A stretch of DNA of 64,000 nucleotides from Ammonifex degensii KC4 (lineage in GTDB: Bacteria; Bacillota; Desulfotomaculia; Desulfotomaculales; Ammonificaceae). The stretch is taken from positions 1,688,175 through 1,752,174 of the forward strand of contig NC_013385.1 in assembly GCF_000024605.1 (NCBI RefSeq), written 5' to 3'. This document shows, in pieces, positions 1-64,000 of the stretch. Made by a program: the position numbers and the translations under genes. A model generated the notes under the pieces. That model saw nothing but the letters and a program-made list of their open reading frames with translations. It was not told where the DNA came from and made no database searches. Each line of letters begins with the position of its first letter. Position 1 is the first letter of the stretch.

Positions 1-2
1 TG

Positions 3-329
3 CCGTCTCGCGTGGACGACACCCGGGTGCTGGTAGAACTATGTGCCACCACAGGACTTTTGGCCACCGAGTACTGCCCAGAAAAGGTGACCAACGTTTT
101 GATAAAGTGCCCTTATCAGGTACCTTCCTTCGTGGAGGACTACCATCTGCGGGTTCCCTCCGCTACCTGTAACCTGCACCAACAACCGACCACACCTCCG
201 CCAGAAAAAGCAACACCGGACGAAGAAGGGAGCGTGGACCATGCTGGTAGAAAGGATAGACGGCCCCCTCTTCGCTTCTCTCCTGCGCCAGGCACTGGAC
301 TGGCTGGAAAAGTACCGCGAGGAGATTGA
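3..329 (+). CDS. Penicillin-binding protein (PBP1A-like), C-terminal tail, partial
   Basis: The frame is already open at the window edge, so only the C-terminal end of a gene that begins upstream is present. The segment CATTGLLATEYCPEKV, followed about 30 residues later by PSATCNLH, matches the Cys-rich tail of clostridial class A penicillin-binding proteins (GLLAT-x-YCP, then P-x-x-C-x-LH). These are membrane-anchored transglycosylase/transpeptidases that build peptidoglycan. The tail then becomes charged and low in complexity. The stop lies 89 bp inside the next gene, an unusually long overlap, so the last ~30 residues may reflect loss of an earlier stop. The catalytic domains are outside the window, so the family call rests on the tail alone. 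Confidence 0.55.
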   Translation, partial: PSRVDDTRVLVELCATTGLLATEYCPEKVTNVLIKCPYQVPSFVEDYHLRVPSATCNLHQQPTTPPPEKATPDEEGSVDHAGRKDRRPPLRFSPAPGTGLAGKVPRGD

Positions 330-1797
330 TCGCCTCAACGTTTTTCCCGTGCCGGATGGGGATACGGGTTCCAATATGTGCGCCACCCTGGCGGCGGCCG
401 TGGCCGCCATAGGCCAGCCTCCCCCTTCGGCCATCGGCGAGGTGGCCACCCGGGCGGCCGAGGGAGCGCTTCTGGGAGCTCGGGGCAATTCCGGAGTGAT
501 CCTCTCCCAGGTAATAAGAGGGTTCGCCCAAGCCCTGGCGGGAAAAGAGACAGCTACGGTGGAGGATATAGCCCGGGCCTTGGATTTGGGCGCCCGCCTT
601 GCCTACCAGACGGTAGACCGGCCTACCGAGGGGACGATTCTCACCGTGGTGCGGGAAGCAGCCAAGGAAGCCGAAGAAGTGGCCCAGAGAAGCCGCAACC
701 TCTTGCGCCTGCTGGTGGGAAGCTTAAGAGCTGCCGCTGCCACCGTGGCCGAGACCCCTAAACTTTTACCTCTGCTTCAAGAAGCCGGCGTAGTAGATGC
801 TGGCGGACGGGGCTTCGCCGCCATTTTAGAAGGGATGCGCCGGGGAATAGGAGCATCTTCCTCCTCTTTCTCTTTGCCGGCGAAGGAATTCCCCCGTCCT
901 GCCAGCGGCCGCCTATCTTCCACCTACTGCACTGAGTTCGTTCTGCGGGGGGAGAAGCTTGACGCCGAGGAACTGAAGCGTGTCCTTGCTCCTTTGGGTG
1001 AGTCGCTTTTAGTGGTGGGCGACCAGCAGCTGCTCAAGGTACACATTCATACCGATCACCCAGGGCTGGTGCTGGAAGAGGCGCTCAAGCGCGGGAGTCT
1101 TTACGACATCAAAATAGACAACATGCGCCAGCAGGTAGAGAAGCGCACCAAAACGGGAGTAGTAGCGGTAGTACAGGGGGACGGGTTCGCCACCCTCTTC
1201 CGTCAGCTGGGAGCGGTGCTGGTCGAAGGGGGAGCCACCATGAACCCCAGCGCCAATGATTTGGTCAAAGCGATCTCGGCCACCGAGGCGGCCGGCGTCC
1301 TCCTTCTCCCCAACCACCCCAACGTTGTCTTAACCGCCGAACTGGCCAAGGAGCTGGCCGACCGAGAAGTAAGGGTTATCCCCACTGCCAGCCAGCCCCA
1401 GGGGCTGCGCGCCCTCCTGGCCTTCGACCAGAACAAAGATTTGGAGGAAAATTACCGGAACATGCAGGAAGCCGCCGGCGGGACGATCACCGCCTGTATT
1501 ACCCAGGCAGTGCGCAGCACCCGCCTAGAAGGGAGAGAGATTCGGGAAGGGGATTTCTTGGCCCTGGAGCAGGACAAGCTACTGGCGGTCGGGTCGGAGC
1601 TGGAAGGGGTGGTGCTGAAGGCAGTAACGCTTCTAGCCGACGGCCGGGAAATCCTCACCCTCTTCTGGGGGAAGGACTTACAACGCGAAGAAGTGGAGGC
1701 CCTGGCCTCCCGCCTGGCCGCCACTTTCCCCCAACTGGAGATAGAGATCCAATACGGCGGCCAACCGCACTATCCTTTGCTCTTGCTTCTTGAATGA
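241..1797 (+). CDS. fakA: FakA-like fatty acid kinase ATP-binding subunit (DAK2/DhaL domain)
   Basis: A 518-residue protein of the YloV/FakA family. The N-terminal DhaL-type nucleotide domain carries NVFPVPDGDTGSN at residues 33-45 (Asp residues that bind Mg-ATP) and GARGNSGVILSQ near residue 80. In characterised Firmicutes, FakA phosphorylates a fatty acid held by a DegV-family FakB protein, feeding exogenous fatty acids into phospholipid synthesis. The DegV gene starts 10 bp downstream, which supports this pairing. The start follows a purine-rich stretch (GAAGAAGGGAG) and matches the family's usual N-terminus. The function is known from relatives and inferred here. Confidence 0.85.
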   Translation: MLVERIDGPLFASLLRQALDWLEKYREEIDRLNVFPVPDGDTGSNMCATLAAAVAAIGQPPPSAIGEVATRAAEGALLGARGNSGVILSQVIRGFAQALAGKETATVEDIARALDLGARLAYQTVDRPTEGTILTVVREAAKEAEEVAQRSRNLLRLLVGSLRAAAATVAETPKLLPLLQEAGVVDAGGRGFAAILEGMRRGIGASSSSFSLPAKEFPRPASGRLSSTYCTEFVLRGEKLDAEELKRVLAPLGESLLVVGDQQLLKVHIHTDHPGLVLEEALKRGSLYDIKIDNMRQQVEKRTKTGVVAVVQGDGFATLFRQLGAVLVEGGATMNPSANDLVKAISATEAAGVLLLPNHPNVVLTAELAKELADREVRVIPTASQPQGLRALLAFDQNKDLEENYRNMQEAAGGTITACITQAVRSTRLEGREIREGDFLALEQDKLLAVGSELEGVVLKAVTLLADGREILTLFWGKDLQREEVEALASRLAATFPQLEIEIQYGGQPHYPLLLLLE

Positions 1798-1807
1798 GGT
1801 GAGATAA

Positions 1808-2671
1808 ATGGGACGGGTAGCCGTGGTGACCGACAGCACGGCCGATCTGCCGGAAGAACTGATCCGAGAACTGGAGATAACCGTGGTTCCTTTAAGGATA
1901 ATCTTCGGCGAGGAAGTTTACCGCGACCGGGAGGAAATTGCTCTGGAGGATTTTTACCGGCGGCTGCTAGCAGGAGAGATAGCCCGCACCTCCCAACCCC
2001 CTCCCGCGGATTTCGCCTCCGTTTACCAGGCCCTCTTCCTGGCCGGTAAAAGCATTGTTTCTATCCACATCTCCGGGGGGCTGAGCGGCACCGTGCGCTC
2101 CGCCCAGGCCGCCTGCCAGTTGGTTCCCGAGGCCAAGGTGACAATTATCGATTCGCGCCTGGTAGCCCGGGCGTTGGGAATAGGAGTGGAGACGGCCGCC
2201 CGCCTGGCCCGGGAAGGAAGACCGCACGAGGAAGTGGCCCGGCTGGCGAAAGAGTGCCTGGCGCGCACCCGCGCCTTCTTCTCCGTTTCCTCCCTCGATT
2301 ATCTGCAGCGGGGCGGGCGCATAGGCAAAGCCCAGGCTCTGTTAGGCACCCTGCTCAATATAAAGCCCCTCCTCACCTTCGAGGAGGGGATCATCTGCCC
2401 CTACGAGAAAGTCAGGGGGAAAAAGGCGCTCCTCCGACGTATGGCCGAAGCCGCCTGTATGGCCGCTGCTGGGGAGCCGGTTCTCTGCCAGTTGCTTCAC
2501 GCCGCCGATCCCGAACCCATCCCCGAGCTCCGCTCCCTGCTGGAGGGAACCCTCCCGGCGGGAAGCCGGATAATTGAGGGACGGGTGGGAGCAATAGTCG
2601 CCGCCCACGCTGGCCCCAGCGTCTTCGGCGTGGTGGTCACTCCTTTAAGCCTCGTGCGCCTCGGTAGCTAG
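1808..2671 (+). CDS. DegV family fatty-acid-binding protein (FakB-like)
   Basis: A 287-residue DegV protein. The TDSTADLP motif at residues 8-15, TSQPPPADF near residue 62 and HISGGLSGT near residue 93 are the conserved elements around the bound fatty-acid carboxylate. DegV proteins hold the fatty acid that FakA phosphorylates. The gene lies immediately after fakA with a GAGGTGAG ribosome-binding site in the 10-bp gap, so the two are almost certainly co-transcribed and work as one kinase. Its 3' end overlaps the convergent DRTGG-protein gene by 27 bp. Chain-length specificity cannot be read from the sequence. Confidence 0.85.
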   Translation: MGRVAVVTDSTADLPEELIRELEITVVPLRIIFGEEVYRDREEIALEDFYRRLLAGEIARTSQPPPADFASVYQALFLAGKSIVSIHISGGLSGTVRSAQAACQLVPEAKVTIIDSRLVARALGIGVETAARLAREGRPHEEVARLAKECLARTRAFFSVSSLDYLQRGGRIGKAQALLGTLLNIKPLLTFEEGIICPYEKVRGKKALLRRMAEAACMAAAGEPVLCQLLHAADPEPIPELRSLLEGTLPAGSRIIEGRVGAIVAAHAGPSVFGVVVTPLSLVRLGS

Positions 2672-3715
2672 GGATATCAGCCGGTCGAGAGCACAATGGG
2701 CCGCCACTACCTCCTTGGCCAAAGAGATCGCCTTCTCGTCGCCCGGCCGGATGACGCGGCTTACCTCGGCCAGGCGGTTGATTACCGTGTAGGTGTCGTA
2801 GTGAACCAGGATGACTGGCACCCCCTTCTCCGCCGCCCGCACGATCACCTTCATGTCGGGATAAATGCCGCCGGTTAAGATAAGCACCGCCACGTCCGTC
2901 TCCAGGGCTGCCAGGGCGATCTCCGTCCGGTCCCCGCCGGTGATCACCGCCTTGTTGGCCGACCGCCGGAAATAGGCTAAAGCGCTCTCCGGGGTCATGG
3001 CTCCTACCAGCACGTCCTCTACCGCGCTACCAAGCTTATCTTCACCTGTCAGGATCTCTCCACCCAGAACCTCGTAGAACTCGGCCACCGTGGGGGCACT
3101 AAGCTCTGTCCTGTGGGGAATGATCCCGAGGGTCTCCAATCCCTGGCTGGCCAGAATCTCTCGGTAAAGGCCATCCGCCTTGGCCAGGAGGACACGAGGA
3201 ACGTTGTTGAAGATCACGCCGGCCACCCTTACCCCCATCTCCCGGGCACAATGCCCCAGGAAGAGCGCTTCGTCCAGACTCTGGTCGTTTACCGGGCGCA
3301 AGACGTAAACCAGAGTAGCCTTCCATTCCCGCGCCAGGGAAAGGGCATCGAGCCCCAGAGCCGCCATGGCCCAGGGGCGTGCCGCCCCGTCGATGAGCAA
3401 GGCTCCTGCCCCACTCGACACCTTGGCGTAGGCTGCTTCCACCAGCCGGCGGCAGGCCTGGTGGTCGCGGTAGGTAGAAAGGTAGTAGCTTCCCAGCGTG
3501 AGGGGGGCCAGTTCTTCAGGAGAAAAAGGAAGGGCCAAGACCGCCTGCATCAAAGCGGCGTCCCGGTCTCCCCCCGTCCCCGCCGCGCCCGGAGGGTTGC
3601 CCACCGGCTTGAAGTAGCGCACCGCCACCCCCCGGTCGCGCAGATGCAAGGCCAGGCCCAAGGCCACCGCCGTCTTACCGCTGCCGGCCGCTCCCACGAA
3701 GTAAAGGGTCGCCAT
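2645..3715 (-). CDS. P-loop/DRTGG domain protein (BioD/Pta N-terminal-like)
   Basis: A 356-residue protein. The N-terminal half is a dethiobiotin-synthetase-like P-loop domain with GAAGSGKTAV at residues 8-17. The C-terminal part (about 210-330) is a DRTGG domain, containing GGDRTEIALAALE and a conserved HYDT segment. The same architecture occurs as the N-terminal regulatory region of long phosphotransacetylases, but no catalytic Pta domain follows here. It lies 13 bp downstream of an ADP-forming acyl-CoA synthetase gene in the same orientation, so a role in sensing or regulating acyl-CoA/acetate metabolism is plausible; that is inference. No enzymatic activity can be assigned. Confidence 0.75.
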   Translation of the reverse strand: MATLYFVGAAGSGKTAVALGLALHLRDRGVAVRYFKPVGNPPGAAGTGGDRDAALMQAVLALPFSPEELAPLTLGSYYLSTYRDHQACRRLVEAAYAKVSSGAGALLIDGAARPWAMAALGLDALSLAREWKATLVYVLRPVNDQSLDEALFLGHCAREMGVRVAGVIFNNVPRVLLAKADGLYREILASQGLETLGIIPHRTELSAPTVAEFYEVLGGEILTGEDKLGSAVEDVLVGAMTPESALAYFRRSANKAVITGGDRTEIALAALETDVAVLILTGGIYPDMKVIVRAAEKGVPVILVHYDTYTVINRLAEVSRVIRPGDEKAISLAKEVVAAHCALDRLISLATEAHEA

Positions 3716-3728
3716 TCTTTAGCTCACC

Positions 3729-5828
3729 TCACCCGATGGTTATTTTGACGTCCACCGCCACCACGCCTTCGGGATAGGCGAAGACGGGATTGATGTCCAA
3801 CTCCACGATTTCGGGGAAGTCGGTGACCAGGCGGGCCACCCTTCCCACCACTTCCACCACCGCCTTCAGGTCGCAGGGCTTCTCCCCGCGGAAGCCCCGC
3901 AGGAGATCATAAGCCTTGGTCTCCCGGATCATAGCTTCTGCCTCCCGCGGCCCTAGTCCCCAGGTGAGGCGGAAGGCCACGTCCTTGAGAAGATTCACAT
4001 AAATCCCGCCCAGCCCGAAGGCAATAAGCGGCCCGAACTGCAAGTCGCGCGTCATGCCCACGATGAGCTCCACCCCTTTGGGGTACATCTTCTGCACTTC
4101 TACCCCGTAGAGGTTGGCCCGCGGGAAGTGCTGCGCCGCACTCTCCATGATGTCCCAGAAAGCTCGCCGGATCTCCTCAGGGGTCTCTAGCCCCATGCGC
4201 ACGCCGCCGATGTCGGTCTTATGCAGGATGTCGGGCGATGCCACCTTCAGCACCACCGGGTAACCGTACTCCGCCGCTATGGCCACGGCCTCCGCCGCCC
4301 GCTGGGCAAGCTGTATGGGCGCTACCGGTATGCCGTAGGCGGAGGCTACCGCCGCCGCCTCACTCGAAAGGAGGGAGCGCCGCCGCTCCTGCCGCGCCCG
4401 CTCTAAGATACGCCTTACTTCTTCGGGACGAACGTCGGGGTAAACAGGCACTTCCTCTTTGGGCGGACGCGCCTTAATGCTCCCGTAGTGCACTAGCCCC
4501 GCCAGAGCCCCCACCGCCAACTCCGGGAAGGTAAAGCAGGGGATACCGGCCAGGTTTAGGATCTCCACCCCACCGGCCATGCTCTCTCCCCCCATGAACA
4601 CCCCTAACATGGGCTTGTGGGAAAAACGAGCGTGGAGCTCCGCCATCACCCTGGCCACGCCCTCGGGGTCGGAAACCGCCGTGGGGCAAAGGAGTACCAG
4701 CACACCGTCCACGTTCTCGTCCGCCAGCACCTTCTCTATGGCCACCTGGAAGCGATCTACCCGGGCGTCCCCCAGCACATCTACCGGGTTGAAGACGCTG
4801 GCCTCCCGAGGAAGTTGGCTTCTAAGCTCCTCCGCAGTCTCGCGGCTGAAGCGAGCCATCTCCAGGCCCTGCCGTTCCACACTGTCCGCCGTCACTATAC
4901 CCGGACCGCCAGCGTTGGTGACCACCGCCACCCTCCTACCCCGGGGGATAGGCTGCCGGGCGAAGACCACCGCCAGGTCGAAAAGCTCCCGCATGCTCTG
5001 CACCCGGATGACTCCGGCCTGCCGGAAGGCAGCGTCATAGGCGATGTTGGAGCCCGCCAGGGCGCCGGTGTGGGAGGAAGCTGCCTTGGCTCCTGCCTCG
5101 CTCACGCCCGACTTCAAGACCACCACCGGCTTCTCCCGGGTCACCCTTTCCGCCACTTCCAGGAAGCGCTGCCCTTCCTTTATGTCCTCCAGGTAACAAA
5201 GGATCACCTTGGTATGGGGGTCATTGGCCGCCGCCTCGATGAGGTCGGTCTCGTCGAGATCGGCCTTGTTTCCCATGCTCACGAACTGAGAAAAGCCGAT
5301 CCCCTCCCGCATGCTCCAGTCTAGAATGGCTACCAGCATGGCGCCGCTTTGGGAAATGAAGGCTATCTCGCCTTTGTGCGGGAAGCCGGCGGCGAAGGAG
5401 GCGTTGAGGGGCGTGTGGGTGTCCATGACCCCGACGCAGTTAGGTCCCAAAAGGCGCATTCCGTACTGCCGGCATATGGCCACCAGTTCCTTTTCCCTTT
5501 CCAGGCCCTCCTTACCCGTCTCTTTGAAGCCGGCGGAGATCACCACCAGCGCCTTGACTCCGGCCTCGCCGCAGTCGCGCGCCACGTCCAGAACAAAGGG
5601 GGCGGGCACCGCCACTACCGCCAGGTCCACCGCCCCCCTGCCCAAGGCCGAAACCGCCGGGAAGGCCTTCAGCCCCTCTATCTCCCCGGCGCGCGGATTG
5701 ATCGGGTAAAGCTTACCTTGATAGCCCGAAGCTATGATATTGCGCAGGATGATGTTCCCTATTTTGGATCGATCTTGTGAAGCACCTACCACCGCTACAC
5801 TTTGCGGTCGAAAAAGGGCTTCCAGCAT
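3729..5828 (-). CDS. Acetate--CoA ligase (ADP-forming), fused alpha-beta subunits
   Basis: A 699-residue NDP-forming acyl-CoA synthetase, acting in the cytoplasm. Order: N-terminal CoA-binding Rossmann domain (SVAVVGASQDRSKIGN near residue 10), two succinyl-CoA-ligase-like domains with the phospho-histidine motif SSHTGALAGSN near residue 255, and a C-terminal ATP-grasp domain (from about 480) with PVVLKVASPDILHKTDIGGV. The family interconverts acyl-CoA + ADP + Pi with the acid + CoA + ATP. In anaerobes it commonly conserves energy from acetyl-CoA or other acyl-CoAs. GAGGGGG precedes the ATG. It heads a two-gene operon with the DRTGG protein. Acyl specificity is unknown. Confidence 0.88.
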   Translation of the reverse strand: MLEALFRPQSVAVVGASQDRSKIGNIILRNIIASGYQGKLYPINPRAGEIEGLKAFPAVSALGRGAVDLAVVAVPAPFVLDVARDCGEAGVKALVVISAGFKETGKEGLEREKELVAICRQYGMRLLGPNCVGVMDTHTPLNASFAAGFPHKGEIAFISQSGAMLVAILDWSMREGIGFSQFVSMGNKADLDETDLIEAAANDPHTKVILCYLEDIKEGQRFLEVAERVTREKPVVVLKSGVSEAGAKAASSHTGALAGSNIAYDAAFRQAGVIRVQSMRELFDLAVVFARQPIPRGRRVAVVTNAGGPGIVTADSVERQGLEMARFSRETAEELRSQLPREASVFNPVDVLGDARVDRFQVAIEKVLADENVDGVLVLLCPTAVSDPEGVARVMAELHARFSHKPMLGVFMGGESMAGGVEILNLAGIPCFTFPELAVGALAGLVHYGSIKARPPKEEVPVYPDVRPEEVRRILERARQERRRSLLSSEAAAVASAYGIPVAPIQLAQRAAEAVAIAAEYGYPVVLKVASPDILHKTDIGGVRMGLETPEEIRRAFWDIMESAAQHFPRANLYGVEVQKMYPKGVELIVGMTRDLQFGPLIAFGLGGIYVNLLKDVAFRLTWGLGPREAEAMIRETKAYDLLRGFRGEKPCDLKAVVEVVGRVARLVTDFPEIVELDINPVFAYPEGVVAVDVKITIG

Positions 5829-5913
5829 GCTTCCGCGTTCCCCCCTCTGGCTTATCCCCGAACCGCCACCGAGCTTTTTCTATTCTTTACCTCTCCCCCT
5901 TTTTCCTGCTCCA

Positions 5914-5951
5914 AGCAGAAGAAAGGTCCGGAAGCTTTTTCCTTCCGGACC
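5914..5951 (-). terminator. Intrinsic terminator after the SleB-like gene
   Basis: On the minus strand the 10-bp stem GGTCCGGAAG/CTTCCGGACC (5942-5951 with 5925-5934) with a GAAAAAG loop is followed by TTTCTTCT. It lies just past the stop of the cell-wall hydrolase gene. Confidence 0.8.
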
Positions 5952-5957
5952 CTTCCT

Positions 5958-6569
5958 CTAGTTTTTCACGGTGGCGAAAACGTGGTTACCTATTCGCACC
6001 GTGACCGGCAGGGTGCGTATCCACCGGTCCGTAGCCGTGCGCGGGTTGTAGAAGAAGAGAGCTCCGCCGGTAGGATCCCGGCCCTTGAGGGCTTCGCGGG
6101 CAGCTGCGTAAGCTTCCTCGTCAGGCTCCAGATTGATGGAGCCGTCGGCCACCGGCGTGAACTCGTAAAGGCCGTTCGTGCGCTGAAAGATTACTTCCGG
6201 TACGGTCTTGGGAAAGGCAGGGTGGCGCAGGCGGTTCAGGACCACAGCCCCTACTGCCACCTTCCCCAGGAACTCTTCCCCCCGCGCCTCGGCGTGGATG
6301 ATCCGCGCTAAAAGCTCTAAGTCGCGGGAGGTGATGGTCTTAAGTCCCCGGCTTTCAGGGATGCGCAACACCTCGCCGGGAAAGATGATCGGCGAGTCGA
6401 GATCGTTTTCCTCCATCAACTCCTCTACCGTAATCCCGTAGGCCTGGCTTATGCGCCACAGGGTGTCTCCTGCCGCTACCGTGTAGGTCTTTTCCGCCGC
6501 GGCCACTTTGCCCGCGCCGGCTAAAGTCAAAGTCAACACGAGCAAAAGCCATGGCCACGTTCGCCGCAT
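5958..6569 (-). CDS. LysM-SleB cell wall hydrolase (spore cortex-lytic type)
   Basis: 203 residues from the chosen ATG at 6569, which is preceded by AAAGGAGG at good spacing; the longer upstream open frame lacks such a site. Residues 1-25 form a signal peptide (MRRTWPWLLLVLTLTLAG). One LysM peptidoglycan-binding module follows (YTVAAGDTLWRISQAYG), then a Hydrolase_2/SleB domain (IIHAEARGEEFLGKVAVGAV with the usual Glu, and later DPTGGALFFYNP). Relatives are lytic transglycosylases that degrade spore cortex during germination, so the gene points to a spore former. It is monocistronic, with a terminator directly after it. Confidence 0.87.
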   Translation of the reverse strand: MRRTWPWLLLVLTLTLAGAGKVAAAEKTYTVAAGDTLWRISQAYGITVEELMEENDLDSPIIFPGEVLRIPESRGLKTITSRDLELLARIIHAEARGEEFLGKVAVGAVVLNRLRHPAFPKTVPEVIFQRTNGLYEFTPVADGSINLEPDEEAYAAAREALKGRDPTGGALFFYNPRTATDRWIRTLPVTVRIGNHVFATVKN

Positions 6570-6643
6570 GTCAAACCTCCTTTCCCAAGGGAAGATTTTA
6601 ACCAGCGAACGTGGCCCTTTATTCATGCCACAGTTAAATGGTG

Positions 6644-7387
6644 CTAGAACCTGCGGGTGGCTTCCTTCTCCTGGCGTAAGAGCATGCGGATGTCGTGCTC
6701 CACTAGCAAACGGTAAGGGCGGCAGAGGGCTATTAGCCTAGAGATGGTGCGCTCTCCCAAAGATTCCCCCAGATCCTCAAGCCGAACGTTGGTGGTGACC
6801 ACCACCGGCAGGCGGTGGTTAAGCCGATAATCGAGCAAGGAGTAGATCTTCTGCCGCGCCCACTCACTATAGGTGAAGGCTCCCAGGTCGTCCAGGATCA
6901 AAAGAGGAACGGTTTTAGCGGTAAGGAGAATTTCCTGCTCCGAAAAGGCGCCCTCCTCGTCATAACTGGCTCTTATCTCGTCCAGGAAATCGGGCACCAC
7001 CAGGAAAAGGACTTCCTTCCCTGCGTCCAGCACCGCGTTGGCTATGCAACAGGCCAGGAAAGTTTTTCCTGAGCCCACGGCCCCGGTGAAGATCAAGCCT
7101 TCTTCCGCCTTCCCAGCCAGAAAGTCGCGGACAAAGGCCTTGGCTGCCTCCACCGCCCGCCGGGCTGATTCGTAGTAGGTTATCCCCTTCTCTTCGTCCC
7201 GGAGGTAAGGAGAGTAAAAGCGGAAGTCAAAGCGGTCGAAGGTGTACTCTCGCATCTGGGGGGTGAGCTTGGAAAGGGCCAAGATGCGTGCCTTTATCTT
7301 GCGCCGTCGGCAGGTGGGACAAAGATACGCTTTGTTTCCCCGGACTATAAGCCCCCGCCCCCCGCACTGGCTGCACTCCATCTTCAC
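6644..7387 (-). CDS. DnaC/DnaI-like helicase loader ATPase
   Basis: 247 residues. An N-terminal zinc ribbon (C5-x2-C8 and C23-x2-C26) precedes an AAA+ domain with Walker A GAVGSGKT at 102-109 and Walker B LLILDDLG near 165. This is the layout of replicative helicase loaders (DnaI/DnaC), and also of IstB. The gene is 11 bp downstream of a DnaD-domain gene, the usual Firmicutes primosome partner, and no transposase adjoins it, which favours helicase loading over an IS21 role. It would deliver the replicative helicase at the origin or at restart sites. Confidence 0.85.
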   Translation of the reverse strand: MKMECSQCGGRGLIVRGNKAYLCPTCRRRKIKARILALSKLTPQMREYTFDRFDFRFYSPYLRDEEKGITYYESARRAVEAAKAFVRDFLAGKAEEGLIFTGAVGSGKTFLACCIANAVLDAGKEVLFLVVPDFLDEIRASYDEEGAFSEQEILLTAKTVPLLILDDLGAFTYSEWARQKIYSLLDYRLNHRLPVVVTTNVRLEDLGESLGERTISRLIALCRPYRLLVEHDIRMLLRQEKEATRRF

Positions 7388-7398
7388 GCCACCGACCT

Positions 7399-8190
7399 TT
7401 AAGAAAGGTAAAGGGACTTGATGAGGGCCCTTTTCTTGTCCTGATTACCCTCGGTTTCCTTCTCCGTCTTCTTCTTGCGCCTCTGCCTTCCTGCCTCGAA
7501 CTGCCGGTCGTACTCCTCCACCTCGGCCAGAGTCCTCAAATTGTTCTTGCGCCACTCGGAAAGAATGCTCCCGATATATTTGAAATTGCGCTTCCCTATG
7601 AGCACGGCCCGGCGCAGGGCCTCTCGCACCAGCTCTGGCGGCATCTCCTGCCGCCACTTCAAGATCTGCTCTGCCTCCAGAGGACTCAGCGGCCGCCCGA
7701 ACTCTTGCTCGAAAAGGGAGTAAAGCTGGCCAAACTCGGCGTCATCGAGCCCCTCTTCCCGCTCCTTCCCCTCCCGCTGGATGGTCTCCAGTTCGCTGGA
7801 GCGGCTCAAGGCCCATATCTCCGCCAGCTTTTCAAAGAAGGGCTGGAAGTCAAACCCTATAATTTTCTGCCCCTCAACGTAATATTCAGCCAGGCCCAGT
7901 ATCTTTTTCTCTTGCAGGCGCTCAAGCTCGGAAGCTATCTCTTCCACTTCGGCCGTGAGGTACTCGGCCAACTCCTCCGGCCGGGCGTAAAGCTTCCCTT
8001 CTTCTAACCGGAGGCACAGGAGCTGGAGTATGATCATCATGCCCAGGTCGGAAAGTCCTATCCGCTTGTAGGCGCGGAGCAAAAGGCTGGGTACAAAAAG
8101 ACCGTGCCCGGCCAGAAGATCGGTGCCGAAGGCGCTCAGCAAATCCCCTTCCCGGTAAACCTTAATCGGACGGCTCCGCTTGCCCGCCAA
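7399..8190 (-). CDS. dnaD: DnaD domain primosomal protein
   Basis: 263 residues with an N-terminal winged-helix region (about 25-125: FVPSLLLRAYKRIGLSDLGM, and an ERLQEKKILG turn) and a C-terminal DnaB2/DnaD domain around residues 150-225 (EFGRPLSPLEAEQILKW, then KYIGSILSEWRKNN). The tail is strongly basic, RRKKKTEKETEG. DnaD proteins remodel DNA and recruit the helicase loader during replication initiation and restart. The adjacent downstream gene is that loader, so the pair forms a primosome operon. Confidence 0.87.
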   Translation of the reverse strand: MAGKRSRPIKVYREGDLLSAFGTDLLAGHGLFVPSLLLRAYKRIGLSDLGMMIILQLLCLRLEEGKLYARPEELAEYLTAEVEEIASELERLQEKKILGLAEYYVEGQKIIGFDFQPFFEKLAEIWALSRSSELETIQREGKEREEGLDDAEFGQLYSLFEQEFGRPLSPLEAEQILKWRQEMPPELVREALRRAVLIGKRNFKYIGSILSEWRKNNLRTLAEVEEYDRQFEAGRQRRKKKTEKETEGNQDKKRALIKSLYLS

Positions 8191-8254
8191 GTCCTCTCAC
8201 CTCTCAGCTTACCTTAAAAATTTCTCCCCATCCTGAACCAAACCTTTATGGAAA

Positions 8255-9097
8255 TCAAGGCTTTATTTGCATTGGCAGGCCACAAACAACCAAGTATACC
8301 ATATCAGCCGCCTGAGCTAGTATCTGGTTGATATTGCCCAGAAGGTCGCGGTAAATCCGCCCTAAGGCGCTGGTGGGAACCAGACCCATTCCTACTTCAT
8401 TGGTGACCACCACCGTCCGCCCCTCCCGCTGCCGCAAAGCCGCCACTAGCTCCCGGGCCTGCTGCTCTATCTCCTTTTCCCCCCGCCCGGCCACCAAAAG
8501 GTTGGAAACCCATATCCCCAAGCAGTCCAGAAGCAAAGCCCGGTCGGAAGGTACCTGCTCCAGAGCCCGGACTAGCTCCTCCGGCTCCTCCAGAGTGTGC
8601 CAGTGGTGGGGACGCCGGGAGCGGTGGGCTTTAATGCGCTCCTCCATCTCGGCATCGGTAATAACGGCGGTGGCCAGGTAGAAGACCTCCGGCTCCTCAC
8701 GTAAGAGACTTTCGGCGAAGCGGCTCTTCCCGCTGCGCACCCCGCCCGTCACCAGGATGAGGTGGTTGAGCCCCGCCTTGGCCCGGGGGAAGAAAGAGTC
8801 TTCTCTGTGTCCCAGGGGATGAAGCTCCATGCGGTGACCGCTCACCATCACTTCTGGGCACCCCTCCAGAAAGCGCAATATCTGGTCCAGCACCAACTCC
8901 AGCCGCCACTCCTCCCCAGCCACCGTAGCTACGGCCAAAACGGCCCGCTGCCAGGAGTTCTGCCCGTCCACCTCTGCTACCGCCACGTTAAAGCGCTGGC
9001 GCAGCTTTTCCACCACCCGCCGCAGGCGCTGCCGCCTCTCTTTCAAGGAGGAAGCGGCAGGAAGAAAGAGCTCCACCACCAGCACGCCGCTCTGCAT
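8255..9097 (-). CDS. cobU: DUF503-CobU fusion: adenosylcobinamide kinase/guanylyltransferase
   Basis: 280 residues from the ATG at 9097, which has GGAGG eight bases upstream; a longer open frame would run into the divergent gene at 9184. Residues 1-92 match DUF503/YlxP (SSLKERRQRL, FNVAVAEVDGQNSWQRAV). Residues 112-280 are CobU/CobP, with P-loop GGVRSGKS at 118-125, a His-rich KAHRSRRPHHWH segment and VVTNEVGMGLVP. CobU phosphorylates adenosylcobinamide and then attaches GMP in cobalamin nucleotide-loop assembly or salvage. DUF503 proteins are normally stand-alone, so the single open frame joining the two is unusual. No other cobalamin genes are nearby. Confidence 0.85.
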   Translation of the reverse strand: MQSGVLVVELFLPAASSLKERRQRLRRVVEKLRQRFNVAVAEVDGQNSWQRAVLAVATVAGEEWRLELVLDQILRFLEGCPEVMVSGHRMELHPLGHREDSFFPRAKAGLNHLILVTGGVRSGKSRFAESLLREEPEVFYLATAVITDAEMEERIKAHRSRRPHHWHTLEEPEELVRALEQVPSDRALLLDCLGIWVSNLLVAGRGEKEIEQQARELVAALRQREGRTVVVTNEVGMGLVPTSALGRIYRDLLGNINQILAQAADMVYLVVCGLPMQIKP

Positions 9098-9183
9098 TCC
9101 TTTCGCCTCCACGCATTGACGCCCGGCTCGAACCTGATTTAAGCTCGTAAAAAGGGCGAGGTCAAGGGGGCAAGCAGGTTCCA

Positions 9184-9672
9184 ATGGAAATCCTGGCCTG
9201 GATTTTGGCCGGACTTTCCTTCCTGGTCGGTATAGCGGGCATAATCTTGCCGGTGCTTCCGGGAGTACCCCTCATCTTCGTGGGAATCTTGCTTTACGGG
9301 CTGCTCACCGGCTTCAAAGGCTTCACCTGGACTTTCATCCTGGGTCAAGGAGCTGCCGTGGCTCTTTCTTTCCTCATAGACTATCTGGCCACCGCCTGGG
9401 GGGTGAGCCGCCAGGGGGGATCCCGCCTGGCCCTCTGGGGCGGTATGCTGGGCCTTCTTTTCGGAGTCCTGCTCCTGGGACCGTGGGGAGTGATCCTCGG
9501 CCCCTTCCTAGGTTCTTTCCTGGCCGAACTTCTGGCCTCCCGCTTCGACCTCTACCGCGCCCTGAAAGTGGGCTGGGGCAGTCTCCTGGGTTTCCTGGGA
9601 GGCACGTTTATAAAGCTCGTCCTGGCCTTCACCATGATAGGCTGGTTCCTGTGGGTTACAATGCACCCTTAG
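9184..9672 (+). CDS. DUF456 family membrane protein
   Basis: 162 residues, almost entirely hydrophobic, with roughly four to five membrane segments (residues 3-40, 50-68, 80-115, 130-160). Glycine-rich motifs such as GIAGIILPVLPGVPLIFVG and GPWGVILGPFLGSFLAELL are typical of DUF456 (YqgC-like) proteins. Function is unknown in the family. It is divergent from the cobU fusion gene and overlaps the 3' end of the convergent activase gene by 17 bp, so it is probably transcribed alone. Confidence 0.8.
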   Translation: MEILAWILAGLSFLVGIAGIILPVLPGVPLIFVGILLYGLLTGFKGFTWTFILGQGAAVALSFLIDYLATAWGVSRQGGSRLALWGGMLGLLFGVLLLGPWGVILGPFLGSFLAELLASRFDLYRALKVGWGSLLGFLGGTFIKLVLAFTMIGWFLWVTMHP

Positions 9673-10444
9673 CTAGGGAAGAGCGGGCGATGAGGGCCGC
9701 CCCCAGCGCCCCCACTATCTGCGGCTCCGGCGGCACCACCACCTCGCATCCCAGCTTGCGGGAAAGGACCTGTACCACGCTCTTATTCTTGGCCACGCCT
9801 CCCGTCATGGTAACCGTGGGCTGGGGCTTGCCCAGACGGTGCACCATGGCCGCCACCCGCTCCGCGATGGCCTCGCAAAGACCTAAGGCGATTTCTTCCC
9901 GAGGCGTTCCCTGCCCGATGAGCGACACCACCTCCGACTCGGCGAAGACGGTGCACATGCTGCTTATGGTGGCCGCCCGCCGGGCCCTGGAAGCCAGTTC
10001 CGAAAACCCCTCCAGATCGGTCTCTAGAGCCCGGGCCATGACCTCCAGGAAGCGCCCGGTGCCCGCCGCGCACTTATCGTTCATCACGAAGTCCTCCACC
10101 ACCCCACCGGGGCCAACCTTTATCACCTTGGAGTCCTGCCCCCCGATGTCGATCACTAGCCGGGTGTCGGGCACGAGGTAGACTGCCCCCCGGGCGTGGC
10201 AGGTGATCTCCGTTACCTGCCGGTGGGCAAAGGGCACGTTTATCCGGCCGTAGCCGGTGGCTACTATGTAGCCGATTTCTTCCCGGCTTACACTTCCGGC
10301 CTGCAGGGCCTCCTCCAGGGCTCGTTCGGCCGCCCGCCGGCTGTTCGCTCCCGTGGCCAGGATGCTGTAGCTCAGGATCTGCTCCCCGTTTAAGATAACC
10401 GCCTCCGCCGAAAGGGAGCCCACATCTATTCCTGCTACCAGCAT
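9656..10444 (-). CDS. 2-hydroxyacyl-CoA dehydratase activase (HgdC/BcrA-type ATPase)
   Basis: 262 residues of the BadF/BadG/BcrA/BcrD ATPase family, ASKHA fold: GIDVGSLSAEAVIL at 5-18, DIGGQDSKVIKV and a C-terminal MTGGVAKNKSV. Two cysteines in NDKCAAGTGRF and ISSMCTVFAES match those that ligate the dimer-bridging [4Fe-4S] cluster. Such activases couple ATP hydrolysis to low-potential electron transfer into a partner Fe-S enzyme (HgdAB, benzoyl-CoA reductase or double-cubane proteins). The partners are the two HgdB-like genes immediately upstream in this operon. The final substrate is unknown. Confidence 0.87.
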   Translation of the reverse strand: MLVAGIDVGSLSAEAVILNGEQILSYSILATGANSRRAAERALEEALQAGSVSREEIGYIVATGYGRINVPFAHRQVTEITCHARGAVYLVPDTRLVIDIGGQDSKVIKVGPGGVVEDFVMNDKCAAGTGRFLEVMARALETDLEGFSELASRARRAATISSMCTVFAESEVVSLIGQGTPREEIALGLCEAIAERVAAMVHRLGKPQPTVTMTGGVAKNKSVVQVLSRKLGCEVVVPPEPQIVGALGAALIARSSLAKGAL

Positions 10445-10450
10445 ACTACT

Positions 10451-11698
10451 CTAACCTCCTAATATTTCCAGAAAAGCTTCCAACCGCGTGAGGACCTGCC
10501 CCTTCCCCGCGGCGCTGCCGTCCACGCAGTCCCCTTCCAGAACTAAGAAGGGTATGCCCCAGCGAGAAAAGCATTCCCGCAGGATCTCCACCGCCCCCGA
10601 ACTCTGCCGGCAGCCCCAGTGCGCAAAGCAGACCACCCCGTCGCAAGCCTGCTCTTTTACCAGCCGCCGCAGGGTGGCCGCCCGCCGGGTAGCGGGCCCG
10701 TGGGCGAAGTGGCTCAGGACCTTGCGCGCCAGGCTCATAAAGGGGGAGAACGGGTCGAGTTCCGGCCAGTAAACATGGGTCATCTCCTCGCCGGCCAGCG
10801 TCACCCCCCTCTGAGCCAGACACGCCATGAGGGAGGAATCATGGTAGGGCTTGAGGTGAAGCCAGAGCAGGCGCACCCTCCCCGGCGAAGGAGAAAGATT
10901 TTCCAGTTCCTCCGCCAAAAGCTCCACAAGTTCGGCCGCTTCACCGCTTCCCTGCCCCACAAAGGTGAGGTAGACCAGGTTGTTGAGGAAAAAGTCGGGC
11001 GGCAAAGGAAAGCTCTTTTTCTTGCGGCAAGACTCTATCCGTAGCAAAGCTCGCCGAAAGCGCTCCGAAGCCTCAAGCGCCCCGGCCAGCGCCCCTTCTT
11101 CCGGCTTTTTCCCGCCAAGCTCGGCCAGCTGCCTGTATATGCGCTCTAGCTGCCGACCGACGTACTCCAACGCCTCCGGGCTTTCCTCCTGGGGCACGTC
11201 CAAGAGAAAGAAGGGGACCCGAAGTCGCCGCGCTAAGTTGGCAAAGAGCTGGGGTGCGCCGTCGCAGAGGTGGGTGGAGGCGCAAAGGGCATCGGGCTTG
11301 GGGAAAAGGCCCAGCTCCAGCGCCCCTGCCGCGCAGCGGTGAAAGGAGCAGGTATCCCTCCCATACCAGGCGCCCTCGGCCTCCCGCAGGCAGGAAGAGG
11401 CCAGTCCCAGGCTGGACGCCAAGGCCGCCGCCACCTCCGGCGAGAAGACCACGTAGCCCAAAGCCCGGACGATCTCAGTGGGGAAAAAGGCGCTGGTGAA
11501 AACCACCGGACTGCTTCTCGGGCGGAAAGCCCGCTCCGTCTCCTCCAGGGCGAAAAGGGTAAGCTTTTGCTGGAAGCGCAGCGGAAAAGAGCTGCGCCTC
11601 GCCAGGGTTTTGAGCACCCGGTAGGTCCAGGGGCTGGTAAGGGCCTGGCGCTTAAGCCCTTCCGCCACCCGGGCTTTAAGATGCTCGTAAAAGTTCAT
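10451..11698 (-). CDS. HgdB-like 2-hydroxyacyl-CoA dehydratase family Fe-S protein (larger)
   Basis: 415 residues. Conserved family elements are FTSAFFPTEIVRALGY, the cysteine motif DTCSFHRCAAG, ASTHLCDG and the C-terminal VCFAHWGCRQSSGAVEI followed by LVLEGDC. The family binds Fe-S clusters (a [4Fe-4S] in dehydratases, or a double-cubane cluster in some members) and receives electrons from the adjacent activase. It overlaps the upstream HgdB-like gene by 4 bp (ATGA) and is followed 6 bp later by the activase, so all three are coupled. The absence of acyl-CoA transferase or acyl-CoA dehydrogenase genes nearby means classic amino-acid fermentation is not indicated. Confidence 0.83.
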   Translation of the reverse strand: MNFYEHLKARVAEGLKRQALTSPWTYRVLKTLARRSSFPLRFQQKLTLFALEETERAFRPRSSPVVFTSAFFPTEIVRALGYVVFSPEVAAALASSLGLASSCLREAEGAWYGRDTCSFHRCAAGALELGLFPKPDALCASTHLCDGAPQLFANLARRLRVPFFLLDVPQEESPEALEYVGRQLERIYRQLAELGGKKPEEGALAGALEASERFRRALLRIESCRKKKSFPLPPDFFLNNLVYLTFVGQGSGEAAELVELLAEELENLSPSPGRVRLLWLHLKPYHDSSLMACLAQRGVTLAGEEMTHVYWPELDPFSPFMSLARKVLSHFAHGPATRRAATLRRLVKEQACDGVVCFAHWGCRQSSGAVEILRECFSRWGIPFLVLEGDCVDGSAAGKGQVLTRLEAFLEILGG

Positions 11699-12663
11699 AA
11701 GCTTTCCCGCCTCGCCGCCAGCATCTCCACAAAGGCCGCCAGCCGCACCCGTGCCTGCTCCCCCGGCTCACCGTATTCCGTCTCCACCCAGAGAAGGGGT
11801 ATTCCCTCTTTTTCCGCCCACCGCCGCACCGCCGCCAGCTCGTAAAGGGCGTGGTCGCAGAACTTCACCGTATGGTAAACGATACCCTCCACCCGGAACC
11901 CTTCTATCAGCCCCCGTAGATACTCAAACCTGTGTGCACGATCCCCCACCATCCGGGGGCAGGGAGGACGCCGCAGGTAAAGACGAGCCAGAGTAAGGAA
12001 AGGGTCCTCCGCTTCTTCGATTTCCGGAAAGCCCAGATCCCGGTAGGCACCGCAGCAGTCCTCCACCGCAAGATACCCTCCGCACTCCTCTATCAGTTGC
12101 AGAAGGCGCGGCGGGGGAGGACTGCCGGTAAGCAACAGGCGAAGGGAGTCGGAAGAAGCGGGCGCCAAATCCTTTCCTTCCCCGCGCAGGTAAAGGTAGC
12201 GGGAGGAGCCAGAGACTGGCTCCTGGTAAAGCCGGACCTTCTCCCGGCGCTCCTTCATCCCTTCCTGCAGTGCCTCCCTCAACCCTTCTTCGTCCAGTCT
12301 ACCACCGCCGACAGCCGCCAGTTCTTCCGCCAGACGTCTAAGGGCCGCCGCAAAGAACTCTTCGGCTTCCGGAGCGCCCAGGCGTGGCAGAGGGAGAAAA
12401 AAGAGGTGCTTTAGGCCTTCGAGCTGCAAGGCGGCGTAAAGATGAATGAGGGCATGACAGGAGCCGGCCACCACCAGCACCTCCGGCCTTCCCTCCTCCA
12501 GAGCCTGGGCAAGGCAGGCCCGGGAGTAGCCGCAGAGGTTGGCCGCCAGGTGGGGCAAAGAGCTCCCCCGCGGGTCGATACCCCACAGGCGGCGCTCTTT
12601 GAAACCCAGGGCCCGGAAGAGCTCCCGGGGGGTGTAGCTACAAATCCAGCCCACCGTGGTCAT
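11695..12663 (-). CDS. HgdB-like 2-hydroxyacyl-CoA dehydratase family protein (smaller)
   Basis: 322 residues, a divergent paralogue of the next gene. The N-terminal GWICSYTPRELFRALGF and the cysteine-bearing ANLCGYSRACLAQALE and VVAGSCHAL correspond to the cluster-binding core. The C-terminal VKFCDHALYELAAVRRWAEKEGIPLLWVE matches the second subdomain. It probably forms a heterodimer with the 415-residue protein. It overlaps the TtcA-like gene upstream by 26 bp and the next gene by 4 bp. The assignment to the family is secure; the reaction is not. Confidence 0.8.
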   Translation of the reverse strand: MTTVGWICSYTPRELFRALGFKERRLWGIDPRGSSLPHLAANLCGYSRACLAQALEEGRPEVLVVAGSCHALIHLYAALQLEGLKHLFFLPLPRLGAPEAEEFFAAALRRLAEELAAVGGGRLDEEGLREALQEGMKERREKVRLYQEPVSGSSRYLYLRGEGKDLAPASSDSLRLLLTGSPPPPRLLQLIEECGGYLAVEDCCGAYRDLGFPEIEEAEDPFLTLARLYLRRPPCPRMVGDRAHRFEYLRGLIEGFRVEGIVYHTVKFCDHALYELAAVRRWAEKEGIPLLWVETEYGEPGEQARVRLAAFVEMLAARRESL

Positions 12664-13390
12664 CTTTCGGCCTCCGCTGCTTCCAGAGGTCGGCGAGGCT
12701 CACGTTCTGCAAGGCGGTGCGGAAGCGCTCCCGGAAGTAAGGGTAGCGCTGGGCGATGAACTCCACTATCTCCTTCATGGCCGCCCGCTGCGTCTTGCCC
12801 GCGTAAGGGCAAAGAGGCGGCAGTACCGGCAATCCCTCTCTGGCCACGAAATGAACCAGCGCCGACTCGGGGACGTAGCTGAAGGGGCGGATGAGGTGAA
12901 TCCCCATCCGCTCCAGGTAAACAACCGGGCGAAAGGTGCGCAGGTATCCCGCGTGCACCAGATTCAAAAAGAAAGTCTCGATCACGTCGTCCAGATGGTG
13001 TCCCAGGGCCACCCGCCGGCACCCTAAAGAAACCGCCTTGCTGTAAAGCAGGCCCGAGCGCAGCTTGGCACAAAGAGAACAAGGGTTGTTCTCTCCCTTG
13101 GCCGCGATTATCCGGGCTATGGGATGTTTTACCAGATAAAAAGGAATATCGAACTTGCTGCAGAAGTCAGCTAGGGGACCGATGTCCACCTCTTTCCAGC
13201 CGGGATCGATCATAATGGCCACCATAGAAAAGGAGAGATGGGAGTAATCGCGCAGGTGGGCCAGGATGCGCAGCAGCGCCACGCTATCCTTGCCCCCTGA
13301 TACCCCAACGGCTATTTTGTCCCCCGGCGCGATCATCTCATAGTCTTCAATGGCCCGCTTGACGTAGCGCAAAAATCTGGGCTCCTTCAC
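12638..13390 (-). CDS. TtcA-like PP-loop ATPase (tRNA 2-thiocytidine family)
   Basis: 250 residues. The PP-loop SGGKDS is at 31-36. Cysteines C104 and C107 (NPCSLCAKLR) and C194 (LCPYAGKTQR) match the three that hold the [4Fe-4S] cluster in TtcA. TtcA thiolates cytidine 32 of some tRNAs, and related PP-loop proteins serve other sulfur-transfer reactions. Here it is the first gene of an operon overlapping the HgdB-like genes, a context suggesting either simple co-transcription or a sulfur-insertion role in that system (inference). Confidence 0.8.
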   Translation of the reverse strand: MKEPRFLRYVKRAIEDYEMIAPGDKIAVGVSGGKDSVALLRILAHLRDYSHLSFSMVAIMIDPGWKEVDIGPLADFCSKFDIPFYLVKHPIARIIAAKGENNPCSLCAKLRSGLLYSKAVSLGCRRVALGHHLDDVIETFFLNLVHAGYLRTFRPVVYLERMGIHLIRPFSYVPESALVHFVAREGLPVLPPLCPYAGKTQRAAMKEIVEFIAQRYPYFRERFRTALQNVSLADLWKQRRPKDDHGGLDL

Positions 13391-13569
13391 GTTCCCTTCC
13401 CACCGTAAAAAGCGATGACGCCTGGCCCGACAGTCCCATTATGCCTCACCTATTGAGCCGAAATCAACCGCTTCCTCCCGCTGCCAAAAAAGAGGAAAAG
13501 AGAAGCTTTAAGACGAAAGCATAAAGGGAAAACTGCGGAGGAAAATTCCGAAGGGGGAAGGGACGAGTA

Positions 13570-13794
13570 ATGTATAAGCTCAAGAAGAGCGTGGGGAGGG
13601 AAGAGCTCGTCGGCTTCCTGGTAGACCTCACCGCCCAGGTGCGGGCGGGGCAGCTTAAGCTGGGGAATACCACCGTTAACCTTCCCGGCGGGGCTCTGCT
13701 GGAAGTCAAGCTGGAAGAGGAAAACGGCGGTAAAAAGCTAGAGGTCGAGATAGAATGGTTTGTAGAAGAAGGAAGCCCTGAGGAGGGAAAGTAA
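13570..13794 (+). CDS. Amphi-Trp domain small protein
   Basis: 74 residues. The pattern KSVGREELVGFLVDLTAQVR, then GQLKLGNTTVNLPGG, then an acidic LEVEIEWFVEEG with a near-terminal tryptophan matches the amphi-Trp domain. The start ATG follows GAAGGGGGAAGGGACGAGTA. The gene is 3 bp upstream of gapdh and almost certainly shares its transcript. Function in the family is not established. It lies too close to gapdh to have its own regulation. About 180 bp upstream are intergenic and show no clear element. Confidence 0.7.
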   Translation: MYKLKKSVGREELVGFLVDLTAQVRAGQLKLGNTTVNLPGGALLEVKLEEENGGKKLEVEIEWFVEEGSPEEGK

Positions 13795-14838
<1,044 letters not shown>

Positions 14839-14885
14839 CCCCAAAAGTTAAACTAAAGAGTAGTTACTTCCGTAACAATGCTTTT

Positions 14886-14909
14886 AAACGGGCAAAAAGG
14901 GCCGTTTTT
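14886..14909 (+). terminator. Possible weak terminator after gap
   Basis: The stem AAACGG/CCGTTT (14886-14891 with 14902-14907) ends in TTTTT. An alternative GCAAAAA/TTTTTGC pairing overlaps it. The stem is short, so this is tentative. Confidence 0.35.
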
Positions 14910-14914
14910 GCGGG

Positions 14915-14944
14915 TTGACAGCTTTTAAAGGAACCTCCTAAACT
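14915..14944 (+). promoter_or_regulatory. Candidate sigma-A promoter for sat
   Basis: TTGACA at 14915-14920 is a perfect -35 box. TAAACT at 14939-14944, 18 bp on, is a partial -10. It would give a leader of about 155 nt before sat. Confidence 0.45.
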
Positions 14945-15108
14945 TAGTAGTAGAAGTATGACTTCGTTTTCTTTTTGCGGGTGAACGTTCTTGTAATCAC
15001 AAGCAGTTTTAAAGGAGGGAGGTGCGACCGGGCAGCAAAGGGGAAAGAGACTAGGAAAACCGCCCTTTCGCCCTGAACCAAAAATCGCTTGACTTAGGAG
15101 GTGTTCCG
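14945..15108 (+). other. Untranslated leader of sat, no recognised riboswitch
   Basis: About 160 bp between the candidate promoter and the sat start. It contains two AGGAGG-like purine blocks, one at about 15013 with no plausible gene behind it and TTAGGAGG directly before sat. I compared it by eye with common riboswitch cores (SAM, cobalamin, c-di-GMP) and saw no match. Confidence 0.4.
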
Positions 15109-16464
15109 ATGGACGTCAGGATTAAGACTCCCCTGCCCCACGGAGGCAAGCTAGTTGATCGGGTGGTGCGGGACCGCGAGCGGGCCAAAAAGATGGCCAA
15201 GGGCGCGGCCGTTTTCGACATCAAGCCCACCCTTTACAACGGCATGCCGGTGCGCAACGTCTACCGCGAGATCATGTCCATCTGCTACGGCTTCTTCAGC
15301 CCTGTAGAAGGCTCCATGACCCACGCGGAAGTGGAGCGGGTGCTCAAGGAGCGGCGCCTGCTCAGCAATTGGATCTTCCCCTACCCGCTGGTCTTCGACA
15401 TCAGCCGTGAGGACTACCAGAAGCTCGGCGTCACCTCCGGTGACCGGGTGCTGCTCCGGCTCAAGGGTCAGCCCTTCGCCATCCTCGACGTAGAGGAAGT
15501 TTACGAGATCGACCCGCCGGAGCTGGCCCGCCGCACCTTCGGAACTCCGGAAGATAACCCCGAGGTAGTGAAGAAGAACTTCGACGAGAAGCACCCCGGC
15601 TATGTGATCTACAAGTCGCTCAACCCCATTGTCCTGGCCGGTAAGTACACCATCATCAACGAGCCCAAGTTCCGTCCCCCCTTTGACCGGTTCTGGTTCC
15701 CACCCGCCAAGTGCCGCGAGGAGTTCGCCAAGCGCGGCTGGACGACGGTAATTGCCCACCAGACCCGCAACGTGCCCCACGTGGGCCACGAGGCGCTCTT
15801 GAAGAACGCCGCCTTCACTGGTGACATTGCTCCCTGCGACGGCATCCTAGTTAACTGCATCATCGGCGCCAAGCGTATCGGTGACTACCCGGACGAGGCC
15901 ATCGTAGAAGCCCACGAGATGGTCAACAAGGCCGGGTACGTCAGCCCCAAGCGACACATGGTGACCTTCACCCTCTGGGACATGCGCTACGGCAACCCGC
16001 TGGAGTCCTTGCTACACGGCATCATCCGCCAGAACATGGGCTGCACGCACCACATGTTCGGGCGCGACCACGCAGCGGTGGGCGACTACTACGATGCGTA
16101 CGCCACCCAGATCCTCTGGAGCAAGGGTATCCCCAGCTTCGGCTTCCCCGCCCCGCCCAACATGGTGGAGTACGGTCTACAGATCCGGCCGCAGAACATG
16201 GCCGAGTTCTGGTACTGCCCCAAGTGCGGCGAGACGGCTTACAGCGCCAACTGCGAGCACGCCGAGCGGCAGCGCTTTAGCGGCAGCTTCATCCGGAGCC
16301 TCCTAGCCGAGGGTGTCTTCCCGCCGCCGGTCATCATGCGGCCTGAGGTCTACAAGGTCGTGGTCAAGTGGTGGAAGCACTTCAACTATCCCTTCAACAA
16401 CAAGAAGTACCTTATAGAGCGCGAGCAGCGGCTGGAAGTGGACCTCGAGCCGCTAGACATCTAA
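15109..16464 (+). CDS. sat: Sulfate adenylyltransferase (ATP sulfurylase), dissimilatory type
   Basis: 451 residues. The nucleotide-binding HQTRNVPHVGHEAL corresponds to the QTRN-x-x-H-x-x-HE motif, and GRDHAAVGDYYDAYATQ to the second ATP-sulfurylase signature. A C-terminal zinc-binding stretch follows (CPKCGETAYSANCEH) with the SGSFIRSLL loop. The enzyme makes adenosine-5'-phosphosulfate from ATP and sulfate, the first step of sulfate reduction, or runs in reverse in sulfur oxidation. aprBA and dsr genes are not in the window. A strong TTAGGAGGTG site precedes the ATG. It is followed by a small gene and an intrinsic terminator, forming a two-gene unit. Confidence 0.92.
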   Translation: MDVRIKTPLPHGGKLVDRVVRDRERAKKMAKGAAVFDIKPTLYNGMPVRNVYREIMSICYGFFSPVEGSMTHAEVERVLKERRLLSNWIFPYPLVFDISREDYQKLGVTSGDRVLLRLKGQPFAILDVEEVYEIDPPELARRTFGTPEDNPEVVKKNFDEKHPGYVIYKSLNPIVLAGKYTIINEPKFRPPFDRFWFPPAKCREEFAKRGWTTVIAHQTRNVPHVGHEALLKNAAFTGDIAPCDGILVNCIIGAKRIGDYPDEAIVEAHEMVNKAGYVSPKRHMVTFTLWDMRYGNPLESLLHGIIRQNMGCTHHMFGRDHAAVGDYYDAYATQILWSKGIPSFGFPAPPNMVEYGLQIRPQNMAEFWYCPKCGETAYSANCEHAERQRFSGSFIRSLLAEGVFPPPVIMRPEVYKVVVKWWKHFNYPFNNKKYLIEREQRLEVDLEPLDI

Positions 16465-16493
16465 CTACGGAAATAAAAGGGGGTTTGAGGCAG

Positions 16494-16856
16494 ATGGGCT
16501 ACTCCCTGGCGGTCATCCTGGACGCCAAGCGCTTTGAAGCCATCAAAGGAACAGGCCTGGAGGAGAAGGTAAGCGACATGTTCGGCGGCGCGGTCAAGGC
16601 TCTGATCCTAGACGTACCGGAGGAGCCCCAGGCCAAGAAGATTCTGGCCGAGTTCCCCGGTGCCCGTATCGACGCCCGCGGCTTCCTGGAGGAAGTGCCG
16701 GTGGCCTTCAAGCGCGCCGTCTTCGAGGAGATAAAGAACAAGAAATCGATAGGGCCGGAAGTAATTGACGCGGTGCTAGCCCGCATCGGGGAAATCAAGG
16801 AGATGGCGGCGAAAGAGTCCGAGTACCTGCCGCCGCCGGACATCGAGGTAGAGTAG
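16494..16856 (+). CDS. Small conserved-looking protein co-transcribed with sat
   Basis: 120 residues from the ATG at 16494, preceded by AAAAGGGGG; a longer upstream frame runs inside sat and is discounted. The protein is acidic and soluble, with AVILDAKRFEAIKGTGLEEK at the N-terminus, a central RIDARGFLEEVP and a helical C-terminus ending in a proline-rich acidic tail. I cannot assign a family or fold with confidence. The 29-bp spacing after sat and a terminator 12 bp after its stop tie it to sulfate activation. A role as a Sat partner or regulator is only an inference from position. Confidence 0.7.
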   Translation: MGYSLAVILDAKRFEAIKGTGLEEKVSDMFGGAVKALILDVPEEPQAKKILAEFPGARIDARGFLEEVPVAFKRAVFEEIKNKKSIGPEVIDAVLARIGEIKEMAAKESEYLPPPDIEVE

Positions 16857-16868
16857 AAGTACATCCAA

Positions 16869-16900
16869 GCGCTGGGGTCTTCCCCCGGCGCCTTTATTTT
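16869..16900 (+). terminator. Intrinsic terminator of the sat operon
   Basis: A 9-bp stem GCGCTGGGG/CCCCGGCGC (one G-U) with a TCTTC loop at 16869-16891, followed by CTTTATTTT. It is strong and well placed after the small gene. Confidence 0.88.
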
Positions 16901-16951
16901 CGCCAATTTTCCGGCGGAGTGGAAGAGAGACGGGTTCTGCCAGTGATGGAG

Positions 16952-16980
16952 TTGTTAGCAGCTAATAAATTTGCTATACT
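16952..16980 (+). promoter_or_regulatory. Candidate promoter upstream of the large tnpB gene
   Basis: TTGTTA at 16952-16957 and TATACT at 16975-16980 are separated by 17 bp. They lie about 80 bp before the TnpB start. Confidence 0.5.
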
Positions 16981-17058
16981 ATCATCGGTAATGGTTTGGA
17001 ATGCCGAGGTGCCATAAAAAGTGCATGTACCGGATCGTCGAGGTAGCAGTTCTGCCTA

Positions 17059-18702
17059 GTGTCCGCAAAGATGCTTTATGTTGCCGGGAAAAAGAGGAGA
17101 TCCGCCTTGATACTGACGACCAGCTTGAGACTCCCTGATGAGCTGGTCGAGCCCTTGAAGAACCTCACCGCCCTGGGACTTAAGGTTCAGGAGCAGGTGC
17201 TGGGGATGTACTGGTCGCCTGAAGGTCTGGGAGCTTTAGCTTCTTCCTCAGGCAAGGCGTGGAAGCTCCTGGATGCACAGCTTTCCCGCCCGCAGGACGT
17301 CTACATCCCCAGCCGCGTGTGGCGCTGCATCCTGGAGTCGGCGGGGCGCATCCTGCGCTCCATGGCCGAGAGAAAACGTATCTTTGAGCTTCTTTTGCCT
17401 TACTTCAACGGCAAGGCCAAAGACGCCGCAAGAGAGCTTTACGGCCTGCTCAAAAAAGACGGGGAAGGGGAGGAGTTCGGGTATCTCTTCAACGTGGCCG
17501 AGGCTGTGGCCAACTTCTATGCCGAGCACGACAGGCTTCCCCAGGACTTCTTCGAGCTCCAGAAGAAGCCCGAGCCTAAGAAGTTCACCTTCACGACTTC
17601 CCCGGACGACGGTCCTGAGAAAGGGCAGGTGGTGAGGTACGAGTGTGACGGGAAAGTCCTGCGGGGCCAGGTGAAGCTTCCGAACTCTCCCGAGCCCAGG
17701 AAGGAAGAAGACTGGCGGTGGTTCTCGTTCGAGGCCGGGCTCCCGGAGGAGCTCCAGGAGAAGCTGGCCCGGGGAGGGAAGCTCTGTGCCCCTGACCTGA
17801 GGCTCAAGGTCAAGCCTTCGGGTAAGCTCATCGCTCTTCTTGATGTCAAGGTGGAAGTGCCAGAAAAGACGCCTTCAGGTGAAGGAGACCGGGTGCTGGG
17901 GGTCGACTGGGGGCTAAGGAAGCTCGTGACCGGCACCGTGCTCTCGGAGAAAGGACAGCTCACCCCTCCCTTCTTCGTCTTCTGGCAGGCCTTAAGGGAT
18001 AAACTCCTCCGCATCCGGGAGGAGATAAGCCGGCTGCAGAAAGCACGCGACCGATATGAGAGGAAAAGCCCGGAGTGGAAGGAGTACAACCGGATGATAG
18101 CCTCCGCCTGGCAGAAGTACCACCGGATACAGCACCAGCTCGCCCACCAGGTGTCGAGCCTCTTAGTGCTTTTAGCCAAGGCCTTCGGCTGCCGGTACAT
18201 CTTCGTCGAGTGGCTTCTCACCCTGCGTGGGGAGAAGGGAAGGTCGAAGGACCTCAACTGGTGGGTGACCACCACGGTGAGGGGGCTTCTCTTCAGGCTC
18301 CTGAGGTATAAAGCACGGCTTTTGGGGATCAGGGTCGTACCGGTTCCTCCAGGTGGCACGAGCGCCGTTTGTCCCAGGTGCTTAGGGAGAGGTAAGCACG
18401 TCAAGTCGCCAAGTGAGCCTGAGGAGAAGGACTCCGGTTCCTGGTTTATCTGCCCTTCCTGCGGGTACAACGCCGACCGGGACTACGTGGGGAGCCTCAA
18501 CGTCGGGAGGACGGGCTTTAAGCTTGAAAGGCCGCTGACCTACACGGTCTGCCGCGTCGCGGCGAAGCCGTTCCCGTCGCAGGGAGCTTCCCCTGTGGGA
18601 GCGACCTTCACCACGCTGGGATATATCAAAAGTGTCTTTGTAGCCAACTTTAATGCACTGACCAGACTCCTGGATCCCGCAGTCTTACCTAGCATAACCT
18701 AG
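17059..18702 (+). CDS. Large TnpB-family RNA-guided nuclease/transposon protein
   Basis: 547 residues from a GTG (an ATG four codons on is also possible), longer than typical TnpB (about 370-420). The C-terminal half is a complete RuvC-type nuclease: D283 in LGVDWGLRKLV, E384 in IFVEWLLTLRG, a zinc finger C438-x2-C441...C465-x2-C468, and D475 in NADRDYVGSLNVGR. The N-terminal 270 residues are lysine-rich and do not resemble a short TnpB N-terminus. TnpB proteins are RNA-guided DNA endonucleases of IS200/IS605/IS607 elements and the ancestors of Cas12. No tnpA and no CRISPR array are adjacent. Its 3' end abuts a truncated pilin gene. All catalytic residues look intact. Confidence 0.83.
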   Translation: MSAKMLYVAGKKRRSALILTTSLRLPDELVEPLKNLTALGLKVQEQVLGMYWSPEGLGALASSSGKAWKLLDAQLSRPQDVYIPSRVWRCILESAGRILRSMAERKRIFELLLPYFNGKAKDAARELYGLLKKDGEGEEFGYLFNVAEAVANFYAEHDRLPQDFFELQKKPEPKKFTFTTSPDDGPEKGQVVRYECDGKVLRGQVKLPNSPEPRKEEDWRWFSFEAGLPEELQEKLARGGKLCAPDLRLKVKPSGKLIALLDVKVEVPEKTPSGEGDRVLGVDWGLRKLVTGTVLSEKGQLTPPFFVFWQALRDKLLRIREEISRLQKARDRYERKSPEWKEYNRMIASAWQKYHRIQHQLAHQVSSLLVLLAKAFGCRYIFVEWLLTLRGEKGRSKDLNWWVTTTVRGLLFRLLRYKARLLGIRVVPVPPGGTSAVCPRCLGRGKHVKSPSEPEEKDSGSWFICPSCGYNADRDYVGSLNVGRTGFKLERPLTYTVCRVAAKPFPSQGASPVGATFTTLGYIKSVFVANFNALTRLLDPAVLPSIT

Positions 18703-18804
18703 CGTGGGAGGAACGGTAGCGGATATGGTCAAGACCACCACCAGCTCCAGCAGGCTGAAACCGTCCTCGTGCCTCTTTAAAACCCGAGCAGGGAAGCGTA
18801 CCAC
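18685..18804 (-). pseudogene. Truncated prepilin gene at the TnpB element boundary
   Basis: Beginning at a GTG at 18804 that overlaps the end of pilD, the frame reads a short basic leader and then HEDGFSLLELVVVLTI, an unmistakable type IV prepilin cleavage site (G/F with Glu at +5) and hydrophobic helix. After TI the sequence turns into SATVPPTLGYAR and stops, with no pilin globular domain. The stop lies within the 3' end of the tnpB gene on the other strand. The rest of the pilin was not found on the far side of tnpB, so the downstream part seems lost. It would have been the last gene of the pilus operon. Confidence 0.65.
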
Positions 18805-19529
18805 TCCCAGATCTCTCTCCCCCAGAAAAGGGCGATCAGAAACCCCAGCGAAAGAAAAGGGCCGAAGGGAATATGGTCTTTGCGCCCCTTGCGGCGCGTG
18901 AGAAGGAGGACTATGCCCCAAATGCCGGCCACGAAGCAGCCAAGGAAAGTCCCCAGCAGCGACAGCGGCCAGCCCAGGAAAAGACCGGCAACCGTCGCCA
19001 GCTTTATGTCCCCTCCCCCCATCCCACCCCGGCTCGCCAGGGCCAGCAATAGCAAAAAGCCCCCTGCTGCCCCGGCACCCAGCAGGGCGGAGAGCAGGCC
19101 CACGTCGCGGGCCAAAAGGCCCAGCGGCACCCCTCCCAGGAAGGCGACCAGCACCAGCCGATTGGGAATAAGGCAATGCTCCAGATCGATGAAGGAGGCG
19201 ACCAGCAGGCAGGCCAGCAGAAAGTAGTACTTCAGGGCTACGAAACTGAAGCCCCAGCGGTAGGCCAGGGCCAGGGCCAAGCCCCCGCTTAAAAGCTCCA
19301 CCAGGGGGTAGCGCCATGAGATAGGAGCACGGCAGTAGCGGCAGCGCCCCCTAAGCCAGAGAAAGCTCAGGAGGGGAATGAGGTCGTAAAAGCGCAGCGT
19401 CTCCCCGCAAGAAGGGCAGCGGGAGCACCCTAAAATTATCGTCTCTCCTCGCGGCAGTCTGTAAATTGCCACGTTGAGGAAGCTTCCCACCACCAGGCCC
19501 ACAACAAAAGCTAAAAGCAAAGGCAACAT
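18777..19529 (-). CDS. pilD: Prepilin peptidase/N-methyltransferase PilD
   Basis: 250 residues, a polytopic membrane protein. The N-terminal cytoplasmic loop carries CSRCPSCGETL and CRYCRAP (two CxxC pairs, zinc), and the aspartyl-protease residues lie in SFIDLEHCLIPN and GMGGGDIKL. It cleaves prepilin leaders after Gly and N-methylates the new N-terminus. It starts 1 bp before the stop of pilO's frame and closes the intact part of the pilus operon. Substrates in this operon are the four prepilin-like proteins described here. Confidence 0.93.
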   Translation of the reverse strand: MLPLLLAFVVGLVVGSFLNVAIYRLPRGETIILGCSRCPSCGETLRFYDLIPLLSFLWLRGRCRYCRAPISWRYPLVELLSGGLALALAYRWGFSFVALKYYFLLACLLVASFIDLEHCLIPNRLVLVAFLGGVPLGLLARDVGLLSALLGAGAAGGFLLLLALASRGGMGGGDIKLATVAGLFLGWPLSLLGTFLGCFVAGIWGIVLLLTRRKGRKDHIPFGPFLSLGFLIALFWGREIWEWYASLLGF

Positions 19530-20240
19530 TCAACCCTCCTGCCGTATAGGTTCCCGCGGAAGATTATGACCTTCTGCTTTTTCGCCTGTCTCACCAGGAG
19601 GCTTACCCTGCAAGGGTTGCTGGCTTTGCGGGAATAGTGGCTGGAAAAGGTTAGGCCGCCCCAAAGCCCACCCGCCTACCTGTTCCAGCATCAGCCGCGC
19701 CTGCGGGTTTTTGTCCATGTAAAGGACGGCTGCGAAGTCTCCCCGAACGGTGCCCGGCGTCGATTCCTGGCCTGAAAGCTTAAAGGAGCGTATCTCCACC
19801 AGGTTGCGGATCGCTCCCGTCTCCAAGCCCTCCACAAAGCTCAGTACATCAGGATAACTCCCTTCCACCCCGATTTGCAGGGGGAGGGCCAAAACGTACT
19901 GCTTTTCTACTACCTGGCCTGGCTCGAAACTCACCACCCGCACTTTCCTGACCGCAGCCTGCAACCCCAAGAGAACGACGTCCGTCCCCTGCCGGGCATC
20001 CAGGGTGAAAAAGTTTAAGAGCGGATCTCGGCGCAGCTCCTCCACTCTCTTTTCCTCCCACGGGCGCGCGGCTAGCAGCTGCTGGTAGCGGGTAAGCTCG
20101 CTTTGTGCCTTCTGCAGATCCTCCCGGGTGCGGGCATAAGCACGCCACTGCGGGAGAAAGAGGAACCACACCAGAAGAAAAACTCCCAGAGCCCCCAACA
20201 AAGCCAGGAGAAGAACGCGCCTCAAGCCAGCGTTACTCAC
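19530..20240 (-). CDS. pilO: Type IV pilus inner-membrane protein PilO
   Basis: 236 residues. One N-terminal membrane helix (residues 8-28), a coiled-coil (TREDLQKAQSELTRYQQLL) and a ferredoxin-like periplasmic domain with LPLQIGVEGSYPDVLSFVEGL fit PilO. PilO pairs with PilN in the alignment complex between the cytoplasmic PilM and the outer parts of the machine. The C-terminal 40 residues are Pro/Gln-rich and not part of the fold. It overlaps pilN by 4 bp. Confidence 0.85.
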   Translation of the reverse strand: MSNAGLRRVLLLALLGALGVFLLVWFLFLPQWRAYARTREDLQKAQSELTRYQQLLAARPWEEKRVEELRRDPLLNFFTLDARQGTDVVLLGLQAAVRKVRVVSFEPGQVVEKQYVLALPLQIGVEGSYPDVLSFVEGLETGAIRNLVEIRSFKLSGQESTPGTVRGDFAAVLYMDKNPQARLMLEQVGGWALGRPNLFQPLFPQSQQPLQGKPPGETGEKAEGHNLPREPIRQEG

Positions 20241-20836
20241 TTGGCCATCCCCTCTTTCAACCGGGCTTGCATGGTGAAGGCATAAAGACCGCTTTTGTCT
20301 GTGCTAACCTTTTCCAGGCGCACCTCCTGAAAGTAACCCGACTCCCAAAGCTTGCGCTCAAAAACACCGATGGCGGTAAAAGACTGCGACACCCCTTGTA
20401 TGTTCACCACCGAGGCCGGTGGCGGTAGCTCCGCTTTGGAAGAAGCTTTTCCCGCCTGCGTCTTTTCAGCAGGCACCACTTCCAGCACCGTCAAGCTTAT
20501 ATCTGCCGGGCAGACGTCGCCTATTCCTTTGAGGATGCTGTGCCAGCTCCGGCGTGCGTGCACTATATCGGCGTATTCTTTAAGGGCTTTTTCCAGCCGC
20601 ACCCGCTCCGTGTGGATGGCCTCAACGGCCTGCACCTGGGGGCGCAGCCGGCTAAGTTCCTGCTGCGTGCGGGCAAGCTCGCTTTTGGTCAAAAGAAAAT
20701 TCAGAAGAAAAGCACCGTAACCTAAGACGAGCCCCCCTCCTCCCAGAAGCGTGCTAACCAGTATCAATAGGCGGCGCTTGTCGACTAGCCCCTCGACCTG
20801 AAGCCGCGGGGGCAAAAGGTTGACCTTGTAGTTCAC
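20237..20836 (-). CDS. pilN: Type IV pilus inner-membrane protein PilN
   Basis: 199 residues. The short cytoplasmic N-terminus MNYKVNLLPPRLQ contains the conserved NLLP that binds PilM. A membrane helix spans about 25-45, a coiled coil follows, and the C-terminal domain includes ISLTVLEVVPAEK and VNIQGVSQSFTAIGVFERKL. It overlaps pilM and pilO by 4 bp each, so the three are translationally coupled. Confidence 0.88.
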   Translation of the reverse strand: MNYKVNLLPPRLQVEGLVDKRRLLILVSTLLGGGGLVLGYGAFLLNFLLTKSELARTQQELSRLRPQVQAVEAIHTERVRLEKALKEYADIVHARRSWHSILKGIGDVCPADISLTVLEVVPAEKTQAGKASSKAELPPPASVVNIQGVSQSFTAIGVFERKLWESGYFQEVRLEKVSTDKSGLYAFTMQARLKEGMAK

Positions 20837-21858
20837 ACCACCACCTCCCTTAGGGCCAGGCCCAGGGCCACGGCGTAGGCCGGGTCATAGGACAAGGAGG
20901 AGAAGGTCAGAGCTGGTGTGTCCACCGTCACCGGCACGCCGAGCATTCCCTCTAAAAAAGTTGGGAGGGGTCGAAATTTGGCGCCCCCTCCGCTCAAGAT
21001 GATTTTTCTGACCTCTATCCCCTCTTGCGTGCTGCAGAATTCAAGCGAGCGCTTGAGCTCCCGTCCGATCTCCAGAAGCCCGCCCCGGAACGCCTCTGCT
21101 GCCGACGGATCCTCAACGGTGGCCGCCGCCTCCAGCTTCATGCGCTCCGCCTCCTCGAAGGTCACCCCGTAGTGCTCCGAGGCCGAGCGGGTGAAGAGGT
21201 CTCCCCCGGCAGAGAGGGTGCGCAGGAAGACGATCTGTCCGTTCTGCATGATCACTATCTGCGTGATGCGGGCACCGATGTCCACTAAGGCGACGCTCCC
21301 TTCCTGCAGCTGGGGTTGGAAAAGGCGGTGCAGGGCGAAAGCAGGAAGGTCGAGCACCCCCAGCACCAGGCCTGCGCGGCTGAAAAGGGCGTGGTAGCGG
21401 TAGACGAGAGCAGCCGGCACGGCTAAAATAAGGCACCTTCTCCCCTCGCCTCCTGCCTTATCTTCCAGCCACACGGAGCGTATGATGAGCTCGTCCACCG
21501 GGGTGGGAAGGAAGCGCTCCACTTCCAGGCGCACCGCCTGTTCCCGCTCTCTATCGCTCATGGGAGGGAGGCGCAGGATACGGCTTACCACCTTGTCTCC
21601 CGGCAGACAGGAGATGACCTCCCTGGTACCGGGCTCGAGCTCTCGCAGCACTCCGATGAGTTTTTCCTCGTCAAACACATCCCCCCAAACTCCCGGCGGG
21701 CTGGGCAGGCGGCGCAGGGCCAGCACTTCCGGCCCACCATTGGTGACTCTTATCTCTGCCATCTTGGTCTCCGCCGTTCCGACATCTATCCCCACAAAGT
21801 GGGTCCTGCGGGGAAGAAGCCTGGCTAGCCAGCGCAAATATGGCACCCCCTCGCTCAC
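20833..21858 (-). CDS. pilM: Type IV pilus assembly ATPase-fold protein PilM
   Basis: 341 residues with an actin-like (FtsA/ASKHA) fold: VGIDVGTAETKMAEI at 22-36, LVDIGARITQIVIMQNG in the middle and ILSGGGAKFRPLPTFLEG near the C-terminus. PilM is the cytoplasmic ring component that binds the N-terminus of PilN and links it to the PilB/PilT motors. It overlaps the PilX-like gene by 4 bp. Confidence 0.9.
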   Translation of the reverse strand: MSEGVPYLRWLARLLPRRTHFVGIDVGTAETKMAEIRVTNGGPEVLALRRLPSPPGVWGDVFDEEKLIGVLRELEPGTREVISCLPGDKVVSRILRLPPMSDREREQAVRLEVERFLPTPVDELIIRSVWLEDKAGGEGRRCLILAVPAALVYRYHALFSRAGLVLGVLDLPAFALHRLFQPQLQEGSVALVDIGARITQIVIMQNGQIVFLRTLSAGGDLFTRSASEHYGVTFEEAERMKLEAAATVEDPSAAEAFRGGLLEIGRELKRSLEFCSTQEGIEVRKIILSGGGAKFRPLPTFLEGMLGVPVTVDTPALTFSSLSYDPAYAVALGLALREVVV

Positions 21859-23345
21859 TCAACGCTCCAAGAAACAATTTGATAGCCCACGGGCGTCCCC
21901 GGCGGCACTGCCGTTTGCGCCGCGTTCAGGTTGATGAGGGCATTGATCAGTACATCACCTTTAGCGGCCACCCAGTCCAGATTAAGGTTGCCTGCTGTCG
22001 CACAATCGAACTTTCCAGTAGCTATTACTGATAGACGCCCTCCACTTCCTACAACCGCCCTGTAAACTACGTCGCCCGCGACGGCAAAAAGGCCAAAGGG
22101 TTTCTTTATACCCTCCGTGTCAACTCCGAATAGTCCGGCGAGGCTCTCGTCGATCTTGATGCTATCGGCCACAATGGTCGCTGGCTTTTCAGCCGTCACC
22201 CGCAACCGGCCCAGGTTTAGATCGATAAAGGTGACCGTCTTTCCGCGATAGCGGCTTTTTATCCGGTCCCGCCACCTTGCGTAGGCGTCTTTGTATGCCT
22301 TGAAGTCAAGGGTAAGGGGGCCGTCGACGACCGCGAGAAACTCAGGCCTTGCGGGATCCTCGAGTTTCAATGTTGCCCCGGTAACAGTCACTACTACCCT
22401 GTTCAAGAGTGGTATTTCTACCGCCGTCCAGTCCCAGATAATTCCTTTGCCAGTACCAAAATCAGGGTCGTCGTCGAGCCACGCTGCAGCACTCGAAAAG
22501 TAATAGCCTCTACTTTGCGCCTCGGCCTTCACCCGTTTGTACCAATCGCTCCCTTTGTCAACTACGGGGAAGCTGGGCAGCGGAAACCCCGGGATATTAG
22601 GCCCGCAGTTTTCATGAACAGTCACCTTCCCTAACTGCCACCATGGGCCGTGTACTTTGTTGCCCGCCCAGATTTCCCCGCTCCAGGTGCTGATGGCTGC
22701 CGAAAGATACACGTCCCTACCCGCTTTGATCTCGCCGCTTCCCGTGGTGCCTGCACCAGTAAGATGAACGTTCCTGCCAGCGTAAATGCCCCCGATGTTA
22801 CCGGCAATCAGTGCCTGTGATTTCACATCCCCCGTACGGGCAAGAAGGGATCCACCTGTGCTTGTAACCCCTCCTGTCAAGTGGACGGCAGTATCAGATT
22901 TCAACCCGGGACCGCCGTAGGCAAGGAAGGGATCAGGGCACACCTTTACCTTGGCCGTTATTGTCTTGCGGGCAAAACTAGACCCAGCTATAGGGCTTTC
23001 CGGATAACACCCCGTAGAGGTGATGGTGTAGTAAATGGTTTCGCCCACTGTTTCTTTGCTTACTTTCACCTTTTCGATTAGACCGCCGGCGTAAGGTTCG
23101 TTGTCAATGGTAAAGTTTTCAAAACCCGGTGCCGGATAAACAAGCCTTTGTTTTAAATTAGCTAACGCCTTCTCCACTCCGGCCTCGGCGATGTAGTAGG
23201 CTTTCTCCCTGGCCTCCTCCAGGGTGACCAGGCGGCTGTGCTGCAGGGCTGCTGCCACCGCCGCCGTCCCGGTGATGAAGAGCACCACGGAAAGGATCAG
23301 CACCAGCGCCAGAGCCTGTCCCCGCTCGTCACACCAGCTTTTCAT
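21855..23345 (-). CDS. PilX-like pilus-associated protein with repeated beta region
   Basis: 496 residues. The N-terminus (DERGQALALVLILSVVLFITG followed by AYYIAEAGVEKALANL) matches the PilX N-terminal domain of pilus assembly proteins. Beyond it, residues about 140-250 contain short repeats such as AGRNVHLTGAGT and AGRDVYLSAAIS, suggesting a beta-helical or polymer-forming surface domain; the C-terminal half is unassigned. It overlaps both neighbours by 4 bp, so it is part of the pilus operon and probably a minor or tip-associated, surface-exposed component. Confidence 0.7.
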   Translation of the reverse strand: MKSWCDERGQALALVLILSVVLFITGTAAVAAALQHSRLVTLEEAREKAYYIAEAGVEKALANLKQRLVYPAPGFENFTIDNEPYAGGLIEKVKVSKETVGETIYYTITSTGCYPESPIAGSSFARKTITAKVKVCPDPFLAYGGPGLKSDTAVHLTGGVTSTGGSLLARTGDVKSQALIAGNIGGIYAGRNVHLTGAGTTGSGEIKAGRDVYLSAAISTWSGEIWAGNKVHGPWWQLGKVTVHENCGPNIPGFPLPSFPVVDKGSDWYKRVKAEAQSRGYYFSSAAAWLDDDPDFGTGKGIIWDWTAVEIPLLNRVVVTVTGATLKLEDPARPEFLAVVDGPLTLDFKAYKDAYARWRDRIKSRYRGKTVTFIDLNLGRLRVTAEKPATIVADSIKIDESLAGLFGVDTEGIKKPFGLFAVAGDVVYRAVVGSGGRLSVIATGKFDCATAGNLNLDWVAAKGDVLINALINLNAAQTAVPPGTPVGYQIVSWSVE

Positions 23346-23809
23346 CCTTGCTCACCCACCCGCGTGCGCACTTGGGTAGAAAGCGCTAACCTGCCCGAGC
23401 CCAAATACTCCCCCTCCAAATAAACACTCACCGTGCCCTCCCGGACGCTAAACTCCACCCCAGTTATATGGCTGGCTACGGGCTGGCCGTTCTCTTTAAG
23501 CTCTTTCTTGGCCGGGTCGTAAGCGTAGGTGTAGCTCGCGCCGCCCGGGAGGGTCACTATGATACCGGTAGAAGGGTTCTGGGGATCGATCTTCTCTATC
23601 TTCTCCGCCTGCCGCACTCTGAGGCTTATGCGGTCGAGCGCCTGGCGGAGGTTGGCCTCCACCTCCTGTTGCTGGACCTCCCGCCAGTAGCTGCGGTAGC
23701 TCCCGGCCATCAGGTAGAAGAGAGCGACGGAGATCATGGAGAAGATGGCAAGCGCCACCACCGCCTCCACCAGGGTAAAGCCACACTCTTCCCAAAACCC
23801 CTTCCTCAT
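23342..23809 (-). CDS. Prepilin-like minor pilin (PilW/GspJ type)
   Basis: 155 residues with a prepilin leader and helix: ECGFTLVEAVVALAIFSMIS, cleavage after Gly, Glu at +5. The globular part has the helix ANLRQALDRISLRVRQAEKI typical of PilW/GspJ-like minor pilins and a short beta domain. PilD in the same operon would process it. Minor pilins prime pilus assembly and often form the tip. It overlaps genes on both sides by 4 bp. Confidence 0.8.
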   Translation of the reverse strand: MRKGFWEECGFTLVEAVVALAIFSMISVALFYLMAGSYRSYWREVQQQEVEANLRQALDRISLRVRQAEKIEKIDPQNPSTGIIVTLPGGASYTYAYDPAKKELKENGQPVASHITGVEFSVREGTVSVYLEGEYLGSGRLALSTQVRTRVGEQG

Positions 23810-24372
23810 ATTCCCTTCCTCCTCTCGCCGCTGAGTTGCACTTCCCGCACGCCCCAGAGAGTGCGGTACCTAACCGTCACCGTCACCTTCTCCAGGCCTT
23901 GCTGGGAGGAAGGCTCGGCGGTCACCGCCACCTTGCTGGTGTCCGGGAGCTCCCTCTCCAGCCGGAAGATGAGGTAGCGGGAGGAGGTGTCGGGCGCGGT
24001 GTCCCACGGAGGAGCAACATAAGCGGTGTGAGAGGAACCATCGTAACTCTGGATCTTCCTCACCTGCCCCTGCCCTGCTCCTTCGATGATGGCAAGGTAG
24101 AAGCCCTTGTAGGCGTCGTCCTGATCGCTGGCCTTGTCTTCCAGCACGACATAGTCTGGTCCCGCGCCCTGCACCTCACCCTCCCACTCTACCGGGCTGG
24201 CCTTCACCGCCTCCATGAGCGCCCGGGCAAGGCACAAAGCTTCCTGCTTATTGGAGCTGGCGGCGGTAGCCACCCGGCCGGAGAGGAAAAGCCCCATAAG
24301 CCCGGTGGCCAGGAGGGCGAAGAGGCAGAGGGCCACCACCACCTCAACTAGGGTCATCCCCCGCTCGTTCAC
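23806..24372 (-). CDS. Prepilin-like minor pilin (PilV/GspI type)
   Basis: 188 residues from the GTG at 24372, preceded by GAAGGG at good spacing; a longer frame from 24432 lacks a leader of sensible length. VNERGMTLVEVVVALCLFAL is a prepilin signal (cleavage after Gly, then Met rather than Phe, Glu at +5). The following helix ALCLARALMEAVKASP and the C-terminal VTVTVRYRTLWGVREVQLS fit PilV/GspI-type minor pilins. Confidence 0.8.
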   Translation of the reverse strand: MNERGMTLVEVVVALCLFALLATGLMGLFLSGRVATAASSNKQEALCLARALMEAVKASPVEWEGEVQGAGPDYVVLEDKASDQDDAYKGFYLAIIEGAGQGQVRKIQSYDGSSHTAYVAPPWDTAPDTSSRYLIFRLERELPDTSKVAVTAEPSSQQGLEKVTVTVRYRTLWGVREVQLSGERRKGI

Positions 24373-24487
24373 GGCTATCGCCCTTCTATCAGTTAATTGG
24401 GGGAGGAGAAGGGCTCCCCATTCTCCTCCCAACTCGACGGAATTTGAGAAACGGACTTAATTCAATTCTTTTAGCTACCCTTTTTCA

Positions 24488-24919
24488 CTACTTTTTCACT
24501 ACCTTGATTTCGCTTACTCCTTTATTACCCGTAGCCTGCACATTTACTTTCGTGCCGCCGGTTGTTTCGAGGGTATAAGTATCACCACCGGTGCCGGTGT
24601 ATTTGTAAGTGCCGCCCCACGGGTCTTTAATATCATTACCCTTGTTATCCTTCAAATACACACCCGCTGTATCGAGATCGTCCGCAGACGGATACGTTCC
24701 GTACTGCGCGTAATAGGCGTCCAGCGCCCCGGCCGCGGAGGTCAGGAAGCTCTCCGCCTTCGTGATTCTGGCTTTCTCTACATAGCCTAAGTAGAGCCAA
24801 ATACCCACGCCGATGAGCACGGCGATGATGATCAGGACCACCATCATCTCCACCATGGTGAAGCCGCGCTCATCCTGCCCCTTCCGGTAAAGATGCCGGC
24901 AAAGCTTGTAGAAAGGCAT
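24488..24919 (-). CDS. Type IV major pilin-like protein (GspG/PilA type)
   Basis: 143 residues. The leader ends in DERG before FTMVEMMVVLIIIAVLIGVG (Glu at +5). The globular domain contains AAGALDAYYAQYGTYPSADD and DPWGGTYKYT, the GspG/pseudopilin-like alpha-beta core. It is the best candidate for the pilus shaft subunit. The flanking gaps (123 bp upstream, 115 bp downstream) are larger than elsewhere in the operon, which may allow separate, higher expression. Confidence 0.85.
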   Translation of the reverse strand: MPFYKLCRHLYRKGQDERGFTMVEMMVVLIIIAVLIGVGIWLYLGYVEKARITKAESFLTSAAGALDAYYAQYGTYPSADDLDTAGVYLKDNKGNDIKDPWGGTYKYTGTGGDTYTLETTGGTKVNVQATGNKGVSEIKVVKK

Positions 24920-25042
24920 CTCTCCTTACCCCCCTCTTTTAGTTAGCTGGATTAAAATTTATGGAAAAAACCGCCACATTTTTAAGCCCCACTCCCAGAA
25001 AGGAAGGTTGCCACCCCCTTTTTACCTGCTCGTTACCAAATT

Positions 25043-26272
25043 TTACATGCCGGGCATCTGGGTCGACAAGGCTCCCGGCAGGCTGAAGAGGGGCAGGTAG
25101 ATGGAAAGGGCGATCAGGCCCACCAGCACCCCCACCCCGATGATGAGAATAGGCTCTACCAGGGTGGAGAAGCGGTCCACCGTGCCCTCCACCTCCCGCT
25201 CAAAGAAGTCTCCCAGCTTGGCCAAAAGCCCGTCGAGATTGCCCGACTCCTCCCCTACCGCTACCATGCTCACCGCCAGGGGAGGGAAGAAAGAACCCCG
25301 GGCCATCAAGGCGGAGAGCCGCTCGCCCCGCCTCACCCCTTCTTCCATGGCTTCTACTTCCTTCACCGCCGGGGAAAGCCCCAGGACGCGCCCGGCGATG
25401 GCCAGGCCCTGCAGGAGCGGCACACCGGTGGCCAGCAGGGTAGAAAGAGTAGAAGCGAAGCGGGCCACTGCGCTCTTCTGTATAAGCCCCCCTATCACCG
25501 GCAGACGCAAAAGGAGCCGGTCCCACCACTCCTTGCCCTTCGGGGTGCGTAAGGCATGGACAAGGCCAAATCCTCCCGCCACCAGAACTGCCAGGATCAG
25601 GTACCAGTAGTGGACGAGGCCGTAGCTCACCCCCATCACTATGCGGGTGGGAAGAGGCAGAGGAACGTTCATCTGCCGGAATATATCGGCAAAAATAGGA
25701 ACGATGAGCACAAGCAGAGCTATGGCCGTGACAAGCGCTACCCCCGCCACCAGCAAGGGATAGGAAGTGGCAGTCTTCAGCTTATCAGTAAGATCTGCCT
25801 GCCGCTCGAAATAAGCGGCCAGGCGCCCCAAAGCCTTGTCCAGAGTGCCGGAAGTTTCCCCTACGGCCACCATGCTTAAGAAGATCTCGGGCAGGATTTC
25901 TCGGTGGTGGCCGAAGGCCTCGGCCAGGCTCCGCCCCTTCTGCACCTCCGCCGCTACTTCGGCCAGGCACTTTTTAAGCTGCCGGTTTTTCGTCTGCCGC
26001 TCCAGTACGCGCAAAGAAGTAAGGAGGGGCACCCCGGCCTCCAGCAGTGTGGCGAACTGCCGCGTCAGCACGGCCATGTCCCGGCTCTTCGCTTTTAACC
26101 GTAAGAGCGCCCTGAGATCCAGGTGGTGCTCTTTCAGGGGCCTGAGCTCTACGGGAAAAAGCTGGCGCTCGCGCAGCACGGCCGTAGCGGCACTTGCGCT
26201 CTCCGCCTCCACCTGTCCTTTGACCAGCCGGCCGGAAAGGTCGCGCGCCCGGTAGTAAAACTTCTGCGGCAT
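25043..26272 (-). CDS. pilC: Type IV pilus inner-membrane platform protein PilC
   Basis: 409 residues with the duplicated T2SSF domain: LLEAGVPLLTSLRVLERQT and MVAVGETSGTLDKALGRLA in the first copy, LLATGVPLLQGLAIAGRVL and MVAVGEESGNLDGLLAKLG in the second, and three membrane segments (about 170-200, 218-240, 375-400). PilC is the membrane platform on which the PilB and PilT motors turn. It is 6 bp after pilT. Confidence 0.93.
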   Translation of the reverse strand: MPQKFYYRARDLSGRLVKGQVEAESASAATAVLRERQLFPVELRPLKEHHLDLRALLRLKAKSRDMAVLTRQFATLLEAGVPLLTSLRVLERQTKNRQLKKCLAEVAAEVQKGRSLAEAFGHHREILPEIFLSMVAVGETSGTLDKALGRLAAYFERQADLTDKLKTATSYPLLVAGVALVTAIALLVLIVPIFADIFRQMNVPLPLPTRIVMGVSYGLVHYWYLILAVLVAGGFGLVHALRTPKGKEWWDRLLLRLPVIGGLIQKSAVARFASTLSTLLATGVPLLQGLAIAGRVLGLSPAVKEVEAMEEGVRRGERLSALMARGSFFPPLAVSMVAVGEESGNLDGLLAKLGDFFEREVEGTVDRFSTLVEPILIIGVGVLVGLIALSIYLPLFSLPGALSTQMPGM

Positions 26273-26278
26273 ACCGCT

Positions 26279-27361
26279 TTACACCCCCACCAGTCTCTGG
26301 AGTAGCTCCAGGTCGCGGGCCCGGTTCAAGAGCTCCTCTCGGGAGATGAGCCCCTGGCGATAAAGGGAGGCTAAGGCCGCATCCATGGTCTGCATCCCCC
26401 ACCGCCCGCCGGTCTGGATGTGGGAAGTTATCTGATGGGTCTTCCCTTCCCGGATGAGGTTGCGGATGGCGGGAGTAGCCACCATGATCTCCAGGGCCAG
26501 CACCCTTCCCTTCCCGTCGGCGCGGGGCAGCAAAAGCTGCGAGATCACCCCTTCGATCACGTTGGCCAGCTGCACCCTTATCTGTTGCTGCTGGCTGGGA
26601 GGGAAGACGTCCACGATCCGGTCCACCGTCTCCGCCGCCGAGACGGTGTGTAGCGTGGCCAGCACCAAATGCCCCGTCTCCGCCGCCGTTATGGCCGTGG
26701 CGATGGTCTCCAGGTCCCGCATCTCCCCCACCATGATGACGTCCGGATCCTCCCGCAAAGCCGCCCGCAGGGCCCGAGCAAAAGACTTGGTGTCCTGCCC
26801 CACCTCCCGCTGGTTGACGATGCTCTTCTCGTGCCGGTGCAGGTACTCGATGGGATCCTCCAGGGTGATGATGTGCAGCCGCTTCTCCCGGTTGATGAGG
26901 TTTATCATGGCGGCAAGAGTAGTGGACTTGCCCGAACCGGTGGGGCCGGTCACCAGCACTAAGCCCGCCGGGCGCCGCGCCAGGTAGGCCACCACATCGG
27001 GCAGACCCAACTCCTGAAAGGTGGGGATGCGGGAGCTCAAGATGCGCAGAGCTAAAGCCACGCTCCCCCGCTGCTTGAAGATGTTGGCCCGTACCCGCGC
27101 CACCCCGGGAAAGCCGAAGGAAAAGTCGATCTCCCCCTCCTGCTCGAAGCGGGCGTACTGCTGGGGGGTCATGACCTCCTGGGCCAGCCGTAGGGTGTCC
27201 TCCGGCGCAAGGGGGCGGGCAAAGATTTCTTGTGAAAGCGCCGGGTCGTCAAGGGGATAAAGCACCCCGTTTATACGGAAAACGGGCGGCTTCCCGACAG
27301 TCAGGTGAATGTCGGAAGCCCCCAGCCTCACGGCCAGCGCCACCAGATCGGCCATGCGCAT
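26279..27361 (-). CDS. pilT: Pilus retraction ATPase PilT
   Basis: 360 residues. Walker A GPTGSGKSTTLAAMI near 140, the Asp box ITLEDPIEYLH, Walker B DPDVIMVGEMRDLETI, the His box AETGHLVLATLHT and the AIRNLIREGKTHQ C-terminal signature distinguish PilT from PilB. It drives pilus retraction and hence twitching or DNA uptake. It is 7 bp downstream of pilB. Confidence 0.94.
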   Translation of the reverse strand: MRMADLVALAVRLGASDIHLTVGKPPVFRINGVLYPLDDPALSQEIFARPLAPEDTLRLAQEVMTPQQYARFEQEGEIDFSFGFPGVARVRANIFKQRGSVALALRILSSRIPTFQELGLPDVVAYLARRPAGLVLVTGPTGSGKSTTLAAMINLINREKRLHIITLEDPIEYLHRHEKSIVNQREVGQDTKSFARALRAALREDPDVIMVGEMRDLETIATAITAAETGHLVLATLHTVSAAETVDRIVDVFPPSQQQQIRVQLANVIEGVISQLLLPRADGKGRVLALEIMVATPAIRNLIREGKTHQITSHIQTGGRWGMQTMDAALASLYRQGLISREELLNRARDLELLQRLVGV

Positions 27362-27368
27362 AAGGGTT

Positions 27369-29030
27369 TTAGCCTCCTTCCTGGTAAAGGACCCGCATGA
27401 CCTCGGCTACAGAGGTGATGCCCTGCAGAACCTTGCTCACCGCGTCTTCCTTGAGCGAGATCATCCCTTCCTGCAAAGCCGCCCGGCGCAGTTCCTCGGT
27501 GGAAGCCTTGTTCAGGACCAGGCGCTGGAGGCGAGGAGAAACCCGCAACACCTCGTGCACTGCCACCCTCCCGCGGTAGCCGGTGTGGCGGCAGTAATCG
27601 CACCCGCGCCCCCGGTAAATAGGGCCGTTGAGCCTTTCTTTGCCCAGGAAGGCCAGTTCCGGTTCGGAAGGCTCGTGAGGCTCGCGGCAGCGGGGACAGA
27701 TGGTGCGCACCAGGCGCTGCGCCACCACCCCCAGAACCGAAGAGGCTACCATGAAAGGCTCCACTCCCATGTCCAGAAGGCGGGTAAGCGCCCCAGGAGC
27801 GTCGTTGGTGTGTAAGGTGGAGAGGACCAGGTGCCCGGTGGTGGCCGCCTGCACGGCGATCTCCGCCGTCTCCAGGTCCCGGATCTCCCCTACCATAATG
27901 ATATCCGGATCCTGCCGCAGGATGGAACGGAGGTAGGTAGCAAAAGTAGCCCCTGCCTTGACATTCACCTGCGCCTGGTTTATCCCCTCCAGTACATACT
28001 CCACCGGGTCTTCCACGGTGACAATGTTTTTCTCCACGCTGTTGAGATAAGCCAGGGCCGCGTAAAGGGTAGTGGTCTTGCCCGAGCCGGTGGGGCCGGT
28101 GAGCAGGACCATACCGTAGGAGCTGTGCAGGAAGTTTTTAAAAGTGGCCAGGTTCTGGGGTGAGAAGCCCAGGTTTTCCAGGGTAAAGCTTTTCAGCTGC
28201 TCCTTATCGAGCAGCCTTATTACCACCTTTTCCCCGAAGATGGTGGGAAAGGTGGAAACCCGAAGATCCAGCTCCTTTCCGCCTACTCGCGTGAGGATGC
28301 GGCCGTCCTGGGGAAGGCGGCGCTCGGCAATGTCCATATTAGCCATGATCTTGATGCGGGCTACCAGGGCCGGGGCCATACGGCGCGGGAGGCGCATGAC
28401 CTCGTGCAAAATGCCGTCCACCCGGTAACGCACCCGCACCTCGTTTTCAAAAGGCTCCACGTGAATGTCGCTGGCCTGCTCGTCCACCGCCCCGGAAATC
28501 AGGGAGTTGACCAACTGCACAATAGGAGCTCGGTCCACTAAAGCTTCCTCTATCTCCGTCTCTTCGGCCGAAACCCCGAGCTCTTCCAGAGCCCTTTCCA
28601 CTTCAGGCAGGCCGTAGTGGCGGTTGATGAGCGCCCTTATTTCCCTCTCCTCGGCCTTCACCGGCTCGATTTCCAAGCCCGTCCAGAGCCTCAGGTCGTC
28701 GATGGTGGTGATGTCCAGCGGGTTGGCCATGAGGAGAAAAAGCCGGTTTCCTTCTTTCTTTAAGGGGAAAACCTTGCGGCTGCGAGCCAGGTCCTCGGGC
28801 ACAAGCTTTAAAAGTTCAGGAGATACCTGCAACTCCTTGGTGGCAGAAGAGCTTATTCCCAGCACCCGGTTGAGGTCTTCCTCGCTTATCGCGCCCATGC
28901 GCACCAGTACCTGGCCCAAGAGTTCTCCCGTGCGGGCCTGGATCTTTAAAGCTTCCTCCAGCTGCTCCCGCGTTATGAGGCCCTCTTCTACGAGCCTCTC
29001 GCCGAGGCGCTTTTTTCTGTTTTGCGCCAA
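27369..29030 (-). CDS. pilB: Pilus extension ATPase PilB
   Basis: 553 residues from a TTG. An N-terminal MshEN-type domain (about 1-150: LGERLVEEGLITREQLEEAL) precedes the GspE ATPase with Walker A GPTGSGKTTTLYAAL, Walker B DPDIIMVGEIRDLETAE and a zinc motif CPRC...CDYC. MshEN domains in some relatives bind cyclic di-GMP, so pilus extension may be under such control (inference). It is the first gene of the pilus operon; the roughly 120 bp upstream contains no convincing promoter beyond a weak TTGCGG/TAAATA pair. Confidence 0.93.
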   Translation of the reverse strand: MAQNRKKRLGERLVEEGLITREQLEEALKIQARTGELLGQVLVRMGAISEEDLNRVLGISSSATKELQVSPELLKLVPEDLARSRKVFPLKKEGNRLFLLMANPLDITTIDDLRLWTGLEIEPVKAEEREIRALINRHYGLPEVERALEELGVSAEETEIEEALVDRAPIVQLVNSLISGAVDEQASDIHVEPFENEVRVRYRVDGILHEVMRLPRRMAPALVARIKIMANMDIAERRLPQDGRILTRVGGKELDLRVSTFPTIFGEKVVIRLLDKEQLKSFTLENLGFSPQNLATFKNFLHSSYGMVLLTGPTGSGKTTTLYAALAYLNSVEKNIVTVEDPVEYVLEGINQAQVNVKAGATFATYLRSILRQDPDIIMVGEIRDLETAEIAVQAATTGHLVLSTLHTNDAPGALTRLLDMGVEPFMVASSVLGVVAQRLVRTICPRCREPHEPSEPELAFLGKERLNGPIYRGRGCDYCRHTGYRGRVAVHEVLRVSPRLQRLVLNKASTEELRRAALQEGMISLKEDAVSKVLQGITSVAEVMRVLYQEGG

Positions 29031-29189
29031 AATTCAACCCCCAGCCCCTATTTAGCGCAAATTACTGCTACCGCAAGCTATTTTCCTCGCCTGGATACCA
29101 TTTCGCCAAAAGTTTCCCCACTCCTCCTGCCAGGCAGAAGAAGATTTCGGCGCTGACAAGCCGGGTTAAAAAAACGACCGAGTTCTGTC

Positions 29190-29247
29190 GAAAAAGCAAA
29201 ACCCCTTCTGGCTACCAACCGGGCAAAACCCGGCACCCGAAGGGGTT
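29190..29247 (-). terminator. Branched intrinsic terminator of the tRNA operon
   Basis: On the minus strand the outer stem AACCCCTTC/GAAGGGGTT (29239-29247 with 29200-29208) encloses an inner CCGGG/CCCGG hairpin, and TTTTGCTTTTT follows. It lies about 60 bp past the last tRNA. Confidence 0.8.
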
Positions 29248-29305
29248 ACAAATCCGCAGTCGAGAAAAGAGGACGAACCGTTACTGGAAGTCCCTTGAAA
29301 ACAGA

Positions 29306-29393
29306 TGGTGCCGGGGGCGGGACTTGAACCCGCACGGGGGCAGGCCCCATCGGATTTTGAGTCCGACGCGTCTGCCAGTTCCGCCACCCCGGC
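29306..29393 (-). tRNA. tRNA-Leu (CAA anticodon)
   Basis: 88 nt including an encoded CCA. It has a 7-bp acceptor GCCGGGG/CCCCGGC, a long variable arm as expected of class II tRNAs, the T-loop GGTTCAAGTCC, and the anticodon loop CTCAAAA giving CAA, which reads UUG. It is the last of three tRNAs. Confidence 0.93.
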
Positions 29394-29398
29394 ACTTC

Positions 29399-29473
29399 TG
29401 GTGGGCGATGGAGGGTTCGAACCTCCGACCCCCTGCTTGTAAGGCAGGTGCTCTCCCTCTGAGCTAATCGCCC
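29399..29473 (-). tRNA. tRNA-Val (UAC anticodon)
   Basis: 75 nt including CCA. Acceptor GGGCGAT/ATCGCCC, D-arm TAGCTCAGAGGGAGAGCA, anticodon stem CCTGC/GCAGG with loop CTTACAA giving UAC, and T-loop GGTTCGAACCC. Confidence 0.93.
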
Positions 29474-29493
29474 CTAAAACAAAAAAGTTCTTC

Positions 29494-29569
29494 TGGTGGG
29501 CCCGCCAGGATTCGAACCTGGAACCAACGGATTATGAGTCCGCTGCTCTGACCGTTGAGCTACGGGCCC
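29494..29569 (-). tRNA. tRNA with CAU anticodon, probably tRNA-Ile2 (lysidine)
   Basis: 76 nt including CCA, acceptor GGGCCCG/CGGGCCC. The anticodon loop CTCATAA is the form found in minor isoleucine tRNAs whose C34 is converted to lysidine by TilS. Elongator Met usually has TTCATAC, and initiator Met has three G-C pairs flanking the loop, absent here. Automated tools may label it Met. Confidence 0.8.
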
Positions 29570-29577
29570 CAGTTGCT

Positions 29578-29606
29578 ATTATACAAAAAGGTAGATCGGC
29601 CGTCAA
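29578..29606 (-). promoter_or_regulatory. tRNA operon promoter overlapping the rpoD terminator
   Basis: On the minus strand TTGACG (29606-29601) and TATAAT (29583-29578) are 17 bp apart, near consensus. Transcription would begin 1-3 nt before the first tRNA. The -35 box and part of the spacer lie inside the rpoD terminator hairpin. Confidence 0.75.
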
Positions 29607-29626
29607 CCAGCGTGAACGGCCGATCT
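29585..29626 (-). terminator. rpoD intrinsic terminator
   Basis: Perfect 11-bp stem AGATCGGCCGT/ACGGCCGATCT (29616-29626 with 29593-29603), 12-nt loop, then CC-TTTTT. It starts 4 bp after the rpoD stop codon. Confidence 0.88.
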
Positions 29627-29629
29627 TCT

Positions 29630-30739
29630 TCATTCAAGGTAGTCCTTGAGCTTCTTTGAGCGGCTGGGATGCCTCAGTTTTCGCAAAGTCTTGGCCTCTA
29701 TCTGCCGGATGCGCTCCCGCGTGACGCCAAACTTCTGCCCCACTTCCTCCAGGGTGCGGGCGCGGCCGTCATCCAGGCCAAAGCGCAGCCGCAGCACCTT
29801 CTGCTCCCTGGGGGTAAGGCTCTGCAGCACCTCATTGAGCTGCTCCCGAAGCAGGGCATAGGAAGCCTCTTCTGCCGGAGCCTGCGCCTCCTGGTCCTCG
29901 ATGAAGTCCCCCAGGTGCGAGTCCTCTTCCTCGCCTATGGGTGTCTCCAGGCTCACCGGCTCCTGGGCCACTTTCATGATCTCCCGCACCTTTTCAGGAC
30001 TAATGCCCATCTTCTCGGCAATCTCTTCCGGAGTGGGCTCGCGCCCCAGCTCCTGCACCAGCTGCCGCGAGACGCGCACCAGCTTGTTGATGGTCTCCAC
30101 CATGTGCACCGGTATGCGGATGGTGCGGGCCTGATCGGCGATAGCCCGGGTTATGGCCTGCCGGATCCACCAGGTGGCGTAGGTCGAGAACTTGTATCCT
30201 TTGCGCCAGTCGAACTTCTCCACCGCCTTAATGAGCCCCAGGTTGCCCTCCTGGATGAGGTCGAGGAAGAGCATTCCCCGGCCCACGTACCGCTTGGCGA
30301 TGGAGACCACCAGCCGCAGGTTGGCCTCGATGAGCCGCCGCTTTGCTTCCTCGTCCCCCTGCTCCATGCGCTTAGCCAGCTCTATCTCCTCTTCGGGGGT
30401 AAGGAGGGGGATGCGCCCGATCTCCTTAAGGTACATGCGCACGGGGTCGTCGATCTCTACCCCTTCCGGAATGCCGAGCTCCGTCTCCTCTTCACCCCCA
30501 AGCCTCTCCTCTTTGAGTTCTCCCTCTCCCAGATCCTGCGCCTCGGGCACCACGTCTATCCCCTCCGCTGCCAGGCGCTCGTATATCTCATCTATCTGCT
30601 CGGGCGTGAGATCCATGCCCTGCAGATCGTCCATTATCTCCGCGTAAGTAAGCACTCCTGTTTTCCGGCCCTTCTCGATGAGCTGTTCGATTTCATTCTG
30701 ATACTCTTGCCGCTCGGCTCGGTTCTCCTTTCCGCTCAT
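29630..30739 (-). CDS. rpoD: Housekeeping RNA polymerase sigma factor SigA/RpoD
   Basis: 369 residues, the compact Gram-positive size. Region 1.1 is at the N-terminus ([18 protein letters not shown]). Region 1.2 [20 protein letters not shown], region 2 ([20 protein letters not shown] and [13 protein letters not shown]), region 3 and region 4 ([33 protein letters not shown]) are all intact. It recognises -35/-10 promoters. Its start lies 47 bp inside the end of dnaG, as part of the classic primase-sigma unit, and a strong terminator follows. Confidence 0.96.
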
Positions 30740-32528
30740 TTCCTCTTTCCCCTCCCTTCCGCTCGAGATTTACCAGAGCCTGAAGTTCCTCTAGACAACG
30801 CCTGACTTCCTCCTCATCTCCTCTGGCCTCGGCCAGGCTGAGCTTCCCGGCCAGTTGCTTGCGCTTCTGTCTGACCAAGTTCATCCTCAGGAAGCGAAGA
30901 CAATCCTTCCAGGGTGGACTTTCTTCTTCCCCTACCAAAATTCCTGCCGCCGCATCCAAAGCCTCCTCCGGCAGACGGCTGGCCAAGTGCGTGGGTGATA
31001 TGTCCTCTCCCGCCGCCAGCGCCTCCTTAAGGGCCGAGTATACTGCCCGGCAGGGAGGGTGGGTGAAGAGCTCTTCCCCGCCCGCCTCCTCTACCTCCGC
31101 CAGGATCTCAGGCCGGCAGAATAGAGCCTGCAAGAGCCCCCTTTCTGCGGCGAAGCAGGCGCGAGACTCAAGGGCTTCGTGCTTATTTTTAGCACTTTTG
31201 TCGCTTTTTAGCCGAGTGGTAACCTCTTCCTCCCCGGTGAAGCGTAAGAGTTCATCCCGGACTACTTCCCAGCTAAGACCAGTTATGCGGCTGACCAGGC
31301 GGATGCCCTCTTCCCGCTCGGGCAAGGTGCGCAGGCAGGCCAGGTTGGGAAGAAGGGCCCGCAGCGCCTTAAGCTTATCTCGGGCCGTTACCAGGCCCCC
31401 GGCCATGAGCTTTTTGCCCTTGTACTCGAGGAGGGGCAGGGCAGAGGCTAAGCTAGCTTCCCAGGCCGCCGGGCCCAGAGCGCGCAGGAACTCGTCCGGG
31501 TCTTTCCCCTGCGGCAACTCCACCACCAGGACCTCCAGCCCCGCACCGGCCAGAATGTCAAGCCCCCGCCAGGTGGCCGCCTCCCCGGCGGTGTCGCTGT
31601 CATAGGCAATGTACACTTTCCCGGTATAGCGGGAAAGTAGGCGCACCTGCTCCTGCGTGAGGCTAGTGCCCAAGCTGGCCACTGCATAGCCGAAGCCGAA
31701 CTGGTGTAAAGTTATGGCGTCGAGGTAGCCCTCGACTAACACGGCGAAGCCAGCAGCCCTTATGGCATCCTTGGCCTGGTAAAGACCATAAAGCTCATTT
31801 CGCTTGTTAAAGAGCGGGGTCTCCGGCGAGTTGAGGTACTTGGGCTGGAGGTAAGACACCAGCGCCCGCCCGCCGAATCCCACTACCTTACCCTGCGGAT
31901 CAAAGATGGGGAAGATGAGCCTTCCGCGGAAGCGGTCCACCACTCGGCCAGCAGAGGTCCTGGAGGCCAGGCCCCACTTCACCGCCGCTTCTTTGGTTAT
32001 CCCCCTTGCCCGAAGGTAGCGAAGCAGAGCTTCTTCCTCCGGGGGGGCATAGCCCAGGGAAAAGCGCCGGGCTATTTCCTCGCTCACCCCTCGCTCCTCC
32101 AGGTAGCGCCGCGCCGGCTCCCCCCTCTCCCCCCACAGGGAAGCAGTGAAGAATTCCAGGCTTAGGCGGTTGAGTTCTTCGCCCTCCTCCAGCTCCCGGC
32201 GGCGGGCCAGCCAGGCGGGATCTCGGCTCTGCGAGGGGAGGCTCAACCCCGCGCGCAGGGCCAGCCTCTCCAGCGCCTCTAAAAAATCTAGCTTTTCCTG
32301 CAGCATCAAAAACTTTAAGGCGTCACCGCCTACGCCACAGCCGAAACAGTAAAAAAACTGTTTTTCTGGCGAGACGGTGAAGGAAGGCGTGCGCTCGGCG
32401 TGGAAGGGGCAGAGCCCTACGTAGTTTTTGCCCTGGCGTTTCAAGCGAACGTACTCACCCACCAGGGCCACGATGTCGGTGCGGTCCAGCACCTCTTTAA
32501 CGAATTCCGGCGGCACGTAACCGCGCAA
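30693..32528 (-). CDS. dnaG: DNA primase
   Basis: 611 residues. An N-terminal zinc ribbon ([18 protein letters not shown], then [17 protein letters not shown]), the RNA polymerase/TOPRIM core ([37 protein letters not shown]) and a C-terminal helicase-binding domain are present. It makes RNA primers at the replication fork. The start is a TTG with GAGGGG eight to nine bases upstream. The frame of rpoD begins before this gene ends, so translation of the two is probably coupled. Confidence 0.95.
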
Positions 32529-32613
32529 AGGCTATACCCCTCACTCAAAATACACGCCTCAGGGTATAGAGTTCGCCGCCAAAAAGCTTTTTCCTTCCGC
32601 CAGTATCGAGGTC

Positions 32614-33627
32614 TTAAAATACGGAGAAGCCGCGGGGTAGGCAGAGGTTGGCAAACTGGGTGACGGCGTACCGATCGGTCATCCCGGCTATGTAGTCCGC
32701 CACCACCCGCTCGGTGCCGAACTCCTCTATCCGCCGCTGGTACTCTACCGGCAGGTGCTGGGGATGCTTGACGAAATAGTGGAAGAGAAATTGAACCACA
32801 TAGCGGGCCTTGCCTTCTTCGCGCTTGGCCGCCGAACCCAGGTAAACCCGCTCGAAAAGGAAGGAGCGGAGCTTCTCCATGGCCTCGCGCACCGGTTCGC
32901 TCATCCTTATCTCTGGCTTACCAAAACTTTCCCGGATAATGTCCATCACCATGGTATTTATGCGCTCGCTGTGCCGGTAACCCAGAACTTCCAGGCAGTC
33001 GCGCGGCAGGTCCTCTTGCCTCAGCACCCCTCCCCGTAAAGCGTCGTCGATATCGTGGTTTATATAGGCTATGCGATCGGCCAGCCGCACTATCTGCCCT
33101 TCCAAGGTGGCCGGCAGGCAGGGGCCGGTGTGGTTGAGTATGCCGTCGCGCACCTCGAAGGTAAGGTTAAGCCCCGTCCCCTTCTCCAGCACGTCCACCA
33201 CCCGGAGGCTCTGCTCGTTGTGCTTGAAGCCGGGAAAGACCTCGGCCAGCGCCTGCTCCCCCGTGTGGCCGAAGGGGGTGTGCCCCAAGTCGTGCCCCAG
33301 GGCTATGGCCTCCGTGAGGTCTTCGTTCAGCCGCAAGGCCCGGGCTATGGTCCGGGCAATCTGGGTGACCTCTAAGGTGTGGGTCAACCGGGTGCGGTAG
33401 TGGTCCCCTTCCGGGATGAGGAAGACTTGGGTTTTGTACTTCAGACGGCGGAAGCTCTTGCTGTGGATGATCCGGTCGCGGTCCCGCTGGAACTCCGTTC
33501 TCACGGCGCAGGGCTCCTCGGGCACCCTTCTGCCCCGCGTCTCCCGGCTGCGGCAGGCATAAGGAGAGAGAATTTTTTCCTCCAGTTCTTCCCAGAAGGT
33601 GCGCGTCTCGAAGCCCAAGCTTCCCAC
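32614..33627 (-). CDS. dgt: Deoxyguanosinetriphosphate triphosphohydrolase-like protein
   Basis: 337 residues from the GTG at 33627 (GGAG six bases upstream). The open frame extends further upstream but would overlap the preceding gene. The family's N-terminal LSPYACRSRETRGR and FQRDRDRIIHS are followed by the HD residues: RLTHTLEV (His), LGHDLGHTPFGH (His-Asp) and DRIAYINHDIDDA (Asp). Such enzymes hydrolyse dNTPs to deoxynucleosides and triphosphate, tuning nucleotide pools. It sits between thpR and dnaG, where Firmicutes clusters often carry it. Confidence 0.88.
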   Translation of the reverse strand: MGSLGFETRTFWEELEEKILSPYACRSRETRGRRVPEEPCAVRTEFQRDRDRIIHSKSFRRLKYKTQVFLIPEGDHYRTRLTHTLEVTQIARTIARALRLNEDLTEAIALGHDLGHTPFGHTGEQALAEVFPGFKHNEQSLRVVDVLEKGTGLNLTFEVRDGILNHTGPCLPATLEGQIVRLADRIAYINHDIDDALRGGVLRQEDLPRDCLEVLGYRHSERINTMVMDIIRESFGKPEIRMSEPVREAMEKLRSFLFERVYLGSAAKREEGKARYVVQFLFHYFVKHPQHLPVEYQRRIEEFGTERVVADYIAGMTDRYAVTQFANLCLPRGFSVF

Positions 33628-33628
33628 C

Positions 33629-34195
33629 TCAAGCTCCAGAAAGGCGGACCGCGGCCACCCGGCTGTATATCGGCCCTCTGGGGGTAAGGAAACTGCGGTA
33701 AAGTACCAGTTCGTCAACCAAAAAAGGTGTAAAAGTGTAGCTTCTTTCCGCCCAGCGGTGATCACCTGGCACTACTGCCCTCTCTCTCACCCTTCCTAGG
33801 GTGATATGGGGAGAGAAGGGCTGGGTCGCCGGAGCGAAGCCCAGGCCCCGCACCGCTTCTTCCACCGCCTGGTAAAGCAGAAAAAGGGAAGGGTGGGCCT
33901 TTACCCCTACCCAGATGACGCGCGGGTGCTTAAGAGAGGGAAAGGCCCCTAACTTCTCCACTTCCAGTGAGAAAGCTTTTATGCTCGTCAGTCGGGCCGC
34001 CACCGCCTCCCGCAAGGGATCTACCTGCCCGGCCTCCGTGTCCCCCAGGAACCGCACGGTGAGGTGGAGATTTTCCTCCTCCACCCATTTCACCGAACGG
34101 GGGGAAAAGCCGAGCTCCCTCTGCACCTCTACCAGTTGCCGGCGCAAAGAAGCAGGCAGCGGCACCGCCCAGAAAAGCCGCCACTTCTCTTGCAT
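33629..34195 (-). CDS. thpR: RNA 2',3'-cyclic phosphodiesterase (2'-5' RNA ligase family)
   Basis: 188 residues from the ATG at 34195 (MQEKWRLFWAVPLP), the usual N-terminus of the family; upstream codons in the open frame do not match. The two HxTx motifs HLTV and HITL form the catalytic site. Family members hydrolyse 2',3'-cyclic phosphates or join 2'-5' RNA ends. The stop codon is adjacent to the dgt start. The ribosome-binding site is weak. Confidence 0.87.
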   Translation of the reverse strand: MQEKWRLFWAVPLPASLRRQLVEVQRELGFSPRSVKWVEEENLHLTVRFLGDTEAGQVDPLREAVAARLTSIKAFSLEVEKLGAFPSLKHPRVIWVGVKAHPSLFLLYQAVEEAVRGLGFAPATQPFSPHITLGRVRERAVVPGDHRWAERSYTFTPFLVDELVLYRSFLTPRGPIYSRVAAVRLSGA

Positions 34196-34284
34196 AAAGA
34201 TTCTCGCCTGCCTAAAAGATGGCATCCGCAAAAGCAAAGTATAGCATGTCCTTGGCTCCAAAACAAGTTTTGCTTTACACTTTT

Positions 34285-36630
34285 TTACTTTAGACGGCGC
34301 AACGACTCTAGGATGATCTTCTTCTCCACGCTGGCCACCAGCCGCCGTGTCCGCACCACCATGTCGGGATTGACGCTCACACTATCTATGCCGCAGCGCA
34401 CCAGGAATTCGGTGAGCTCCGGGTAAACGGAGGGACCCTGGCCGCAGATGGAAACGGTCTTGCCGTGCTGGTGCGCCACCTCTATGAGCCGGGCAATGGC
34501 CCTGGTTACCGCCGGGTTGCGTTCGTCGAAGTACCCCATCCGTTCCAAGATGCCCGAATCGCGGTCCGCCCCCAGGATGAGCTGGGTGAGGTCGTTGGAG
34601 CCGATGCTGAAGCCGTCCACGTAGGCGCAGAACTGGTCAGCCAGGAAGATCACCGCCGGCACTTCGGCCATGATCCAGACCTTGAAGTCGTTATTGGAGG
34701 AAAGTCCCTCCTCAGCCATGATCTTGAGCACCTGCTCCACTTCCCAGGTGGTGCGCACGAAGGGGAGCATGGCCCAGACGTTGGTAAGTTGATATTGCTC
34801 CCGCACCTTCCGCATGGCGCGGCACTCCAGGCGGAAGCCCTCTTCGTACTCGGGGGATATGTAGCGGGAAACCCCCCGCCAGCCGATCATGGGGTTGTTC
34901 TCCACCGGCTCTACCTCTTCCCCGCCCTTCAGCCCCCGGAACTCATTGGTGCGGAAATCGCTGAAGCGCACTACCACCGGGCGAGGAAAGACGGCCTGGG
35001 CCACGGTAGCTATGCCCTCCGCCAGCCGGTCGATGAAGAACTTTTCCTGGCCGGTGCGCAGGAGGTAGATGGGGTGGGCGCCGATGTGATCGGTGAAGAT
35101 GAACTCGGTGCGCATGAGCCCTATGCCGTCAAAGGGAAGATCCTTGTAGCGCGCTATAGCCTCCGGCTCTCCCAGGTTCATGTAGATCTTGGTGGCCGTA
35201 ACCGGGGCCAGCTCCTGCCAGATATCGGCGGGTATGGCTTGGCTTCCAGGCTTGGCTTCGGGTGCAGCCGTTCCCAGCGCCACCCGGCCCTCGTAGACCA
35301 CTCCCCGCACGGCGTCCACGGTGACCTCCATTCCTTCCTTCAGCACCGTGGTGGCGTTCTTGGTGCCCACGATGCAGGGTATTCCCAGCTCACGGGAGAC
35401 GATAGCGGCGTGGCAGGTGCGTCCTCCTTCATCGGTGACGATGGCCGCAGCCCGCTTCATGGCCGGCACCATGTCAGGGTTGGTCATAGTGGTGACCAGC
35501 ACGGAGCCTTCTTTGACCCGGGTGATGTCGTCGAAGCTTTTCACCAGGACCACTTTGCCGGAGGCGATGCCGGGAGAAGCCCCCATGCCCTGCACCAGCA
35601 CTTTAGCCTCGCCCAGCCGCTCCTCCTTCTTTTCCTCCCCCTTTAGCTTGTCCAGGGCGGTCACCGGTCGGGCCTGCAGGATGTAGAATTTACCCTTTTC
35701 GTACCCCCACTCGATGTCCTGCGGGGAGCCGTAGTGTTTCTCCACCCGAAGGAGGATGTCGGTGAGTTCCAAGATTTCCTCGTCGCTCAAGCACTGCTTC
35801 TCCACGTACTCCGGCCCTAGGTGCCGGGCCACCTCCACCTTGACCGTGCCGCTGGGAGCATCAGGACGAGCCACGATCATGACCGATTTACTTGCGATGT
35901 TCTTGCTCTTTATACGGCGCGTGTTCTTGTCCACTAGGTACTCGTCGGGGGTGACCGCGCCGCTTACCACTGCCTCCCCTAGGCCCCAGCTGGCGTTGAT
36001 CATGAGCTCGTCCCGGACGCCGGTGACGGGGTTGACAGTGAAGGCTACGCCAGAGCGCTCCGACTGGATCATCTTCTGCACTACCGCGCTTAAGTAAACG
36101 GCGAAGTGGTCAAACCCTTGGGCCTGGCGGTAGGCGGTGGCCCGGGCGGTCCAGAGGGAGGCCCAGCATTTCCTAACGGCCTCCACCACTTCTGCCGTTC
36201 CCCGTACGTTGAGGTAGGTCTCCTGCTGGCCCGCGAAGGAAGCCTCCGGCAGGTCCTCAGCAGTGGCCGAGCTGCGCACCGCTACCGCCGGCTCCGGTCC
36301 GCCCGCCGCCAGCTCCTTGTAGGCAGAAACGATCTCTTCCTCTATTTCGGGCGGGACCGGCGTGGATTTTATAAGTTCCCGCACGCGCTCCGTATTTTGC
36401 ATGAGTTCCTCCAGGTTGTCCACGTTGGTGGAAGCAATGATTTCTTTTATCTTAGGAGCAAGGCCGGTCGCCTCGATGAAGTGCTTGTAGGCTTCGGCGG
36501 TCACGCAAAAACCGGGCGGAACGGGGATGCCTGCTTGCGTTAGTTCTCCCAGGTTGGCTCCCTTTCCTCCTACCAGCGGTATGTCTTCCTTGGTGAGTTC
36601 ATGGAACCAGCGTATGAACCTGTAACCCAC
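34285..36630 (-). CDS. ppsA: Phosphoenolpyruvate synthase
   Basis: 781 residues. The N-terminal ATP-binding domain (DIPLVGGKGANLGELTQAGI, PEASFAGQQETYLNVRG), the phospho-histidine swivel domain (TDEGGRTCHAAIVSRELG, with His as the phosphate carrier) and the C-terminal PEP/pyruvate barrel (GIGLMRTEFIF, GSNDLTQLILGADRDS) are complete. It converts pyruvate + ATP to PEP + AMP + Pi, an entry to gluconeogenesis in anaerobes growing on C1 or C2 compounds. It lies directly after genes for its probable bifunctional regulator and a CcpN-like repressor. Confidence 0.93.
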   Translation of the reverse strand: MGYRFIRWFHELTKEDIPLVGGKGANLGELTQAGIPVPPGFCVTAEAYKHFIEATGLAPKIKEIIASTNVDNLEELMQNTERVRELIKSTPVPPEIEEEIVSAYKELAAGGPEPAVAVRSSATAEDLPEASFAGQQETYLNVRGTAEVVEAVRKCWASLWTARATAYRQAQGFDHFAVYLSAVVQKMIQSERSGVAFTVNPVTGVRDELMINASWGLGEAVVSGAVTPDEYLVDKNTRRIKSKNIASKSVMIVARPDAPSGTVKVEVARHLGPEYVEKQCLSDEEILELTDILLRVEKHYGSPQDIEWGYEKGKFYILQARPVTALDKLKGEEKKEERLGEAKVLVQGMGASPGIASGKVVLVKSFDDITRVKEGSVLVTTMTNPDMVPAMKRAAAIVTDEGGRTCHAAIVSRELGIPCIVGTKNATTVLKEGMEVTVDAVRGVVYEGRVALGTAAPEAKPGSQAIPADIWQELAPVTATKIYMNLGEPEAIARYKDLPFDGIGLMRTEFIFTDHIGAHPIYLLRTGQEKFFIDRLAEGIATVAQAVFPRPVVVRFSDFRTNEFRGLKGGEEVEPVENNPMIGWRGVSRYISPEYEEGFRLECRAMRKVREQYQLTNVWAMLPFVRTTWEVEQVLKIMAEEGLSSNNDFKVWIMAEVPAVIFLADQFCAYVDGFSIGSNDLTQLILGADRDSGILERMGYFDERNPAVTRAIARLIEVAHQHGKTVSICGQGPSVYPELTEFLVRCGIDSVSVNPDMVVRTRRLVASVEKKIILESLRRLK

Positions 36631-36656
36631 CGGCTTTCACCTCCAAGAAGCTTTAT

Positions 36657-37490
36657 TCACTCAGGGCGGTAGCGCAAGCCCCGGTAGTAAACCTCCAGCA
36701 CCTTGCCCGCCGTCTCTTCTACTGCCTTGTTGGTTACGTCGATGACCATGCAGCCGAGTTTGCGCATCACCTCCTCGGCGTAGGAAAGTTCCTTATAGAC
36801 CCGCTCCGGCCGGGCGTACTCGGCGTCCGGCGGGAGGCCTAAAGCCTTAAGCCTCTCTCGGCGGATCTGAATGAGGTACTCCGGCTGCACCGTGAGACCC
36901 ACCAGCCGGTCCCGGGGCACGGAAAAGAGCTCCTGGGGCAGGGGAACCTCCGGCACCAGCGGCACGTTGGCCGCCCTTATCTTTTTGTGGGCCAGGTACA
37001 TGCAAAGCGGGGTCTTGCCGGTGCGGGAAACTCCCAGGACCACCAGATCGGCCATGCTTAGGCCCCGAGGGTCTTTACCGTCGTCGTATTTGACGGCGAA
37101 CTCTATGGCCTCCACCCGCCGGAAGTACTCCTCGTCCACCTTGCGCATAAGCCCCGGTTCAAAACGCGGCGGCCGGCCCAAAGACGCCTCCAGCGCCTCC
37201 AGCACCGGCCCAAGGATGTCCACCGCTTTAACTCCCCTTTTCTCTGCCTCTTCCTGCAAGATCGAGCGCAGCTGAGGCATGACTAGGGTAAAGACGATTA
37301 CCGCCCGTTCCTCCGCCGCTTGGGAGACTATCTCCGGGATCTCTTCCGGATGGTTGACGAAGGGGATGCGGCGTACCTCCACCTTACCGGAATCGAATTG
37401 GCTGGCCGCCGCCCGCGCCACCAACTCCGCCGTTTCGCCGATGGAGTCGGAAACGATGTAGATTACCGGTTGCCCGTCCACACTCACCAA
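36657..37490 (-). CDS. PEP synthase/PPDK regulatory protein (DUF299 kinase-pyrophosphorylase)
   Basis: 277 residues. [20 protein letters not shown] at the N-terminus and the P-loop [15 protein letters not shown] near 155 define the PpsR/RP1 family. These proteins inactivate PEP synthase or pyruvate phosphate dikinase by ADP-dependent phosphorylation of a Thr next to the catalytic His, and reactivate it with phosphate. In the downstream ppsA product the matching threonine is in GGRTCHAA. The direct neighbourhood makes PpsA the likely target. Six bp separate it from the upstream CcpN-like gene. Confidence 0.9.
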
Positions 37491-37496
37491 GATTCT

Positions 37497-38126
37497 CTAC
37501 CGCCCCTCTCCCATCTCTACAAAAAGACGGGTAACGTTGGTCTTGCTGAAACGCCCCACCACCAGGAGGTCCTGGCCGGAAGCGGCCGGCTCCACCACCG
37601 GCAGGGCGTCTACTTCGTGGACCACGATCTTGCGCGCCGCCTCCCAGGCCGACTCCTCCGGCGTGGTGGTTATGACGTGGGGGCGGCGGGTCATGATAAC
37701 ACTCACCGGGACCGAACGGAAGTCCTGTCCCCCAAAGGCCAGCTTCAAGAAGTCCTTGCGGGAAACCACTCCTTCCAGAAAGCCCCCTTCCCGCACTACG
37801 AAAAGCGTGCCCACGTCTTCCAGGAAGAGGGTTATCAGGGCATCGTAGACGGTGGTCTCCACCGAGACCACCACTGGCCGGGAATGGAGATCCTTGACCC
37901 GGTAGCGCCGGATCTTGTTCGCCACCACTTCATAGGGAGACTTGCCGGTATAGTAGTAACCCACCCGGGGACGGGCCTCCAGCAACCCCGCCATGGTGAG
38001 CAGGGCCAGGTCGGGGCGCAGAGTGGCCCGCGCCACGTTCAGCCGCTCGGCAATCTGCTCGCTGGTTATGGGGCCTTCTGCCTTGACTATCCCCAAGATG
38101 GCTTCCTGCCGCCGGGTAAGTTCCAT
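37497..38126 (-). CDS. CcpN-like transcriptional repressor (HTH plus two CBS domains)
   Basis: 209 residues. An N-terminal winged helix (RRQEAILGIVKAEGPITSEQ, then ERLNVARATLRPDLALL) is joined to a CBS pair (residues about 75-200: RPVVVSVETTVYDALITLFL and VPVSVIMTRRPHVITTTPEE). Its B. subtilis relative represses gluconeogenic genes and senses nucleotides through the CBS domains. The gene leads the ccpN-ppsR-ppsA run, so it probably controls PEP formation here. Operators were not identified. Confidence 0.88.
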   Translation of the reverse strand: MELTRRQEAILGIVKAEGPITSEQIAERLNVARATLRPDLALLTMAGLLEARPRVGYYYTGKSPYEVVANKIRRYRVKDLHSRPVVVSVETTVYDALITLFLEDVGTLFVVREGGFLEGVVSRKDFLKLAFGGQDFRSVPVSVIMTRRPHVITTTPEESAWEAARKIVVHEVDALPVVEPAASGQDLLVVGRFSKTNVTRLFVEMGEGR

Positions 38127-38219
38127 GCTCCTTCCCCCGCTTTAAGACCGCAATGATGCGCAAAAAGCATAACACTTTTCCCTAAATTAATACGCCTTTT
38201 ATCCCCTCATTCCTGCCTA

Positions 38220-40292
38220 CTAGGTTACTGGAATGCAGGAAATATCACCTACTTCTCGCACCAGGCGCACGATCCAGGCCAGCAGGGCCAGGCGGTTGGC
38301 CCTCAGGGCCGGGTTTTCGTCCATCACCAGCACTCCGTCGAAGAAGCGGGCCACCGGATCATGAAGGCGGGTAAGCTTCTGGAGCACGGCGAAGTAGTCG
38401 CCCCGCTTAAGATCAGGTGCCACCTCTTCCTCCAAGCCGACCAAAGTGTCGTAGAGCTCCTGCTCCGCCGGATGGACAAAAAGCGAGGGATCGGGCTTCT
38501 CCTCTGGCAGGTTCCCTTTGAGGATGTTCACTGCCCGGAGGTAGGCGGTGTGCAGGAGGGGGAAGGCCGGATCTTGGCAGAAGGCGGCCAGAGCCTGTGT
38601 CTTGAGGAAGGCGCGGTTAAGGTCGTCAAAGCCGACCGCCAGTACCGCCTCTATGACCTCGGCCCGTATCTTCTCTCCCCAGAGCGCCCGCAGCCGCTGG
38701 GCGAAGAAATCCCGCAAAGAGCCGAGGACCTCCTCCAGGCCCAGCCGCAACCTCCCCCGGTAGGCTTGGTAAGCTTTCTCCCAGAGCCGGCTCAAAGAGA
38801 GAGATAAGGAGGCAGAAGTGATGATGTGAATGATGCCCAGCGCCTGCCGTCTCAAGGCGTAAGGGTCCTGTGAGCCGGTTGGGATGAGCCCCAAGCCGAA
38901 ACAACCCACCAGGTTATCCACTTTGTCTGCCAGGCCGAGAATCCTCCCCGGCATTGTCTGAGGCAGGGCGTCACCGGCGAAACGGGGCAGGTACTGCTCG
39001 TAGAGGGCCTCGGCCACGGCCGGGTCTTCCCCAGAGGCCAGGGCGTACTCGCGCCCCATGACTCCCTGAAGCTCTGGGAACTCGTAGACCATGTGGGTCA
39101 AGAGGTCGGCCTTGGCTAAGTAGGCCGCGCGGGCCAGTATCTTCCGGGTGGCGTCGTCCACCCCCAGCTCGTTCCCCAGGTAGGCTACCAACTCTTGCAG
39201 GCGCAAGGTTTTATCGTAAAGTGTCCCCAAGTCCTCCAAGTAGACCACGCGCTTGAGCCCCTCCACCCGGTCGGCCAGGGGCCGGGCGAGATCCTCCCGG
39301 TAGAAGAAGGAGGCGTCAGCCAAGCGCGCCTTGAGTACCCTCTCATTACCCTTTCTTATGCCTTCGGTGTGCGCCGGAGAACTGGAATGAACTGCTAGAA
39401 AACGGGGGAGCAGTTTCCCCTCCTTGTCCCGCAGGGGAAAGTAGCGCTGGTGCTCCTTCATGGTGGTCACCAGCACCGCCTCCGGCAGGCGCAAAAACTC
39501 AGGAGAGAAAGAGCCGCAAAAGGCGGTGGCGTACTCCACTAGATTAGCCACTTCCTCTAAGAGTTCCGGGTCGGCCTCCACCTTCCCCCCCTCCCGGGCC
39601 GCCAGCTCCTCAAGCTGGGAAAGGATGAGTTTCTTCCGCTCCTCCGGGTCCACCACCACGAAGTTTTCCGCCATGAGTTGAAAGTAAGCTTCGGGTGAGG
39701 GTACCGTTACAGGGGCTGAACTTAGGAAGCGGTGTCCCCGGGTCACGTTGCCGGCTTTTAAGCCATCGAGCTCAAAAGGTATTACTTCCTCGCCGTAAAG
39801 GGCCAGCAGCCAGCGGATGGGGCGGATGAAGGAGATCTTCTTGTCCCCCCAGCGCATGGAACGGGGGAAGCTCAAGGAGGTTATGAGCCGGGGGCAGAGC
39901 TCCCGGAGGACTTCCGGCGTGGGACGCCCCTCTTCCTCCTTCACCGCGTAAACGTATTCTGTATCCCCCACCAGGCGCACCACCAGGTCTTCCACCTTTA
40001 CCCCCTGGCTGCGGGCGAAGCCCAGGGCCGCCTTAGTGGGCTTACCTTCCTCGTCAAAGGCCACCCGGCGGGCAGGCCCCTTCACCTCCCGCACTAGCCT
40101 CTCCTGCTTTTCCGCCAGCCCTTTCACCAGAAGAACTAGCCGCCGGGGAGTACCGAAGGTTTTTATTTCGCGGTAGGACAGCCGGGCTTCCCTTAAAAGC
40201 TCCTGGGCCTTCTCCCTCAAGTCTTCCAGGATGGAACTAAGCAGGCGCGCCGGCATCTCCTCCGTACCTATCTCCAGCAAAAAGTCCCGCAT
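38220..40292 (-). CDS. glyS: Glycine--tRNA ligase beta subunit
   Basis: 690 residues. DFLLEIGTEEMPARLL at the N-terminus, the central HD-like region (TMKEHQRYFPLRDKEGKLLP, AVHSSSPAH) and the C-terminal anticodon-binding domain with VMDENPALRANRLALLAWI identify GlyS. With GlyQ it forms the alpha2-beta2 glycyl-tRNA synthetase typical of most bacteria. It follows glyQ by 7 bp. Confidence 0.95.
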   Translation of the reverse strand: MRDFLLEIGTEEMPARLLSSILEDLREKAQELLREARLSYREIKTFGTPRRLVLLVKGLAEKQERLVREVKGPARRVAFDEEGKPTKAALGFARSQGVKVEDLVVRLVGDTEYVYAVKEEEGRPTPEVLRELCPRLITSLSFPRSMRWGDKKISFIRPIRWLLALYGEEVIPFELDGLKAGNVTRGHRFLSSAPVTVPSPEAYFQLMAENFVVVDPEERKKLILSQLEELAAREGGKVEADPELLEEVANLVEYATAFCGSFSPEFLRLPEAVLVTTMKEHQRYFPLRDKEGKLLPRFLAVHSSSPAHTEGIRKGNERVLKARLADASFFYREDLARPLADRVEGLKRVVYLEDLGTLYDKTLRLQELVAYLGNELGVDDATRKILARAAYLAKADLLTHMVYEFPELQGVMGREYALASGEDPAVAEALYEQYLPRFAGDALPQTMPGRILGLADKVDNLVGCFGLGLIPTGSQDPYALRRQALGIIHIITSASLSLSLSRLWEKAYQAYRGRLRLGLEEVLGSLRDFFAQRLRALWGEKIRAEVIEAVLAVGFDDLNRAFLKTQALAAFCQDPAFPLLHTAYLRAVNILKGNLPEEKPDPSLFVHPAEQELYDTLVGLEEEVAPDLKRGDYFAVLQKLTRLHDPVARFFDGVLVMDENPALRANRLALLAWIVRLVREVGDISCIPVT

Positions 40293-40299
40293 ACTCCTT

Positions 40300-41175
40300 T
40301 TACCTCCTCCGAGCTAGTAGCGGGTAGCCCATTTCCTCGCGCTGCTTGAGGTATTTCTGAGCGCAGGCGCGGGCCAAAGCGCGGATGCGGGCGATGAAGC
40401 TGGTGCGCTCGGGCAGTTCTATGGCCCCCCGGGCCTCCAGCAGGTTGAAGGTGTGGGAACACTTGAGCACGTAGTCGTAGGCGGGCAGGACGAGCCCTGC
40501 CTGCAATATGCGTTCGGCCTCACGAGCGTAGCTTTCGAAGAGAGAAAAGAGCATGGAGACGTCGGCTTCCTCGAAGTTGTAGCGGGAGTGCTCCACTTCC
40601 CCTTGATGGTGGATATCCCCGTAGGTTATGCCGTCGGCCCAGACGATATCAAAAACGCTGTCCACCCCTTGCAGGAACATGGCCAGCCGCTCCAGCCCAT
40701 AAGTTATCTCGGCAGCCACGGGGTAGAGGTCAAAACCCCCGCACTGCTGGAAATAGGTGAACTGGGTTATCTCCATGCCGTCGAGCCACACTTCCCAGCC
40801 CAGCCCCCAGGCTCCCAGCGTGGGAGCCTCCCAGTTGTCCTCCACTAGGCGGATGTCGTGCTGCAAGGGGTCAATCCCTAAAGCCTTTAGGCTTTCCAGG
40901 TAAATCTCCACCACGTCCTCCGGCGAGGGCTTGAGGATAACCTGGTACTGGTAGTAATACTGGAGGCGGTTGGGGTTCTCCCCGTAGCGCCCGTCGGCCG
41001 GCCGCCGGGAAGGCTCCACGTAGGCCACCCGCCAGGGCTCCGGCCCCAGCACGCGGAAGAAGGTGGCCGGGTTCATAGTCCCCGCCCCCTTCTCTACGTC
41101 GTAAGGCTGCTGGATTATGCATCCTTTCTCGGCCCAGAAATGGTCAAGCGCCAAGATGAGTTCCTGAAAGTTCAC
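40300..41175 (-). CDS. glyQ: Glycine--tRNA ligase alpha subunit
   Basis: 291 residues, the catalytic class II subunit: [58 protein letters not shown] and [19 protein letters not shown] are near-invariant stretches. It activates glycine and charges tRNA-Gly. It is only 15 bp after recO, so there is no room for a T-box leader directly in front of it. Confidence 0.96.
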
Positions 41176-41190
41176 TATTCCCTTCCTCCC

Positions 41191-41931
41191 CTACGGTGAT
41201 CCAAGGCTTTGCAGGTAAAGCAGCGATCGGGGTCGATACCCCAGGTGAAAGGTGACCAGGGAAGAGAGAACTTCCCCCGTTTCCGCCAGGCTGGCGGGGG
41301 ATGCCTTTAAAGTGAAGATCTTGCCCAGAGGGAGCTCGCTTAAGGCTCTGAGCAGCCTTAGGCTGCCCGGGGTTATGAGGCTCGCCCTTTCCCCGGTGGC
41401 GCAGGAGGGGCAGAGCAGTCCTCCGGGCAGACTGAAGTAGGCTTTGGGCCAGTCAGGACTGAAGGGACGCTGACAGGAAGAGCAAGCTGTCATCTCCGGA
41501 GCCAGACCCCCCAGCCGCAAAAGCTTCAGGCAGAAGGCTTGAGCCACCAGCTCCGGGTTCTGCCTCAGCCAACGTAAAGAAGAAACCAAGAGGCGGTAAA
41601 GGGGGGCGTTGGGCTCCTCCAGCGGAGAAAAACCCTCCACCACCTCGGCCAGGTAGCCGGCATAGCCCAGCAGCCGGGGGTGAGCCAGGCCCGGAAAGCG
41701 TTCCAATAGTTCCGCCTGATCCACCTGGTAGTTGTCTCCACGGCGTTTGAGAAAAAAACGGGCCCGGCAAAAGGGTAAGGTCGCCGCCCGCTTGCGACTG
41801 CGCGGGCGTGCCCCCCCGAAAGCCGTAGCCAAGAGCTTGCCCCGCTCTAAGGAGAAAATAGTGAGAAGGCGATCGGCCTCACGGACGGGACTCACCCGCA
41901 AGACCACGCCTTCGGCACAAGACCACTGCAT
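41191..41931 (-). CDS. recO: DNA repair protein RecO
   Basis: 246 residues. An N-terminal OB-fold (EGVVLRVSPVREADRLLTIF, RGKLLATAFGGARPRSRKRA), a helical middle and a zinc finger (CSSCQRPF and CPSC) match RecO. RecO helps RecR load RecA onto SSB-coated DNA during gap repair. It begins the recO-glyQ-glyS run, conserved in Firmicutes. Confidence 0.92.
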   Translation of the reverse strand: MQWSCAEGVVLRVSPVREADRLLTIFSLERGKLLATAFGGARPRSRKRAATLPFCRARFFLKRRGDNYQVDQAELLERFPGLAHPRLLGYAGYLAEVVEGFSPLEEPNAPLYRLLVSSLRWLRQNPELVAQAFCLKLLRLGGLAPEMTACSSCQRPFSPDWPKAYFSLPGGLLCPSCATGERASLITPGSLRLLRALSELPLGKIFTLKASPASLAETGEVLSSLVTFHLGYRPRSLLYLQSLGSP

Positions 41932-41962
41932 GTATTTCTCCCGGAAAAGAAAAAACTTGCCG

Positions 41963-42470
41963 CTATTCCTGCGTTAACTTCGCCACCCAGGAGGCAAATT
42001 CCTTCTCCTTGCCCGCCCGCCAACCCAGGCTTTCGTACCTTATTCTCCCCTGTTTGTCAACCCAGACGCTCAAAGGTATGCCCGTCACCCCGTAGGCGCT
42101 ACCCACCGTTCCCTGCGGGTCGAGCACCACCGGTACCTTCAAATTATACTCCTGCAGGAAGGAAGTCAAGACGGAAGGAGGTTCTGGGGCTACCAGGAAG
42201 ATCCTTACCCCCCTGGCTTTCCCAGGAGGGAAACTGATCCCGCAAAGCGATGAGCTCCTGTACGCAGGCCGGGCAGTTGGGGGAGAAGAAGATGAGCAGG
42301 GTCACCTTCCCCCGGCAGTCGGCGGGGAAGTTGAGCTCCCCACCCCCCAGCAGGGGCTGGCGGAAGGCAGGCGCCTCCTTAAAGTTCTCCTTCCCTTCCG
42401 GGCGGGCGAAGCAGCCGGCCACCAGTAAAAGGATTAGGAGCCAGAGAAGACGACGACGCAAAGCTTTCAC
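41963..42470 (-). pseudogene. TlpA/ResA-like lipoprotein thioredoxin, frameshifted
   Basis: Two overlapping frames make one gene. The first has a lipoprotein signal (LLWLLILLLVAGCFA) and the redox motif FFSPNCPACVQEL. It runs off frame after WESQGG at a run of six G (about 42210-42215). Skipping one base continues as VRIFLVAPEPPSVLTSFLQE, then the thioredoxin C-terminal GVTGIPLSVWVDKQGRIRY with its cis-Pro. The product would be a membrane-anchored, extracytoplasmic thiol-disulfide exchange protein. A sequencing error or programmed slippage in the G run could also explain it. It is the last gene of the disrupted operon with the NapH-like protein. Confidence 0.8.
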
Positions 42471-43288
42471 TCCTTTCCTTTTTTAATGAGACCGAAGCGC
42501 AAAGCCCCGGTGGAGCAGACCTCGGTGCAGGAGAGGCAGCGGATGCAGGCGGAGGAGTTCACCTCATCCGGCAACTTCACCCCCATGGGACAGGCGGCAC
42601 GGCAGCTATGGCAGCGGCGGCAGAGATCCGGATAAAAGCGCATCCGCCACAAGCTCACCCTGTTGAAAAGCCCGAGCCACGCTCCCAGAGGGCAGAGGGT
42701 ACGGCAGAAGACGCGGCTTATCCCGATTAAAACCAGCAAGAAGATGACGAGCAGTACGGCCACTTTCAGGAGGAAGACCCAACCCACCAGCGAGCGGAAC
42801 TCCGGCCGCCCCAGCACCAGAGGAAGGCCGGCAAAGAGTTGGCCGGCGGAGCAAAGGTACTTGCAGAAGTAAGGGGTGCCCGTCGGTGACCAGTAGGGCA
42901 AAAGAAACGTGATGAATAAGACGGCGTAAGCGAGCAGGCGCAGGTGGGAAGACCAGGGAATAAAGCGCCGCCTGGCCCAAGAGGATAAGAGGTCTTGGCA
43001 GGCGCCGAAGGGGCAGAGCCAGCCGCAGAAGAAGCGCCCCAAGGAACTCCCCGCCAGCAAGAGAATGCCCCCTACGAAGAAAGAAGGGGAACGGTAAGCA
43101 CCGAGGTAACCCTGCCAGGCCCCCAGGGGGCAGCTCAGAAAAGCACCCGGACAGGAGCTGCAGTTGAGCACCGGAAGGCAGATCCCCTTACTCCTCCCGG
43201 CGAAAAGGGTGAGCGCCGCCCAGCCCGGCAGGTAGCCGTTGAGGAGCAAGAGAAACAGCACCTGCAGCCGACGCCGCCATCTAGCCAA
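42467..43288 (-). CDS. NapH-like 4Fe-4S membrane protein
   Basis: 273 residues from a TTG at 43288 whose first bases overlap the stop of the disrupted CXXC gene; the longer open frame upstream lies inside the mobile element and is artificial. About six membrane helices carry CGWLCPFGACQD and CRTLCPLGAW, the Cys-Pro motifs of the NapH/RdxA/CcoG group. The C-terminus has two ferredoxin motifs, CRRCHSCRAACPMG and CIRCLSCTEVC. It probably moves electrons across or along the membrane, here perhaps towards the TlpA-like thioredoxin. It is intact, but both neighbours in its operon are broken. Confidence 0.82.
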   Translation of the reverse strand: MARWRRRLQVLFLLLLNGYLPGWAALTLFAGRSKGICLPVLNCSSCPGAFLSCPLGAWQGYLGAYRSPSFFVGGILLLAGSSLGRFFCGWLCPFGACQDLLSSWARRRFIPWSSHLRLLAYAVLFITFLLPYWSPTGTPYFCKYLCSAGQLFAGLPLVLGRPEFRSLVGWVFLLKVAVLLVIFLLVLIGISRVFCRTLCPLGAWLGLFNRVSLWRMRFYPDLCRRCHSCRAACPMGVKLPDEVNSSACIRCLSCTEVCSTGALRFGLIKKGKE

Positions 43289-43319
43289 GGCCCATGCACT
43301 CCAGGCAGAAGCGTATGCC
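43281..43319 (-). pseudogene. C-terminal remnant of CD1871A-type CXXC gene
   Basis: Reading on the minus strand, the last 12 codons are GIRFCLECMGLG and a stop. The CLEC-x-GLG ending is the hallmark of the small CD1871A-family CXXC proteins. The N-terminal half lies 3.5 kb away at 46805-46954, on the other side of the TnpB and IS481 elements. The stop overlaps the start of the NapH-like gene, as in an intact operon. Confidence 0.75.
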
Positions 43320-43336
43320 GTTCCTACGCACGTAGA

Positions 43337-43360
43337 CATACATACCCAAGGGTATGCATG
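43337..43360. repeat. Imperfect palindrome near the TnpB element right end
   Basis: An 11-position stem with one mismatch around a central AA (CATACATACCC/GGGTATGCATG). IS200/IS605 elements carry such subterminal hairpins as recognition sites for TnpA. Confidence 0.6.
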
Positions 43361-43808
43361 CCTCGCACCTGAGGCAATCGGCTTGCCTCCGGCCGGAGTG
43401 TTGCCGGGATACCTGGCTTCAGGTCTCGGGTCTGAACCTTGCTCTCTCCGACCGACGCGGGGCGAACGGCCCTCCCCGCGGTTCGCGCCGGGGACTCTCA
43501 CCCCGGAAGGGGAGCCGGAGCGTCGGCTCACGACCAGACCACGCCGGTCGAGGCTTCATCCCGCTCCGGTCTCAACCGGGGCCGCGCCTCAGGCAGCGCG
43601 GGAACACCGCCTTCGGCCGGTGCCCGGAAGGATGGGGAAAACCCGCCCCCCTGCCCCTGTCAGGGGCCGCTCGTGGTCTCGTGCCGGCGCGGCCCGCTTC
43701 ATCGGGGGGTGGTACGTGGTCCCGGGCATCCTCGCGGGTCCCCGGGAAGCGTTGCCGCCGCCCTCAAAGCCTGCCACACCGGCACGGAAGAAGCTCAAAG
43801 GCCGGGGA
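43361..43808 (-). ncRNA. GC-rich structured 3' region, candidate omega (guide) RNA
   Basis: About 450 bp with no credible gene lie between the tnpB stop and the element end. It is rich in short hairpins, such as CCGGT/ACCGG at 43566-43579 and GCCCCTG/CAGGGGC at 43653-43667. TnpB guide (omega) RNAs are known to come from the 3' end of tnpB and the adjoining element end, with the guide read from flanking DNA. Position and structure fit, but no transcript boundary can be seen. Confidence 0.4.
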
Positions 43809-45317
43809 TCAGAACCTGTCGGCGTAGAGCACGTCCACGCGGAGGCCGGAACCGCGCTTGAGGGACTCGCACACCCGCCGCCAGTAGCCCCGCCGTGAGG
43901 CCCTCCCCCGCGGCGGGATTCCCGGGGCTGAAACTTCCGGTGCCCGCTCCAGGCCAAAGCCCAGGCCGCGCCGGGCTATCACACACGCCGCCGCACCATG
44001 CGGGCTTAAACCGTACCTGGCCATGAACTTCAGCTGCCCTATAAGCGACGTCGCAAACGGGTTGGCCCGCAAGAGTTCCACGCCCTCACGCGAGCAGCAG
44101 GACTCGGTCATCACGCGGAACTTCCTGTAGGCAAAGCCCGAGAGCATGCGGGCATACTGGGAGTTGGACTCCCTCAAGCCCTGCTTCTTCCCGGTGAAGT
44201 CCAGATCCTCTATGACCACCGGCTTTCCCTTTTCCTTCGCGTACAGGACGACCTTTTTGACCGCTTCACCCAGGGCCGCAACTATTTGCCCCCTCGTCCT
44301 GTCCCTCATAGCTACGGGGACCTTGAACTCGTCTACCGGGTTGCCGGACCGGTCCACTTCACCCACCCGTAAAAAGCCGTCGTTCAGGTCGATGCCCACC
44401 GCGCCGTTTTGCCTGCTCGTCGAAGGTGCCGGGTCGTCCCGCTCCACCGTGGCAAAAAGGTACCAGGCCCCTTTGCGCCGCACGAAGCGGTACGTGACCG
44501 CACGGTAGACTTTCCGGCCCTTCACAACACATACCGGTCGTTTTACCCGGTCCAGGTGCTCCTGGCCGTACGGGAAGCGGACGGACTTGATCAAGACCCA
44601 GTGCCCAAACCCGGCCCGCAGCCGGTCCGGAACCCTGACCCGCAGCGTGTTGTCCTTAGTGTAAGTGCAGGTCTGGTTGCCGCACGCCTCGTCTTTAGAG
44701 CCGAGCACCAGGAAGTTGCCCGAACGCGCTTCACGCCAGGCGCGCAACCACTCCGCGTGGTCCCGGAAGCCGTTTGCCTCCAGATTGTGCTGGGCCTTGA
44801 AGAGCTTCCGGCCGCCGAAACAGATGGGGTACCGGCCCGACTCCAGGTCCCTCCGCACCGCCTCCAGCTTGTGCCTCAGGTTCCTCAAACGCCGCTTCTT
44901 CTGGTGAAGGACGAACTTTACCTTCTTCAGGCGATCGACCTTCTTCTGCCACTCTTCCGAGCGGGGTGTCAGCCTGGACAGGGACCTCTTAAGCCTCTCC
45001 CGCTCCCTCTCCTTCTCCTCGATGAACCGCTCAAGTCGCCCGATACGGCCCAGGAGATCCCGTTTACGGAAGATGAGGCTCTCGCGGACAGACGCGAGTT
45101 TCGCGGTCAGGTCCTTTAAGAGGGAGTTGAACTGCCGGGCCGTGATGCCGTGTTCCGCGATGTACTTGCGCTTCAGTTCCTTCACCTGCAGACCTTTGAT
45201 GTGGTAGTCCACGTAGAGCTTTCTTTCCAGGCGGCCGAAGTATTCGCCACAAGCTTCGAGGAAGGGGTAGCAGCCTTTATCGTCAATCCGCGTCTGGTAC
45301 GTGGCCAGCAGCCCCAA
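43809..45317 (-). CDS. TnpB-related protein with altered third RuvC residue
   Basis: 502 residues from a TTG. The N-terminal YQTRIDD and GITARQFNSLLKDL, the middle RYPICFGGRKLFKAQHNLEA and GSKDEACGNQT are typical of the ~500-residue OrfB/TnpB branch without a standard zinc finger. RuvC residues D310 (AVGIDLNDG) and E370 (VVIEDLDF) are present. In the third motif, YGLSPHGAAACVIARR, His440 stands where canonical TnpB has Asp, so nuclease activity is uncertain. Residues 85-160 form a long charged coiled coil. No tnpA partner exists in the element. Confidence 0.8.
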   Translation of the reverse strand: MGLLATYQTRIDDKGCYPFLEACGEYFGRLERKLYVDYHIKGLQVKELKRKYIAEHGITARQFNSLLKDLTAKLASVRESLIFRKRDLLGRIGRLERFIEEKERERERLKRSLSRLTPRSEEWQKKVDRLKKVKFVLHQKKRRLRNLRHKLEAVRRDLESGRYPICFGGRKLFKAQHNLEANGFRDHAEWLRAWREARSGNFLVLGSKDEACGNQTCTYTKDNTLRVRVPDRLRAGFGHWVLIKSVRFPYGQEHLDRVKRPVCVVKGRKVYRAVTYRFVRRKGAWYLFATVERDDPAPSTSRQNGAVGIDLNDGFLRVGEVDRSGNPVDEFKVPVAMRDRTRGQIVAALGEAVKKVVLYAKEKGKPVVIEDLDFTGKKQGLRESNSQYARMLSGFAYRKFRVMTESCCSREGVELLRANPFATSLIGQLKFMARYGLSPHGAAACVIARRGLGFGLERAPEVSAPGIPPRGRASRRGYWRRVCESLKRGSGLRVDVLYADRF

Positions 45318-45515
45318 ACACCCCCTTTACCTGCCTTATGACTTTCTCCTTCCTCTTGCTCCTGATACCGTAAAGCCTGCCGGCGAACGAAGTGACTATG
45401 GCCAGCAGGTCCTCCACCGGTTCTTCGTGTGCCGTCTTGCGGTCTTCTTCCCCATTCCATGGTGACTACATTATATCACCTATTTTGCCCTATGTCTACT
45501 TAATCAGTCAACTGC

Positions 45516-45531
45516 TGGCAACCCTTGAGCC
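45516..45531 (+). repeat. Left copy of the 16-bp IS481 target-site duplication
   Basis: TGGCAACCCTTGAGCC directly abuts the left inverted repeat at 45532. An identical copy is at 46800-46815. It spans the junction between the TnpB element and the CXXC gene. Confidence 0.92.
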
Positions 45532-45559
45532 TGTAGAAGGGCCAGAGTTTCGTTCACAG
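45532..45559 (+). repeat. IS481 left terminal inverted repeat
   Basis: Begins TGTAGAAGGGCCAG and ends GTTTCGTTCACAG. It aligns with the reverse complement of 46773-46799 with one gap and a few mismatches. Confidence 0.88.
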
Positions 45560-45657
45560 AGGTTTTTGAAGTTGAAGAGCGTATTAAAGAGGGTGGGGAT
45601 CCCCTCCCTTCTACACTTCTGGCAAGTGTACCTTAAAGAAAGGAGGAACCCCACCCG

Positions 45658-46764
45658 ATGACATTATACCAGCAACTTAAGAGGAGCGGAAACCCCCAGG
45701 CAATCGCCCAAACCGTGGCCTCCCTCCTCACCACCTGTAGCCCTAAAGAGGTAGCCCGCATAATGGGCTGCTCCGTCCGCTGGATCTATAAACTGCGCAA
45801 ACGCCTAAACGAATCCGGCGGAAACTTGTCCGGTTGTATCCTCCCTCGCGGCCCCAAAAAAAGAATGCCCAACCGTACCCCTCAAGAACTCGAAGCCCTA
45901 GTCGTAAAACTCGCTCAGGAAACTAACCTGGGCCCTAAACGCCTCGCCTCCCTCCTGTACCAAAGCCTTAAAATTAAGCTCTCCCCCTACACCATACGAA
46001 ATATCCTCAAACGCCACCACATCCGCCGCCGCAAACGTAAAAGCAAAACGGGCTCCCGGAAATACTGGACCGATGTGCAGGCCTTCGCCCCCTTCTCCTT
46101 CTGGCAGGTCGATGTAAAGCACATAGCCGATAAGACAACCCTCCCAGCCGCAGCCTACTCCTCTATTCTGAAAAACCGCCTGCCCCGTTACCAGTTCACC
46201 GCTATCGATGTCCGAACAAGGGTCCGGTTCATAGCCTTCGCCTACTCCCTCTCTTTCGCCAACGGAATCGCTTTCCTTGTGCTCCTGGCAAACTGGCTTA
46301 AAACCTTCGGCCTTAATCAAACAATCTTTATCCAGACCGATAATGGCTCGGAGTTCGGTGGCCCTCCTAACTCGAGAAAGCGTAAACTCATGTCCCTTAT
46401 CTTCTCTCGCCTTGACTGCCAGCTGCTTAACATACCCGCAGGCAGAAAAGAAGCCAACGGCTATGTAGAAAGATCACACCGCACCGACGATGAAGAGTTC
46501 TACATCCCCTACCTGGCAGGTATCAGAAGCCAGAAGGATTTCCTTATCTCTGCCCAGAGGTGGATCCTTTACTACAACTACCAGCGTCCACATCTGGGCC
46601 GGGAACTGAACGGGAAAACTCCTTATGGAAATAGCGACCTCGCTTTCCCACTACCATCCGGCTATAGGGGCTATGCCGGTGGTAGTCCTGGATCACCTGG
46701 CTCCGCACATCTTCGATGCCTACAAACTCTCTACTCTCCCGTGGGATTACCCACCCAAAAATGA
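45658..46764 (+). CDS. IS481-family DDE transposase
   Basis: 368 residues. An N-terminal helix-turn-helix (SPKEVARIMGCSVRWIYKL) and a second HTH-like segment (LSPYTIRNILKRHHIRRR) precede the integrase core. The catalytic triad is D152 (FWQVDVKHI), D228 (IQTDNGSEFG) and E271 (NGYVERSHRTDDEEF). It cuts and joins the IS ends. GAAAGGAGG precedes the ATG. Full length and intact ends suggest that it is active or was recently so. Confidence 0.92.
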   Translation: MTLYQQLKRSGNPQAIAQTVASLLTTCSPKEVARIMGCSVRWIYKLRKRLNESGGNLSGCILPRGPKKRMPNRTPQELEALVVKLAQETNLGPKRLASLLYQSLKIKLSPYTIRNILKRHHIRRRKRKSKTGSRKYWTDVQAFAPFSFWQVDVKHIADKTTLPAAAYSSILKNRLPRYQFTAIDVRTRVRFIAFAYSLSFANGIAFLVLLANWLKTFGLNQTIFIQTDNGSEFGGPPNSRKRKLMSLIFSRLDCQLLNIPAGRKEANGYVERSHRTDDEEFYIPYLAGIRSQKDFLISAQRWILYYNYQRPHLGRELNGKTPYGNSDLAFPLPSGYRGYAGGSPGSPGSAHLRCLQTLYSPVGLPTQK

Positions 46765-46772
46765 AAGCCTCG

Positions 46773-46799
46773 CTGTGAACGAAACCCTGGCTCAATACA
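46773..46799 (-). repeat. IS481 right terminal inverted repeat
   Basis: Reads TGTATTGAGCCAGG...TTCACAG on the minus strand; it directly abuts the right target duplication. Confidence 0.88.
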
Positions 46800-46815
46800 T
46801 GGCAACCCTTGAGCC
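46800..46815 (+). repeat. Right copy of the 16-bp IS481 target-site duplication
   Basis: TGGCAACCCTTGAGCC, identical to 45516-45531. Confidence 0.92.
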
Positions 46816-46954
46816 AAAGAGACAAGAATTCCCCCCGCAGAAGTCCCCAGATCACAAAGGCCAGGCCCAGAAAGATACCGAGCCAGCCCAGCCAGCTTTG
46901 CCGCACCGTTTCCACCCGCCAGAAGTTTGCTGCACTCTTACCAGAGCCTATCAT
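46805..46954 (-). pseudogene. N-terminal part of CD1871A-type CXXC membrane protein gene
   Basis: 50 codons from the ATG at 46954 (or a shorter form from a GTG 16 codons on). They encode one membrane helix, WLGWLGIFLGLAFVIWGLL, followed by RGEFLSLWLKG. This matches the helix-RGE pattern of the small CD1871A family, whose members end in CLEC-x-GLG. That ending is found at 43281-43319. Joined, the two pieces give a protein of about 62 residues. The reading frame now enters the IS481 element. The gene headed an operon with the NapH-like and TlpA-like genes. Confidence 0.75.
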
Positions 46955-46978
46955 ACTCCTGGGGGTAAATGCAACGAG

Positions 46979-47007
46979 TTGCCTTAAGTGAAAAAAGGAA
47001 CTAAAAT
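46979..47007 (+). promoter_or_regulatory. Candidate promoter for the YkgJ-ferredoxin-AOR operon
   Basis: TTGCCT at 46979-46984 and TAAAAT at 47002-47007 are 17 bp apart, 36 bp before the ATG. Confidence 0.5.
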
Positions 47008-47042
47008 TTAAGGTAAGCTCTCGAGCTAAGGAGTTGAAAGAA

Positions 47043-47795
47043 ATGACCCAACCCAACGGCGAACGCCTTACCTTCAGCAGCACCTTCCGCTTCGACTGTC
47101 GTCCAGGTCTTTCCTGCTTTACCCACTGCTGCCGGGACGTGAACATCGTCCTTACCCCCGGCGACGTCTTTCGGCTGAAGCGCCGGCTGGGCCTGCCCTC
47201 CTACGAGTTCCTGGAAAAGTACACCGTAACCCTAATATCCCGCATATCCGGCCTGCCCGTGGTTCTTTTAAAAATGCGGGAGGACGCGGACAAGCAGTGC
47301 CCCTTCGTTACTCCTGAAGGATGCGCCGTCTACTCTGACCGCCCCTGGGCCTGCCGCATGTATCCCCTGGACTATGACACCGACATTGACTCCTACCGCA
47401 TTATAGCCGATCCCGCCAAGTGCCGGGGGCTGCAGGAAGGGAAGGAATGGTACATCGAAGACTGGCTGGAAGAGCAAGGGGCGCTGAAACCTTCCCCCGT
47501 CGACCGCATGTACAACGAGGCCACCAAGCGGCTGGAATTCCCCCGGGACCGCATAACCAACCCGGAAATAGCCCGCATGTATTTCTTGGCTGCCTACGAC
47601 CTGGACAACTTCCGCCGTTTCGTACTGGAGACCAAGTTCCTAAAGATCTTCGACATACCCGCCAACCTGGTGGAGAGAATAAAGACGGACGATATGGAGC
47701 TGGCCCGGTTGGCAGCCTTGTGGCTCAAGTTCGGCTTTTCGGACAAGAACGCTTTGCCTTTACGCGACGAAATTTTCGATCAGAGTGTAAGGTGA
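47043..47795 (+). CDS. YkgJ-family cysteine cluster (putative Fe-S/zinc) protein
   Basis: 250 residues from the ATG at 47043 (AAGGAG nine bases upstream); a TTG at 47034 is too close to that site. FDCRPGLSCFTHCCRDVNI, then CPFVTPEGCAVYSDRPWACRMYPL, gives the YkgJ/CxxCxxCC cluster of conserved cysteines, thought to bind a metal or Fe-S cluster. The C-terminal half is helical and unassigned. It is followed 1 bp later by a ferredoxin gene, so a redox or cofactor-handling role for the AOR is plausible but unproven. Confidence 0.8.
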   Translation: MTQPNGERLTFSSTFRFDCRPGLSCFTHCCRDVNIVLTPGDVFRLKRRLGLPSYEFLEKYTVTLISRISGLPVVLLKMREDADKQCPFVTPEGCAVYSDRPWACRMYPLDYDTDIDSYRIIADPAKCRGLQEGKEWYIEDWLEEQGALKPSPVDRMYNEATKRLEFPRDRITNPEIARMYFLAAYDLDNFRRFVLETKFLKIFDIPANLVERIKTDDMELARLAALWLKFGFSDKNALPLRDEIFDQSVR

Positions 47796-47796
47796 T

Positions 47797-48204
47797 ATGG
47801 CGCGGGCAATCAGGGTAAAAGATCCCGACCGCTGTATAGGCTGCTACTCCTGCATGCTGGCCTGTGCCCGGCTGGTTCACCGTTCCCATTCTTTGACCAA
47901 GAGCGCCATCCGGGTGCAGACGCGGGGCGGCCTGCAGAGCAAGTGGGGCATAGATGTCTGCCGGGCCTGCCCGGACGCCCCCTGCGCCGAGGCCTGCCCC
48001 ACCGGCGCCCTTACCCCGCGCGCGGGCGGGGGGGTTATCTGGCGCCGGAACAAGTGCTCCCGCTGCGGTAACTGTGCTAATGCCTGCGTACTGCGGGTCA
48101 TCCACTTCGACGAGGAAGGCTACCCCATCATCTGCCTCTACTGTGGCCACTGCGCCCGCTTCTGCCCTCAGGAAGTAATCGTCTGGGAGGAGATCGGCCC
48201 TTGA
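47797..48204 (+). CDS. Four-cluster ferredoxin (AOR electron partner)
   Basis: 135 residues with four cysteine motifs: CIGCYSCMLAC, CRACPDAPCAEACP, CSRCGNCANAC and CLYCGHCARFCP, in the order expected of a polyferredoxin subunit of the HycB/DmsB type. It would carry electrons from the tungsten enzyme encoded next to other ferredoxins or oxidoreductases. It overlaps the AOR gene by 4 bp, which implies translational coupling. Confidence 0.88.
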   Translation: MARAIRVKDPDRCIGCYSCMLACARLVHRSHSLTKSAIRVQTRGGLQSKWGIDVCRACPDAPCAEACPTGALTPRAGGGVIWRRNKCSRCGNCANACVLRVIHFDEEGYPIICLYCGHCARFCPQEVIVWEEIGP

Positions 48205-49952
48205 TTCTGGAAGGTCCGGTGAACGTACTCAAGATAGACCTGGAGAGTAGCTCCTGGAAGTTGGAGGAGCGGGAAGACTTGGTCGGCTGGCTGGGAGGGG
48301 TAGGGGTGGCCACCCAGCTCTTTATGGAAGAGGCCGCCTGGGACAAGCCCCCTCTGGCACCGGAGCAGCCGATCATTTTCGCCATCGGCCCCTTCTCCGG
48401 CATTTACCCACTGGCCACCAAGGTGGTGGCCGTTTTTCGCTCCCCGCTCACCGAAGAGTGGGGGGAGAGCTACGCCGGAATGCGGGCGGCCATCGCCTTG
48501 CGCTTCGCCGGCTACGACGCAGTGGTGATAAAGGGAAAAGCTCCGCGGCCTACCTACTTGGTGATCGACGAGAAGGGGGTAGCCTTCAAAGACGCCCGCG
48601 GGGTCTGGGGGCTCGACACGGAGGAAACAGGACGCCTGCTGCGGGAGTTCGAAGGGGGAAGGGGAAGACGCAGCATCTGGCGCATAGGCCCGGCAGGAGA
48701 AAATCTGGTGCCCCTGGCTGGGGTGAACGTGGACACCTATCGCCACTTCGGGCGCCTGGGCCTGGGGGCCTTGCTGGGAAGTAAAAACCTCAAGGCCCTG
48801 GTGGTTTTGGGCAACCGCAGCTACCCCATAAAGAATCCCACTGCTTACAACCGGGTCTACGAAAAGATCTACCGCGCCGTGGTAGGAACCCCTTTGCTCA
48901 GCAAGTACCACTATATCGGCACGGCGGAAAACATTCTGGCGCTTAACGCTCAGGGAAGTCTGCCGACCTTAAATCTCAAGGCTTCCCGTTTTGAGAAGGC
49001 AGAAGAGGTAAGCGGGGAGCGCTTCGGTAGGGAGAGCTTATTCCGCATTTTGGCCTGCGCCGGTTGTCCCCTGGGCTGCATCCACGTGGGGGTTTACCGC
49101 CGCCCCCACCCCAAGGGAGCAGGCTACATCTCCACTACTTTGGCCTACGACTACGAACCCATCTATGCCCTCGGCCCCATGCTGGGGCTTGACGCGGTAG
49201 ATAAAGTGTACGCTTTGTTGCGGGAAGTAGAGGCTTCAGGGCTGGACGTAATCTCTACTGGGGTGGTGCTGGCCTGGGCCACCGAGGCTTTGGAGCGGGG
49301 AGTGGTGTCGGAGAAAGAAACCTTGGTTCCTCTGCGCTTCGGCGCGGTAGAAAGTTATATCCAAGCAACACAGTACCTGGCACAGCCCCCCAATGATTTT
49401 TACCGCGCCTTGGGCCGAGGGCTTAGGTACGCCACCCGGATCTACGGGGGCGAGGATTTCGCCCTCATTTTAGGCGGGCACGAGATGGCAGGGTACCACA
49501 CCGGCTACGCCTTCCTTCTGGGGCAGAGCGTGGGAGCACGCCACTCCCACCTCTGCAACGCCGGCTACAGCTTCGACCAGACCCGCAAGGGAGACTATAC
49601 CCCGGAAGAGCTGGTGCAGTACCTCCTAGAGGAAGAAGCCTGGCGCAACGTGCTGAACTCCCTGGTAATCTGTCTCTTCGCCCGCAAGGCGTACACGCCT
49701 GAAGTCACCGCCGAAGCGCTTCAGGCCCTGGGCCGGGAGACAGACCCCCAGGAGCTCATGATCTTGGGGAGAAAAATCCTGCGGCAGAAGTGGGAGGCCA
49801 AGAAGCGCCTGGGCTACACCTTAGACCAAATTCCTCTCCCGCCCAGGCGTTACTTCGAAACCCCCTCGGGGCAAGGTCTGCTCGACCCCGAGACTTACGC
49901 CGCTTTATTGAAGCTTTACCGGGAAAAGTTTGCTTCTTTCCTTAATGCATGA
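48201..49952 (+). CDS. Aldehyde:ferredoxin oxidoreductase family (tungsten) enzyme
   Basis: 583 residues. The N-terminal pterin domain has LGGVGVATQLFM, the pterin-binding GRLGLGALLGSKNLKAL, and the cluster ligands CAGCPLGC near residue 288 with a fourth Cys in SLVICLFARK. AOR-family enzymes oxidise aldehydes to acids (or reduce acids), using a tungsten bis-pterin and a [4Fe-4S] cluster. The sequence is not close enough to a named subgroup to give a substrate. The gene ends 11 bp into the convergent endonuclease IV gene. Confidence 0.87.
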   Translation: MILEGPVNVLKIDLESSSWKLEEREDLVGWLGGVGVATQLFMEEAAWDKPPLAPEQPIIFAIGPFSGIYPLATKVVAVFRSPLTEEWGESYAGMRAAIALRFAGYDAVVIKGKAPRPTYLVIDEKGVAFKDARGVWGLDTEETGRLLREFEGGRGRRSIWRIGPAGENLVPLAGVNVDTYRHFGRLGLGALLGSKNLKALVVLGNRSYPIKNPTAYNRVYEKIYRAVVGTPLLSKYHYIGTAENILALNAQGSLPTLNLKASRFEKAEEVSGERFGRESLFRILACAGCPLGCIHVGVYRRPHPKGAGYISTTLAYDYEPIYALGPMLGLDAVDKVYALLREVEASGLDVISTGVVLAWATEALERGVVSEKETLVPLRFGAVESYIQATQYLAQPPNDFYRALGRGLRYATRIYGGEDFALILGGHEMAGYHTGYAFLLGQSVGARHSHLCNAGYSFDQTRKGDYTPEELVQYLLEEEAWRNVLNSLVICLFARKAYTPEVTAEALQALGRETDPQELMILGRKILRQKWEAKKRLGYTLDQIPLPPRRYFETPSGQGLLDPETYAALLKLYREKFASFLNA

Positions 49953-50799
49953 GGCTCCGCAAAGTACTGAGGTTCATAACATCTTCTTTCAGATCCGGCC
50001 CCTTGGGCGTCTCCAGCACCATGGGGAGGTGTTGAAAGCGGGGATCGCTTAAAAGTAGGCGGAAACCCTCCAAGCCTATCTCCCCTTTACCTATGTGCTC
50101 GTGGCGATCTAGGCGGCTACCCAGAGTTCCCCGTGAATCATTGAGATGCACCGCCTCAAGCCGATCAATCCCTATGACCCGTTCGAATTCCTCCCAGGTG
50201 GCAGCAAACGCTTCCGGCGTGCGCAGGTCATAGCCGGCAGCGAAGGCGTGGCAGGTATCGAAACAGACGCCCAGCCGCTGGGGACAGCGGCTTTCCCCTA
50301 TGAGCCAGGCTAGGTGCTCGAAGCGGTAGCCCAGCTGGGTTCCCTGGCCTGCGGTAGTCTCCAGCAGGATCTTAACCCGGGTGTGGGCTGTGCGCTCCAG
50401 CACCTCATCTAGCCCCCGCGCTATGCGCTTCAGCCCCTCGGCCTCCCCCTCCCCCATGTGCGCGCCCGGATGGACCACGATGAAGGGAAGACCTAACAGG
50501 TGGCAACGCTCGATCTCTCCCACGAAGCTCTCTATCGACTTGCGCCAGAGCTCTTCCTGAGGAGAACCCAGGTTGATGAGGTAGGAAGTGTGGGCGAAGA
50601 CCGGGCTTACTCCCGTCTCTTCCTGAGCCTGGCGGAAGCGCTCCACCTCCGCCGGTGAAAGGGGGCGGGCATACCATTGGTTGGTATTTTTGGTGAATAT
50701 CTGAATGGTCTCGCACCCTATGCTGTGTCCCCGCCAGACCGCCTTATCCACCCCACCGGCTATGGACATGTGTGCTCCCAGTCGCGGCAAACGCCTCAC
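49942..50799 (-). CDS. nfo: Endonuclease IV (AP endonuclease)
   Basis: 285 residues with a TIM-barrel and three-zinc site: GAHMSIAGGVDKAV, HTSYLINLGSP, VVHPGAHMGEGE, ILLETTAGQGTQLG, GVCFDTCHAFAAGYD, HLNDSRGTLGSRLDRHEHIG and the C-terminal LETPKGPD. It incises DNA at abasic sites in base-excision repair. It overlaps the HEAT-repeat gene upstream by 4 bp. Confidence 0.95.
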   Translation of the reverse strand: MRRLPRLGAHMSIAGGVDKAVWRGHSIGCETIQIFTKNTNQWYARPLSPAEVERFRQAQEETGVSPVFAHTSYLINLGSPQEELWRKSIESFVGEIERCHLLGLPFIVVHPGAHMGEGEAEGLKRIARGLDEVLERTAHTRVKILLETTAGQGTQLGYRFEHLAWLIGESRCPQRLGVCFDTCHAFAAGYDLRTPEAFAATWEEFERVIGIDRLEAVHLNDSRGTLGSRLDRHEHIGKGEIGLEGFRLLLSDPRFQHLPMVLETPKGPDLKEDVMNLSTLRSLMH

Positions 50800-51485
50800 C
50801 TCTCCGCCAGCTTTTTCAAAGCCTCTGCGGCCATTTCCCCCACCGTCTTCCGGTGAAGGTTACCCTTCCGGTAAAAGAAAAAGGAGGAAGCGTCCTCCCG
50901 CAACTTTTCTAACTCTGGACGCGCTTCCTCCCACCTTAAGTTCCCTAGCGCCCAGGCCGCGCAGCCGCGCGCCTCTGGCTCCTCCGACCGAGCCAAAGGA
51001 AGCAGATGAGGAGCTACCTCCTCCACCAACTCCCGGTGTTCTTCCGCAATTCTTCCCACCGCCCAGGCAGCGCTGGCCGCCAAGAAGGGTTCGTCTAAGG
51101 GATTGAGCAGCATGAGGGCAAAGTCCCGGAAAACTTCCGGAGCCCGGGCCACCGCCTCCCCTACCGCCGGGGCCAGGTAGCGCCCGGCGTTCCCCGATTC
51201 ATCGTTCAGGGCCCAGAAAAGCCGGCGCATGCGGTCGAGCGCACACTCCCGATCCCTCTCGGCCACGTTGGCCAGCGCCCGTCCCAGCCCCTCTGCTGCC
51301 CGCCAGGCCAGCAAAGGGTCGGGCAGGTGCAGGGCACGGAAAAGGGCGCCGACATACGCCGGCTCCGCCTCTACCTCCCGCAATAAGCCCTCCCAGTCGG
51401 CCCGGAGCAAAAGTTCCGTCACCCGCTCTTTTCGCCGCCGAAAATCCTCTTGCCCGTGCACTCTATCTCTTCCCTGAGCATTCAA
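50796..51485 (-). CDS. HEAT-repeat protein (DVU0298-like)
   Basis: 229 residues made of helical repeats. The LFWALNDESGNAGRYLAPAVGE segment and the repeats AASAAWAVGRIAEEH and GCAAWALGNLRWEEA fit HEAT-like proteins of the DVU0298 group, which I recall from sulfate-reducing bacteria (memory, not checked). Function is unknown; it may be a scaffold. It is co-transcribed with endonuclease IV. Confidence 0.7.
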   Translation of the reverse strand: MNAQGRDRVHGQEDFRRRKERVTELLLRADWEGLLREVEAEPAYVGALFRALHLPDPLLAWRAAEGLGRALANVAERDRECALDRMRRLFWALNDESGNAGRYLAPAVGEAVARAPEVFRDFALMLLNPLDEPFLAASAAWAVGRIAEEHRELVEEVAPHLLPLARSEEPEARGCAAWALGNLRWEEARPELEKLREDASSFFFYRKGNLHRKTVGEMAAEALKKLAER

Positions 51486-51506
51486 TCGGCCTTTAGCTCT
51501 ATTTTA

Positions 51507-51806
51507 TCAGCAACTGCTCGCGCGGGGAGAGGAAATGGTAAAGGTGCTCTCACCCCACCAGGTGGTCTCGTAGTCTACCACCGCTTCCTTAACGTAAGGG
51601 AGCAGGCTTTTGTCCACCACGAACTTGAGGGAAGAAACGGTGAAGACCGCATCGTTTTCCCCCGTTGACTCTTCCAGAGCCAATCCCAGCCGGGGACCGC
51701 CTCAGCCCAGCCCGGCCGAAAAGATGCGGATGTAGCCCTGCTCCAGACCGTGTTCCTGCAAAATGGCCTTCAGCCGCTTTTCTGCCTCTGCCGTAACCCG
51801 CAGCAT
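51507..51806 (-). CDS. HesB/IscA-like selenoprotein (in-frame TGA = Sec35)
   Basis: 99 residues if the TGA codon at 51702-51704 is read as selenocysteine. The frame begins with ATG at 51806 after GGAGGTG and gives MLRVTAEAEKRLKAIL, then FSAGLGUGGPRLGLALEES, matching the GUGGP motif of known HesB-like selenoproteins, and continues without a break to FTISSPRASSC. The IscA fold suggests Fe-S or selenium/sulfur handling; the true reaction is unknown. A SECIS-like hairpin lies 19-37 nt after the TGA. The gene is divergent from a CsoR-type regulator. A standard ORF search splits and loses it. If Sec is not inserted, the product is a 34-residue fragment. Confidence 0.82.
51665..51683 (-). promoter_or_regulatory. 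Bacterial SECIS-like hairpin
   Basis: On the minus strand UUGGCUCU-GGA-AGAGUCAA forms an 8-bp stem (one G-U) with a GGA loop, 19-37 nt after the UGA. The distance and the G-rich small loop fit the bacterial SECIS consensus recognised by SelB. Confidence 0.7.
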
Positions 51807-51837
51807 CTTTACGTCACCTCCTTATAGGTGTATAGGT

Positions 51838-51867
51838 ATAATAGACCTGGGAATATCCCGTTGTCAA
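51838..51867 (-). promoter_or_regulatory. Sigma-A promoter of the HesB-like selenoprotein gene
   Basis: TTGACA (51867-51862) and TATTAT (51843-51838), spacing 18 bp, on the minus strand, about 30 bp before the start. The region also carries TATAGG direct repeats. Confidence 0.7.
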
Positions 51868-51903
51868 CTCCCTAGATGTAGAGGGTAGCCGAGTATTCCC
51901 AGG
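51846..51903. repeat. 10-bp inverted repeat between divergent promoters
   Basis: CCTGGGAATA at 51846-51855 and TATTCCCAGG at 51894-51903 are perfect inverted copies, one within the selenoprotein promoter spacer and one just before the -35 of the regulator gene. They are a candidate operator pair for the CsoR-type regulator. Confidence 0.5.
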
Positions 51904-51904
51904 C

Positions 51905-51933
51905 TTGACAGGGCTCCGCGGCTCCGGTAAGCT
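51905..51933 (+). promoter_or_regulatory. Weak candidate promoter of the CsoR-type gene
   Basis: TTGACA at 51905-51910 with TAAGCT 17 bp on at 51928-51933. The -10 match is poor. Confidence 0.35.
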
Positions 51934-51995
51934 AAAATTAAGATTACGCCTTCGGGTTCGGGTATAAACCAGGCCAGAAGAAATGGGGAGATAGC

Positions 51996-52277
51996 ATGAC
52001 CAATCTGCCGGACGAGGGGCGTTTGGCAATAATCAACCGCCTCCGGCGGATAGAGGGTCAGGTAAGGGGAGTCTGCCGGATGGTGGAAGAGGATCAGGAC
52101 TGCGAGAAAATTCTGGATCAGTTCAAAGCACTGGAAGTAGCGGTGAGGAACTGTCGGCGAGCGGTAATCGGGTACTATATGATCCGCTGTGTCAAGGAAA
52201 GGTTCCAGTGTTCGGAAGAAATGGTCGGCTTTCTCAAACAACGGCTAAGCGGTATTCTCGACACTCCCTTGCCGTGA
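51996..52277 (+). CDS. CsoR/RcnR/FrmR-family regulator, CstR-like (Cys-Tyr-Cys)
   Basis: 93 residues of the DUF156 all-helical family: IINRLRRIEGQVRGVCRM, then EEDQDCEKILDQFKALEVAV and GYYMIRCVKE. In copper sensors the ligands are Cys36, His61 and Cys65. Here C36 and C65 are present but position 61 is Tyr. Loss of the His with both Cys kept is seen in CstR-type persulfide sensors, so a role in sensing reactive sulfur (or selenium) is a reasoned guess. Extra cysteines occur at 27 and 53. It is divergent from the selenoprotein gene, which is its likely target. GGGGAG precedes the ATG. Confidence 0.82.
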   Translation: MTNLPDEGRLAIINRLRRIEGQVRGVCRMVEEDQDCEKILDQFKALEVAVRNCRRAVIGYYMIRCVKERFQCSEEMVGFLKQRLSGILDTPLP

Positions 52278-52922
52278 GGTGAGGAGTCTGACCCTGCTCT
52301 CCCCTTGATACATATCCACCCGGTAAACCCGCTCCCCCGTTTCAGCCAGGCTGTCGGAGTGGGTGACCAAAAGTATTTGTCTCCCGGTCTCTTGACTGAA
52401 GGTCTGCAGCCACTCCCCCAGCTGACGGGCATACTCCTCGCTCACATGCTTGCCGGGCTCGTCCAGGACAAGTATTCCCGGCAAGCGGCTGTGCTCTAAG
52501 AGGGCGCTGCGCAAGCTCAAAGAAATCACATCTACCACCCCACCCCCCCGTGCCTCGGTGGGTTCGGTCTTCACCGGTTGCGTACCCCCGTAGGTGCTGA
52601 TGACGAAAAAGTCGGCTTCCTGTTGCTCCCGGCGGGTGGTGAGCTCTATAGCGAAGCTTATCTCGGGACCGAAAACGGCCTGCAAGGCCGAGGTAACCGC
52701 TTTTTCTAAAGCTTTACGCGCGTGTTCGTAGGCCGAGTTGGCCGCCAGCAGGAATACCTCTCTCACCCGGCCGAGAACCTCCTCTTTCGCACGGCAGGCC
52801 GCAAGTTCTCTTTCTTTTTCCTCCAGTTCCTGCTTGAGCCTGTCAAATTCCCAGCGCTTGCGGGCCACGTACTCTTCGAAGAGAGCAAGACCTTCCTTAA
52901 TCCTCTCGTCCACGCCGCTCAT
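52245..52922 (-). CDS. Rad50/SbcC-like ATPase, C-terminal segment
   Basis: 225 residues. It starts with a coiled coil (about 1-55). The ABC signature region ARGGGVVDVISLSLRSALLE, Walker B ILVLDEPGKHVSEEYA and the H-loop ILLVTHSDSLAE are the C-terminal half of an SMC/Rad50-type ATPase head. No Walker A is present, so it must pair with the separate N-terminal segment encoded two genes upstream. Its start overlaps the coiled-coil gene by 26 bp, and its stop lies 33 bp inside the convergent regulator gene. Confidence 0.8.
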   Translation of the reverse strand: MSGVDERIKEGLALFEEYVARKRWEFDRLKQELEEKERELAACRAKEEVLGRVREVFLLAANSAYEHARKALEKAVTSALQAVFGPEISFAIELTTRREQQEADFFVISTYGGTQPVKTEPTEARGGGVVDVISLSLRSALLEHSRLPGILVLDEPGKHVSEEYARQLGEWLQTFSQETGRQILLVTHSDSLAETGERVYRVDMYQGESRVRLLTSRQGSVENTA

Positions 52923-53187
52923 TACCCCCTGCCGAATATTTTTCGATCAGGTCCCAGGGAATGAGCTCCCGCGCCTCGGCTATGGCCCGAGCTATCTCCT
53001 TCTCCAGCCGGGCCAGCTCTTCTTCGAGCCTCTCCGGCTCTACCCCCAGGCGGCGGATCTCGTTCTCTATTTCCTGGAGCTGGTTTTCCAAGAGCTCCTT
53101 GCGGGCCAGGGCCTGCTCGCGCAGTCGCTTGGCCAGTTCAATTCCTTTCCTTATTTCAGCAATTTCCTTCTCAAAGTTGTTCCCCAA
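52897..53187 (-). CDS. Small coiled-coil protein between the two Rad50-like segments
   Basis: 96 residues from a TTG, nearly all charged heptads (IELAKRLREQALARKELLEN, then ERLEEELARLEKEIARAIAE). It occupies the place of the returning coiled-coil arm of a normal Rad50, between the zinc hook and the C-terminal head. It overlaps the upstream gene by 17 bp and the downstream one by 26 bp, so it is translationally coupled with both. A structural part of the same complex is the natural reading; it has no domain of its own. Confidence 0.65.
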   Translation of the reverse strand: MGNNFEKEIAEIRKGIELAKRLREQALARKELLENQLQEIENEIRRLGVEPERLEEELARLEKEIARAIAEARELIPWDLIEKYSAGGNERRGRED

Positions 53188-54508
53188 GGACTATCCCCAT
53201 CCTTTCCAGCTCTTGCCGCCAGACTTTCTCCACGTGCTCGGGCGTGAGATCGGTACCGCAGAGCGGGCAGCGCTGGAGGGAAGACAAGGCCCGCCGGTAC
53301 CTTTCCGCCTCCAAGTTCAGTGCCTCTTCCTGCTGCCGTACTTTCCGTGCCTCGGCTTCGAGCTCTCCGGCCCGGTTCTTCTTCTCGCGCCAGCAGCGGG
53401 CAAGTTCTCGGTAAAGACGAAGAGCCGCATCGGCCCGGCAAAAGGCCTCCTCCGCTTCCGCCAGGCGGTGAAGCCGGGAGAGCACCTGGAGCTCAAGCTT
53501 TTTTGAGTAATCTAACCTCTTTTGCCGCTCTTCCCGGTAGCGGTGAAGCTGGGCGAACTTTTCACCCAGCCTGCCCAGTTCCTTTCCCCGCTCTTCGGCA
53601 AAAGGAAGCCGGGAAAGGCTACGAAGGATTTCTTCTTCCCGGGCCAGGGCGGCTGAGACACGCCGGCGTGCCTCAGCCGCTTTAGAAAGTTGCCCGTATC
53701 TTCTTTCCAGTTCTTCCAGCTCTGCCAGCTTGGCGGCCAGGATTTCCTCGGAAGGAAGCCGGGCCAGGGCGCTCATGAAGAAGGCCGCCTCTCGCCGCAG
53801 CCGTTCCCTTTTCTCCTTCAGGCAGAGAAGCTCTGCCCGTCTTTCTTCTGCCTTAAGCACCCCGTTTACCAGCTCACGGACTGTCTTCAGCTTTTCCTCC
53901 AGCTGTGGAAGTTCTTCCTGCAAAGGGGAAATTTTCTTCCGGAGGGCGGCAACGGACTCCTCCAGGCTCTTTATCCGGCCTTGCCACTGGGACTGCTCCC
54001 GCAAAGCCGCTTTGGCCGCCCGCTGGAAAAGGTCGGCCCCCGCTATCTGCCCTATCACCTGCGCCCGCACGCTGGGGCTCTCCCGCAAAAGAAAAGGAGG
54101 ATCAAGCTGGTGAGCAAGGTGCAGCTCCAGTGACTGGTTGCCTATGGAGTAAGGCTTTATGCCGGTGAGCTCCTCTACCTCCTTAGGGACGCTTCGCCCA
54201 GGGCTTTCCAGGCGCAAGGACTTCCCATCGGGATACTTTATACAGTAGCGGTTGGTCTTTCCTTCCCGCTCGCGCTCAACGAGCAGGCCGTCTTCCAGTT
54301 CTACGGCCACCCGGCAGCGGTGGCTACCCGCCCGCACCAGCCCCTCCCCCTGGGGGCGGTTGTAGAAGAGCCAGCGCAGAGCCCGTACCACCGCCGACTT
54401 GCCCCGGTCCGATTCCCCCACCAGCACGGTAACGGTAGGGGAAAGCTCGATTTCTGTGTAGCGGTGCGACTGGAAGTTTTCCAGGATTATCCGCCTGATT
54501 TTAGGCAT
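53171..54508 (-). CDS. Rad50/SbcC-like ATPase, N-terminal segment with zinc hook
   Basis: 445 residues. The N-terminal head has IILENFQSHRYTEIELSP and Walker A VGESDRGKS with ALRWLFYNRP. A long coiled coil spans about 175-410, and near the end is CPLCGTDLTPEHV, a CxxC zinc-hook motif. A full Rad50 would continue through a second coil to the C-terminal head; here the chain stops about 30 residues after the hook. The Q-loop segment KPYSIGNQSLELHLA is present. It overlaps mre11 by 8 bp. It probably works with the next two products as a three-chain Rad50. Confidence 0.82.
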   Translation of the reverse strand: MPKIRRIILENFQSHRYTEIELSPTVTVLVGESDRGKSAVVRALRWLFYNRPQGEGLVRAGSHRCRVAVELEDGLLVEREREGKTNRYCIKYPDGKSLRLESPGRSVPKEVEELTGIKPYSIGNQSLELHLAHQLDPPFLLRESPSVRAQVIGQIAGADLFQRAAKAALREQSQWQGRIKSLEESVAALRKKISPLQEELPQLEEKLKTVRELVNGVLKAEERRAELLCLKEKRERLRREAAFFMSALARLPSEEILAAKLAELEELERRYGQLSKAAEARRRVSAALAREEEILRSLSRLPFAEERGKELGRLGEKFAQLHRYREERQKRLDYSKKLELQVLSRLHRLAEAEEAFCRADAALRLYRELARCWREKKNRAGELEAEARKVRQQEEALNLEAERYRRALSSLQRCPLCGTDLTPEHVEKVWRQELERMGIVLGEQL

Positions 54509-55493
54509 TTTCCCCCACCTCAGCTTGGACCTGAGACCATATCCGATAAACCTCCTGTTTTACCTCTTCAAAGCCAAGATCGTCCTTCTTTTCCGCCAGG
54601 ACGCGTTCCAGAATGATGTCGGGCGTGGTCGTAGACCAACCTTCCGCCCTGCTTAGAGCCCGCAGCTGTGCCAGAAACTCCTCCCGCTTCCTGGCCCGGA
54701 AGGCGGCCTCTTCAATGGCCTGCCGGTCAAGCACCTCCACCCCCGGCAGGGCGCTTTGCAGGGGGATGTGCTCGTGCCACAACCTCTCCTCCACGTGGAT
54801 CAGGACCACCTGGGGGGTACGGTTGAGCTCCGCCGGGCTGGCCGAAAGGCGCACCAAGGCCCCAGGGTTGAGAAACCACTTGCCTTCCCGGCAAACGTCC
54901 GGATAGCCGAGGTGATAGTGGCCGCATAGGGTGTAGTCCGCCTCGGTATGGGGAGCCACCTCGTCGACGAGGGTATACTTCATCACCGTCCCCTGAGGGC
55001 GGTCGATGAGCGCCCCGTGACACACATGCAAGGCCACATCGCAATCCCCTTTTTTTACTACGTAGTCCGCCTTATCCCCTTCGTCGATGGCGTAGTGGTA
55101 AGGTGCTCCGGTTACCTTGACCCTTATTCCTTTTTCCTCAAAGTAGACGGGGGTGGAGGAAAGCAGGCGCACTTGTCCTAAGCGGGCCAGGAAGCCCAGC
55201 AGGGTGCGCGAGAGGGTGGCCGGATTCTGTCCGTGCAGATCGTGGTTGCCCGGTACCACCAGTAAGGGTGCAGGCAGCCTGGCCAGGATGGCCAGATATT
55301 CACCCATGGCACTTAAGCCCGGCAAAGGGGCATCGAAGAAATCCCCCCCGTGCAAGACCGCCGTGACTTCCAGTTCCTCCGCCAGCCGCACCACTTCCTC
55401 TAGCTTGGTCTTCAAGGTAGCTACAAAGTCGTCCTTGCGGTTGGTCGGGTTTACCCCGCGCAGATGGGTATCGGTGAGGAAAAGAAAGCGCAA
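54501..55493 (-). CDS. Mre11/SbcD-like metallophosphatase nuclease
   Basis: 330 residues. The calcineurin-like motifs are complete: FLTDTHLRG (Asp, His), GGDFFDAP, VPGNHDLHG, LHVCHGALI and CGHYHLG, which bind two Mn ions. The C-terminal 80 residues would contact the Rad50 coils. It is the exonuclease/endonuclease partner of the Rad50-like chains. It lies 17 bp after the HerA gene and overlaps the Rad50 N-terminal segment gene. Confidence 0.87.
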   Translation of the reverse strand: MRFLFLTDTHLRGVNPTNRKDDFVATLKTKLEEVVRLAEELEVTAVLHGGDFFDAPLPGLSAMGEYLAILARLPAPLLVVPGNHDLHGQNPATLSRTLLGFLARLGQVRLLSSTPVYFEEKGIRVKVTGAPYHYAIDEGDKADYVVKKGDCDVALHVCHGALIDRPQGTVMKYTLVDEVAPHTEADYTLCGHYHLGYPDVCREGKWFLNPGALVRLSASPAELNRTPQVVLIHVEERLWHEHIPLQSALPGVEVLDRQAIEEAAFRARKREEFLAQLRALSRAEGWSTTTPDIILERVLAEKKDDLGFEEVKQEVYRIWSQVQAEVGENA

Positions 55494-55510
55494 AATGCTC
55501 CCCTCCCGCT

Positions 55511-57442
55511 TCAGGCCAATGCCCAGCGATAGCCGCCGAAGGCCAGGCTTGTAGTTACTTTAAGCTTGCCCGCTTCCGACCAGCGTCTGAGTGCCTGGCG
55601 TAGCTCAGCCTCGTTTACCCGGCGCCTCAGGCGCCGCTCGCACTCCTGCAGGCACTGGGTGAGATCCAGTTCTCTAATGTAGCCGCCGCGCTTCTCGATG
55701 AACTCCCGCACCACGGGCCAGAGATCTTCTCCCTGCCTTTGCCGGTACTCCCGCCACTCGGCGAGGGGATCCTCAGCGTGGGGGCTACGGGTCCAGCTCG
55801 CCCGCACCGTGATGGGTACCGTCCTCCGCACGATGGCCGAGGAGACAAAAGCATTGCCCGAAGAAAGATAGGGGAGGCGGTTAATTTCCCCCGGTCCGAG
55901 GTCGGTCTCACGGCTTATGACGTCCAGGTCCTGCGCCCGCACGGTGCGCAGGATGATCTTGGTGTTGAGCTGGGCGTTGACCGTGTCGTCGAGCAGGGAG
56001 GGACGCTGGGTGGCCAAGACGAGAAACACCCCGTACTTGCGCCCTTCCTGCGCTATTTCCCTAATTATGGAGCGTGCGGGCGCAAAGTCCTTGTCGCCGG
56101 TGGACTTGGGAGCCAGGACGTGAGCCTCGTCGGTCACCACGAAGAAGGGAGGGAAGTAAGGGGAGGCTTTGGTGCCGTATTGCTTGCCGTCTCGGTAGTC
56201 CCGGCGCTGCCGGAAAAGCCGCCTTAAAGCGTAGGTGGCAAAGATGATGAGCTTGCGCGTTTCTCCCCGCACTATACACACCTTTCCCTGCTTTAAAGCC
56301 TCTTCTATATCCGTCGTGCCGCGGGAGCCAAAAAGCCCAGCGTAGCAGAGGAAATTGAGGCGCCGCTGCACGGCCTGGGCCGTGCTTTCGCTTATGCCGG
56401 CATCGCGGAACTCCTGGTATACCTTCAACTTTTCCCGGTACTCGGCCTGGCGCAGGGGGTCGTCGGGAAACCTTTCCTCCGCCGGGTCTTTTCCCTCCTC
56501 TTGCTTCTTGAGGTCCTGTTCAAATCGCCGGGAATAAGTTAGGGCTTCTATCAGGCAACTAAGGCGATTCCGGTAGCTCTCCAGGCTATCTCCCGGACGC
56601 CACAGGACCGAGGCCGCGTGGTCCATCTGCTCGGTCCAGCCTTCCATGGCTGCCTTTAGCAGAATCACCAATTCTCCCCGCTCCAAATCTTCAAAGCGGA
56701 CATCGGCATTGTGCCCCAGCAAAAAGAGGCTTGCCTTGTCAGCCAACTCCCTCTGCCGGGACAAAAAAGGCTCGTCGAAAACCAGCGGCTCTTCGAAGCT
56801 AAGCTCGAAGTGGGGGTCAAAAACCAGGGTGGGTATTTCCTGACGCATGAGTTCCTCCAGCAAAACACGCAGGGCGAAAGACTTGCCCGAGCCCGAACCT
56901 CCAAAAATCCCCACATGAGGATACTGGGAGAACTTAGACCAGGGAAGGAAGAAAGGAACCCCTTGCATGTATTCAACCCTTTCTTCCCCGGGAAGGTAGC
57001 GAAAGACCAGATTTTTTAGCTCCTCCGGGAGATCGAACTCTTCGGTTCCCCGAACCACGCCGAGTAGAGCCCCCGCTTCTTGCCAGTCTTCCGGCAAGAG
57101 GTGGGGGCGCACTTCCTCAAAAGTGGCCGGCCGCACCCTGGCCCCCACCTCCAAGGGATGGGTGAGTTCCTCCACCACTCGTACCTCGGCCAGGTAAAAG
57201 GTCTCGTGCGCCGGGTCATAGCCTAGGGCCTGCAGGGTTCCCAAGGTAGCTTCGTCGATGAGACCAGGATGGGCCGCGTGTGCGGCCTCGGGCAGGAGGG
57301 GGTTGATGGCGTAGGTACCTACCACCTCTACCAGTACCCCTCCCGGGTTGCCTTCCACCACCAGGTACTCGTTTACCCGGAAAGGGCGTTCCCGCGTGGC
57401 TACCTTTCCTTCTACCTGGCTGGTTACACCCACCAGACGCAT
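55511..57442 (-). CDS. HerA-like DNA translocase/helicase
   Basis: 643 residues. An N-terminal HAS-barrel-like domain (about 1-130), then the hexameric ATPase with Walker A GGSGSGKSFALRVLLEEL near 177, Walker B FFVVTDEAHVLAP and the sensor VLATQRPSLLDDTVNAQLNT, are typical of HerA. HerA hexamers pull DNA through while bound to the NurA nuclease and with Mre11-Rad50 make long single-stranded overhangs. A winged-helix-like C-terminus (RRRVNEAELRQALRRWSEAG) is unusual and may bind DNA. It lies 23 bp after nurA. Confidence 0.88.
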   Translation of the reverse strand: MRLVGVTSQVEGKVATRERPFRVNEYLVVEGNPGGVLVEVVGTYAINPLLPEAAHAAHPGLIDEATLGTLQALGYDPAHETFYLAEVRVVEELTHPLEVGARVRPATFEEVRPHLLPEDWQEAGALLGVVRGTEEFDLPEELKNLVFRYLPGEERVEYMQGVPFFLPWSKFSQYPHVGIFGGSGSGKSFALRVLLEELMRQEIPTLVFDPHFELSFEEPLVFDEPFLSRQRELADKASLFLLGHNADVRFEDLERGELVILLKAAMEGWTEQMDHAASVLWRPGDSLESYRNRLSCLIEALTYSRRFEQDLKKQEEGKDPAEERFPDDPLRQAEYREKLKVYQEFRDAGISESTAQAVQRRLNFLCYAGLFGSRGTTDIEEALKQGKVCIVRGETRKLIIFATYALRRLFRQRRDYRDGKQYGTKASPYFPPFFVVTDEAHVLAPKSTGDKDFAPARSIIREIAQEGRKYGVFLVLATQRPSLLDDTVNAQLNTKIILRTVRAQDLDVISRETDLGPGEINRLPYLSSGNAFVSSAIVRRTVPITVRASWTRSPHAEDPLAEWREYRQRQGEDLWPVVREFIEKRGGYIRELDLTQCLQECERRLRRRVNEAELRQALRRWSEAGKLKVTTSLAFGGYRWALA

Positions 57443-57465
57443 ATTTCTCTAACCCCCGAGACTTT

Positions 57466-58425
57466 TTAAAAAGGACGGCGCCGACGGTGCGAGGAAAGGA
57501 AAACCTCCCGCAGCTCTGGCGGCACCGTGACGGCCACCAGGCGTTCCACCTCGGCCGCCTGCAGGCGCACGTAGCGATCGGCCAGATCGATCAGGCTTGG
57601 TATCCCTCTGCCGTCGGCAGGAGTGAGGGCGCGTAAGACGCCCAGGATTTCGGGCAAAAACTCTTTCTGCTCGCGTAGAAAGTCAAAGGCCACCGGCTGG
57701 GGATGATGGCCGAAACGGGCAAACACTCTGATGAAGGGTTCTTCTTCGTCCTCCTCCAACTCGAAGACTTCTCCTAGATCCAGGCACCCGTAAAGCACCT
57801 CTCGGTCGTGGGGAGAAAAACCGGTAAAGCCAAGGCCCACCGCTTCTCCCAGCCGCCGGCTAGCTATTTCCTCTATGACTCCCACCAGCAGTACCCCTCC
57901 TTCCAGGGCCCGCTCGCAAAGAGCCTGAAAAAGCTCCCCCGCCCGATTGCGGAAGGGAACGAAGCCTCCGTCGAGTAAGACCAGAGCTCCTGGCAAAGCC
58001 TCCGCCACTTGTAGGGCCACCCGGAGCTCAAGCGCGGTCATCAGCTCCCGCACCCGCTGCTCGGCCATCAGATCCGGAGCTCCGCGCTCTTTTTGCGCCC
58101 GCTCTTCCAGGTACTCTCGCACCTCCGGCTTGAGCGGCGAGAACACCTCGTGCTCCACCAAGGGGGAGTCAAGAGGGGGAAGAGCAAAAGCGACGGCCTG
58201 CATGAGGACGAGGAAGTAGGGAAAATGGGAACCTACCGTGCCCAGCGAGCCATCCACCGCCACCACGCGCCTTTTTGGCGGCAAAGGGTCAACTCGGTAA
58301 AACTTGCCTAATCTCTCCAGCCGGCAGCGCAGCTCAAAAATCGAGGGGCGTCCTTGGAGGAACTGGTGGCAAAGAGACGCAAACTCCTTGAGCTTAGCCA
58401 CCGCCCCCTCGTTCCCCACGAGCAA
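57466..58425 (-). CDS. NurA-domain nuclease
   Basis: 319 residues from a TTG at 58425 (a GTG two codons on is also possible); the longer frame upstream overlaps the DUF4405 gene and is discounted. VVAVDGSLGTVGSHFPYF carries the first catalytic Asp of NurA and ALVLLDGGFVPFRN the second. NurA dimers sit on HerA hexamers and degrade DNA 5'-to-3' (known from archaea and some bacteria). The herA gene follows 23 bp later, supporting the pairing. Confidence 0.83.
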   Translation of the reverse strand: MLVGNEGAVAKLKEFASLCHQFLQGRPSIFELRCRLERLGKFYRVDPLPPKRRVVAVDGSLGTVGSHFPYFLVLMQAVAFALPPLDSPLVEHEVFSPLKPEVREYLEERAQKERGAPDLMAEQRVRELMTALELRVALQVAEALPGALVLLDGGFVPFRNRAGELFQALCERALEGGVLLVGVIEEIASRRLGEAVGLGFTGFSPHDREVLYGCLDLGEVFELEEDEEEPFIRVFARFGHHPQPVAFDFLREQKEFLPEILGVLRALTPADGRGIPSLIDLADRYVRLQAAEVERLVAVTVPPELREVFLSSHRRRRPF

Positions 58426-58433
58426 GCTTCCAC

Positions 58434-58754
58434 CTACCTCTCCTTGCCGCCGAAGATCTGGCGGGTCATGGAGACAATCCAGGACCAGTGAAGGTAAAGG
58501 TGGATGATCACCAGCGCTACCAGCGCCAGGGCCAAGTAGCGGTGGATATCGGTCCAGGTATGGCGCGTTAAAAAGAGAAAGACCTGTTCCTGACTCAGGC
58601 GCCAGCCGTAACTTCCCCCATGACCCCACTGCCAGCCGTAACCTCCTCCACCACCGGGGAGCACCAGCCAGCGCACAAAGCCGGAGAAAGCCAGTCCTAG
58701 CCCCACCAGGAAAAGGAGGCAATCCACCAAGTAGTTGAGTTTAGAGCGGTTCAA
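58434..58754 (-). CDS. DUF4405 small membrane protein (cytochrome b561-like)
   Basis: 106 residues from a TTG with AAGGGGGG upstream. Two membrane helices (about 8-33 and 70-95) flank a Gly/Trp-rich loop. The second carries HTWTDIHRYLALALVALVII and HLYLHW, the histidine pattern of DUF4405, which may ligate haem. It is 8 bp upstream of nurA, but a functional tie to DNA repair is not apparent; it may simply share the transcript. Confidence 0.75.
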   Translation of the reverse strand: MNRSKLNYLVDCLLFLVGLGLAFSGFVRWLVLPGGGGGYGWQWGHGGSYGWRLSQEQVFLFLTRHTWTDIHRYLALALVALVIIHLYLHWSWIVSMTRQIFGGKER

Positions 58755-58802
58755 GTTATTCCCCCCTTATTGTTTTAATAGTAGCACATTTTCCCGCCAA
58801 AG

Positions 58803-58834
58803 TTTAAGGCCGGGAGGACCTTCCCGGCCTTAAA
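58803..58834 (-). terminator. Strong hairpin after the NlpC/P60 gene
   Basis: A perfect 13-bp stem TTTAAGGCCGGGA/TCCCGGCCTTAAA with a 6-nt loop. The T-tract on the minus strand is poor, so termination is likely but not certain. Confidence 0.6.
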
Positions 58835-58857
58835 CCTTCTAGCTCAAATTCTGGTTC

Positions 58858-59682
58858 TTAGATGAGCCGCCGAGCCGTCACGAAGTGGCTGCTCCAATAA
58901 CTTTCGTAAAGTGAGTTGTAGCGCACGCAGCCACGGCTGCTGCTGGCATGGATGAACCGGCCATCTCCTAGGTAAATGCCCACATGGTCGATCCCGTACC
59001 CTTCGGTGCAGAAGAAGAGCAGGTCACCGGGCTTAAGTTCGTAGCGGGACACGGGGACACCATAGTAGCTCTGGGCATCCGCCGAGTGGGGAAGGTAAAT
59101 CCCGAAGCGGCCGAAGACGTGCTTGACGAAACCGGAGCAGTCGAAACCCGTCTCCGGGCTCTCTCCCGCCCAGCGATAGCGCGTACCCAGAAGGGAAGCG
59201 GCGTAGTCGAGCATGCGCTGAACCTCTACCCGACCTCCTCCGCGGGAAGGAGCAGGTGCCGGCTGGCTTCCACTGCTACCGGGAATGGCGAGGACCTGTC
59301 CTGGGTAGATAATAGTGGATGTGAGCCCGTTGGCCTCCATCAGATCCTGGACCGTAACTCCGTACTTCACGGCTATATTCCAGAGACAATCGCCTGGCTG
59401 TACCACGTGGGTGGTAGCCGGATCGGCTTCGGACGAAGAGACGGGAACTGGGCTTGCCCCGCTATCGGGCAGCACCAAAACCTGACCGGGGTAAATGGTG
59501 GTAGAGGTTAGCTTATTGATCTTCACCAGCGTCTGCCAAGTGGTTCCATGAGCAACGGCTATGCTCCAAAGGCAATCGCCCGGCTGTACCACGTAGGTAG
59601 CCGACTCCGCCCTCCCAACCCCCACCCCTAAGACCAGCGCGAAGACTAGCGATAAAAGAAACGCCTTGGCGTTTCCGGACAG
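58858..59682 (-). CDS. Secreted LysM-LysM-NlpC/P60 peptidoglycan hydrolase
   Basis: 274 residues from an inferred CTG start at 59682, eight bases after AAGGAGG. A stop closes the frame just upstream, and no ATG, GTG or TTG lies between it and the CTG. This start restores a signal peptide (AKAFLLSLVFALVLGVGVG); the next standard start (GTG at 59625) would remove most of it. Two LysM repeats (YVVQPGDCLWSIAVAHG and HVVQPGDCLWNIAVKYG) precede an NlpC/P60 domain with catalytic Cys in DCSGFVKHVF and His in DHVGIYLGDG. It cleaves peptide cross-links in the cell wall. Confidence 0.83.
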   Translation of the reverse strand: MSGNAKAFLLSLVFALVLGVGVGRAESATYVVQPGDCLWSIAVAHGTTWQTLVKINKLTSTTIYPGQVLVLPDSGASPVPVSSSEADPATTHVVQPGDCLWNIAVKYGVTVQDLMEANGLTSTIIYPGQVLAIPGSSGSQPAPAPSRGGGRVEVQRMLDYAASLLGTRYRWAGESPETGFDCSGFVKHVFGRFGIYLPHSADAQSYYGVPVSRYELKPGDLLFFCTEGYGIDHVGIYLGDGRFIHASSSRGCVRYNSLYESYWSSHFVTARRLI

Positions 59683-59782
59683 AAATCTCGCCTCCTTTCT
59701 CTATTTTCCTTCCTTCTCTTCGCTCTCCTGGGCCGCGCTTCCTTGTGGATAACCATCTGATGCCAGAAAACTTTTAAGTGTT

Positions 59783-59819
59783 AAAAAAGAGAAAAGGGCG
59801 AGACAGTACTGTCTCGCCC
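59783..59819 (-). terminator. Intrinsic terminator of cca (24-bp perfect palindrome)
   Basis: GGGCGAGACAGT/ACTGTCTCGCCC at 59796-59819 is fully self-complementary. On the minus strand TTTTCTCTTTTTT follows. It is 16 bp past the cca stop. Confidence 0.85.
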
Positions 59820-59834
59820 TCAGCTTTGAGCAGC

Positions 59835-61256
59835 TTAAACCGGCCTACTCCACCGTCTTTCAACAAAGCGCCACAAGGCCTCTCGCTCGTTCGGCAGCCG
59901 GCCGCTTTGCACTTCACGCAAAAGCTCCCTCTGCGCCTTCCCTATCTGCGGCCCCTCCCCTAGAAGGGTCACCAAATCCTTGCCGGTAAGGGCCAGGTCA
60001 GAAGGATAGAAAGGCAGTCTTGTCAGGATTTCCTCCACCAACTGCCGGAGTTCTTCCAACTCTCGCAACCTCTTCTCCGCTTCCACCTTTCCCCCTTCCA
60101 GATCGGCCCGACGCAAGGCAAAAAGCTCATCCAGGGCGGTTTCCAGCTCGCGGCGGTTGTGGAACTCACCGGCCAAGCGGCTTATCCACTTGATCACGTT
60201 TCTCTCCTTGAGTCCAGGCAGAAACATATGGTGCCGGATCAAGAAAACCGCCCGGCGGGCAATTTGGGGACGAACGCGCAGGCGCCGCAAAATCCTGGCC
60301 GCTATCTGGGCAGAGTGCACTTCGTGCCGATGGTCGCAGAGTTCCCCCCGCCGGTTGAGCTTCCTTACCCCCGGCAACCCCTTAGCCACATCATGCAAAA
60401 GGGCAGCCCAGCGCAGGGCAATCTGGGGCGGGCAGTTCTGCAAGACAGCCATGGTGTGGCCCCAGACATCGTACTGGTGGTAGCGGGGGTTCTGGGCCAC
60501 CCCGTAGAGCCGGGCCAGTTCGGGCAGAATGGGCACCTGCTCTTCCCGGCCCTTATTCTTTCGCCGGCAGAAAGAAAGAAGAAGCCCCGCCTCCCGAAGA
60601 AGCTCAAAGCCTACGTTGGGATAGTCGGAAATAAGGATACGCTCTATTTCGTCCCGGACGCGCTCCACCGAAAGGCGGGCCACCCTCTCCTTCACCTGGG
60701 AAAGGGCCGATCTCGTTCGAGGCTCCACCTGATAACCGAGCTGGGCGGCAAAGCGACAGGCCCGAAAAGCACGCAAGGCATCTTCCTGGAAGCGCTTTAT
60801 GGGGTTCCCTACCGCCCGGATGATCCTCCGGCGCAGGTCTTCCTGCCCACCGAAAGGGTCGTAAAGCTTTCCCCGCAGGTCCATGGCCATGGCGTTAATG
60901 GTGAAGTCCCGCCGCGCCAAGTCCTCCTCCAGGCGGCCGAGAAAGTCCACCTTTTCCGGCCGGTGGGGATCCTCCCCGTAGACCTCGCTGCGGAAGGTGG
61001 CCACCTCTACCAAGCTACCTTCGACCAGCACCCCCACCACACCGAAAGCCGCCCCGTAAGTAACGGCCTTCAAGCCTTTCTGCACGACCAGGTCCAGCAC
61101 CTCTTGTGGTCGGGCAGAAGTAGCCACGTCGAGGTCCACCGGAGGCTTCCCCAGAAGATAGTCCCGCACCGCTCCGCCCACCACGTAAGCCTCAAAGCCC
61201 GCTTCCTCCAGCATTTTCAGCACTTTGATCAGCGGAACAGGCCAGGTCACCGTCAA
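59835..61256 (-). CDS. cca: CCA-adding enzyme/poly(A) polymerase family with HD domain
   Basis: 473 residues. The class II nucleotidyltransferase head has VVGGAVRDYLLGKP and DLDVAT with the two catalytic Asp, then RRDFTINAMAMDLRG and RAFRACRFAAQLG. A C-terminal HD domain follows (HTMAVLQNC, ALLHDVAKG, HEVHSAQIA, HHM). It repairs or adds the tRNA 3' CCA end, even though all three tRNAs here encode CCA. Some relatives only add A or CC; this cannot be told from sequence alone. Confidence 0.9.
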   Translation of the reverse strand: MTVTWPVPLIKVLKMLEEAGFEAYVVGGAVRDYLLGKPPVDLDVATSARPQEVLDLVVQKGLKAVTYGAAFGVVGVLVEGSLVEVATFRSEVYGEDPHRPEKVDFLGRLEEDLARRDFTINAMAMDLRGKLYDPFGGQEDLRRRIIRAVGNPIKRFQEDALRAFRACRFAAQLGYQVEPRTRSALSQVKERVARLSVERVRDEIERILISDYPNVGFELLREAGLLLSFCRRKNKGREEQVPILPELARLYGVAQNPRYHQYDVWGHTMAVLQNCPPQIALRWAALLHDVAKGLPGVRKLNRRGELCDHRHEVHSAQIAARILRRLRVRPQIARRAVFLIRHHMFLPGLKERNVIKWISRLAGEFHNRRELETALDELFALRRADLEGGKVEAEKRLRELEELRQLVEEILTRLPFYPSDLALTGKDLVTLLGEGPQIGKAQRELLREVQSGRLPNEREALWRFVERRWSRPV

Positions 61257-61282
61257 CCAAGTTCTCCTTTCCCAACCTTCGA

Positions 61283-62704
61283 TTAGTCGGTACCCTTAAC
61301 CACCGCCAGGGGGCACATGCGCGCCACCTTGCGGGTTATCCCCCGGTCCACCAGGGTCTGGATTACCTGCTCGATATCCTTGTAGGCGGTGGGGGACTCG
61401 TCCAGCAGATCCTTGTAGGAGCGGACGTTATACACCACGTCCCCCATAGCCCGCTCGAACTCCTCCTTGGTTATCTTCTTCTCCGCCGCCGTGCGGGAGA
61501 GGAGTCTTCCTGCCCCGTGGTTTACCGAGAAGAAGGTTTCGGCGGCCTTCTCCGTGCCTACTAACACGTAAGAAGCTGTCCCCATGCTTCCCGGGATCAG
61601 GGCCGGATGCCCGGTGCGGCGGTAAACAGGAGGGTTGGCGGGGTGCCCGGCACAGAGGGCTCGCGTGGCTCCCTTCCGGTGCACCAGCAGGCGCCTTCCT
61701 CCGTGCTCTTCCCACTTGGCGATGTTGTGGGCCACGTCGTAGACTAGCCGGAAGCCCATCTCCTCGGGCGACTGCCCTAGAACGTCGGCAAAAGCGCGGG
61801 CTATATCGGCCATGATGATCTGCCGGTTGGAGAAAGCGAAGTTCACCGCGCAGGCCATGGCCTGATAGTAGGCCCTACCCTCCGGCGAGTTGATGGGAGC
61901 GCAGGCTAAACCCCGATCCGGCAGCTCTATGCCGTAACGCTTGGCTGCCGCTGCCAGCCTGTTAGTGTAGTCGGTGCAGATCTGGTGCCCGAAGCCCCGG
62001 CTGCCGGTGTGAATCATTATCGTGAGCTGCCCCTCAAAAAGGCCGAAGCACCGGGCCAACTCCTCGTCGAAGACATCCGTCACCCGCTGGATTTCGATGA
62101 AGTGGTTGCCCCCGCCCAGTGTCCCCAGCTGCACCTCTCCGCGCTCACAGGCCCGGCGGGAGCAGGCTGAGATGTCCGCCCCGGGAAGGCAGCCCATTTC
62201 CTCGATGTACTCCTCATCCCCCGGCTGCCCGAAACCCGCCTCGATCACCGCCGTCACGCCTCGGTGCACCACTTCTTCAAAAATGCGCCGCGTGATCCCC
62301 TGGTGCTTCCCCTTTTTGCCTACACCCGTGGGTACGTAGTGCTCTATCCGCTCGATCAAACGGCGCAAGAGGCTCTTGTTGAAGTGGCGGGCCTCCAAGT
62401 CAGTACGGATAAGCCGCACCCCGCAGTTTATGTCCATCCCCACCGCTCCCGCCGATATGACCCCGTCGGGGGCTACAGCCATCACCCCGCCGATAGGGAG
62501 ACCAAAGCCCTCGTGAATGTCGGGCATGCCAATGACTGGCTCCACCACCCCTGGCAGACAAGCGGCGTTCATCAGTTGCTCCAAAGCCTTATCTTCTCCT
62601 AGGAAGCGGCGGAGATAATCGTTTACGTAGATCACGGCGTCGACCCGCATCTTCCCCCGCCGGGGGATCCGATAGCGGTTGAGACCATCGCGTACCAACT
62701 CCAT
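61283..62704 (-). CDS. rtcB: RNA-splicing ligase RtcB
   Basis: 473 residues. MPDIHEGFGLPIGGV, GAVGMDINCGVRLI (metal Asp and Cys), LGTLGGGNHFIEIQ, HTGSRGFGHQ, GSMGTASYVLV and the guanylylated-His motif NHGAGRLLSR are all intact. It joins 2',3'-cyclic-phosphate or 3'-phosphate RNA ends to 5'-OH ends with GTP and Mn. No archease gene is adjacent. It stands 26 bp upstream of cca, another RNA 3'-end enzyme, probably in one transcript. Confidence 0.95.
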   Translation of the reverse strand: MELVRDGLNRYRIPRRGKMRVDAVIYVNDYLRRFLGEDKALEQLMNAACLPGVVEPVIGMPDIHEGFGLPIGGVMAVAPDGVISAGAVGMDINCGVRLIRTDLEARHFNKSLLRRLIERIEHYVPTGVGKKGKHQGITRRIFEEVVHRGVTAVIEAGFGQPGDEEYIEEMGCLPGADISACSRRACERGEVQLGTLGGGNHFIEIQRVTDVFDEELARCFGLFEGQLTIMIHTGSRGFGHQICTDYTNRLAAAAKRYGIELPDRGLACAPINSPEGRAYYQAMACAVNFAFSNRQIIMADIARAFADVLGQSPEEMGFRLVYDVAHNIAKWEEHGGRRLLVHRKGATRALCAGHPANPPVYRRTGHPALIPGSMGTASYVLVGTEKAAETFFSVNHGAGRLLSRTAAEKKITKEEFERAMGDVVYNVRSYKDLLDESPTAYKDIEQVIQTLVDRGITRKVARMCPLAVVKGTD

Positions 62705-62744
62705 AAACCTATATCCCTCCCCTTTTAATCACTTTTAAAGGTGC

Positions 62745-63854
62745 TTAGAGGTAAACGCGCGGTACCCTGGCACTTACGGCGCAAACTACCTCATAGTTGA
62801 TGGTGCCGATTTTCTCCGCCAGTTCTTCTACCGGCAGGGAGACCTCTCCTTGCCTGCCGAAGAGCACCACTTCTTCGCCCGGTTCCACCTCTCCCAGTTC
62901 GGTGGCATCCACTATCAGCTGGTCCATGCACACCCTCCCCACCACCGGCACGCGACGCCCACGCAGCAAGACCTCTCCCTTATTGCTCAAAAGGCGGCTG
63001 TAGCCGTCACCGTAACCCGCCGCCACCGTGGCCAGAAGGGAAGGCCGAGAGGTACGGTAGGTCCAGCCGTAGCTCACCGGGAAGCCCGCTCCCACCCGCT
63101 TCACCTGCACCACCCGGGCCTTCAAAGTCATGGCCGGGGAGAGATTCACCCGGGCCGAAGGAAAAGGAAGAAGCCCGTAAAGCATGATTCCCGGCCGCAC
63201 CATATCCAGGTGCGATTCCCGAAAGCGGATCAGAGCCGCGCTGTTGGCCGCGTGCCGCAGAGGAATGGAGAGACCTGCTCGCTCTAGCTCCTCTAATAGC
63301 ATTATAAACTTTTCCAGCTGGTCGCGGGTCGGCTTTTCGTCGGGCAAGTCAGCGCAGGCGAAGTGGGTATAAATGCCTTCTACTTCCACCCGGGGAAGAG
63401 CAGCCAAGCGCAGAATGGCCTCCTTACCGGCGGGTTCGGCTTTAAAGCCCAGCCTCCCCATGCCCGTGTCCACTTTAAAGTGCACCTTCAGCCGCTTGCC
63501 CTCCCGCTGCGCTATTCCCGCCCACTCCCGCAAAATGTCTTCGCTGTAGGCGGTAAGGGTTACCTCCTGGGCCAGAAGAGCAGGGCATTCGGCCGGATGC
63601 ACGTACCCCAAAACTAAAATGGGGTGGTCCACCCCCTCACGTCTGAGCTCCAAGGCTTCCTGCCCTCGCGCCACTCCCAGCCAGTCTACGCCCGCCTCCT
63701 CCAAGATCTTGGCCACCGGCACCAGCCCGTGCCCGTAAGCATTGGCTTTCACTATCCCCATTACCCGGACCGAGGGCCCCACTATCTCCTTTACTACCCG
63801 CAGGTTGTGCCGCAGGGCCTCCCGGCTAACTTCAGCCCAGACGGGACAATCCAT
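62745..63854 (-). CDS. alr: Alanine racemase
   Basis: 369 residues. The PLP-binding lysine is in [14 protein letters not shown], the substrate-side tyrosine in VSYGWTYRT, with further family motifs [12 protein letters not shown] and [11 protein letters not shown]. It makes D-alanine for peptidoglycan. It overlaps the end of the NAD(P)HX repair gene by 23 bp, an arrangement (nnr-alr) common in Firmicutes. Confidence 0.93.
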
Positions 63855-64000
63855 GCTCTTCGCGAACCTCCTCAGCTTCGGTTACTCGCCGCCAGGCCAG
63901 GGGAAGCCGCTCCAACAGGTCTCCAGCTATAAGCCCGGCCTCCCCCTTCTCTTTTGCCGCCAGATCCCCGGCCAGCCCGTGCAGGTAAACCCCGGCCGCC
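63832..64000 (-). CDS. NAD(P)H-hydrate dehydratase (NnrD-type), C-terminal end, partial
   Basis: Only the last 55 codons are in the window; the gene continues past the right edge. [19 protein letters not shown] and [18 protein letters not shown] match the C-terminal end of the ADP/ATP-dependent NAD(P)HX dehydratase, often fused to the NnrE epimerase. It repairs hydrated NAD(P)H. The start and catalytic Asp are outside the window. Confidence 0.82.

Follow-up and report, generated by a model that had tools for sequence, protein, structure and literature searches.

A Rad50 divided among three genes is conserved across many Bacillota and some phages

The genome of Ammonifex degensii KC4 (2.16 Mb) encodes a Rad50 divided among three neighbouring genes, and this divided form is kept across many Bacillota and some phages. 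In the window, the whole 64,000-nucleotide stretch of that genome analysed here, the N chain carries one half of the ATPase head, the arm and the zinc hook, the C chain carries the other half of the head, and a short chain encoded between them (mid) contains a segment of coil. We consider it highly probable (roughly 85%) that the three chains form an obligate multi-subunit Rad50 that works with Mre11, with a head built from the N and C chains and with mid supplying part of the return coil. A literature search that covered few subscription journals returned no earlier account of a split Rad50 or split SbcC.

Gene organization and Rad50 motifs

The genes are located on the minus strand in the order NurA, HerA, Mre11, N chain, mid and C chain (Table 1), with the HerA ATPase gene next to the NurA nuclease gene. 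An ORF check returned the same coordinates, lengths and overlaps (17 bp for N/mid and 26 bp for mid/C) that a preliminary description had given for the three split genes, and every frame has a start of its own, as stated there. The frame shifts by +1 at each of these junctions, and the last 8 bp of the Mre11-like gene are shared with the start of the N gene. The true start of NurA may lie further in, since homologues align only from about residue 98 of the listed protein.

Table 1. Features of the divided Rad50 operon of A. degensii KC4 (positions in the window)
Feature	Position	Strand	Description
NurA nuclease	57466..58722	minus	418 aa as listed; NurA 1.7e-20
HerA-like translocase	55511..57442	minus	643 aa; DUF87/HerA 9.3e-13
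Mre11-like nuclease	54501..55493	minus	330 aa; Metallophos 1.6e-12, also Mre11 models
N chain	53171..54508	minus	445 aa, ATG start; Rad50 N-lobe (Walker A, Q-loop), helical arm, CPLC zinc hook
Walker A GESDRGKS	54395..54418	minus	N chain residues 31-38
N-chain arm	53276..54031	minus	about residues 160-411; helices broken at 250-253 and 299-300
Zinc-hook motif CPLC	53258..53269	minus	N chain residues 414-417; C414, P415 and C417 invariant
Mid chain	52897..53187	minus	96 aa, TTG start; helix - GVEP loop - helix - LIPWDL
C chain	52245..52922	minus	225 aa, ATG start; return-coil end, signature, Walker B, D-loop, H-loop
ABC signature region ARGGGVVD	52530..52553	minus	C chain residues 124-131
Walker B ILVLDE	52458..52475	minus	C chain residues 150-155; D154 and E155 invariant; LDEP present
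H-loop histidine H188 (TH188)	52359..52361	minus	C chain; invariant

Walker A, Q-loop, signature, Walker B and H-loop are all present, invariant or nearly so, and divided between the N and C chains. The two halves of the head are thus on separate proteins, as the preliminary description had recognized, with Walker A, arm and hook on N and with signature, Walker B and H-loop on C. Within Walker A, residues G31, E32, S33, D34, G36, K37 and S38 are invariant among 14 sequences; the Q-loop glutamine is Q134 of the N chain, and signature residues G126, G127 and G128 are invariant among 38 host, phage and plasmid sequences. From the CPLC hook to the end of the N chain there are 32 residues, and a CxxC motif lies within 10-45 residues of this end in 75 of 76 proteins. 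The mid chain is conserved in 14 sequences, and its LIPWDL tail is kept in hosts. The usual Rad50/SbcC architecture places both half-heads on one polypeptide, which is not the case here, and we therefore regard the system as a variant and not as a canonical Rad50.

A convergent gene on the plus strand (51996-52277), for a CsoR/RicR-like metal-sensing repressor, faces the operon and shares 33 bp with the 3' end of the C-chain gene. Slightly downstream of the operon, a HEAT-repeat protein is encoded (50796-51485, minus strand; HEAT_EZ 2.8e-10). An IscA/HesB-like gene (51507-51806, minus strand) contains an in-frame TGA at the expected cysteine (SAGLG-U-GGPRLGL) and likely encodes a selenoprotein, its best family being IscA_HesB_Se (3.3e-17, below the family cut-off); a SECIS element was sought in the RNA directly after this TGA, which folded no better than shuffled sequences (z -0.6).

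Conservation of the three-gene split

The C chain is 94% identical to that of Ammonifex thiophilus, the nearest named relative in the search. Besides the window, 13 of 60 relatives carry the C chain in the same setting (two of these contigs end before NurA), and all 13 have three ORFs; the single continuous gene in close relatives that the preliminary description had named as its counter-case was not encountered. Furthermore, 84,980 species, each represented by one genome, were scanned with patterns and tblastn, which returned 182 loci; 80 of these (L082-L161) were fetched. The split is kept here as well, with N, mid and C as separate ORFs in 79 of the 80 loci, including two with a broken N frame and a few cut by a contig end, and with the C chain alone found in the remaining locus. 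The N-chain frame in two pieces was observed at 1926-3440 of L148 and 6218-7683 of L160.

As the search patterns might favour the split family, a profile search of 398 sampled Bacillota genomes was added. It gave 67 C-chain matches of at least 160 bits (counts taken by eye from the table), of which 65 lie in open frames of 155-314 aa and the other two belong to Mre11-fused, hookless mini-Rad50 proteins of 686-702 aa. The next match scored 107 bits (G027, in the fusion group), followed by matches of 62 bits and lower. No single-chain, hook-bearing member was found among the 398 genomes by this search.

Selection has kept all three split frames. Comparison of the window with A. thiophilus gives a dN/dS of 0.161 for N, 0.017 for mid, 0.055 for C and 0.067 for Mre11, so that N, mid and C are each under purifying selection and mid, the least known of the chains, shows the strongest constraint. 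The junctions themselves are variable: with start codons picked by a script, 29 of 76 loci have overlapping N and mid genes and 39 of 76 have overlapping mid and C genes, and the pair of 17 and 26 bp overlaps is found beyond the window only in A. thiophilus, with gaps or other overlaps at other loci. The earlier suggestion that the overlaps point to coupled synthesis rather than decay was borne out with regard to decay. Translational coupling is plausible but, given that this pair of overlaps is shared only with A. thiophilus, it is not the conserved feature.

Phage, plasmid and hookless versions

The N, C and mid chains match the phage protein families PHROG 16465 (1.4e-52), phrog_15167 (2.8e-46) and phrog_18563 (1.1e-6), respectively. 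PHROG lists these phage counterparts apart as exonuclease, ATPase and unknown, and they are not recognized there as one divided Rad50. The C chain is a short ORF in all of 26 viral contigs, while N sits elsewhere, commonly with Mre11 between N and C. Gene orders are rearranged, for example N-x-Mre11-mid-C, and in Bacillus phage vB_BboS-125 the order is N, AP2-domain gene, mid and C. In several viral contigs a short coil protein was seen by eye just before C, where the mid profile is too weak. One viral contig encodes Mre11 and the N chain in a single 838-aa frame (L165, 2077-4593), with C as a separate gene. Relatives also occur on plasmids. Gene 4 of Microbacterium phage Magritte, a candidate for an out-of-order N chain, was dropped as the N profile gave no match.

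A tree of 93 C-lobes (IQ-TREE) places host chains, together with the mini forms, and phage or plasmid chains on opposite sides of one branch (96/88). The hookless mini-Rad50 has both lobes on one short chain and was found in seven members. In four of these (L050, L051, L054 and L056) it follows Mre11 within a single fused ORF of 686-787 aa, and in L052, L053 and L055 Mre11 is separate. All seven form one group (97/93) nested among the host split forms. At face value, the tree suggests a re-fusion that gave rise to the mini form and in which hook, arm and mid were lost; the exact position of the mini form is unsure because of long branches.

Assignment to the Rad50 family and predicted fold

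The N chain of the window matches AAA_23 (1.1e-11) and, just under the cut-off, Rad50_zn_hook (9.6e-5). In profile searches of the PDB, archaeal Rad50 was the best match of both half-heads, with 6e-13 for N (SMC 1e-8) and 4.8e-15 for C (SMC 1.1e-8, ABC transporters 2e-6), and the end of the N profile can be aligned with 6zff and 1l8d, two solved structures of the Rad50 zinc hook. Scores of N and C against SbcC models were weak or absent. In hosts, a gene for a Mre11-like protein, the partner expected of Rad50 (Mre11/SbcD), is adjacent.

At locus L139, N, mid and C lie in one frame, and reading its two stops as glycine therefore gives a tethered chain, which was modelled from an 81-sequence alignment with bridging rows linking N, mid and C fragments to the tethered reading. 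The predicted structure (mean pLDDT 79.7, pTM 0.53) contains a Rad50/SMC head that matches Pyrococcus furiosus Rad50 4ncj (Z 27.7, 293 residues, rmsd 3.1 A) and 5xei (Z 27.9, 439 residues, rmsd 5.3) equally well within one Z unit, so that fold alone cannot separate Rad50 from SMC. As a single tethered chain with a low pTM, this model is a test of compatibility and not of assembly or mid contacts. Modelled alone (pLDDT 81.7), the window N chain has short strands around CPLC, between the arm and the last helix, as would be expected of a hook.

An arm built in 47-residue units

The number of residues before the hook clusters at 413, 460, 507 and 601, and lies within 3 of 413+47n in 68 of 75 proteins. 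Compared with heptad-shuffled arms, the self-correlation of the arm gave z 35.7 at lag 47 and z 23.4 at lag 94, values that overstate the evidence because the sequences are related. Helix breaks occur about every 47 residues in the L139 model, and those of the window N chain are given in Table 1. The mid chain (median 86 aa), the C chain (median 220 aa) and the 118-132 residues before GGG in C do not follow the arm steps. The idea that mid is a detached 47-residue arm unit was unsupported (hhalign probability 0.6%); mid compared with the C coil gave 80%, though composition makes coiled coils match one another.

In a one-chain Rad50, the outgoing and return strands should match in length. Here, the putative return strand (N tail, mid and start of C) comprises about 160 aa and the arm about 250-440 aa, and since the N arm varies while mid and C are constant, the two would not be matched in length as in ordinary Rad50. 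This mismatch means that the canonical arm geometry cannot simply be assumed; single added helices of 47 residues would reverse direction in a zigzag. A Rad50 cut just after the hook had been anticipated to be an unusual architecture; both the cut and its unusual nature hold, but the system is more than a canonical Rad50 with a cut, as its arm varies in steps of 47 residues.

Proposed working of the divided Rad50 and alternative explanations

From the established Mre11-Rad50 and HerA-NurA systems we infer how the chains could assemble, in what stoichiometry and activity, and what mid contributes. The N-lobe, the entire outgoing arm and the zinc hook at its tip would come from the N chain, the final part of the return coil and the C-lobe from the C chain, and a helix-loop-helix segment of the return strand from mid. 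The N and C lobes would join into one Rad50-type head, and two such heads would close with ATP over a DNA end bound by a Mre11 dimer, with the hooks at the tips of the N chains linking two complexes. Where HerA-NurA is present, it would resect the DNA end; in many hosts, the stretch that was fetched contains Mre11 and the trio but no HerA-NurA. As the return strand would not be covalently closed at the hook, the arm could grow by whole 47-residue units with its partner unchanged.

Alternatively, mid might be a free regulatory or adaptor protein outside the return coil, with Rad50 proper consisting of N and C only. That mid is the most constrained of the three chains, that its LIPWDL tail is conserved in hosts and that arm variation leaves mid and C constant would all fit such a role, but mid has coil content, its gene lies between those of N and C, and it is present wherever hosts have both; we therefore regard a free mid as a possibility of some weight, yet clearly the less likely one. 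More tentatively still, the split could be what allows an adjustable Rad50, in which free mid, perhaps in several copies, clads an arm whose length is set in 47-residue units and the head is taken apart and reassembled from its two half-sites, a form of regulation not available to a one-chain Rad50.

The divided Rad50 could also belong to an anti-phage or anti-plasmid defence module and not to housekeeping repair. Its C chain matches mad3 (3.6e-12), its N chain matches LmuB (7.8e-15), HerA matches anti-phage HerA models, and relatives are carried by plasmids and phages. However, phages are themselves carriers, Mre11 and NurA have no defence-model match, and the system is present across whole lineages as the host group of the C-chain tree. 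Moreover, it largely replaces the ordinary one-piece SbcC. A search of the window genome for another SbcC or SbcD found none, and ordinary SbcC (E 1e-10) is present in 3 of 45 genomes with the split compared with 19 of 45 sampled genomes without it (absent from 42 and 26, respectively; Fisher p 1.4e-4, which ignores kinship and is confounded by shared ancestry). We consider a defence role unlikely, and this pattern suggests that the cell's only Rad50 goes unrecognized in many Bacillota.

Programmed frameshifting or stop read-through might join the frames, so that the true product would be one long Rad50. The overlapping junctions of the window and the L139 frames, which are all in register and separated by nothing more than stops and short gaps, are compatible with this, but all nine frame combinations occur among the loci, and intergenic distances range from -68 to +237 bp (larger in the two loci with a broken N frame), with gaps of up to 147 and 237 bp. 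Each gene usually has its own start and a ribosome-binding-like sequence, and in phages other genes are placed between N, mid and C, a reordering that frameshift or decay can hardly explain. A joined product is thus very improbable. Sequencing or assembly frame errors or pseudogene decay of one continuous gene, for which the +1 shift at both window junctions and the N frame broken in 2 of 80 loci could be cited, are rejected, as the relatives already refute them: all 13 close operons and 79 of the 80 loci are split, with differing frames and gaps. The reordered phage genes and purifying selection on all three frames also speak against such errors or decay.

Comparison with known systems

In SMC-type ATPases, as described for the superfamily, Walker A lies at one end of a single chain, opposite the signature and Walker B (PMC9389158). 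A conserved Rad50 with half-sites on different proteins breaks this single-chain rule, and does so in a broad range of bacteria as well as in phages. Mre11/Rad50 fusion proteins likewise depart from the two-gene layout; these are fused, and a split was not described, but the proteins of Anaerostipes and Bacillus phage 0305phi8-36 were reported without one SbcC P-loop segment (PMC3175470). The missing segment may be an unrecognized split, a link that stays conjectural because a tblastn search of named phages with a divergent phage C chain and an Mre11-N fusion did not reach phage 0305phi8-36.

The SbcC of bacterial SbcCD is a single chain, about 860-1240 aa long in the sampled genomes, and its presence is nearly exclusive with that of the split Rad50, which would share its role as the cell's Mre11-Rad50. 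The Rad50 heads used in crystallography (1f2t A/B and 1ii8 A/B) are formed by lobes on two chains, as proposed here for the N and C chains. Those are man-made fragments of a one-chain Rad50, whereas the split described here is natural. In the divided Rad50, nature supplies a system that allows head closure, arm length and hook to be varied as separate parts, and its 47-residue steps provide a direct test of the importance of arm length in Mre11-Rad50.

Archaeal Rad50, encoded with Mre11, HerA and NurA, shares with the A. degensii operon the same four activities in adjacent genes, the zinc hook and the best sequence match to both half-heads. It is a single chain of about 870-900 aa (model lengths), in contrast to the three chains of the divided Rad50 and its N arm in 47-residue steps.
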